From a virus, in the IMG/VR virus record IMGVR_UViG_3300006924_000096, positions 1-30,923 of that record: 30,923 nt of DNA; one strand, given 5' to 3'. How positions within the stretch are numbered: the stretch's first letter is position 1; every line of letters starts with the position of its first letter. Below are positions 1 through 30,923 of this stretch, one piece after another. Position numbers and translations under genes: made by a program. The notes under the pieces were generated by a model. The model had not been told where the DNA came from and searched no databases. It saw only the letters and a program-made list of their open reading frames with translations.

Positions 1-446
1 GGTAAATCAGAGGCTGATGCAGAATCTGTCTTACTTGTAGTAAATGTTTTAGCATCAGATTCAGACACATTTATAGGGTCTGGGTCTATATCATCATCAC
101 TTAAATCAAAATCAACTGTAGAATTTATTATTTTATTTGGTGTATCAGTTGCTGATACTGAATCAGACTTAGCTAGTTGAGCAACAAATATTGGGTCACT
201 ATCAGAAGTTGTAACAGAATCCCCTGCTATTATACCTACTTCAAAAACCTGAGTATCACTTACTGTTATTGAATCTACATGCCTGCGAGTAGGTATTAAT
301 TCAAATGCTTTTATACCTAACTGAGACGTATTTACTGTAGCCGATATCTTATTGCTATCACTAACTACAGAACTAACACTATTAACACTAACGCTAAAAG
401 ATATAGCCGTTGCGGCAATAGCAGATACAAGTCTGATGTTAGCCAT
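1..446 (-). CDS. Asp/Ser/Thr-rich fibre-like virion protein (partial, runs off left edge)
   Basis: An open frame starts at ATG 446 and runs without a stop to base 1, giving 148 visible codons. The N-terminus (MANIRLVSAIAATAISF) is hydrophobic and alanine-rich. Further on, the protein is dominated by Ser, Asp and Thr in loose repeats such as SDSVSATDTP, SDSDP and TDSASASDL. This composition is typical of repetitive tail-fibre or appendage proteins, but no named domain is visible. The start overlaps the upstream gene's stop as TAATG, which supports translational coupling. It lies at the end of the virion block after the adaptor genes, where tail or host-contact genes are expected. The start could also be a weak signal peptide; function is inference. 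Confidence 0.7.
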   Translation of the reverse strand, partial: MANIRLVSAIAATAISFSVSVNSVSSVVSDSNKISATVNTSQLGIKAFELIPTRRHVDSITVSDTQVFEVGIIAGDSVTTSDSDPIFVAQLAKSDSVSATDTPNKIINSTVDFDLSDDDIDPDPINVSESDAKTFTTSKTDSASASDL

Positions 447-778
447 TAGAAATTACTTCTTACTCTAAATTTTAATAAATCATAGACAGTGTGAAGACTG
501 CCATCAAAACTAACTACTATCTCACCTTCATATGAGCCTTCATCAACATCTAAGACACCACTAGAAAAATTAAACTGTATCTTACCGTCTGACCCTGTAT
601 TAGTTTTAGCACAACTAATAGTTGATAAAACTGTTGTAGTGCCTGTAGCTCTAAACTTTACAGATACTGAAGTAGTAGACGCTGATAAGTCTAATGCAGT
701 ATTAGCTACGTCGTCATTTAATGTTATTTGAATGAGTGGTAACTCATCTCCTTTTACTAATCTAATTACATCTGCCAT
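446..778 (-). CDS. BppU-like small virion/baseplate protein
   Basis: The product is 110 aa. The N-terminus (IRLVKGDELPLIQITLNDD) followed by LDLSASTTSVSVKFRA and a late YEGEIVVSFDG segment is the pattern of the immunoglobulin-like N-terminal domain of phage baseplate upper protein (BppU) families: a short beta-sandwich used in baseplates or as a fibre adaptor. It contains one Cys and no membrane segment. It ends by overlapping the start of the fibre-like gene (TAATG) and begins 5 bases after the stop of the preceding adaptor gene. This places it in a co-transcribed connector-to-fibre series. The family link is recognition by eye and is moderate. Confidence 0.6.
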   Translation of the reverse strand: MADVIRLVKGDELPLIQITLNDDVANTALDLSASTTSVSVKFRATGTTTVLSTISCAKTNTGSDGKIQFNFSSGVLDVDEGSYEGEIVVSFDGSLHTVYDLLKFRVRSNF

Positions 779-783
779 ATCTA

Positions 784-1440
784 TTACCCAAATGGTTGAC
801 CTTGAACTCTCATAGATGCTCTTCCCGCACCTAAGTTAGCTCTAGCTCTACGTTCTTGCAATTTAAATATAAACTGCTTTGCATGATACGAAGCTAATTC
901 TCTATCACTCCAACTTCTATCTGGTAGCACTAATAAATGTTGAAGTGCTCCATGCATGATAACATTTTCTAATTCATCCAAAACTGTTTTATCCATCTCT
1001 GTTGACGTTCTTAGTGGCTTTAAACACACAATCATCCTGACATCATAGCTCTCAGTACTATCTGGTACAGGTGCTACAGAAAAATGGTCTGCATCTAAGT
1101 GTGTTATATACTTAGGTTTAGCTCTTGATGTAGTAGGTTGATTTGGCCATTTAGGATATAGATGGTACATCTTATCTAAAGTAACGGGCGTAAGCATTTC
1201 ATCATTTACAGTAGCTGTAATAAAAGCATGAACCTCGGATTGAGTTGGACATTCATATGCATAGTCATGAACTCCTGTAACTAAACGTATTCTTGGTTGT
1301 TCATACCTCCACGCAAGAGTTCGTTCACACGTTTCAATCGCTGCATCACGAACGTACTGCTCTATGATTGGCGTAGGACACCCAGGCACGCTAGGAGATA
1401 ATCTATTTGAAATATCAACAAATGTTCTAATTCCAGCCAT
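784..1440 (-). CDS. putative head-tail adaptor / tail tubular-type protein
   Basis: The product is 218 aa. It opens with MAGIRTFVDISNRLSPSVPGC and ends in a basic, glycine-rich tail (RRARANLGAGRASMRVQGQ). Proteins of this size and ending lie beside the DUF6682-like adaptor in many marine podovirus-like genomes and are thought to form part of the connector or tail tube; that role is inferred from position. No catalytic motif is visible. The start codon overlaps the upstream gene's stop (TAATG), with a GAGGA Shine-Dalgarno just before it, so both are translated from one message. Confidence 0.6.
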   Translation of the reverse strand: MAGIRTFVDISNRLSPSVPGCPTPIIEQYVRDAAIETCERTLAWRYEQPRIRLVTGVHDYAYECPTQSEVHAFITATVNDEMLTPVTLDKMYHLYPKWPNQPTTSRAKPKYITHLDADHFSVAPVPDSTESYDVRMIVCLKPLRTSTEMDKTVLDELENVIMHGALQHLLVLPDRSWSDRELASYHAKQFIFKLQERRARANLGAGRASMRVQGQPFG

Positions 1441-2111
1441 TATGTTAAGTCCTCTGTAATACTAGTTTTTGTTGTATTAACTGTTATCATACCACCTTCT
1501 TCTGTGTCTGTTGCTACTTTACTTTGTGCATTAACAGCAAGAGACTTAGTGAAAGAATTATAAAATATATCAGCTCGTTTTGAATTAACATGTTCATTAT
1601 CTACTGATTCAGCTAAAAATATTGTAGCATCAACTACTACTGGAAAGTATGCGTCTGATAATAAATCAACCGTTGTAGTCCCGTCGTAAGTTGGAGGGCT
1701 TTGTGAATATTCAATATCTAACACTTGACCAGCTGGAGCTTTTGGGTATATAAAAAATTTATTAGCGTTCCTTGTGTGCCTCATCCAGTTCACTGCAGCT
1801 GATGCAGTATCATTCATCCATTGTGGATAAGATTGGTCTAGTGATTCTCTATTAACTTCTATACATCCATTACCACCGCTTACTGAAAAAACTTCCATAA
1901 TACGTAATGAATCGGTAGGTGCTGATTGTATAGCTTCGTTTTCTGTGCAAGTCATTGTAGTTATTTTAGCAAATAAATCAGGTCTAAGTACTGCAATACG
2001 CCTTAAAGCTTGGTTTGAAAAACTTAAAAGCACCGCATCAGAGTATCTTTGCGGAGTATTCTCATCCTGTATCATTCTTCTAACTTCAGTAATAACGTCA
2101 TTTAAAATCAT
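1440..2111 (-). CDS. DUF6682-like phage adaptor protein
   Basis: The product is 223 aa. The N-terminal helical part (MILNDVITEVRRMIQDENTP, then RYSDAVLLSFSNQALRRIAV, then LRPDLFA) matches the pattern of the DUF6682 adaptor-like family: VI..VR..LQD, then W/YSD..LL...N...R.I...RPD. These proteins are thought to sit between the portal and the tail. The C-terminal half is Thr-rich and acidic. The start overlaps the upstream stop (ATGA) and the end overlaps the next start (TAATG). The family call rests on the N-terminal motif alone. Confidence 0.65.
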   Translation of the reverse strand: MILNDVITEVRRMIQDENTPQRYSDAVLLSFSNQALRRIAVLRPDLFAKITTMTCTENEAIQSAPTDSLRIMEVFSVSGGNGCIEVNRESLDQSYPQWMNDTASAAVNWMRHTRNANKFFIYPKAPAGQVLDIEYSQSPPTYDGTTTVDLLSDAYFPVVVDATIFLAESVDNEHVNSKRADIFYNSFTKSLAVNAQSKVATDTEEGGMITVNTTKTSITEDLT

Positions 2112-2374
2112 TTTTTACTCTTTTTAGTCCTAGCTTTTTCTACACTTCGTGTAACTTCTTCTGCTAATTCTACCTTATCAGATTTCTTTTTCTTAGGTAT
2201 AGCTTTAGTTTCTAAATTAACTTTTGGTTTACGACCCTTTTGTTCTTTAGTCATAAATTTTTCTGGGAATGCTTGCTCTTCAGTTACTTCTTCTGTCCTA
2301 GGATTTTCTGCAAGTATTTCATCCCACTCATAGATTTCACCATCTACTATATTTCTTAGCCATCTTCGTGCCAT
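2108..2374 (-). CDS. small charged virion-region protein
   Basis: The product is 88 aa and very rich in Lys, Arg and Glu. It starts MARRWLRNIVDGEIYEWDE and ends KARTKKSKK. An in-frame ATG exists 12 bases upstream, but the GGAGAG Shine-Dalgarno overlaps that codon and sits correctly for the ATG at 2374, so the shorter form is preferred. The N-terminal segment resembles short phage proteins that carry a tryptophan-containing strand followed by a charged tail. No function is known. It follows the hairpin after the capsid genes and overlaps the adaptor gene by ATGA, so it probably opens the adaptor transcription segment. Confidence 0.7.
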   Translation of the reverse strand: MARRWLRNIVDGEIYEWDEILAENPRTEEVTEEQAFPEKFMTKEQKGRKPKVNLETKAIPKKKKSDKVELAEEVTRSVEKARTKKSKK

Positions 2375-2384
2375 TTTTCTCTCC

Positions 2385-2419
2385 ATTTAAATAATCGGGG
2401 GGTTAAAGTTACCCCCCGA
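2385..2419 (-). terminator. rho-independent-type terminator after the capsid genes
   Basis: A 9-bp inverted repeat (2395-2403 with 2411-2419; core TCGGGGGGT) has a 7-nt loop. Read on the minus strand it is followed by the T-rich tail TTATTTAAAT. It lies just downstream of the capsid-associated gene (ends 2434) and before the 2374 start, so it probably reduces readthrough from the abundant capsid mRNA. The tail is not a pure T-run, so termination may be partial. Confidence 0.7.
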
Positions 2420-2433
2420 CCATATGTTTTACG

Positions 2434-2901
2434 TTATGAACAATCAGCGATAACTGCCCAAACTTTAATTACAGCAGCATCTGTTACAGCACCTGATACA
2501 CCAATAAGCATATCAATAGTGTCTGCAGTTGCAAAATAATGACTTTGATTGTCACCATTTAAAAGTGCACCGTTTGATGATGTTGTTCCTGCTGAGTTGG
2601 CATCGCCGCCGTCAACAAAACCATCTACATCACCACCAGTAAGACCGAGGTCAAACGTTGATGCTGCACCTTCTGCAGTTGTAGTAGTTGCTCCAACAGC
2701 CATCACTAATGTGTTAGCTGGTATAGAAAGTACTTGGAGAGAATCACCAGCAGCTAATGCCGTAGCACCTGCTGTAACCCTATCCGCTGTTATTGTAGCG
2801 AAATTTAATTCCACTTCGATATAGCCGACTCTATTAACGCCTTTGGCAGGGTGTGCCGCAGAACCTTTATTAAAGCCGTGCGTATCTGTATATGCAGCCA
2901 T
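2434..2901 (-). CDS. capsid-associated (decoration/head-fibre-like) protein
   Basis: The product is 155 aa. It is rich in Ala, Gly, Thr and Asp, with beta-strand-like alternation (RVGYIEVELNFATITADRV; LQVLSIPANTLVMAVGATT). There are no transmembrane or catalytic motifs, and Cys occurs only near the C-terminus (ADCS). It lies 15 bases downstream of the major capsid gene and before a strong hairpin, the usual place for head decoration or stabilisation proteins expressed at capsid level. Similar proteins are common in ocean virus contigs. The role is inferred from position and composition. Confidence 0.65.
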   Translation of the reverse strand: MAAYTDTHGFNKGSAAHPAKGVNRVGYIEVELNFATITADRVTAGATALAAGDSLQVLSIPANTLVMAVGATTTTAEGAASTFDLGLTGGDVDGFVDGGDANSAGTTSSNGALLNGDNQSHYFATADTIDMLIGVSGAVTDAAVIKVWAVIADCS

Positions 2902-2916
2902 GTTAGTCCTCCTAGG

Positions 2917-3822
2917 TTACACAGTAACAATCATTGTAGCTAATGCTTCAGGTTTAACAACTTTATAGCCGTAAACTTGAAGACCACGAATGATGTTCCC
3001 GAATGTTGTTTCTGAACGGATTGTTTCCATGTTGGTCATTTGTGACGCAAATGTAAACCCCATTGTGTGCCCACCGATTACGCTGAACTCACTTCCGCTC
3101 TTCTTAAGATTGTGACTTACATAAACTGTAAATCTATCAATCATACCTAGACGACCATTTCTTAATGGTGTGCTTCCGTCACCAGTAATAGATGCATCTT
3201 TTAAGTCTGATTGCTTGATTAGACCAGCCATTTTAGCAGGTATTACAAGAAAACGCCCTGTTTCAGGACAGTTAGCCTCATCAAGAACTGTTCCCATATC
3301 TACAATCTTACCAATTACATTTGAAGTAGTAAGTGCTTCTGGGGTACCTGCTACACCAAGGTCGATGTCACCAGAGATTGCTCCAGCAGTTGTTCCTTTG
3401 TTTGATGCAGATACATCAGTTAACAAATCAGTTAATACTCTTTGGTCAATTTTAATCTTCATACGCTCTGAAGCGTCTTTAGACCACATGTCCATAAGAG
3501 CTATGTCTGTTTGTACTTGGTCAACATCATCTTCAACACAAGCAAAGTATTCACCTTTGTCGATAATGAGTTGTAGTTTATTTTTGTCAGGGTTTTCAAC
3601 TGCAAGAGTTTGTCCCTTGACGTATGTTTGAATAGTGATTTCAGGGGTTGTACGAATATTAACCGTATCACCCATACTACGAATCTCACCTTCATAGTCA
3701 GTGTTTGAGATTGCTGCCAATACCGTAGCATCGTAGAAATTCTCAATCAACTTACCAGACCAAATTTCAGGTATAAAGTTTCCTGTATACGCTGGATTGC
3801 CTGGTGATGTTGCAAAAGCCAT
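2917..3822 (-). CDS. major capsid protein (HK97-fold, podovirus type)
   Basis: The product is 301 aa. It begins MAFATSPGNPAYTGNFIPEI, and the N-arm includes WSGKLIENFY, a pattern seen in marine phage coat proteins. The middle has alternating helices and strands, and the C-terminus (LQVYGYKVVKPEAL...IVTV) is a typical P-domain/E-loop ending of HK97-fold coat proteins. A good Shine-Dalgarno (GGAGG) precedes the start. It is directly downstream of the scaffold and upstream of the decoration-like gene, which is the canonical portal-scaffold-coat order. It has no recognisable protease or inserted Ig domain. Confidence 0.9.
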   Translation of the reverse strand: MAFATSPGNPAYTGNFIPEIWSGKLIENFYDATVLAAISNTDYEGEIRSMGDTVNIRTTPEITIQTYVKGQTLAVENPDKNKLQLIIDKGEYFACVEDDVDQVQTDIALMDMWSKDASERMKIKIDQRVLTDLLTDVSASNKGTTAGAISGDIDLGVAGTPEALTTSNVIGKIVDMGTVLDEANCPETGRFLVIPAKMAGLIKQSDLKDASITGDGSTPLRNGRLGMIDRFTVYVSHNLKKSGSEFSVIGGHTMGFTFASQMTNMETIRSETTFGNIIRGLQVYGYKVVKPEALATMIVTV

Positions 3823-3840
3823 AATAGCCTCCTGTTTTAA

Positions 3841-4878
3841 TTACGCATTAGTTATGCGACCTTCTTGCTGTGCAGCAAAAATGTCACGTTCTATCTTGCC
3901 ACGTTCTTCCTCTCGGCTTTTATATTTACCCATCCTGACATCTTCAAAAAACTTTTTGATATCAGCTGTTGTATATGTTTTGCCTTCACTAGCAATAGGT
4001 TTTGCAGAGCGTCCTCGCCCTGGTGCAACCTGTTTTTCTAGTTCTGGGTTAGAACTGCGGGTCTCACGAGCACTATTAACATTACCAGTAGCCTGTTCAT
4101 AAGTAGAAAAGAATGAGATTACTCTTTTAATATCTAATCTCTTTTGGGCATCCTCTAAATATATTTGTCTAGACATACCTGTTAGGGGGTCAATCTCAAG
4201 CAACCACGATTGAAAATCAGGATTACTATTAATTTCATTCCAGTTAGGTACCTCTGTATTTAAAGTATTCCAAAACTGCTGTTCAGAGCTAGATTTTTGT
4301 TGCTGTTGAACTTGTTGCACTTGTGGCACAACTCCTTTCAACTTCTCTATCTCTGCTTCCAACTCTTTAACACGACCCAGTTGTCCTGCTACTTCTTCTT
4401 TTGCTGCTCTACGCATAACATCTATAGAATCCCCGTACTCTTTTACATCATCGTCAGTTATTAACTTTTCGATAGGTGCTTCCTGCACTGGTGCTTCTTG
4501 TTTGTTAAGGTCTCCTAGCAAAGATTCAAGTTGTGATACACGGTCATTTAAATTTTTGTTCGTTGCATTTAAGCGTGGAACATCAGTATTATACATGCCT
4601 TGTAGCGTTTTGTACTTTTGTTGCCATGATTCTTTTTTTACTTGCGTGTCTGATTCACTGTGCTCTTCAGTCTCAGACTTGGGTGCCTGCTCTTCTACAC
4701 TGTCGGAAGGTGTCGATGTTGTTACTTCAGCGGGTACTTCAGTCTCAGTCTCAGCTTTAGTTTCGGTAGATACGTCTTCTACAGTCTCTTCAGCATTCTT
4801 CTCTGTTTCGCCATTGAGTTCCTTGTACAACGCTTGTACATCCTCAGATTGTTTTTGAACTTGCTTTGGTATTGCCAT
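3841..4878 (-). CDS. capsid scaffolding protein
   Basis: The product is 345 aa. The first 90 residues are extremely Glu/Thr/Ser-rich and probably disordered. They are followed by predicted coiled coil (LNDRVSQLESLLGDLNKQ and LGRVKELEAEIEKLKGVV) and a Gln-run (VQQVQQQQK) near the middle. The C-terminus is basic and helical (DIKKFFEDVRMGKYKSREEE), as expected for the coat-binding end of scaffolds. Its position between portal and major capsid genes is diagnostic for podovirus-type scaffolds. It probably directs procapsid assembly and then leaves the head. No protease motif is visible. Confidence 0.88.
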   Translation of the reverse strand: MAIPKQVQKQSEDVQALYKELNGETEKNAEETVEDVSTETKAETETEVPAEVTTSTPSDSVEEQAPKSETEEHSESDTQVKKESWQQKYKTLQGMYNTDVPRLNATNKNLNDRVSQLESLLGDLNKQEAPVQEAPIEKLITDDDVKEYGDSIDVMRRAAKEEVAGQLGRVKELEAEIEKLKGVVPQVQQVQQQQKSSSEQQFWNTLNTEVPNWNEINSNPDFQSWLLEIDPLTGMSRQIYLEDAQKRLDIKRVISFFSTYEQATGNVNSARETRSSNPELEKQVAPGRGRSAKPIASEGKTYTTADIKKFFEDVRMGKYKSREEERGKIERDIFAAQQEGRITNA

Positions 4879-4919
4879 AATGTTTCGCTCCTATTGGTGT
4901 GCGTTATTAAACAGCTGTC

Positions 4920-5135
4920 TCATGACTTTGCTGTATATTCTGGGGACTTTTTAATGAGTTCCAATAACTCTCCTAAAATCTGACACCGTCCCTGTGCGTG
5001 TGCCACATTCTGTGTAACATTTGGTAGCTGCTCTAGTTCATGTTTACGCCACGCTTCTAACCATTTTACAATGTCAGTATGCTGGCGTTCAACAGCCGCT
5101 AAAGATTTAACAACTTCAAGGTCTGGTCTTATCAT
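4920..5135 (-). CDS. small helical protein between portal and scaffold
   Basis: The product is 71 aa, entirely helical in appearance (VVKSLAAVERQHTDIVKWLE; LGELLELIKKSP). It begins inside the portal stop (ATGA overlap at 5132-5135), so its translation is likely coupled to the portal gene. Small helical ORFs often lie here in podovirus-like phages, but no function is established to my knowledge. A minor head or portal cofactor is possible from position alone. Confidence 0.7.
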   Translation of the reverse strand: MIRPDLEVVKSLAAVERQHTDIVKWLEAWRKHELEQLPNVTQNVAHAQGRCQILGELLELIKKSPEYTAKS

Positions 5136-7189
5136 GACTTACTCCCCGTGCTACGGTTGTTAACTGTGTTTGCATCCATTCCACCTTTTGGGCTACCGTC
5201 TGGTTGAGTTGGAGTACCACTTTTTACAGGAGGTTGCTGGGCTTGTTCAGCCGCAATCTGCTGCCTTGCGGTCAACTCTTGCAGATAAGTATTTTTCTCC
5301 CTAGACGGAACGATTTCATCCACAGGCATTTGCAAACTCTTAGCCACTTCACGAAGTATCGCTGCACGGCCTTCTTTACCAACAATGCCCATATCGACTT
5401 CGTTGGCGGTTGCGTTAAGAAATTCTATTCTACGGACGTTAACAGTTTCTTTAACTGCAAGATTGATTGCACCTTTCGGTAGTATCTCTACGTCACCTTT
5501 AATTGATTCGTCTTCATCATATCTCATGTTATATACAAACTGTCTATGTACAACAGGCTTTATAACATCAGAATCTATATGCATAACTACTTGGCGTATA
5601 CCTTTCCCTGCAGACCCCATTAACATTGAAAGACCTGACGCTGTGCGTCCAGCTCCTTTAACATTTATGTCGCCTTGCAAATAAGACGGTATGCCTGAAT
5701 GGTCATCAGCTAGTTTACTAAATCTTTCATATACACTCATTAATGTATTAGCATTATCATTTGGTTGGTTAAACCTAACAGCAGGAGCACTAGACCCTAG
5801 AGGGTCATTAGTTACTTGCCATATTTTCCATGGGTGCATTTGTGTAATGTCTTCGTTAGGTGGAATCCTTTCTAGGTTAACTTCAACCTGTGGTCCACTT
5901 GATATGCCCATGTTATTAACTAATGCACGAGCTGCGGCGTTACATATGCCCTGTAAATCTTCTATAATTTCTGGTATGCCTTTACCCCAAAATGCTCCTG
6001 GGTGTTTAATAAATGATGTTTTAGCATAAGGTTTCTCACCTAGTGGGTCATAATTAAGAACTGCTTTGATAACATAGTTACCTACAATCCATACATTTGT
6101 ATCATACTCACGAGCTTCATCTATTTCTTCAGCTTCTTCTTCCAAACCCCATTCTTTTAACATCTTACCACTAACTTTACCCCAGAACTCTAAGGCATCA
6201 AATACTTCAGTAGGTCTATTAAAAGCATGAAACTTTCTTTCTTCTTCATCTTTAGATAATTCTACATCTTCGTTAATCCAAGATTGCCCATTACCTACAT
6301 CTAATACTTTTCTAATCGCATCATCGTCATAGCCAGGGACACCTATTAAATCTGATAAGTCTATACGGCTTAACGGATGATGTTCAAACATATACCCATC
6401 ATTAATGTTAGTAACACCAGGTTCTGGGTACATTCTAAATGGGTCTACTCTTTCAAACTCTGGAGCTATTATTTCATCTGCTTGAACAGATGTTTTACCT
6501 TCTTCGTCTTTAACATAAGATAGCTTTCTTTGTCTACGAACAATAGGGCCTTTAATAAAAGCACATGGATAAGTTACTAAATCTGTAATAAAATCATTAA
6601 ACGATTCGCCCCAACCACCTTGTGCAAACTGGTCAGTAATTTTTATTTTCATCTTACCAGCTCTAGTATCAGCAGCTTGTAATAATTTAAATCTATAGTC
6701 CTGAGCTATCATCTCTTTTATCTCAGCCATTCTGTCTGGGCTTAGTGCTTGACCTTGTGCCTCAACAAGCCTAACAACTTCTTGTGCAAAGTTATTATCT
6801 ATCTCTTGTAAATGCTCAGGTGATAATTCGGGTATTGGTGTAGGGTGTATATCCCACGGGGGTGTTCCTGTATCTAATAAGATATCACGAAGCCAGCTTT
6901 CTGCTGCTCTACACTTGACTTCAGTAATCATCATGTAAACATCAGAGCCGCCTTGTGCTTGTATCTGTGCTAGTTTATCTGCTTCATATTCTCCGTTTCT
7001 TTGTCGGAGACCTTTAAGCATAATATTCTCTATAGGTTTTTTTGCTTGACGTGCTGCATCCCAGCATTCACGCATATGAGAAGCAAGTCCTAAGATAACA
7101 TCTTCAGACTGTCTTTCCTCCATAGCTTTTTCAGCAGCTTCTTTTTCCTGTTTAACAAGTTCTTCGTTGCTTATTACTTGTAATACCAT
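5132..7189 (-). CDS. portal (head-tail connector) protein
   Basis: The product is 685 aa, in the size range of podovirus portals. The N-terminus is acidic and helical. The core includes YPCAFIKGPIVRRQRK and FERVDPFRMYPEPGVTNI, then FIKHPGAFWGKGIPEIIEDL, QGICNAAARALVNNMGISSG and a P22-type ..YLQGD..GAGRTASGLSML segment; these are recognisable portal signatures. The C-terminus is Gln/Pro-rich and disordered. It would form the dodecameric ring at the packaging vertex, binding terminase and then the adaptors. It lies downstream of the large terminase, separated by one small gene and a terminator. Confidence 0.93.
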   Translation of the reverse strand: MVLQVISNEELVKQEKEAAEKAMEERQSEDVILGLASHMRECWDAARQAKKPIENIMLKGLRQRNGEYEADKLAQIQAQGGSDVYMMITEVKCRAAESWLRDILLDTGTPPWDIHPTPIPELSPEHLQEIDNNFAQEVVRLVEAQGQALSPDRMAEIKEMIAQDYRFKLLQAADTRAGKMKIKITDQFAQGGWGESFNDFITDLVTYPCAFIKGPIVRRQRKLSYVKDEEGKTSVQADEIIAPEFERVDPFRMYPEPGVTNINDGYMFEHHPLSRIDLSDLIGVPGYDDDAIRKVLDVGNGQSWINEDVELSKDEEERKFHAFNRPTEVFDALEFWGKVSGKMLKEWGLEEEAEEIDEAREYDTNVWIVGNYVIKAVLNYDPLGEKPYAKTSFIKHPGAFWGKGIPEIIEDLQGICNAAARALVNNMGISSGPQVEVNLERIPPNEDITQMHPWKIWQVTNDPLGSSAPAVRFNQPNDNANTLMSVYERFSKLADDHSGIPSYLQGDINVKGAGRTASGLSMLMGSAGKGIRQVVMHIDSDVIKPVVHRQFVYNMRYDEDESIKGDVEILPKGAINLAVKETVNVRRIEFLNATANEVDMGIVGKEGRAAILREVAKSLQMPVDEIVPSREKNTYLQELTARQQIAAEQAQQPPVKSGTPTQPDGSPKGGMDANTVNNRSTGSKS

Positions 7190-7192
7190 AAT

Positions 7193-7495
7193 CTATTTTG
7201 GTTCTGGTTTAACTCTAGTGGGGTCTTTTAGCCCTAAATGTGGGCCAACGTCTTTTAATTTTTTATAGTCCATACCTAAAACTCTTTTAAGAACATTCGT
7301 AGTCCCACCAAGTTTTATCGAAGCAAGTGGGTCATCAACTGTAGTCCTATTACCAGCCATAAAAGTTTGACCATAAGACTCTTCATCCTGCTCAACTTTA
7401 CCACCATCTTTATACGCTGTAACTTTTACAAGACCACCTTTCTCGTAATTTTTAATCATATAGTTCTTAGAACCATTTTTCATTTTATATGTCAT
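7193..7495 (-). CDS. hypothetical small protein upstream of portal
   Basis: The product is 100 aa. It has a basic N-terminus (MTYKMKNGSKNYMIKNYEKG) with repeated GG turns (YEKGGLVKVTAYKDGGKVE), followed by a polar middle and a basic, Pro-ending C-terminus. The GG-K pattern resembles short glycine-patterned proteins found next to portal genes in marine phages. Function is unknown. It ends 3 bases before the portal start and begins downstream of a clear terminator, so it is likely the first gene of a portal-to-capsid transcription segment. Confidence 0.65.
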   Translation of the reverse strand: MTYKMKNGSKNYMIKNYEKGGLVKVTAYKDGGKVEQDEESYGQTFMAGNRTTVDDPLASIKLGGTTNVLKRVLGMDYKKLKDVGPHLGLKDPTRVKPEPK

Positions 7496-7527
7496 ACTAA
7501 TTCACCCGTAGTTAATTTCAAGAGTAG

Positions 7528-7567
7528 TATAAAAAGATTCCCCTGTCTAACAATAAATACAGGGGAA
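7528..7567 (-). terminator. rho-independent terminator after large terminase
   Basis: A perfect 9-bp inverted repeat (7538-7546 TTCCCCTGT with 7559-7567 ACAGGGGAA) has a 12-nt loop. On the minus strand it is followed by TCTTTTTATA. It lies in the 152-bp gap between the terminase gene (ends 7648) and the small gene starting at 7495. The rest of the gap (7568-7647) shows no convincing gene: only a 5-codon plus-strand ORF near 7585. Confidence 0.8.
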
Positions 7568-7647
7568 CCAAGAAAGGTAGTAACTATGAAAACTATAAAC
7601 TAGCTACTAAGCCACACAAATGAGTAAAGCGACTTTATCTGAACGTA

Positions 7648-9024
7648 TCATGTCCAGCCACCTGACGCAATAGATTTAACATCACGTCGTTGTATCATAA
7701 AGCCATCTGCTGTTGTGTTAATGTGTAACATTAAATACTGTAAAGCTTCAGCTACGTGTGAGTGTTTGTTCTTATCTATGCTTCCGTTCTTCTTATGGAA
7801 TCTATATCCGCCCATCATTGCTGCTTTAAGCCTAGAACATCTAGGGTCTACTAGGAACGCAGAGTCTCCATCTACTTGACGCATAAGGAAATCATCTACC
7901 GCTGAAAGCCTAGCTGATATGTTATTAGTCTTAGCCGACATAACTTTTAATCCTTCAGCCTTTATTATATCTACAGCCGAACGCTCATCAGTCTGAGCCC
8001 TTTGTATACCTGCAGGGTCTGTAATAATTATCACAGGATTACTTGAATACTTTTCTATAATCATAGGTTTTAAAACTGTACGTATGAATCTTTGTATACC
8101 CATATCAAAGCTTACAGCTTCGTCTAGTATAAGAACTCTACCTCTTGGGTCTTGTTGAGCTATAACAGCTGCAGGTGTTAACCCTAAGTCCATTCCAATA
8201 ACAATAGGTCTGACTCCGTTTGCTATGGGTTGTAAAGTTTGGTTTGCCATATGGTAATCTGGTCTGAAGTACTTGTACACTGGCTGCCCAGCTGTGCTTA
8301 GTCCATACTCACCATCAATGTACACACGGACGTATTCATCTGACCTACCTTGTGTATCGTAATATCCTTCAGGTAAGTTCTCTACATTCTCAGCATAAGG
8401 ACTTCTACCTGATGGCTGTTTGAATACATCCCACCCATTATCATTAAATGAAACACCATCTGCGGGGTCGAGTTGCTCCATCTGATAATACCACCATGTA
8501 TCCATAGTGGGAGGGTTGGTGTCCCCCCACATCCCGAACCATGTAGGTCCTCCATCTTTAGCTGACGGAAAACGACCAATCCTTTTTGACATAGCATCTA
8601 CAATGTCTGGATTTATATCCCGACACTCATTGAACCATGCGAATGTTAATTCTAGTGAGTTCAAGTTAGCTACATCATCTGAATCATCTAACGCCCTGAA
8701 CATAATCTCACACTCAACATCGCCTACTTTAAAGAAGTAAGTCTTTGTTGTTCTCATGTACGTACCACATATCCCTGGTGGGAACCAGTCGTGGAATGTT
8801 TTAATTGTTGTATCTTGTAGTTGTCTAGCAGTCTCACGAACAATAGCTGCTCTGGATTTTCGTATGCCTTGCTTGTTAGGCTCTTGCATAGTTGCTCGTC
8901 TGATAACTTCAAAAGTAGAAGCTACTGATTTACCTGACCCTACAGGTCCCATTAATGTCCGCATCTTTGCGTTGGACATCATAAATTCTTTGCATATCTT
9001 AGACGGTGTGTAATCTATATCCAT
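7648..9024 (-). CDS. terL: terminase large subunit
   Basis: The product is 458 aa. Walker A is GPVGSGKS (residues 26-33) and Walker B is LTFAWFNE (126-133, catalytic Glu 133). The RNase H-like nuclease domain shows IVIGMDLG (Asp 279), VIIITDPAG (Asp 336) and the C-terminal HSHVAEALQYL (about 421-431). It is the ATPase motor that packages DNA into the procapsid and cuts the concatemer. The length is normal for a complete two-domain protein. The start at 9024 overlaps the upstream stop (TAATG-type). The nuclease motif ends with VAEAL rather than the common D..DAL, so the third metal ligand may be Glu 426 or His 423. Confidence 0.95.
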   Translation of the reverse strand: MDIDYTPSKICKEFMMSNAKMRTLMGPVGSGKSVASTFEVIRRATMQEPNKQGIRKSRAAIVRETARQLQDTTIKTFHDWFPPGICGTYMRTTKTYFFKVGDVECEIMFRALDDSDDVANLNSLELTFAWFNECRDINPDIVDAMSKRIGRFPSAKDGGPTWFGMWGDTNPPTMDTWWYYQMEQLDPADGVSFNDNGWDVFKQPSGRSPYAENVENLPEGYYDTQGRSDEYVRVYIDGEYGLSTAGQPVYKYFRPDYHMANQTLQPIANGVRPIVIGMDLGLTPAAVIAQQDPRGRVLILDEAVSFDMGIQRFIRTVLKPMIIEKYSSNPVIIITDPAGIQRAQTDERSAVDIIKAEGLKVMSAKTNNISARLSAVDDFLMRQVDGDSAFLVDPRCSRLKAAMMGGYRFHKKNGSIDKNKHSHVAEALQYLMLHINTTADGFMIQRRDVKSIASGGWT

Positions 9025-9266
9025 TACGTTTTAGCGTATCCAGGTTTGCCTTTAGATGAATTGTCTTTAGATTGTTTGCGTTTAACCGCCGCACGTTTCT
9101 TACCAGCAGACATACTTCTTGCTTTAGCAGATGGTACACACTTAGGATACTTACTCCTTTTCTCTCCTTTACTCCTACCGCATGGTGGGAATGAACCGTC
9201 AGAACGGGGGTTAGCTATATCTACCCACTTCTCACCTACCCACTTTTTTAGCCCTTTTTGTGCCAC
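9024..9266 (-). CDS. DUF5872-like small basic protein
   Basis: The product is 80 aa with a GTG start at 9266. A strong TGGAGG Shine-Dalgarno lies 8 bases upstream (9275-9280), which decides the start. The sequence KKWVGEKWVDIANPRSDG, CGRSKGEKRSKYPKCVP and a run of Lys/Arg/Ser match the pattern of DUF5872, a short cationic family found in phages and large DNA viruses with unknown function. Two Cys residues (C29 and C43 approx.) are embedded in the basic region. It could bind DNA during packaging; that is inference from charge and neighbours. Confidence 0.8.
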   Translation of the reverse strand: MAQKGLKKWVGEKWVDIANPRSDGSFPPCGRSKGEKRSKYPKCVPSAKARSMSAGKKRAAVKRKQSKDNSSKGKPGYAKT

Positions 9267-9393
9267 TTTTTTTACCTCCAGGTTTTATCCTGCCTGAGCA
9301 TACGCCTGATGCGTACATGTTTGCATAAGCTGATGGATATTTTTTAAACTTTCTTTTAGCTGCTGCTTTACCTTTTGCACATAGTTTTGCCAT
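9232..9393 (-). CDS. very small basic Cys-containing protein (53 aa)
   Basis: An ATG at 9393 with a GGAGGAAAT Shine-Dalgarno opens a 53-aa frame beginning MAKLCAKGKAAAKRKFKKYP and ending KKSGTKRAKKVGR. The pattern MAKLC..GKAAAKRKFK.YPSAYAN.YAS..C.G (partly written here) is shared with short proteins I recognise from other marine phages and viruses, always beside the DUF5872 gene. The start overlaps the upstream stop (TAATG) and its 3' end overlaps the DUF5872 gene by 35 bases in another frame. It is highly cationic and may bind DNA; function is unknown. Confidence 0.75.
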   Translation of the reverse strand: MAKLCAKGKAAAKRKFKKYPSAYANMYASGVCSGRIKPGGKKSGTKRAKKVGR

Positions 9394-9683
9394 TATATTT
9401 CCTCCAATAGAATTACATAATACTGTGTAGGCTTTTTCTTATGCCTAATAATCCTTGTCATGTAAGACATACTATTTTCTCGTAGGACATTAACAATGTT
9501 GTCATACTCAGCAAGTGTGTCAACCCTTGCCTCGTTTGTCTCATCAAATTTATTTAGCGTTCTTAATAGCAGCTGGTCTGTCTTCGGTATAGTCCTCTGC
9601 GTCAATAACGGTTGTTGGGTGTTCTTGCCCCCCGAGATTAATCGTAATTTTAACTCCTCCACTAGCATCCTCCGTGTTTGCAT
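9393..9683 (-). CDS. small ORF downstream of small terminase (start uncertain)
   Basis: The frame encodes 96 aa and ends TAATG into the 53-aa gene, which supports translation to its end. The C-terminal part (LAEYDNIVNVLRENSMSYM, then TRIIRHKKKPTQYYVIL) looks like a genuine small protein. The 5' 134 bases overlap the small terminase gene in another frame. No ATG, GTG or TTG lies between the terminase stop and the Met at about residue 72, so the real start is either within the terminase gene (9683 or 9668) or nonstandard. No family is recognised. Confidence 0.5.
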   Translation of the reverse strand: MQTRRMLVEELKLRLISGGKNTQQPLLTQRTIPKTDQLLLRTLNKFDETNEARVDTLAEYDNIVNVLRENSMSYMTRIIRHKKKPTQYYVILLEEI

Positions 9684-10032
9684 TACTGGTCTCTAGCCCA
9701 CCCCATTTGACAGTGGACTTAATTAAATCTGCTTTAACTGCTGAAGATGTTTCAGGGCTATGTATCATAGTCCAACTTGTAGTGAGTAGTTCTTCTGCTT
9801 GTGCTCGAGCCTTGAGTTTAAACGTCATACCCTTTTCTACAATCTCAGCTCTGTAAGATTCTACTTTTTTAAGGTATACGCTGTCTTTGTTGAATTTAGT
9901 TAAGTCATCAATACTGATGTGGTGTCTAACTCTAAGCTCATCTAGGGTTTCACCTGAGCCTTCTAGCAACAATGCCATATCGAAAGCTAGACGGTCAGAC
10001 CACTTGGTGTGTCTTAATGGTAGTGTATCCAT
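9550..10032 (-). CDS. terS: terminase small subunit
   Basis: From ATG 10032 the product is 160 aa. It has an N-terminal HTH-like part (LAFDMALLLEGSGETLDELR, then HHISIDDLTKF), a helical middle (AQAEELLTTSWTMIHSPETS, then AVKADLIKSTVKWGGLE) and the conserved ending GGVKITINLGG plus an acidic tail. This is the pattern of small terminases found upstream of the large subunit. It recognises phage DNA and regulates the motor. A GTG at 10149 would extend it by 39 residues, but that extension looks unlike protein and has poorly spaced ribosome binding. I prefer 10032, although its Shine-Dalgarno is also weak. Confidence 0.78.
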   Translation of the reverse strand: MDTLPLRHTKWSDRLAFDMALLLEGSGETLDELRVRHHISIDDLTKFNKDSVYLKKVESYRAEIVEKGMTFKLKARAQAEELLTTSWTMIHSPETSSAVKADLIKSTVKWGGLETSNANTEDASGGVKITINLGGQEHPTTVIDAEDYTEDRPAAIKNAK

Positions 10033-10199
10033 GAGTTCAAACCTATTGTATTTCAACGGATATGTCAAGATGAGTGCCCAAACTTTACATCTTTGTTTTT
10101 TGGCTCTTGTTATGAGAGGTTTACTTATATGGGGGGCAGGTGTCGGCACGCAGTCCGACTACCCTCCCTGTGCCACTTAATAAATTTACTATCTTATTT

Positions 10200-10227
10200 C
10201 TAATAGGCTACAGCCCTTTAAAATCAA
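10200..10227 (-). promoter_or_regulatory. possible sigma70-like promoter for the late block
   Basis: On the minus strand TTGATT (10227-10222) is followed after 16 bases by TATTAG (10205-10200). Each hexamer matches its consensus at 4 of 6 positions. It points toward the small terminase and lies in the 282-bp divergent gap. The match is weak in an AT-rich background. Confidence 0.3.
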
Positions 10228-10228
10228 G

Positions 10229-10256
10229 CGAGCAGAAATTATTTTTAGATGTGTCA
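10229..10256 (+). promoter_or_regulatory. 28-bp conserved element, copy 1
   Basis: The element begins CGAGCAGAAA, has a T-rich middle and ends TGTGTCA. It is one of three copies with identical internal spacing. This copy lies 58 bases before the ATG at 10315 and is followed by GGGTTT and, 5 bases later, CATGG, a trailer shared with copy 2. It sits between the divergent late block and the first plus-strand gene. A promoter or regulator-binding role is inferred. Confidence 0.65.
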
Positions 10257-10314
10257 GGGTTTAATCATGGAAAGCACAAGCTGACCAAGAACGAAAATCA
10301 TAGGAGTAAAAACT

Positions 10315-10728
10315 ATGGAAGAAAATAAAAAAGACAACATAGTCTTATCTGAAAACAGAGTAAGGTTATACGTTGGCTTAAAAGGTGGAGCTCAACATGT
10401 TTTGAGAGTTACCGACAGCGAACAGTACGAGGACAGGTATAATTGGTACCTACCTACTGAAGCTAAAAAACTATTAGCCCATGTTATGAAAATAACAGCT
10501 AAAGGCTCAAAAGTAATGGTTGGCTACAAAGGCAAACCAATATCAGCCGAAGGCATGGTATTCGATAGCATCTACACAGATGAAGTCGAGAAAAACAAAG
10601 GTGAGCTATATATTGGCTACTTCATGATAGGGACTCGAAAACGAGGTCTTCAAATCAGAAGAGCTTCTAATGGAACTGAAGGGGAGTTTAACCCTAGAGG
10701 GTCTACTAGAGATATAGACATAGTATAA
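10315..10728 (+). CDS. unknown protein, first gene after element copy 1
   Basis: The product is 137 aa with a good AGGAG Shine-Dalgarno (10302-10306). The N-terminal part has beta-like strands (ENRVRLYVGLKGGAQHVLRV). The C-terminal part is basic then acidic (RKRGLQIRRASNGTEG ... RDIDIV). I recognise no family. Its early-type location, separate promoter-like element and following hairpin suggest an individually regulated early protein. Its acidic end is loosely like that of the 11593 gene product, but the two do not align convincingly. Confidence 0.75.
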   Translation: MEENKKDNIVLSENRVRLYVGLKGGAQHVLRVTDSEQYEDRYNWYLPTEAKKLLAHVMKITAKGSKVMVGYKGKPISAEGMVFDSIYTDEVEKNKGELYIGYFMIGTRKRGLQIRRASNGTEGEFNPRGSTRDIDIV

Positions 10729-10737
10729 CAACCAAGT

Positions 10738-10759
10738 CCTCCTCCCGAAAGGGAGGGGG
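10738..10759 (+). promoter_or_regulatory. stable intercistronic GNRA-loop hairpin
   Basis: Positions 10738-10746 pair with 10751-10759 (CCTCCTCCC...GGGAGGGGG; one G-U) around a GAAA tetraloop. There is no T-run after it. It ends 1 base before the AGGAG Shine-Dalgarno of the 49-aa gene. It may stabilise the upstream mRNA or modulate ribosome access rather than terminate transcription. Confidence 0.6.
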
Positions 10760-10770
10760 CAGGAGTAAAA

Positions 10771-10920
10771 ATGAGTGTATATAAACATATTAAAGTACAT
10801 TACTTTGATAGAAACCAACCTAAAGTGAGAACATTTGATAATGCATTAGAAGCTAACTTGTTTATCAAGTTCCCACCACAAGACATAAGAATAGTTAGCT
10901 GGATTCCACTATCTAACTAA
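10771..10920 (+). CDS. 49-aa hypothetical protein
   Basis: The ATG at 10771 has an ideal AGGAG Shine-Dalgarno at 10761-10765. The frame encodes MSVYKHIKVHYFDRNQPK... and ends ...IRIVSWIPLSN. It looks like one small folded beta/alpha unit, with an aromatic-rich strand, a helix (NALEANLFIKF) and a final hydrophobic strand. It lies 42 bases after the previous gene and just before a strong terminator, so the two genes form one short transcription unit. No family is recognised. Confidence 0.65.
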   Translation: MSVYKHIKVHYFDRNQPKVRTFDNALEANLFIKFPPQDIRIVSWIPLSN

Positions 10921-10940
10921 CTAGCCTACCTACCTACCTA

Positions 10941-10971
10941 CCCTCACTCAATCGAGTGGGGGTTTCTTTTT
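10941..10971 (+). terminator. strong rho-independent terminator
   Basis: A 9-bp stem (10941-10949 with 10954-10962, one G-T pair) has the tetraloop AATC and is followed by TTTCTTTTT. It ends the short two-gene unit begun at 10315. It is preceded by four TACC tandem units (about 10927-10942). Confidence 0.88.
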
Positions 10972-11048
10972 GTCTATCAAATCGTTTACGATTTGATTAT
11001 ATCATAACTTTACATAGATATCACTAACTTTACATACACATAGATATA

Positions 11049-11082
11049 TAATCAATAGGTTCTAGTAATCAATAGGTTCTAG
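11049..11082 (+). repeat. 17-bp tandem duplication
   Basis: The 17-mer TAATCAATAGGTTCTAG is present twice with no gap (11049-11065 and 11066-11082). It lies in the repeat field. Confidence 0.9.
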
Positions 11083-11273
11083 AATGTCGGAAGGTTAAAG
11101 TAGTATATATATATAAACCATTGGTCGGTAGGTTATGGCACGTATAATGCAACTATATAGACTATCTAGTTGTAACTTTACGCAACTTTACATGTTCTAG
11201 ATAGTAAAACCTTACACATGTAACCTTACATTCCCTTAGTTTACGCCATATATAGGGCATTATGCTATCCATA

Positions 11274-11300
11274 ACTATCTAAACTATCTAGACTATCTAG
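11274..11300 (+). repeat. three tandem 9-bp iterons
   Basis: ACTATCTAA (11274-11282), ACTATCTAG (11283-11291) and ACTATCTAG (11292-11300) lie head to tail. The same 9-mer recurs at 11161-11169 and 11431-11439, and inverted at 11197-11205 and 11390-11398. Confidence 0.85.
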
Positions 11301-11488
11301 TTATTTTAATATAATGCGTCACTAAGCGTTTACATCTAGCAATATACTAAATTTCGCAGCGATACATTACCCATAAAAAACTAGATAAACTAGATAGTTA
11401 ATGCCAACTTGTTGATATATATAAAGTTTTACTATCTAGTTACACACCCATTAAGATAACTTTACATAGATAGTTATATATACAATGC

Positions 11489-11516
11489 CGAGCAGAAAAA
11501 AATTTTCGATGTGTCA
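11489..11516 (+). promoter_or_regulatory. 28-bp conserved element, copy 2
   Basis: The element has the same CGAGCAGAAA start, a central AT tract and CGATGTGTCA end. It lies 76 bases before the ATG at 11593 and at the right edge of the repeat field. The trailer AGGTTT plus CATGG matches copy 1. Confidence 0.65.
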
Positions 11517-11592
11517 AGGTTTTGGCATGGCGAGGGATTTCCCCTTGTTATATATAATATTAACTATCGCCCTATGGGGCAGGATATAAACT

Positions 11593-11970
11593 ATGAACGA
11601 CAATGTAAAAGAGTATGTAAGGTGGAAACCTATAATCAAAAAAGGGAATGCTACTAAAGGCATTAATGCTGGCGACTTGCACATTAAAGTTGTTGAGTGT
11701 GATAAAAAACACCCTAAAGCAATGTGTACTGACAATGTTATGGCTATTGTAACTAAAGGTCTTAACGCTATTGGCAAACTTGTTGGTGGCAAAGAGATAC
11801 TAGCTATGGACTTCTCTGACAGAGAGAAAGAGAGACACATTGAGGATAAGCATAAAGTGTGGTCTATCCAACGCTCTGGAAAGTGGGGTAAAGAGTTGTA
11901 TTTATCCTTTACTGTACCATCAAGTAACAGTAATGCACTTGATGATGAGTTTGATATAGATAATCTATAA
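11593..11970 (+). CDS. unknown early protein with acidic C-terminus
   Basis: The product is 125 aa with an AGGA Shine-Dalgarno at 11581-11584. It has a basic N-terminal half with GKLVGGKEILAMDF in the middle, a strand-like stretch (GKELYLSFTVPSSNS) and an acidic ending DDEFDIDNL. Such tails occur on ssDNA-binding proteins, but no OB-fold is clear, so this is only a resemblance. It stands alone downstream of element copy 2, next to the putative origin, and is followed by a 10-bp hairpin. An origin-associated role would be speculation. Confidence 0.7.
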   Translation: MNDNVKEYVRWKPIIKKGNATKGINAGDLHIKVVECDKKHPKAMCTDNVMAIVTKGLNAIGKLVGGKEILAMDFSDREKERHIEDKHKVWSIQRSGKWGKELYLSFTVPSSNSNALDDEFDIDNL

Positions 11971-11991
11971 TCATCTTACAACAACTTGTGG

Positions 11992-12020
11992 TATCCCTAG
12001 TGATGTACTAGGGATATCCT
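11992..12020 (+). terminator. hairpin, possible weak terminator
   Basis: A perfect 10-bp stem (TATCCCTAGT 11992-12001 with ACTAGGGATA 12007-12016) has a 5-nt loop. The following TCCTTTAT is only moderately T-rich. It lies between the 11593 gene and the zinc-ribbon gene, so it may be an attenuator or processing hairpin. Confidence 0.55.
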
Positions 12021-12037
12021 TTATGAGAGGTATAAAT

Positions 12038-12238
12038 ATGGCTAGATGTAGAGACTGTAATGTTATTATACAACAAGGTAGAGTATCACTAGGCTACGAT
12101 ACATGCCTAGTTTGTGGTGAGGTTGAGGCACGTAAGGTTAAGCATACTGTGGTGCCATTGCATAAGTCTAACTACATAGTAGTGAGCAATAAAGAGGACT
12201 TGAAAGGAATTAATAACAAAGGTGGTAAACATGACTGA
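12038..12238 (+). CDS. small zinc-ribbon protein (DksA/TraR-like finger)
   Basis: From ATG 12038 the product is 66 aa. An upstream ATG (12023) overlaps the Shine-Dalgarno GAGAGG (12025-12030), so the later one is chosen. Cys pairs C4-C7 and C23-C26 (CRDC ... CLVC) form a four-Cys zinc site of the C-x2-C...C-x2-C type with GRVSLGYDTC between, resembling the C-terminal finger of DksA/TraR. The C-terminal part (VVPLHKSNYIVVSNKEDLKG) is conserved in other marine phages that I recall. It could touch RNA polymerase like TraR, but it lacks the coiled coil, so that is uncertain. Confidence 0.7.
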   Translation: MARCRDCNVIIQQGRVSLGYDTCLVCGEVEARKVKHTVVPLHKSNYIVVSNKEDLKGINNKGGKHD

Positions 12239-12446
12239 TGATATACAAGAGGTTACTGTACACATAGCAGTAATACAAAATGGTACTGTGCATATGTATT
12301 GGAACACTAGATTCTATGTACATGATAGTGAGGGCGTATTAGATAAGGCATTAGAGTTTGTCAAAAGGCAAGGACACAATCAAGAACAATGCAGTTGGGC
12401 AATAGTAGGTAGCCTTATTGAAAGGCATAATGAATATATGGGTTAA
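12231..12446 (+). CDS. small hypothetical protein
   Basis: From ATG 12231 the product is 71 aa (MTDDIQEVTVHIAVIQNGTV...). It has strand-like N-terminal sequence, then helix (VLDKALEFVKRQG) and CSWAIVGSLIERH. The Shine-Dalgarno AAAGGTGG lies at 12218-12225, so ATG 12231 is favoured over the GTG at 12222. It overlaps the zinc-ribbon gene by 8 bases, so the two are co-translated. No family is recognised. It is the last ORF before the structured non-coding stretch. Confidence 0.65.
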   Translation: MTDDIQEVTVHIAVIQNGTVHMYWNTRFYVHDSEGVLDKALEFVKRQGHNQEQCSWAIVGSLIERHNEYMG

Positions 12447-12470
12447 CTTGTGATTATGAGACACAAGTGT

Positions 12471-12809
12471 GGGGTAGGTAGTGGCAAAGTAGGGTATAAT
12501 AAATATACGGATTTAATTCCAAAATCCCACGCCTACCTACCTCTAATGAATATTTCTCAATGAGTAATTAGTACTCAAGCTTATTGGGAGCATAGATGTA
12601 AGCTAGCGTATACATCTATGTAGGGTAGATAGCTAGATGGTTGGTGATTCTTAGTCCATGAAAGCCAACATAAAGACTACCAAGATGACTATGTATGGAG
12701 CAAAACTAGTCTATCTATCCTTAATGAATTACTAGAACGAAATCACCTAGCAATAGGTTGGAGATAGGTAACGCTGTATCGTTCCAGCATGTAGGTTACT
12801 TATCTCTAA
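12471..12809 (+). ncRNA. candidate structured non-coding RNA
   Basis: The 459-bp gap between 12447 and 12905 has no credible ORF but is full of nested inverted repeats. Helix A: 12471-12481 with 12533-12543 (11 bp, one G-U), enclosing hairpins 12494-12508 and 12509-12527. Helix B: 12556-12561 with 12583-12588, near inner hairpin 12562-12576. Helix C: perfect 10 bp, 12591-12600 with 12611-12620. Helix D: 12624-12636 with 12706-12720 (13 pairs, two single bulges). Helix E: 12758-12772 with 12795-12809 (15 bp, two G-U) capped by GCTG/CAGC. None carries a T-tail. Strand is assumed plus because the flanking genes are plus. No known RNA family is recognised. Confidence 0.55.
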
Positions 12810-12818
12810 GGACTATGC

Positions 12819-12846
12819 CGAGCAGAAATTTTTTTCGGCTGTGTCA
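12819..12846 (+). promoter_or_regulatory. 28-bp conserved element, copy 3
   Basis: CGAGCAGAAA start, T-run and TGTGTCA end at the same spacing as copies 1 and 2. It lies 59 bases before ATG 12906. Here the element is also an inverted repeat (GCCGA 12817-12821 with TCGGC 12835-12839). The trailer differs (AAATCAAAC). A short hairpin (12863-12868 with 12875-12880) follows in the leader. Confidence 0.65.
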
Positions 12847-12905
12847 AAATCAAACAAGAATTTCCCACAATGTCGTGGGGATATAACAACACATAGGAGA
12901 AAACT

Positions 12906-13895
12906 ATGAGAGCGAAACTACTTATGCAAACCCTAAAGGACTTGTTTAAGATAAAGAGGACAGTAGCTATCGAGGGTAGCCCTGGGGGTGGTAAGACTAC
13001 CATATGCCAACAGGTTGCCAAAGAGCTAGGTGTCGGATACGAAGAAGTGCATATGCCAACCATGTTGGTAGAGGACTTCGGTATTCCTATACCTCAGCCT
13101 GATGGCTCACTTAAATATTCCATACCACATTGGATACCCGTAGTGGGTAGCGACCACCCTGATACAGGTATATTGGTACTTGATGACATGAATCAAGCTA
13201 GTGCTGACTTACAGAAAGTGGTAGCTAACATGTGTCAAGCAAGGAATGTACATGGCTATCAAATCAAAGAGGGGTGGCAGATTGTATCAACAGGTAACAA
13301 GGTGTCGGACAGAGCTGGTGCTAATCGTGTATTGTCTCACTTACGTAACAGGCATACTGTGTATGACTTAGAGACACACGTTGATGATTGGTATGCATGG
13401 GCTATTGAACACAATGTAAAGCCTGAAGTCATCTCATTCATCAAGTTCAGAACGGACTTGTTGCATGACTTTGACCCACAAAGAGAGTCTAACCCTACAC
13501 CACGTTCATGGGTAGAGGGTGTGTCTAATGCAATAGGTGTCGTATCACCTGAGGCAGAGTATGAGACATTCAAAGGTGCTGTCGGTGAGGGTGCTAGTGC
13601 AGAGTTCACAGGGTTTGTGAAGATATATCGTAACCTACCTGATATGGAACAGGTCATTAAGAAACCACTTGAGGCTACTGTGCCTACTGACCCAGCTACA
13701 TTGTATGCAATGTCTGGCAGTCTAGCTACGTACTCAACAGTGGATAACTTCAAGAATGTACTGACATATCTAGACAGGATACCCCCTGAGTTTTCAGTAC
13801 TGTCGGTATCGTATGCAGTCAAGAAGAATGTCGAGCTGATGAACACACCTGAGTTCACTAAGTGGGCAGTCGATAAGCAGAATGTAATTATATAA
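12906..13895 (+). CDS. MoxR-like AAA+ ATPase
   Basis: The product is 329 aa. Walker A is GSPGGGKTT (residues 24-32), Walker B is ILVLDDMNQ (89-97) and sensor 1 is VSTGN (127-131), followed by an arginine-rich LRNRH. This is the AAA+ module of the MoxR/CobS group, which remodels or inserts metals with a VWA-domain partner. AGGAG lies at 12895-12899. It starts a three-gene cassette with a DUF3150 protein and a VWA/metallopeptidase protein, behind element copy 3. That order is what MoxR/VWA pairs show. The phage substrate is unknown. Confidence 0.88.
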   Translation: MRAKLLMQTLKDLFKIKRTVAIEGSPGGGKTTICQQVAKELGVGYEEVHMPTMLVEDFGIPIPQPDGSLKYSIPHWIPVVGSDHPDTGILVLDDMNQASADLQKVVANMCQARNVHGYQIKEGWQIVSTGNKVSDRAGANRVLSHLRNRHTVYDLETHVDDWYAWAIEHNVKPEVISFIKFRTDLLHDFDPQRESNPTPRSWVEGVSNAIGVVSPEAEYETFKGAVGEGASAEFTGFVKIYRNLPDMEQVIKKPLEATVPTDPATLYAMSGSLATYSTVDNFKNVLTYLDRIPPEFSVLSVSYAVKKNVELMNTPEFTKWAVDKQNVII

Positions 13896-13911
13896 CAACG
13901 AGGTAAACACA

Positions 13912-14766
13912 ATGAGTAAACTAAACAATGAGGCATTGTTGGTACAGCTTACTGTACGACAAGCTACCATGCGTAAGAGGGACAAGAAAGCCACACAAGA
14001 TGTAGCTATGTCCAACAACGCAGAGGTATCTAGTGGTAACTACAACAAAGCTCTACTACCAATGGCTGAGTCATTGAGTAACATACACAAGATGACAACA
14101 CAGATAAGGCAGATGTACTATGACAACACGTTGCCATGGGGCATTGAGGGTACCATGATACTACCCTCTAAAAACTATCTGTCGTTCATGGAAATGTACA
14201 GGAAAGCTAAGTCCCAATGGGTGGTGCTAGTGGATAAGTTCATAGATGACTATCCAAGACTGATACAAAATGCACAGGTATCACTAGGTAAGTTATACAA
14301 TGCTAGTGATTACCCTGACATAGAGGACTTGAAGAGTAAGTTCGACATGGACATTAGGGTAATGCCTGTACCAGCTGATGACTTCAGAGTATCAATACCT
14401 GACAGCGAGTTGGCACAAGTCAGAGCTGATGTCGGTGCACAAGTTGAGAGTGCAACAACCAAAGCTATGGGCGAGGCATGGCAGAGACTATACGATAGAG
14501 TGAAACACATATCGGATAAGTTGCATGACCCTAAGTCTATCTTCAGAGATACTCTGATAGATAACACTAAGGATATATGTGATGTGCTTAAGAGATTGAA
14601 CATCAATGATGATGAGAATCTAGAGAGGCTACGTGCTGAAGTTGAGCAATCATTTACTAAACTACACCCTGAATCATTACGTAATGACCCACATCTTAGG
14701 ACTCAAAAGAGTAATGAGGCTAGTGATATTATGAAGAGAATGGGTGCATACATGGGAAATATATAA
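13912..14766 (+). CDS. DUF3150-like protein
   Basis: The product is 284 aa. The characteristic stretch is LPWGIEGTMILPSKNYLSFM, then LVDKFIDDYPRLI, LGKLYNASDYPDIEDLKSKF and MPVPADDFRV. This matches the DUF3150 pattern, which is repeatedly found between a MoxR-like ATPase and a VWA protein in phages. The rest is helical and charged. Its role is unknown; it may be the bridging or substrate subunit of the complex. It starts 16 bases after the ATPase stop and ends TAATG into the VWA gene. Confidence 0.82.
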   Translation: MSKLNNEALLVQLTVRQATMRKRDKKATQDVAMSNNAEVSSGNYNKALLPMAESLSNIHKMTTQIRQMYYDNTLPWGIEGTMILPSKNYLSFMEMYRKAKSQWVVLVDKFIDDYPRLIQNAQVSLGKLYNASDYPDIEDLKSKFDMDIRVMPVPADDFRVSIPDSELAQVRADVGAQVESATTKAMGEAWQRLYDRVKHISDKLHDPKSIFRDTLIDNTKDICDVLKRLNINDDENLERLRAEVEQSFTKLHPESLRNDPHLRTQKSNEASDIMKRMGAYMGNI

Positions 14767-15893
14767 TGGATATAAACACACGTATAAGTAAAGCTAAGAC
14801 ACGACTGATACTTGAACACCCTTTCATTGGCACAATAGCTATGAACATGGTGTTCAGAGTTAGTGATGAGTGTCCAACAGCTATGACTAATGGCAAAGAG
14901 GTTGTACTAAACCCTGACTTCTGTGCCATGTTGAATGATGATGAGCTATTGTTTCTAGTAGCTCATGAATGCTTTCACCCTATGCTAGAGCATTGTGTAC
15001 GTAGAGGCGACAAAGACCCAAGGGGTTGGAACGTAGCTACTGACTATGTAATCAATCAGTTACTTACTGATGAGAAGATAGGCACTATGCCAAAGCAAGG
15101 TCTATTGGACAAGGAAATCTATGACAAGGGCGAGGGTATATCAGATAAGATATACCACTTGTTACCCCAAGATGATGATGACACACCCAATGGTGGTAAC
15201 GACCAAGGTCAAGCACTAGATGAGTGTGGGGATAGTGGTCAATCACCAGCTGAGATTGAACAGCAGAAAGCAGAATGGAAAGTTAAGGTAGCACAAGCAA
15301 GTCAATCAGCCAAGATGATGGGTAAGCTGAGTGCCAACATGCAGAGACTTGTTGGTGTGTTACTGAAACCCAAAGTAAACTGGCGAGATGTCTTACAGAG
15401 GTTTGTTGTCAAGCAAAGGAATGATGACAGGTCTTATGCAAGACTGAACAGAAGATTCGCTAGTCAAGGACTAGTAATACCTAGTATTACAGGTGAGGGA
15501 CTAGGCGAGATAGCATTTGCAATAGATACATCTGGCTCTATTGGTGAGACTGAATTGAATCAGTTTGCAAGTGAGGTAAGAGAAGTATGGGAAACCCACA
15601 AGCCTGAGAAGATACATGTTATCTACTTCGATAGTGAGGTCTGCCATGCTGATGAGTTTGATAGGTATACTGAGCCTACCTTTGCACCACATGGTGGTGG
15701 AGGTACAGCATTCAGCCCTGTCTTCAAGTACATGCAAGACAAGGACATACAACCTGTCGCATGTATATTTCTAACAGACTTATATTGCAACGACTATGGC
15801 GATACACCTGACTATCCAGTCTTATGGGTATCAACACATGAACATGAGACCCTACCACCATTTGGTGAGGTAACTCTAATGCAAGATGAGTAA
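14766..15893 (+). CDS. metallopeptidase-like / VWA-domain protein (DUF2201 type)
   Basis: The product is 375 aa. The N-terminal domain has HECFHPMLEH (H67-E68...H71...H76), a zincin-like HExxH plus third His. An acidic Asp/Gly linker (about 134-160) follows. The C-terminal VWA domain has a MIDAS motif DTSGSIG (D254, S256, S258), a GGGGTAF loop (T314) and LTDLY (D338), so the metal site looks complete. This architecture is the DUF2201 group: putative metallopeptidase plus VWA-like. Such proteins partner MoxR ATPases. Whether the HExxH site cleaves protein is not shown by sequence; CobT-like chelatase partners are an alternative. It is coupled to the DUF3150 gene by TAATG. Confidence 0.88.
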   Translation: MDINTRISKAKTRLILEHPFIGTIAMNMVFRVSDECPTAMTNGKEVVLNPDFCAMLNDDELLFLVAHECFHPMLEHCVRRGDKDPRGWNVATDYVINQLLTDEKIGTMPKQGLLDKEIYDKGEGISDKIYHLLPQDDDDTPNGGNDQGQALDECGDSGQSPAEIEQQKAEWKVKVAQASQSAKMMGKLSANMQRLVGVLLKPKVNWRDVLQRFVVKQRNDDRSYARLNRRFASQGLVIPSITGEGLGEIAFAIDTSGSIGETELNQFASEVREVWETHKPEKIHVIYFDSEVCHADEFDRYTEPTFAPHGGGGTAFSPVFKYMQDKDIQPVACIFLTDLYCNDYGDTPDYPVLWVSTHEHETLPPFGEVTLMQDE

Positions 15894-15915
15894 TTAACAA
15901 ACGAGGTAAATAAAA

Positions 15916-16599
15916 ATGGCAACAGTAAGAATAAGTCAGACACTAAGAGATGACATTATAAATAATGCTAGGACTCTTTTTAAAGACAGAAAGAGACAGG
16001 CTAAAGAAAACTACAACAAGGACTGGGGCAAACAGATACTTAGTAAGATGTACCCCCATGATGTAATCCAAAAGATAAACGCTTTGGATAAGGCGTGGTT
16101 TAAAGAGGGGGACACTATAACTTTGCAAGGGTTTATGAATACACCTGATGAAGTTATACAGAAGAAGTACAATCGTGATGTCAAATTTAATGTAGGTAAA
16201 TTCCCTTACCCAAGACAGTATAATATATTTAAAGACTATGGGTACACAGGTACAGGCGACTATGAGGGTGTAACTCTTACGTTAGATTCTACAGACCCCA
16301 AGTGGGAAGAGATACAGAAAGAGTACAAGGTATACAGACAAGCCATGTACGACATAGAACAAGAAGAAGAGAAGATTGTAGGTACTGTTAAAACAGTATT
16401 GGATAACTACAGTACTCTATCACCATGCTTAAAGGCACTACCTAAACTCTATGAGTTATTGCCCCAGCATACCAAGGAGAGACACAATCAAATCATTAAG
16501 AAAGCAGACAAGATTAAACCTGAAGAGCTAGAGATAGACACATCAAGTCTAGATGTAGCTATGGTAAAAGATAAGATAACTAAAGGAGGTAACAAATGA
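15916..16599 (+). CDS. Nmad5-like protein (possible nucleotide-modification-associated)
   Basis: The product is 227 aa. The N-terminus (MATVRISQTLRDDIINNAR) and the later ALPKLYELLPQ segment resemble the phage Nmad5 family, a domain predicted from genome context to be linked to DNA base modification. The match is by eye and no catalytic motif is visible. A GAGGT Shine-Dalgarno precedes the start. It follows the MoxR-DUF3150-VWA cassette by 22 bases and ends ATGA into the next gene, so the first five genes from 12906 probably share one transcript. Confidence 0.45.
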   Translation: MATVRISQTLRDDIINNARTLFKDRKRQAKENYNKDWGKQILSKMYPHDVIQKINALDKAWFKEGDTITLQGFMNTPDEVIQKKYNRDVKFNVGKFPYPRQYNIFKDYGYTGTGDYEGVTLTLDSTDPKWEEIQKEYKVYRQAMYDIEQEEEKIVGTVKTVLDNYSTLSPCLKALPKLYELLPQHTKERHNQIIKKADKIKPEELEIDTSSLDVAMVKDKITKGGNK

Positions 16600-17777
16600 C
16601 AATGAAAGTACCAAGCTGGCAAGACATAACTCTAAATGTTTGGAACAAAGATGACTTGATGAAGTTAAATACAAACAACTGGCAACCTGTTGGTGATACA
16701 CATACCATACCTGACCATGGTCTGGGTAAGTTTGACTATGACAGTCTATGGAAACTTGCCCTTAAATCTAAAGCCCCAAGAGGTAAAGGTAAGTTTATTA
16801 ACACATGGCTAAGACTAAAGCTAGACAATGAAGAGCCATGCCTAATGATTTATGGCAAGGAGTTTATGCGTGTTAGTCAAGATAACATAGCTACTGTTCA
16901 AATAGATACCAAAGATGTGTGGCATTCACCAAGTGTTTATGTATCAGCACTAGAGAAATGGATACCCTTTATGATAATGAGACATAGGACTGGTATCTAT
17001 AGGATAATGCACAAGCTTAAAGTGTTAGAACACGTAAAGGAATTTGTTGGAACTGAGATATATTCATGGACTATGTATCAGAAAATTCTAAGGCAAGGGC
17101 AAGTAGTTTGTAAGGGACTTAGGTTTGACTTGAACACAGGCAAACTACTAAATCCTAACACAGACCACGAGCCTACAAAATGTGTAGAGCATAAAGACAA
17201 GAGGAAAGAATGGCGAAAGAATATAACAGCATTTAAGAAACAGTTACGAACAAGACTAAGACTAGGTGTAGTCGAGACAATGCTAGATAAGATACAAAAT
17301 GCAAATACTACTAGATGTCTTAATGTTATAGAGACTCATGCCAAACTGTTGGGGAAGTGGGATAGTGATGAGTATGGCAGTCTTGGATATCAAGTAGGTA
17401 GAATAAGAGAAGAACAAAAGGATAATAAAAATACATCTCTACAGGTTGCTATAAATTGGAATGAGTCTATAGAATTTATAGCCTCACACATAGCAAACAA
17501 CACAATGCCTAACGAGATATTCATACCATTGTGTATAACAATACAGACCATACAAGAGAATGCATGGAGGAGTGAGCCTACCTTAGACCAATGTATTACT
17601 ACATTCTTTAACAAACTGAGCCTACCTCTACGAAGACATTTCGGAGTGATAGAAAAGGAGGCTACTATATCATCTGACAACAACTTGTACTATATATGTA
17701 GACCACGCAGAAGATTTTATAGTGTCGAGCTACCTATAGACCAAATATACAATACATATAAAGGAGAAATAAAATGA
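16596..17777 (+). CDS. hypothetical protein, 393 aa
   Basis: The product is large for an unrecognised early gene. AAGGAGGT precedes the ATG at 16596, which overlaps the upstream stop. The central part is very basic (HKDKRKEWRKNITAFKKQLR) and there are two Cys-containing stretches. The C-terminal 70 residues include TTFFNKLSLPLRRHFGVIEK and YICRPRRRFYS, which suggest nucleic-acid contact. No known domain or catalytic motif is recognised. Coupling to the Nmad5-like gene makes joint function possible. Confidence 0.75.
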   Translation: MTMKVPSWQDITLNVWNKDDLMKLNTNNWQPVGDTHTIPDHGLGKFDYDSLWKLALKSKAPRGKGKFINTWLRLKLDNEEPCLMIYGKEFMRVSQDNIATVQIDTKDVWHSPSVYVSALEKWIPFMIMRHRTGIYRIMHKLKVLEHVKEFVGTEIYSWTMYQKILRQGQVVCKGLRFDLNTGKLLNPNTDHEPTKCVEHKDKRKEWRKNITAFKKQLRTRLRLGVVETMLDKIQNANTTRCLNVIETHAKLLGKWDSDEYGSLGYQVGRIREEQKDNKNTSLQVAINWNESIEFIASHIANNTMPNEIFIPLCITIQTIQENAWRSEPTLDQCITTFFNKLSLPLRRHFGVIEKEATISSDNNLYYICRPRRRFYSVELPIDQIYNTYKGEIK

Positions 17778-17959
17778 CAAACAACAGCATGATAGCAGAA
17801 GAGGATATGTGCAAATCGAACATAATTCAAATTGCTATCAGAAGAAGAGTACTGATTGATAAGGTTAAGCTAATACTAAAAGATAGTATGTCAAAAGGTG
17901 AAAGCATAGAGCCTAATCGTTTGTATGAAACAATAATAAAAATGGAGAAGAAAGTATGA
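17774..17959 (+). CDS. small hypothetical protein (61 aa)
   Basis: This is a small helical protein (NIIQIAIRRRVLIDKVKLIL), basic in the middle and ending in EKKV. The start overlaps the upstream stop (ATGA) and the stop overlaps the next start (ATGA). It begins a run of six very small, tightly overlapping ORFs. AAAGGAGA precedes it. No family is recognised. Confidence 0.65.
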   Translation: MTNNSMIAEEDMCKSNIIQIAIRRRVLIDKVKLILKDSMSKGESIEPNRLYETIIKMEKKV

Positions 17960-18090
17960 GTGATGTAGAAAAACTACAAGAGTTTTTAAAGTGGGTTAAG
18001 ACAAGTCCATTTGAGTTTGATGTTACAGGAATGCAAGGTGGATTTGTTCGTGTGAAATTTTATGTAGAAGAGGAGAAAGATAATGAGTAG
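17956..18090 (+). CDS. 44-aa acidic protein (paralogue of the 18297 product)
   Basis: ATG 17956 (ATGA overlap) opens a 44-aa frame starting MSDVEKLQEFLKWVKTSPFE and ending VRVKFYVEEEKDNE. The pattern L..WL/V.T.P ... V.V.F...EEE..E recurs in the 42-aa product encoded at 18297, so the two look like diverged duplicates. The Shine-Dalgarno is GGAGAAG in the end of the upstream gene. The stop overlaps the next start by 8 bases. Function is unknown. Confidence 0.7.
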   Translation: MSDVEKLQEFLKWVKTSPFEFDVTGMQGGFVRVKFYVEEEKDNE

Positions 18091-18304
18091 TAGTACAGGC
18101 GAGTGGTGTTGCACAGAGTGTGGCTCATACAATGCCTATCAAGAAACATTTAGTGATGATGAGGTAGGACACATTATGGGCTGTAATGATTGTGGTTACT
18201 ATGATGTATACAGAGAGAATGCAGAAACAGGACAAGTAATAGAAGAGTATCAAGGCAAAGAACATTACTATGCCAAAGAAGATAAGGAGAAAGACAATGA
18301 CTAG
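18083..18304 (+). CDS. small zinc-ribbon protein
   Basis: The product is 73 aa. Cys pairs at C10-x2-C13 (CTEC) and C34-x2-C37 (CNDC), about 20 residues apart with aromatic residues between (YNAYQETF), form a rubredoxin/zinc-ribbon-like knuckle pair. The C-terminal third is acidic and charged (KEHYYAKEDKEKDND). It may bind nucleic acid or a polymerase subunit; this is inference. It overlaps both neighbours by 8 bases, so translation is coupled. Confidence 0.72.
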   Translation: MSSSTGEWCCTECGSYNAYQETFSDDEVGHIMGCNDCGYYDVYRENAETGQVIEEYQGKEHYYAKEDKEKDND

Positions 18305-18425
18305 AGAAGAACTTTATGAGTGGTTGAACACTTGCCCAAGCCACAAATGGGAGACACCCCATGAGAGTGAGGAGTATGTAAGTGTTGATTTTAAAATAGA
18401 TGAAGAGGAGGAAGATGATGAGTAA
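18297..18425 (+). CDS. 42-aa acidic protein (paralogue of the 17956 product)
   Basis: ATG 18297 follows AAGGAGA and overlaps the upstream stop. The frame encodes MTREELYEWLNTCPSHKWET... and ends FKIDEEEEDDE. It matches the 17956 product in layout: helical N-terminus with Trp, a Cys/Ser-Pro turn, one beta strand V.V.F and a poly-acidic tail. It is separated from it by a zinc-ribbon gene. The poly-acidic tail suggests a DNA-mimic or adaptor role, but that is speculative. Confidence 0.68.
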   Translation: MTREELYEWLNTCPSHKWETPHESEEYVSVDFKIDEEEEDDE

Positions 18426-18672
18426 TAAAGACGGTTGGGTAGATGATTACACAATAAGTATTGGATGGTGTACTGATGATGTTTTGGAACTTGTACGCAT
18501 GAGAAATATGAACAGGTTGTCAGATGATATACCAAAAGAAAAACTAACTTTAGATGAATGTAAAGAGGTGTTAGCTAGATGTTTAAGAAGACATGACGCT
18601 AATCATGGTATTACATGGGACACATTAGATTTTCACATTGACGACATTATAAAGGAGAGAGATGATGAGTGA
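18418..18672 (+). CDS. small hypothetical protein (84 aa)
   Basis: From ATG 18418 the protein starts MSNKDGWVDDYTISIGW. The Shine-Dalgarno GAGGAGG (18404-18410) is well spaced for it, and the ATG immediately upstream (18415) is equally possible. It is a helical, acidic protein (LTLDECKEVLARCLRRHDAN) with a Trp-rich N-terminus and a DDE ending. It overlaps the preceding ORF by 8 bases. No family is recognised. Confidence 0.68.
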   Translation: MSNKDGWVDDYTISIGWCTDDVLELVRMRNMNRLSDDIPKEKLTLDECKEVLARCLRRHDANHGITWDTLDFHIDDIIKERDDE

Positions 18673-18958
18673 GTTTAAGGTAGAGAAAAACATACCATTA
18701 CCTAAAAAGAAAACAAGAGGAAATGCTACACAAAGATATGTAAACAGGTATAAATGGATTACTGAGTTAAAAGATGGCGATAGTATTGTATGTAATCGTA
18801 GAGAATCAACAAACATAATTAGTTTTTGCAAAAGGTGGGGTATTAAAACAATACAGAAGTGGGTAGATGACAGGTCATGGTACAAGCATGGATATGCAGA
18901 AGACGGTAAGTACAGACTATGGTTTTATCCAACAACTAATAAGGAGAAAGACAAATGA
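18665..18958 (+). CDS. small basic protein, possible DNA-binding
   Basis: From ATG 18665 the protein is about 97 aa (MSEFKVEKNIPLPKKKTRGN...). The N-terminal third is basic. The later NIISFCKRWGIKTIQKWVDD segment looks like a helix-turn-helix, and is followed by KYRLWFYP, which resembles a winged strand. DNA binding is suggested but not established. The ATG at 18662 is an alternative, but spacing to GGAG favours 18665. The stop overlaps the Ntn-hydrolase start (ATGA). Confidence 0.68.
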   Translation: MSEFKVEKNIPLPKKKTRGNATQRYVNRYKWITELKDGDSIVCNRRESTNIISFCKRWGIKTIQKWVDDRSWYKHGYAEDGKYRLWFYPTTNKEKDK

Positions 18959-19437
18959 CAGTAGTAGTATGGGACGGCGAAACTCTAGCTACAGATAGAC
19001 AGGCTAGTGATGGCTCAGTTAAATGGGAGACAGACAAAGCGTGGTACGTAATGAGAGATGACAAACCTTACATAGTATCGGGAGTAGGTTATCTTAAATA
19101 CATTGTAGCTTTGAGAGAGTGGTTTACTGAGGGTGCTAACCCTGATAAGTACCCTTTCGGAATAAGTGATACAGGGGCATACAAGATTACCAAGTCTCAA
19201 CTCATTGTCGTAAGTAAAGACAAAGGTCTAATGGTTTATGAAGACACACCATTCCCTGTGATACGTGGGTTTACACAATGTGCATTCGGAGATGGCAAAG
19301 AGTTTTCATATGGGGCATTGAGTATGGGAGCTACATCAAGTGAGGCAGTAGGTGTTACCAATGAACATTCTTTACATTGTGGGAAAGGAGTGGCACTATA
19401 CAGTTTATATAACTTACACAGTAGTAAAGTAACATAA
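18955..19437 (+). CDS. proteasome-beta/HslV-like Ntn hydrolase
   Basis: The product is 160 aa, near HslV length. It begins MTVVVWDGETLATDRQASDG: Met-Thr-x-x-x-x-D-G..L..D.Q..., the N-terminal pattern of proteasome-like peptidases, with Thr2 as the likely nucleophile after Met removal. Asp17-equivalent and the later SMGATSSEAV and CGKGVALYSL segments fit the sandwich fold. Phages carry such single-ORF HslV-like proteins without HslU; the substrate is unknown. It is coupled by ATGA to the HTH-like small gene. The function could be proteolysis of host or phage proteins, or a non-catalytic relic. Confidence 0.78.
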   Translation: MTVVVWDGETLATDRQASDGSVKWETDKAWYVMRDDKPYIVSGVGYLKYIVALREWFTEGANPDKYPFGISDTGAYKITKSQLIVVSKDKGLMVYEDTPFPVIRGFTQCAFGDGKEFSYGALSMGATSSEAVGVTNEHSLHCGKGVALYSLYNLHSSKVT

Positions 19438-19453
19438 AGGAGTTTACACGAGT

Positions 19454-19681
19454 ATGATAAAGAGTAATGACAAGGTAGAGAAACCTGAACACTATGCAAG
19501 GTATAAGATAGAGCCAATAACATTTATTGTTGAGAACGATATACCATATTGCGAATCAAACGTAATCAAGTATGTCTGTAGGTGGCAGTACAAACACCCA
19601 ACTAAACAAGGACAGATAGATGACTTGAAGAAAGCAAGACAGTATATAGATATATTAATTAAAAAAGTAGAGAGAGGTTAG
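19454..19681 (+). CDS. DUF3310 protein (SaV-like nucleotide-kinase related)
   Basis: The product is 75 aa with the full DUF3310 pattern: VEKPEHYARYKIEPITFI, then NVIKYVCRWQYKHPTKQG, then DLKKARQYIDILI. This small family is common in phage replication clusters and is loosely linked to nucleotide metabolism, without proven activity. AAAGGAG lies 11 bases upstream. It is followed 1 base after its stop by the next small gene. Confidence 0.88.
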   Translation: MIKSNDKVEKPEHYARYKIEPITFIVENDIPYCESNVIKYVCRWQYKHPTKQGQIDDLKKARQYIDILIKKVERG

Positions 19682-19682
19682 T

Positions 19683-19877
19683 ATGAAGATAGATGTATGG
19701 GAAAAAGTAAAGACAACAAGTATTGATGAGATAGACACTAATAAACATATTCTAGCTGAGCTTGATGAAGACCAGTCTCAGTACAGAATAATTAAAGTAC
19801 TTAAAAATGGGACAGCAATAGATGTTTCATCAGAGGGTAATTGGGTATTTCATAAATATTTAGACAGTAAAATTTAG
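19683..19877 (+). CDS. small hypothetical protein (64 aa)
   Basis: This is an acidic small protein starting MKIDVWEKVKTTSIDEIDTN. It is rich in Asp and Glu, with strand-like YRIIKVLKNGTAIDV. AGAGAGG precedes it. It lies 1 base after DUF3310 and 10 bases before the next gene. No family is recognised; its place in the PolA-upstream operon is the only clue. Confidence 0.62.
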   Translation: MKIDVWEKVKTTSIDEIDTNKHILAELDEDQSQYRIIKVLKNGTAIDVSSEGNWVFHKYLDSKI

Positions 19878-19887
19878 GAGGATAAAG

Positions 19888-20073
19888 ATGTTAATACAAG
19901 TAAATAGATACATAAAAACCACTTACGAATTAAATAAAATTCCTGAAGATGAGTTTAAAAATTGGTCTGATGATGAGATAGCTGGTCATTTTGAAGAGCA
20001 TGGTCTTGCAGTAAAAACAGACAGAGGATATTGTGGCTATCCCAACACACCTGATGAAATAATAGAGTGGTAG
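19888..20073 (+). CDS. small hypothetical protein (61 aa)
   Basis: This is a 61-aa acidic protein (MLIQVNRYIKTTYELNKIPE...PDEIIEW). A GGAGG Shine-Dalgarno lies upstream. It has an aromatic-ended C-terminus and one Cys. It ends 1 base before the DNA polymerase start, so it is probably co-transcribed with it. The family is not recognised. Confidence 0.65.
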   Translation: MLIQVNRYIKTTYELNKIPEDEFKNWSDDEIAGHFEEHGLAVKTDRGYCGYPNTPDEIIEW

Positions 20074-20074
20074 C

Positions 20075-21940
20075 ATGGATATAGTAACCATAGATTTTGA
20101 AACCTATTATGATAGGGACTACTCTCTATCTAAAATGACTACTGAATCTTACATCAGAGACAAAAGGTTTGAGGTCATAGGAATTGCAGTCAAGTACAAT
20201 GACATGCCAACACGTTGGTACAAGAGTGATGATGTCGGCAGGTTTTTAGAGTCGGTAGATTTTTCAGATAAGTTTATACTTGCACACAACACAGCATTTG
20301 ATGGTGCTATATTGTCGTGGCATTATAACATAAAGCCAAAGTTTTGGCTAGACACCATGTCTATGGCTAGACCCAAGCACAGTATGACAACAGGTTGTTC
20401 TCTAAGTGCATTAGCAAAACACTATGAGCTAGGACAGAAAGGGACTGAGGTTATCAGTGCATTAGGCAAAAGGTTAGAGGACTTCACTTCGGAAGAACTA
20501 AAGCAGTATGGGAAGTATTGTATTAATGATGTTGAACTTACCTATAAGCTATGGGGAAAGCTATCAAAGAAGTTTCCTATCTCAGAACTTATGGTTATCA
20601 ACCAAACCCTACAGATGTATACCAATCCTACTGTGGAGCTAGACAAAGAACTTCTATCTAATTACCTGGTCTCAATCAAGCTTAACAAACGACAACTACT
20701 TGACACGTTATCTACCAAAGGACTATCAAATGAGCAAGTAAAGAAAGCTCTTATGTCTAATCCAATGTTTGCTAAGTTACTTATATATGTAGGGGTAACA
20801 CCACCTATGAAGATATCAGCTAGGACAGGGAAAGAAACCTATGCCTTTGCTAAGACAGATAAAGAATTTATAAACTTACAACAACACCCTAACCCTGTAG
20901 TACAACAACTTGTATCAGCAAGGCTAGGAGTCAAGTCTACTATAGAAGAAACACGAACTGAAAACCTGATAGCAGTAGCAGACAGGGGAAGATTACCTAT
21001 ACTATTAAATTACTATGGAGCACACACAGGTAGGTTTAGTGGTGGGGATAAATTAAATTTACAGAACTTACCTCGTAGTGGTGCACTAAGGAAATCCTTA
21101 GTAGCACCTAAAGGTAAAGTCTTAATAGCATGTGATTCATCACAGATTGAGGCACGAATGGTTGCATATATAAGTGGGCAGAAAGATTTGGTTGAGGCAT
21201 TCAGACAAGGTAGAGATGTTTACAGTGAGTTTGCCAGTGATGTATATGGCAGAAAGATTACAAAGAAAGATAAGCTAGAACGATTTGTAGGTAAGACTTG
21301 CATACTAGGACTAGGTTATGGTATGGGAGCAGAGAAGTTTAAAGACACGTTGGCTATGGGTCAAGGTGGCATGTCAGTAGACATAGATTTAAATGAGGCT
21401 AAAAGAATTGTTACCTTATATAGACAGAAAAACCACAACATAGTTTCTTTTTGGAGAACGTGTGGTCATGCGTTGGATACCATGATTAGTGGTGGAGTAG
21501 GGTCTATAGGTGGTGGCATATGCGACTATGATTCGGAGGGAATTATACTACCAAATGGTTTACGTATAAGATACCCTGAATTACAGAGGACATCAGATGG
21601 GTTTGAGTACATATCTAATGCTAGAACTTACAGGAAGTTAGTAACTACTGGACGTTTAGATGATAAGGAATGGACTAGAATCTATGGTGGTAAAGTAACA
21701 GAGAATGTTGTTCAAGCACTGGCTAGGATAGTAGTATCAGAACAAATGGTTGAGATAGGTAAACACTATCAAGTTTTATTTCAAGTACATGATGAGATAA
21801 TCGTTTGCGTGATGCAAGAAAGAGAGTCGGACACACAACAACACGTTGAGACAATCATGTCTACTTCACCCATCTGGGCACAGGACTTACCTGTAGCTTG
21901 TGAGAGTGGAGTGGGCTTTAATTATGGAGAGGCAAAATGA
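20075..21940 (+). CDS. polA: DNA polymerase I-type (family A) with 3'-5' exonuclease
   Basis: The product is 621 aa. The exonuclease domain has DFET (D7, E9), AHNTAFD (H71-D76) and YCIND (Y148, D152), a complete DEDDy set, so proofreading is likely active. The polymerase domain has motif A DSSQIEAR (D354), motif B with R403, K407 and Y415 (RFVGKTCILGLGYG), and motif C QVHDEI (D573). There is no 5' nuclease domain. By alignment, E. coli F762 corresponds to Leu 411. It starts 1 base after the upstream stop and ends ATGA into the next gene. It is the replicative polymerase, working with the primase-helicase and SSB. Confidence 0.95.
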   Translation: MDIVTIDFETYYDRDYSLSKMTTESYIRDKRFEVIGIAVKYNDMPTRWYKSDDVGRFLESVDFSDKFILAHNTAFDGAILSWHYNIKPKFWLDTMSMARPKHSMTTGCSLSALAKHYELGQKGTEVISALGKRLEDFTSEELKQYGKYCINDVELTYKLWGKLSKKFPISELMVINQTLQMYTNPTVELDKELLSNYLVSIKLNKRQLLDTLSTKGLSNEQVKKALMSNPMFAKLLIYVGVTPPMKISARTGKETYAFAKTDKEFINLQQHPNPVVQQLVSARLGVKSTIEETRTENLIAVADRGRLPILLNYYGAHTGRFSGGDKLNLQNLPRSGALRKSLVAPKGKVLIACDSSQIEARMVAYISGQKDLVEAFRQGRDVYSEFASDVYGRKITKKDKLERFVGKTCILGLGYGMGAEKFKDTLAMGQGGMSVDIDLNEAKRIVTLYRQKNHNIVSFWRTCGHALDTMISGGVGSIGGGICDYDSEGIILPNGLRIRYPELQRTSDGFEYISNARTYRKLVTTGRLDDKEWTRIYGGKVTENVVQALARIVVSEQMVEIGKHYQVLFQVHDEIIVCVMQERESDTQQHVETIMSTSPIWAQDLPVACESGVGFNYGEAK

Positions 21941-22194
21941 CAGACATAATAGGAACAAATGGAAAAGAAATAAAATCACAAAAGAAATCAGTCCAAGATG
22001 AGAGCTTACTTTTATTAGAGAAAGTACATAAAGATATAAAAGAACTAGAGCCAAAAGAATTTGATTCAATTACTGTACTACTAAAGATAAAAGGTAAGTA
22101 CCTTAAATATTCGTTGGGTATTGCTGACGCAATACTAGATGTAGGACAGCTTGAGGCTATCAAGTATGACATACTAAAGAAAATGCATTCATGA
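21937..22194 (+). CDS. small hypothetical protein in replication operon
   Basis: The product is 85 aa. It is helical and highly charged (SLLLLEKVHKDIKELEPKEF, then GIADAILDVGQLEAIK) and overlaps the polymerase and the nuclease genes by ATGA at both ends. Its position suggests a polymerase- or nuclease-associated cofactor. No family or motif is recognised. Confidence 0.68.
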   Translation: MTDIIGTNGKEIKSQKKSVQDESLLLLEKVHKDIKELEPKEFDSITVLLKIKGKYLKYSLGIADAILDVGQLEAIKYDILKKMHS

Positions 22195-22850
22195 AACTAA
22201 GTCATAGCTATTCTTCTATAAAGATGTATGAGAACTGCCCTAAAAGGTATGAGTACCAAAGGGTTACTAAAGAGGTTGTTGACACAGGCAGTGAGGCAAC
22301 TAAATTTGGTGAGAGAGTACATGCTGATTTAGAAAATAGACTACTTCATTCTACCCCGCTACCTCAAGAGTCAAGCAAACATGAACAGGTTTGTGAAACC
22401 TTACAACAACTCACTCAGCACGCAACACTTCTTGCAGAACAACAACTATGCCTTAATGAAAATCTTACACCAACAGGTTGGTGGAGTAAGGACGCATGGC
22501 TACGCTCTATCTTAGATGTCTTAATCATTAGGGGGGATACAGCTATAGTAATAGATTGGAAAACAGGCAAACGTAGACCCGATTTCATGCAACTACAACT
22601 GTTTGCACTGCAAGTATTCAAACACTATCCTAATATTAAAAAGGTTAAGTCTACTTTTGTATGGCTAAAAGAAAGCAAGACTGATACCGAAACCTATACA
22701 TCTGATAACACAAACTTAATGTGGGCTGACTTGTTGGCTCGTATAGAAAGAATCAATCAATCGTATAAGACAGGTAACTTCCCAGCTAAACCTAGTGGCT
22801 TATGCCCATGGTGTCCAGCTAAAAATATATGTGAGTTTGCAAACATATAA
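22191..22850 (+). CDS. PD-(D/E)XK nuclease, Cas4/RecB-like with Fe-S cysteines
   Basis: The product is 219 aa. It has the N-terminal SYSSIKMYENCPKRYEYQ signature (C16), GERVHADLE (H44), the nuclease core ILDVLII (D109) and IDWKTGK (D122, K124), then a Gln motif (MQLQLF). The C-terminal LCPWCPAKNICEF gives Cys 205, 208 and 214, which with C16 fit the four-Cys [4Fe-4S] site of Cas4/AddB/Dna2 enzymes. Cas4-like phage proteins act in recombination or end processing. There are no CRISPR repeats nearby, so a defence role is not suggested. It is coupled to the preceding gene by ATGA. Confidence 0.88.
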   Translation: MKLSHSYSSIKMYENCPKRYEYQRVTKEVVDTGSEATKFGERVHADLENRLLHSTPLPQESSKHEQVCETLQQLTQHATLLAEQQLCLNENLTPTGWWSKDAWLRSILDVLIIRGDTAIVIDWKTGKRRPDFMQLQLFALQVFKHYPNIKKVKSTFVWLKESKTDTETYTSDNTNLMWADLLARIERINQSYKTGNFPAKPSGLCPWCPAKNICEFANI

Positions 22851-22853
22851 TAC

Positions 22854-22881
22854 TTGACACTATTGTATGCTTAAGTATACT
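22854..22881 (+). promoter_or_regulatory. sigma70-like promoter candidate before VRR-NUC gene
   Basis: A perfect TTGACA (22854-22859) is followed after 16 bases by TATACT (22876-22881, 5 of 6). It overlaps the first codons of the VRR-NUC frame beginning at 22867. If used, transcription would begin near 22888, where a second in-frame ATG is located. It is the best host-type promoter match noticed in this window. Confidence 0.5.
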
Positions 22882-23196
22882 TATGATATGGTTACAACAC
22901 CTGAAGGAAAGATTAAAGTTAAACTTGACAAGATGTTAAAGTCTTATGGTAAACAGGTATGGTACTACAACCCACAAGCTGGGGCATTTGGTAGAGCTGG
23001 TATACCTGACAAGATACTCTGTGTAAATGGACATTTCATAGGAGTAGAGTGTAAGGCGGACAGGACTAAGAAACCCACCGCCTTGCAACTTCAGTGTATG
23101 GGACAAATAGAACTAGCTAAAGGAGTTTGTTTTGTTGTCTATGATAATGAGACGATAGAACACCTAAGGTTATATATAGAAAGATTAATTAAATGA
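22867..23196 (+). CDS. VRR-NUC domain nuclease
   Basis: The product is 109 aa. The compact VRR-NUC core is GRAGIPDKIL (D48), GVECKADR (E61, K63) and Q74; these are the PD-(D/E)XK acids. The first Met may be 22867, or the internal ATG at 22888 (MVTTPEGKI), where family members usually begin (MxxPEGK-type). Neither has a good Shine-Dalgarno. VRR-NUC proteins in phages often sit next to helicases and may resolve branched DNA. Here it is followed by an SNF2-type helicase with ATGA overlap, a common pair. Confidence 0.88.
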   Translation: MLKYTYDMVTTPEGKIKVKLDKMLKSYGKQVWYYNPQAGAFGRAGIPDKILCVNGHFIGVECKADRTKKPTALQLQCMGQIELAKGVCFVVYDNETIEHLRLYIERLIK

Positions 23197-24746
23197 TAGT
23201 AATAGAGAAAGCAAAAGCAATAGCATTAAACCTAAACAACCCTAACAGAGTGTTAGAGTCTATTCCAGAATCACGCAAGTTAATGTTCAACAACCAACAA
23301 CTTGTTGTCACACCACATACCATCACGGCTTCCCGTGGCTTACGACAATTAGGATTTAAAGTACCCTCACCCATACTGCATTATTACGATTGGTGCGGAG
23401 AGTTTACACCCTACGAACATCAGAAGATGACATCAGCTTTTCTTACCATGCACAACAAGGCGTTGGTGCTTAATGAAATAGGTACTGGTAAAACACAGTC
23501 AGCTCTGTGGGCATGTGATTATCTTATGTCAGTAGGTGCTATTAAAAAGGTTTTGATAATATCTCCATTGTCTACACTTGAAAGAGTGTGGGGTGATAGT
23601 ATTTTTATGGGGTTTCCACACAGACAGGCTGTTACTTTACATGGTACAAGTAGCAGAAGGTTAAAGTTATTAAAGACTAATGCTGATTTCTTTATTATTA
23701 ATCATGACGGATTCTCTATTATATCAGAAGAGATTAAAGGTATGTTTGATTTAATAATAATTGACGAGGCTGCTGTCTTACGTAACCCATCTACCAACAG
23801 GTTTAGAGTAGTAAGAAAGTATCTTAAGAAATATCCTAGCACTAGGCTATGGATGATGACTGGTACACCTACACCTAATGACCCAACAGACGCATGGGCA
23901 TTGGCTCAGTTAGTAGAAAGTCCTTACGTTAATAAAACTTATACAGGATTTAGAGAGTCAGTCATGATGAAGATAGGGCAGTGGAAATGGTTGCCACGTC
24001 CTGAGTCTATAAATATTGTTAAGCATGTGCTCTATCCAGCTGTGCGATACAGCAGAGATGAGTGTCTTGACCTACCTGATACTGTTTTTCAGACTAGAAA
24101 AGTAGCTCTTACTAAAGAACAGAAAGACCACCACGATAAAATGCTTAAGAATTATGTAACAGAACTAGCAAAAGAAGGCACGATAACAGCTGTCAATGAG
24201 GCAGTTAAGCTACAAAAACTTGTACAGATTAGCTGTGGTGTTGTGTACGGAGACGACAGCCAGCATATAGAATTAGACTGCTCACCTAGAGTTAACTTAG
24301 TTAAAGAAGTTATAGAAGAAGTAGGTGGTAAAGTAATAGTATTTGTCCCACTGACAGGGACATTAAAGATGTTAGAGAGGATACTCTCAAAGCAATGGAG
24401 TGTTGGTGTAGTTAATGGTGAAGTATCAGCGACAAAAAGAAACGAGATATTCTATAACTTTCAACACACAAAAGACCCACATGTCTTAGTAGCACACCCT
24501 GCAACTATGGCTCATGGTCTGACACTAACTTCTGCTAGCACTATCATATGGTACGGACCAGTGACAAGCAACGAGCAATACGTTCAGGCTAATGGAAGAA
24601 TAGAAAGGATAGGTAAAAAGCATGTGTCAAACATTATACATATAGAGGCTACCGAGCTTGAACATAAAATGTTTGAACGGCTAAAGAACAAACAAAAACT
24701 ACAAGGTCTACTACTAGACCTTATTAAGGAGGGAACAAACGAATGA
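23193..24746 (+). CDS. SNF2/DEAD-like superfamily 2 helicase
   Basis: The product is 517 aa. It has a Q-like motif YEHQK (74-78), Walker A NEIGTGKT (94-101), IIISPLS motif Ia (near 122-127), Walker B IIIDEAA (188-194), motif III MTGTPTPN (222-229) and the C-terminal motif VI-like QANGRIERIGKK (about 465). These are SF2 SNF2-type signatures. It is probably a DNA translocase used in replication, recombination or fork remodelling. It is coupled to VRR-NUC (ATGA) and to the next gene (ATGA). Confidence 0.9.
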   Translation: MIVIEKAKAIALNLNNPNRVLESIPESRKLMFNNQQLVVTPHTITASRGLRQLGFKVPSPILHYYDWCGEFTPYEHQKMTSAFLTMHNKALVLNEIGTGKTQSALWACDYLMSVGAIKKVLIISPLSTLERVWGDSIFMGFPHRQAVTLHGTSSRRLKLLKTNADFFIINHDGFSIISEEIKGMFDLIIIDEAAVLRNPSTNRFRVVRKYLKKYPSTRLWMMTGTPTPNDPTDAWALAQLVESPYVNKTYTGFRESVMMKIGQWKWLPRPESINIVKHVLYPAVRYSRDECLDLPDTVFQTRKVALTKEQKDHHDKMLKNYVTELAKEGTITAVNEAVKLQKLVQISCGVVYGDDSQHIELDCSPRVNLVKEVIEEVGGKVIVFVPLTGTLKMLERILSKQWSVGVVNGEVSATKRNEIFYNFQHTKDPHVLVAHPATMAHGLTLTSASTIIWYGPVTSNEQYVQANGRIERIGKKHVSNIIHIEATELEHKMFERLKNKQKLQGLLLDLIKEGTNE

Positions 24747-25156
24747 CTATAAAGATAGTAACTGTGGATAAAGTTATAGCTAAATACATAGACTGTAGGA
24801 AAACTAAAGACGCTATTGAATCAGAGGCTAAGGCAAAGGTCAGTGATATCAAAGAGCAGATGGCTAAACTAGAGGCATGGTTAAAAGAAAAGGCAGACCA
24901 AGATGGTGTTGATTCTTTTAAAACATCTAATGGTACAGCATTCCTAACAACTACTGACTTTGCAAGAGTAGAAGATTGGGACTCAACATTAGAATTTATA
25001 AAAGACAATGAGGCATATGATTTGCTTGAGAAACGTGTGAGTAAAACAGCAGTACGTGGATACATTGAGGCTAATAAATCTGTACCATCAGGTATAAACT
25101 ACGGCACACGTATAGATGTGAATGTTAGAAAACCATCTGTGAGGGCAGAAGACTAA
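24743..25156 (+). CDS. conserved phage protein of unknown function
   Basis: The product is 137 aa. A coiled-coil N-terminal half (AIESEAKAKVSDIKEQMAKL) is followed by a compact part with SFKTSNGTAFLTTTDFARVE and the ending RGYIEANKSVPSGINYG, then RIDVNVRKP. This layout is one I recognise in many phage replication operons; its activity is unproven. ATGA overlap with the helicase and a start directly after its stop for the next gene indicate co-translation. DNA end- or filament-related roles are speculation. Confidence 0.78.
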   Translation: MTIKIVTVDKVIAKYIDCRKTKDAIESEAKAKVSDIKEQMAKLEAWLKEKADQDGVDSFKTSNGTAFLTTTDFARVEDWDSTLEFIKDNEAYDLLEKRVSKTAVRGYIEANKSVPSGINYGTRIDVNVRKPSVRAED

Positions 25157-25840
25157 ATGATTAGCTCAAGACTATCAATCAGAGATTCTAGGTTTCATGT
25201 TGTGTCTCAGGATAAAATAGAAACACTTAATGAAACAAGTTTAGATGTAATAATCGTAGGGGCTAACCCTGCATTGGCTAAACAATATTATGAGGGAGAG
25301 TTTTCTCCTGATAGAGAATCGTATACACCTGATTGCTATTCACTAGACGGTGTAACACCTAGTGTAGAGAGTGCCTCACTTCAGTCTGATGTGTGTGCAC
25401 TATGCCCACAAAATTCATGGGGCTCAAGAGTTACACCACAAGGGCACAAAGTAAAAGCATGCTCTGATATTAAGAGACTTGCTATTATCTTTGCGGATAA
25501 ACCTTACGAAGAAATTTACCTACTGCAAGTAACTCCTTCATCACTGAAGAGTTTGAATGCATATCAAAAGACATTATCTATGAGAGGTATTGCACCTGAG
25601 ATTAGTAAAACTACATTGTGTTTTGATACAGGAGTAGACTTCCCTAAACTTGAGTTTAAGTTTGGTGGTCTTGTTCCAACAGATGTTCAAGCTCATGTCG
25701 ATACGGTTATTGGAACCGAAATTGTACAGATGGTGACAGGACAACTTGCTGTGGCAAATAAACCAAAGACTATTTTAGCAGAGGATTATGGATTCACTAA
25801 AGAAATAGGCTTTACAATTAACAATAAGTCGGAGGAATAA
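25157..25840 (+). CDS. conserved phage protein with Cys cluster
   Basis: The product is 227 aa. The middle has SDVCALCPQNSWGSRV (two Cys, C-x2-C) and KACSDIKRLAIIF, giving a possible metal site with nearby Cys. Flanking strands (LDVIIVGANPALAK) and LPKLEFKFGGL-type text (KLEFKFGGL) suggest an alpha/beta or OB-like core. It lies directly before the ssDNA-binding protein and is recurrent in that place in other phages. It may bind ssDNA or partner the recombination proteins; function is unknown. Confidence 0.72.
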   Translation: MISSRLSIRDSRFHVVSQDKIETLNETSLDVIIVGANPALAKQYYEGEFSPDRESYTPDCYSLDGVTPSVESASLQSDVCALCPQNSWGSRVTPQGHKVKACSDIKRLAIIFADKPYEEIYLLQVTPSSLKSLNAYQKTLSMRGIAPEISKTTLCFDTGVDFPKLEFKFGGLVPTDVQAHVDTVIGTEIVQMVTGQLAVANKPKTILAEDYGFTKEIGFTINNKSEE

Positions 25841-25842
25841 CA

Positions 25843-26586
25843 ATGACTACAAAAGTAACAACACCGAAAGGTGTAGCTAACTATCCTCACATCAGTAAGC
25901 CTGATGAAGGTAGAGAGTATTCTGATGGTAAGTATAAAGTTAATCTAGCTTTATCCCCTGAAGACGCTAAACCTATAGTAGAGCAAATCAATGCTGTATT
26001 ACTTGAGGGTATCAAAGCTGTAAAAGGTAAAGAGCCAAACAAAAAAATCAAACAGGCACCACTACCTTATGCAAATGAGACAGTAAAAGATGATGATGGT
26101 AACTCAGTAGAGACAGGCAACGTCATTATAAAATTTAAATCTAAGTATAAACCTCAAGTGTTTGACTGTGATAACAATGAGATATTTGAGCACAACATAT
26201 GGGGTGGCTCAGTAATTAAAGTAGGTGGTGAACTTGCATTCTATAGCTCTGCTATAGGTTGTGGTGTAACCATAAGACTTAAAGCTGTTCAACTTATCGA
26301 GTACGTACAAGGTGGAAGTGGGGCTGATAGCTTTGGCTTTGGAAAAGAAGATGGCTTTACTGCTGAATCCGATGAGACTGCAAACACACAGGAAGAGGTT
26401 GACATAAGTGTTAACGTCCCCGCTTCTGCAGCAGAAGTTGCACCTGCACCTGTTAAACCTAAAGCTAAAGCTAAACCTAAAGCTAAACCAGTTCCTGTTG
26501 AAGAGCCTGCACCAGTTGCAGTAGCTACAGAGAGCAGTAGTCTAGCAGATGAGATAGCTAATTTAATAGGAGAGACTGATGACTAA
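25843..26586 (+). CDS. DUF2815-like ssDNA-binding protein
   Basis: The product is 247 aa. The N-terminal part (TPKGVANYPHISKPDEGREY) and the core (GKYKVNLALSP...GSVIKVGGELAFYSS) with VRLKAVQL-type strands (IRLKAVQLIEYV) fit the DUF2815 T7 gp2.5-like OB-fold family. A Lys/Ala/Pro linker (VKPKAKAKPKAKPVPVEE) follows, and the acidic end LADEIANLIGETDD resembles SSB tails that bind partner proteins. GGAGG precedes it. It likely coats single-stranded DNA for polymerase and helicase. Its end overlaps the HTH gene by 8 bases. Confidence 0.85.
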   Translation: MTTKVTTPKGVANYPHISKPDEGREYSDGKYKVNLALSPEDAKPIVEQINAVLLEGIKAVKGKEPNKKIKQAPLPYANETVKDDDGNSVETGNVIIKFKSKYKPQVFDCDNNEIFEHNIWGGSVIKVGGELAFYSSAIGCGVTIRLKAVQLIEYVQGGSGADSFGFGKEDGFTAESDETANTQEEVDISVNVPASAAEVAPAPVKPKAKAKPKAKPVPVEEPAPVAVATESSSLADEIANLIGETDD

Positions 26587-26863
26587 CAGAGCTCCACTAG
26601 ACTTTAAAAAAGTTGAAGCTCTGAGACGGCACATGCTACTTACAACAAGTAATATGTCCGAGTTATTAAGTGTATCCCGCATGACATACTACGGATGGAT
26701 TAAAGGAAAACCTGTCCGTAGGAAAAATCATGATAGAGTTATTAGCACTCTAAGAATCTTACTGAAAGCTATGGAGAATGGATGGCCTCAGCCTAACATT
26801 ATTGCATTGGAACAGAAGGATAGATTCAAAGAGCTCCTTGAGCTTTTAAATAAAAAGGAATAG
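26579..26863 (+). CDS. small HTH protein
   Basis: The product is 94 aa. An XRE/Cro-like helix-turn-helix is visible: LRRHMLLTTSNMSELLSVSR, then MTYYGWIKGKPVRRKNHDR, in the A..L.VSR.TY..W.KG form. The C-terminal half is a long amphipathic helix (ILLKAMENGWPQPN, then RFKELLELLNKKE). It may regulate phage genes or act in replication initiation. The start ATG overlaps the SSB gene by 8 bases. The phage has no visible integrase, so a lysogeny repressor is not clearly indicated. Confidence 0.8.
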   Translation: MTNRAPLDFKKVEALRRHMLLTTSNMSELLSVSRMTYYGWIKGKPVRRKNHDRVISTLRILLKAMENGWPQPNIIALEQKDRFKELLELLNKKE

Positions 26864-26925
26864 TATAAATAGAGGTGGCTGGTTTGACACTCCCAATCAG
26901 TCGCCGCATAAAGAAAGGTAATCAA

Positions 26926-29787
26926 ATGAATATGTTGGAATTTTTCCAGCAAGTTTTACCGACAGAAGGATTTTACGTAACCACAGTTATTAATACTGAT
27001 GGTAGGAAACAAGGATTTTTTAAATCGGTAGACGAGCTGGCGACGGTGTGTGAAAGATTGGATAAAACCAATAACAACACCTATTTTGCTATCTCTGCAT
27101 TCAAGCAGAAGGGCAACAGGAAACAGGATAACGTACGAGCTACTAAAGTTATAGCTATAGACGTAGACTGTGGACCTACTAAACCATACCCATCTTGGAA
27201 AGAAGGGCTATCAGCACTAGGTAAATTTGTAGCTGAGATGGGCTTACCTAAGCCTATGATTATACACTCAGGTAATGGACTGCATGTGTACTGGATACTA
27301 GAGAAAGAACTAGCACCTGAAGATTGGAGACCCCTAGCCGAGGCTATGAAACAAGCGGCTATAGATAAAGAATTTAAAATTGACGCAGGACTTACAGCGA
27401 ATAGTGCACTAGTACTAAGACCTATAGGTACACACAATCCAAAGAACGGTAACGAAGTCAAACTACTAGTACCATCTAAACCTATTGACAACATGGTGAT
27501 ACAAGAACGTCTGTCTTATTACTACCGTAGAGCTGCAGATGCAGATACTAGCTCATCACAAGACAACTCGTTGTTGTCTAATTTAGTTAGCAATCAAGAG
27601 TATCAACCAGCTGTTGGCTCTATTGTTGCTACTAAATGTAAGCAGATAGAATGGGCTATAGCTAATCAAGACCAAGTAGATGAGCCGTTATGGTACGGTA
27701 TGATAGGAGTAGCCGCATTCTGTACTGACCCTGAGAACACAGCAATACAGTGGTCTAAAGGACACAGTAGATACAATAAAGAAGCTACTATAAATAAACT
27801 TGTACAGTGGAGAGAGTCTGCTTCAGGTCCAGCTACATGCTCTAAGTTTGAAACAGATAGACCCAACGGCTGTAAGGGTTGTAAGTACAAGGGTAAGATA
27901 GGCTCACCAGCTAGACTAGGTGTGCAATATCAAGAAGCTCCTGTAGTTAAAGAAGCTCCTGATACATTGGCTAACTCAGTACCTATGCCTAAACCATTTA
28001 AAAGAACTAAAGAAGGTATAAAGCTAACTCTAGATGATACAGATATAGATGTATGTAAGTTTGATATATACCCTGTAGCGTATGGCTTTGATGAATCATT
28101 AGGATATGAGACAGTAAGGTATCATTGGAACAGACCTCATATGGGGTGGCAAGAACTTGTACTAAGGCAAGCTTACCTTACTGATGGTAATCGTGAATTT
28201 CCTAGTGCTATAGCAGACCAAGGCATAGTACTTTACAATAAGAAACAAACGGAGTATTTTCAACTTATGTTAAGAACTTACATGGATGAATTGAGACAGA
28301 TTCGTACAATGACTAACCTGTATTCTACTATGGGTTGGAAGGAACATAACAAATCATTTATCTTAGGCAACACTATACTCAGACGTAAAGATGATGGGGA
28401 AGTTACAGAGGAGAAGATTAATCTAGCTTCGGTTGTATCTAAGAGTAGTACAGATATGTTTAGTACCAAAGGCTCATTACAACAGTGGGTTAATCTTACA
28501 TCTGTAATGGAGAAAGCTAACTTAAAATCTCATATGTTTGTACTAGGTGTAGGATTCTCAGCACCACTATATAATTTTACAGGACTAAAAGGATTAACAG
28601 TATCACTATACGGACCAACAGGTGGTGGTAAAACATTGTCTCAATACTGGGCACAGTCTATATATGGTAATCCTGATAAGCTACACTTCGCAGCCAAGTA
28701 CACACAGAACAGTTTGTTCTCACGTCTTGGTACATACGCTAACCTGCCGCTAACCATAGATGAAGTAACTATGATGAACGATAAAGAAGTCGGAGACTTC
28801 TGCTACTGGGTATCACAAGGGCGTGATAAAGCTAGACTTAATAGAAACTCAGAAGAACGTGACGCTAAGACATGGGCTACACCAGTTATAGTATCCACCA
28901 ACAAGTCCTTACAAAGTAAACTAATTGCTTCTGGTTTAGATACAGACGCACAGATGGCTAGGTTGTTAGAGGTAACAGTCCCTTCATCACCTGTGTTTAC
29001 TAGAGATACTAACGTAGGTAAAAAGATTTACGACGCAATCCATTCTAACTATGGTGAAGCTGGCAAAGTATTTGTTAGGAAGTTACTTGAGATGGGAGAA
29101 GAAGGAATCCAATCTGCTATAGCAGAAGCTACAGCTAACTTCCATAAGAAGTACAAAGCTAAGTTTAGTGGGGAAGAAAGATACTGGGAGCAATCTATTA
29201 TACTTGCTGACCTATCTATGAGCCTAGCTAAAGAGTGGGGTCTAATAAACTTTGAGTATGAACAATCTACTGAATGGGTACTAGCACAGATAGGTGCGAT
29301 ACGCAGGTCAGTACAAGAGAATCAAGTAGACGCATTTGATTTAGTTGCAGAGTACATGGCTGATTCAGCTGATACATCTGTTACTGTCATGCATACCATA
29401 GGTCAGAAGTCATTACCTGATTTCTCTAGAATACCAAGAGGAGATATAAGAATAAGATTAGATGTGTATCGTAAGTCTGCGATAGAATCATTTGATAAAG
29501 GTACCATGATGGTAGACCGAACTCACTTTAGGAAGTGGTTGTCTGTACGTGGTGCTGACTATAAGACATTCAAACAAGAACTTGTTGATGAGAATGTGAT
29601 TGCTACTCCTAGGTCAGAGAAAGCTTCACTAGGTAAAGATACTCCAGTCAAACTAGCACAGACATATGTCATTGGATTTAATCTTACTCACCCTAGATTT
29701 CAAAGCCTACTAGAAAATGCTGATGTAGAAGCTGATGACCTATCATATGGACAATTACAGGTTATTGACAAAAAAGAAGACTCCTGA
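26926..29787 (+). CDS. bifunctional primase-helicase (AEP-like primase plus DUF927/helicase)
   Basis: The preferred start is ATG 26926 because AGAAAGG (26912-26918) is well spaced; GTG at 26875 would add 17 residues. The product is 953 aa. The N-terminal primase part has AIDVD (D79, D81), SGNGLHVYW (S115, H120, W123) and RPIGTHN (R165, N171). A central CKGCKYKG cluster follows. The helicase part has Walker A GPTGGGKT (563-570) and LTIDE (D612, E613), consistent with DUF927-type ATPases. It probably unwinds and primes DNA at the fork. It is the last gene of the plus block. Confidence 0.9.
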   Translation: MNMLEFFQQVLPTEGFYVTTVINTDGRKQGFFKSVDELATVCERLDKTNNNTYFAISAFKQKGNRKQDNVRATKVIAIDVDCGPTKPYPSWKEGLSALGKFVAEMGLPKPMIIHSGNGLHVYWILEKELAPEDWRPLAEAMKQAAIDKEFKIDAGLTANSALVLRPIGTHNPKNGNEVKLLVPSKPIDNMVIQERLSYYYRRAADADTSSSQDNSLLSNLVSNQEYQPAVGSIVATKCKQIEWAIANQDQVDEPLWYGMIGVAAFCTDPENTAIQWSKGHSRYNKEATINKLVQWRESASGPATCSKFETDRPNGCKGCKYKGKIGSPARLGVQYQEAPVVKEAPDTLANSVPMPKPFKRTKEGIKLTLDDTDIDVCKFDIYPVAYGFDESLGYETVRYHWNRPHMGWQELVLRQAYLTDGNREFPSAIADQGIVLYNKKQTEYFQLMLRTYMDELRQIRTMTNLYSTMGWKEHNKSFILGNTILRRKDDGEVTEEKINLASVVSKSSTDMFSTKGSLQQWVNLTSVMEKANLKSHMFVLGVGFSAPLYNFTGLKGLTVSLYGPTGGGKTLSQYWAQSIYGNPDKLHFAAKYTQNSLFSRLGTYANLPLTIDEVTMMNDKEVGDFCYWVSQGRDKARLNRNSEERDAKTWATPVIVSTNKSLQSKLIASGLDTDAQMARLLEVTVPSSPVFTRDTNVGKKIYDAIHSNYGEAGKVFVRKLLEMGEEGIQSAIAEATANFHKKYKAKFSGEERYWEQSIILADLSMSLAKEWGLINFEYEQSTEWVLAQIGAIRRSVQENQVDAFDLVAEYMADSADTSVTVMHTIGQKSLPDFSRIPRGDIRIRLDVYRKSAIESFDKGTMMVDRTHFRKWLSVRGADYKTFKQELVDENVIATPRSEKASLGKDTPVKLAQTYVIGFNLTHPRFQSLLENADVEADDLSYGQLQVIDKKEDS

Positions 29788-29816
29788 GAGCCTCGTAATC
29801 GCTTTAAATAGACACG

Positions 29817-29837
29817 GGGGGTACCCTAGGTACCCCC
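29817..29837. terminator. bidirectional terminator between convergent genes
   Basis: A perfect 9-bp inverted repeat (29817-29825 with 29829-29837; GGGGGTACC/GGTACCCCC) has a 3-nt loop. It lies 30 bases after the primase-helicase stop and 8 bases before the minus-strand gene's stop. Symmetry suits both directions. Both flanks are only moderately T-rich. Confidence 0.75.
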
Positions 29838-29844
29838 TAAAACT

Positions 29845-30923
29845 TTACATATCATATGCTTGTATTAGTTTATCTATATCTGGACGAGACTTTTTAGTTG
29901 CAAACTTTTTAAACCTTTCAGCAGCTGGTAACTTCCAAGCATCATACATTCTATTAGCCGAGGCTTTCCAATCAGATAAATAAAACTCACTGTTTCTATG
30001 CGTTCTATTATGAGCTCTAACATCTTTTTCAATTCTTCTCATCTCAGCTCTGTCTCCTGAGATTCTTGCTTTAACGTATGCTTCAGAAAACTTAATCTTA
30101 ATTGATTTAACATAGTCACCTGTTTGTTTAGTCATACGTATAATATCGTTTTGGTAAGACGCACTAGCTGGATAGAAGTTTAATGCTCTAAAAAATATCT
30201 CTTTAAAGTGAACGTCTTTGTCTAGTACTTTACCCTGCTTGTTAGTAATAACACCATCATCATAATAAGTATATGCGTCTGCTATAGCCCTTATACCACC
30301 GTAAGGTTGTGACCTTAAGACATCTACAAATCTTGTTGTGTCAGCTTTTAAACCAACTTTACCTGCAGTGTAGTTTCCAAATAAAGTTACAGCAGCTACA
30401 GCTTGTTCTCCAGCTGCATACACAGGACCTAAGAAATTTGTGACCTCTTGCTCAAAGCTAGAACCTGCTTTAGCAATACCAGTTAGTGGTATTAAATCAC
30501 CAAAGCCTAGTCTTGTAGACATAGTAGCACCTGTAACCTTATCAAGAACACCTCTCATTACTAATGGTGATGTACCTGGGGCTACTTCGTCTATAAACAT
30601 AGTTAATTCTTTTTCTACCGTACCTATTTTAATACCAAACATTTGAACTAATGTGTCTATTAAATCCATAATGTCTTCTCCAAAAGGTAATCCTTTCATA
30701 CCTGATAGGAAGAACAGTAACATTAAGAAATATATTCTTTCGTTTCTACCTAAGTTTTTCATAAGCTCAATACTAATCATTACGAATTGTTTATACATCA
30801 TTAATGAATTAAGTAATGGACCTCTAGATATCTTAGGTCTGTTAAACATAGAGTACTCACCTTGAGATGTGTTTACTGCTACCTCAGCAAACTTTGCAGC
30901 TTCACCTTCAATTTCTTTATTTA
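29845..30923 (-). CDS. C-terminus of giant PLxRFG-type/polyvalent virion protein (partial)
   Basis: A frame continues from the right edge (30923) with no stop, at least 358 visible residues. The visible ATG at 30849 is internal: the sequence upstream stays open with plausible protein text (EIEGEAAKFAEVAV). The segment FNRPKISRGPLLNSLMMYKQ, then a hydrophobic run (IYFLMLLFFLSGM), KGLPFGEDIMDLIDTLVQMF, matches the C-terminal pattern of PLxRFG-type proteins, very large phage proteins thought to be ejected or internal virion components. The final part is basic and helical. It reads minus like the left-hand virion block, so it belongs to the late region. Confidence 0.82.
   Translation of the reverse strand, partial: NKEIEGEAAKFAEVAVNTSQGEYSMFNRPKISRGPLLNSLMMYKQFVMISIELMKNLGRNERIYFLMLLFFLSGMKGLPFGEDIMDLIDTLVQMFGIKIGTVEKELTMFIDEVAPGTSPLVMRGVLDKVTGATMSTRLGFGDLIPLTGIAKAGSSFEQEVTNFLGPVYAAGEQAVAAVTLFGNYTAGKVGLKADTTRFVDVLRSQPYGGIRAIADAYTYYDDGVITNKQGKVLDKDVHFKEIFFRALNFYPASASYQNDIIRMTKQTGDYVKSIKIKFSEAYVKARISGDRAEMRRIEKDVRAHNRTHRNSEFYLSDWKASANRMYDAWKLPAAERFKKFATKKSRPDIDKLIQAYDM

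Follow-up and report, generated by a model that had tools for sequence, protein, structure and literature searches.

Sequence comparison points to an array of separate, clamp-closed RNA cassettes in uncultured viral contigs

In the window, the whole 30,923-nucleotide stretch of viral DNA analysed here (IMG/VR virus record IMGVR_UViG_3300006924_000096), the gap ahead of an AAA+ ATPase gene appears to hold an array of separate RNA cassettes and not one RNA, each payload being carried in a closing helix that we call the clamp, a reading well supported by comparison with related loci. That comparison brings out the modules themselves, clamps that covary, payloads that stay constant under different clamps, swaps at one site, sharing between two lineages, a polarity, and the membership of a tRNA in some arrays. 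To our knowledge phage ncRNAs are few and have usually been discovered family by family; here one thing to search for, the clamp with its linker, brings dozens of RNA families in uncultured phages within reach, signs of exchange included. In its organisation such an array would be categorically new, while any one payload alone would be another new ncRNA family. The carrier phages are probably marine: by its portal protein a carrier is distantly related to phages of Rhizobium, Roseobacter (CRP-2) and Pelagibacter (HTVC033P), and the latter two suggest such a setting.

Helices of the window array and their comparative support

An earlier note on this DNA had described a multi-helix structured RNA candidate at 12446-12810, and the four helices it named are all present at the places it gave, together with two hairpins beyond its list (M0 and M5a; Table 1). 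The array lies between the end of an ORF at 12446 and the start of the AAA+ gene at 12906, and its description as free of ORFs and of terminators holds as well: no plus-strand ORF of at least 50 aa lies within the array, the preceding one ending at 12446, and no terminator-like site occurs on either strand of 12446-12810, one such site standing outside it on the minus strand (12879-12864). A minus-strand ORF (12806-13063) touches the array's end.

Table 1. Features of the window array and its surroundings.
Feature	Positions	Strand	Description
M0	12446-12468	+	leading hairpin ACTTGTG/CACAAGT, from sequence; similar array-opening hairpins in L051, L057, L058, L064
M1	12471-12543	+	clamp cassette GGGTAGGTAG/CTACCTACC round payload family c; closing stem of ~10 bp, two hairpins inside
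Linker CTCTAATGAATA	12541-12552	+	variant of TTAATGAATT
M2	12554-12589	+	hairpin; copy in L107 92% identical over 49 nt
M3	12590-12621	+	perfect 10-bp hairpin (12591-12600/12611-12620), 10-nt loop; L107 identical over 39/39 nt
M4	12622-12721	+	clamp cassette, payload family p; bulged helix closes 12623-12721
Linker TTAATGAATT	12721-12730	+	same 10 bases after 53/84 catalogued cassettes
M5a	12745-12758	+	small hairpin ACCTA-GCAA-TAGGT
M5b	12760-12807	+	13-pair helix (12760-12772/12795-12807), inner GCTG/CAGC helix (12773-12776/12785-12788) beside bulge, invariant loop TATCGTTC
28-bp element within ~42-nt element	12819-12846 (12819-12860)	+	copies 10229-10270, 11489-11530
AAA+ ATPase gene (phrog_1297)	12906-13895	+	downstream of array; query for related loci

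Folded as plus-strand RNA, positions 12446-12905 (460 nt) reach -138.3 kcal/mol against -105.1 (sd 6.6) for dinucleotide shuffles, a z of -5.0 with none of 100 shuffles equally stable, and the modules folded singly give z values of -2.95 (M1), -2.8 (M2), -4.15 (M3), -2.35 (M4) and -4.7 (M5). When a 150-nt frame is moved along both strands of the window, the array's best position (12751, plus strand, z -4.1) ranks 8th of 822, which is unexceptional, so fold energy alone is not decisive. It is comparative evidence, and not energy, that carries the case for the structure, which on these sequence grounds we take as confirmed.

A lack of compensatory changes, which the earlier note had set as grounds for refutation, is not what we see: such changes occur in M5, in M1 and in the clamps of other families. 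In M5, aligned from seven contigs (L-numbers denote related loci in uncultured viral contigs), 22 pairs hold in 100% of cells and four are changed on both sides, a number reached by 2 of 500 shuffles; neither any of the 500 shuffles nor any slid version attains the covariation score, and the number of pair types is unremarkable (152/500 shuffles). M5a is invariant in these seven contigs and is thus silent on pairing. M4, which stands outside the covariation counts, recurs in L032 and L078, 97% identical along 99 nt but altered in its 5' arm. In a further test anchored on the payload, with the clamp left unconstrained (families M1, a, b, k, e, W, g, d and f), 23 distinct arm pairs were compared, and 21 of them pair throughout; one mismatch each is seen in family e of L052 and L152, two of the four e clamps. 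Double and single changes number 3 and 2 in M1, 4 and 12 in a, 2 and 2 in b, 3 and 1 in k, and 2 and 0 in W, with none broken in these families; comparisons within e yield no double change, 3 single ones and 5 broken pairs, g and f are invariant, and d shows one single change. A single payload can thus be found in different clamps with both strands altered, families V and Q occurring in four clamps each. When the clamp pairs of V, Q (taken once), W, k, M1 and M5 are pooled, 43 changes are double, 23 are single and none is broken, a count of pairwise comparisons and not of independent events, with registers set by eye in a way that favours pairing; it omits the 10-pair Q set, and with both Q sets the figures become 48, 25 and 2. 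All 78 catalogued cassettes described below have standard clamp pairs at positions 1-9, and 76 have one at position 10, but this near-complete pairing (0/1000 arm shuffles) is largely by construction, cassettes having been selected for pairing, GG(A/G)TAG and CTA. For family R (11 sequences), RNAalifold reports a double change in 1 of 19 pairs. Family e apart, changes that compensate each other across a pair would mark these elements as structured RNAs.

A catalogue of cassettes and their exchange between loci

With the AAA+ protein (phrog_1297) as query, 8 and then 20 viral-contig loci were retrieved, the two sets overlapping, and the gaps upstream of the AAA+ gene proved strongly divergent in content between relatives; a block of the form GGGATAGATAGG...CCTATCTATCC TTAATGAATT recurs there. 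A scan for CTATCCTTAAWGAATTR returned 105 stretches, 48 of them with a catalogued clamp cassette (a false one in L014 excluded), and two clamp-only scans returned 27 and 17 stretches comprising 16 new loci, every one with a catalogued cassette. After removal by hand of repeats from the same contig, 64 carrier loci were left, some of them near-identical. We catalogued 84 unique cassettes in the sense orientation; 78 remain once nested or false ones are dropped, and the 8-mers they share sort these 78 into about 47 payload families. Modules mostly measure ~25-130 nt and payloads ~10-100 nt. The commonest clamp is GGGATAGATAGG/CCTATCTATCC, often with the linker TTAAT(G/A)AATT after it, and the likeness of clamps across payloads is partly a matter of selection, the finder having fixed GG(A/G)TAG and CTA and the scans still more. 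TTAATGAATT makes up the ten bases 3' of the clamp in 53 of 84 cassettes, a count inflated by the CTATCCTTAAWGAATTR scan, which itself required the linker, and TTAATAAATT does so in 9 of 84. Among 14 cassettes first catalogued in the 16 clamp-scan loci, exact TTAATGAATT follows none and TTAATAAATT follows seven, so the linker is better seen as a family of A/T-rich sequences, looser than first apparent. Other clamps were read by eye in the arrays, AAGG/CCTT in family R and AATAC/GTATT in family S, as were small RCCTA...TAGGT hairpins. When eight virus records of 33-55 kb were searched with two clamp patterns, five gave matches, each confined to one region, and the remaining three gave none despite cassettes at their loci, which means that these patterns overlook variants. 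A small hairpin like GAGCAGATAACGACTGCTC stands directly before the first clamp or clamp-like sequence in L023, L048, L070, L080, L086, L135, L143 and L149.

The cassettes have a polarity. On the sense strand defined by the linker, G.U pairs outnumber A.C pairs by 55 to 9 (86 cassettes, from both strands; those with no clear linker, 32 in number, stay out of this count). The nearest downstream gene shares the cassette's strand in 68 of 74 cases, with 6 opposite, and the upstream gene in 71 of 77, and an ORF of at least 70 aa is overlapped by 6 of 84 cassettes (false and nested ones included), antisense in all six. ARAGORN found tRNA-Asn(GTT) in four of the 60 loci scanned (L007, L050, L063 and L136); the linker precedes it in 4/4, and TAAT(G/A)AATT follows it in 3/4, L050 ending inside the gene.

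Exchange can be read both at single sites and between lineages. Behind a gene whose end carries GGAGTATCTGT, seven contigs hold five different first cassettes (g in L019 and L045, k in L031, c56 in L037, a in L038 and L053, c130 in L083); an eighth match, L048, was dropped because no clamp follows. M3 precedes M4 in the window, and the identical M3 of L107 is directly followed by a different cassette. Single-linkage grouping by at least 1500 nt of shared DNA separates two main lineages, one of 39 loci (GC 0.33) and one of 21 including the window (GC 0.38), besides four singletons, and 12 of 20 patterns tested (11 RNA families and the tRNA) are common to both. The 51-nt payload of M1 is identical (51/51) in the window, L035, L060, L077, L084 and L136 and sits under three clamps in all, the window's and two others; L060, L077 and L084 belong to the other lineage and differ from the window in their clamp, and a shorter form of the payload occurs in L057, L075 and L102. 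Near-identical payloads may in part be due to recent transfer.

Proposed role and competing explanations

We lean slightly towards the view that the cassettes are small structured RNA genes within a rightward phage operon, trimmed at their linkers, protected by their clamps and acting in trans through their payloads. Operon RNA would be cut at the A/U-rich linkers UUAAU(G/A)AAUU in an RNase E-like manner, and the clamps would shield the ends of the released cassettes, which would survive as small RNAs and act in trans via their payloads on host or phage factors. Turnover of the repertoire would come about by recombination at common clamp and linker sequences, as for accessory host-interaction genes. 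The looser linker and the catalogue's built-in selection slightly lower our confidence in this view and in the wider proposal below. If the payloads do act in trans, the arrays would parallel accessory gene cassettes at the level of RNA, and the clamp would be a handle for finding, expressing and pulling down each payload. Only tentatively, and at something short of an even chance, do we go further and propose a previously undescribed RNA-gene exchange system, with interchangeable payloads, with clamp and spacer serving both release and recombination, and with no fewer than 47 trans-acting effectors that the phages would draw on in common, their likely use being host takeover or counter-defence; such a pool, if true, can be likened to the protein anti-defence genes shared in islands.

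Stripped of their clamps, the payloads of 40 families have a mean fold z of -0.17, with 2 of 40 below -2; from this lack of excess stability it follows that stability comes from the clamp, and what is conserved in the payload seems to be its sequence. A recognition sequence put on display, or a tertiary fold, suits this better than a generic stabiliser does. Several specific roles were tried for the payloads and rejected. Complementarity to E. coli 16S, 23S and 5S rRNA, which may not be that of the true host, has a mean longest run of 7.85 nt against 7.73 nt, with 37 of 100 shuffles as high, and complementarity to the payload's own contig reaches 8.96 against 8.89 nt (19/60 as high). As for dimers through kissing loops, several payload hairpins have self-complementary loops, yet palindromes are not enriched over dinucleotide shuffles: 44 palindromic 6-mers against 41.3 (182/500 shuffles as high) and 11 8-mers against 10.2 (222/500). 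In family R (L011 11720-11802 and ten relatives) the loop is self-complementary in the variants read, with a changing sequence (UGCA, CUAG, CGCG), and that of family j likewise (UCGA versus UGCA). Peptide genes were also set aside, just four Shine-Dalgarno-led matches of at least 6 aa having turned up, two of them the same frame of payload c91; that payload (L053 4361-4445 and L083 11260-11344, both in minus-strand coordinates) holds a Shine-Dalgarno-led 12-codon frame, MSLVQTTMRKLS.

The main rival, which we consider doubtful, is that the cassettes are cis-acting 5' or intercistronic stabilisers of mRNA, or sites of RNase processing, much like the RNase III sites of the T7 early region in role, with the payload as filler or as a means of tuning cleavage. 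Their position between genes on the sense strand is what such elements would have, and several cassettes stand directly 5' of ribosome-binding sites, often with the site and its ORF following at once. A TTGACA-TATAAT-like sequence ends at most ~18 bases from the first clamp in nine contigs, which are not all independent and were found with an expression of our own that had no chance control; no such promoter-like site was found before the window array, which begins right after the preceding gene. The payloads' folding, not in excess of shuffles, also suits this explanation. Against it stand the tRNA that belongs to some arrays and the payload of M1, kept at 51 of 51 nt under three clamps and in two lineages, whereas filler needs no conservation, though recent transfer may account for part of it. 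Even as hairpins acting in cis, the cassettes would constitute a new signal for mRNA processing or stability, one with an oddly conserved insert.

It is improbable that the modules are mobile hairpins at the level of DNA, comparable to integron attC sites or other single-strand DNA elements, with the clamp as recombination site and the RNA incidental. Content does change at clamp borders, clamp sequence is similar across payloads (in part by selection, as noted), and G.T on one strand is compatible with single-stranded DNA, but co-orientation with the downstream gene by 68 to 6 and a tRNA among the modules speak against it, and the payloads seem too conserved and too diverse for a pure recombination site. 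A role in DNA recombination may nonetheless coexist with one as RNA.

Similarly improbable is a riboswitch or attenuator leader of the AAA+ operon, a function related to the riboregulator that the earlier note had offered. M5 does lie upstream of the AAA+ gene in six of seven aligned contigs, L035 ending at M5. Related modules also precede genes other than AAA+, however, and swap, which makes regulation of this operon in particular unlikely; L118, L121 and L123, whose AAA+ proteins are 87-88% identical, lack M5 in the 750 nt upstream, and the array is without a terminator-like site. The packaging signal proposed in the same place is unlikely too, because array content varies between close relatives. 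Chance self-complementarity of an intergenic gap has next to no probability: the sliding-window rank would allow it, but the z of -5.0 over 460 nt and the covariation argue against it, and the M5 alignment together with the recurrence in other contigs refutes it.

Comparison with known RNAs and other elements of the window

None of 4227 Rfam models (release 15) matches the whole window at its gathering threshold. At E <= 1, positions 11900-12910 match DABA-DC-AT (18.6 bits where gathering asks for 56.1, E 0.099) and snoR135, each falling far short of gathering, and six array loci give the true tRNA of L063 and two sub-threshold matches. ARAGORN finds no tRNA or tmRNA in the window; the GOLLD and ROOL models reach threshold nowhere in the window, and at E <= 1 neither of them matches the array or the six array loci. 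A new class of phage ncRNA, as the earlier note had ventured, therefore stands in kind, since the helices covary and no Rfam family matches at gathering, but not as to its unit, which would be a string of separate exchangeable modules in place of one multi-helix RNA of ~340 nt.

Against GenBank phage records, a 'distant' blastn search with the window gap gave no match at 1e-5, and a 1001-base stretch of L141, its cassette lying outside, gave none either. At E <= 1 the array stretch of L083 had short matches in 27 records, the main one being 31 nt in staphylococcal phages within the ORF part of the query, and that of L032 matched 19 records over ~30-70 nt. One 501-nt array stretch had no match among plasmids. 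In 84,980 species genomes searched for exact patterns, the linker pattern had no match and the clamp pattern one self-complementary match, in a Paludibacteraceae MAG, taken as chance. A literature search, to which subscription papers were mostly closed, yielded no description that we recognised as one of such arrays.

Several known systems share some of these traits. The tRNA cluster of phage T4 includes small stable RNAs of no assigned function, and like such phage clusters the arrays would be rows of short stable-RNA genes mixed with tRNA; unlike it, they share a clamp and a linker, their payloads are exchangeable and number in the dozens, and their only tRNA is tRNA-Asn (4/60 loci). The early region of T7 has RNase III sites between genes, which are likewise sense-strand hairpins between phage genes, whereas here payload families cross phages under different clamps that have a common sequence. 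Integron cassettes, exchangeable modules joined at a shared folded attC site, are alike in both respects and by description differ in that the modules here are RNA-sized. GOLLD and ROOL are structured ncRNAs of phages and prophages, often near tRNA genes and with no assigned function (PMC12286853); both have elaborate folds, and many GOLLD exceed 800 nt. The arrays resemble them as phage-borne structured ncRNAs in the vicinity of tRNA, and differ in consisting of many short separate cassettes with a common clamp. Racr RNA anti-CRISPRs are small phage ncRNAs that mimic CRISPR repeats (PMC10651486); the likeness lies in being small phage ncRNAs, with counter-defence as one possible role here, and the difference in the many unrelated payloads of the arrays.

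The 28-bp element beside the array is probably not part of it. It lies within an element of ~42 nt, CGAGCAGAAA...TGTGTCA, whose three copies lie ~1.3 kb apart and each start 86-104 nt before the ATG of a rightward gene, and which has a relative in L136; it is perhaps a phage-specific promoter, operator or binding site. Between the leftward structural genes and the rightward genes, 10980-11480 is AT-rich with many direct and inverted repeats, among them a 42-nt imperfect inverted repeat within 11282-11399, and has the look of an origin of replication or a control region. The most extreme z of the sliding scan (-8.05) belongs to 10876-11025 on the plus strand, which spans a terminator-like hairpin at 10940-10963.
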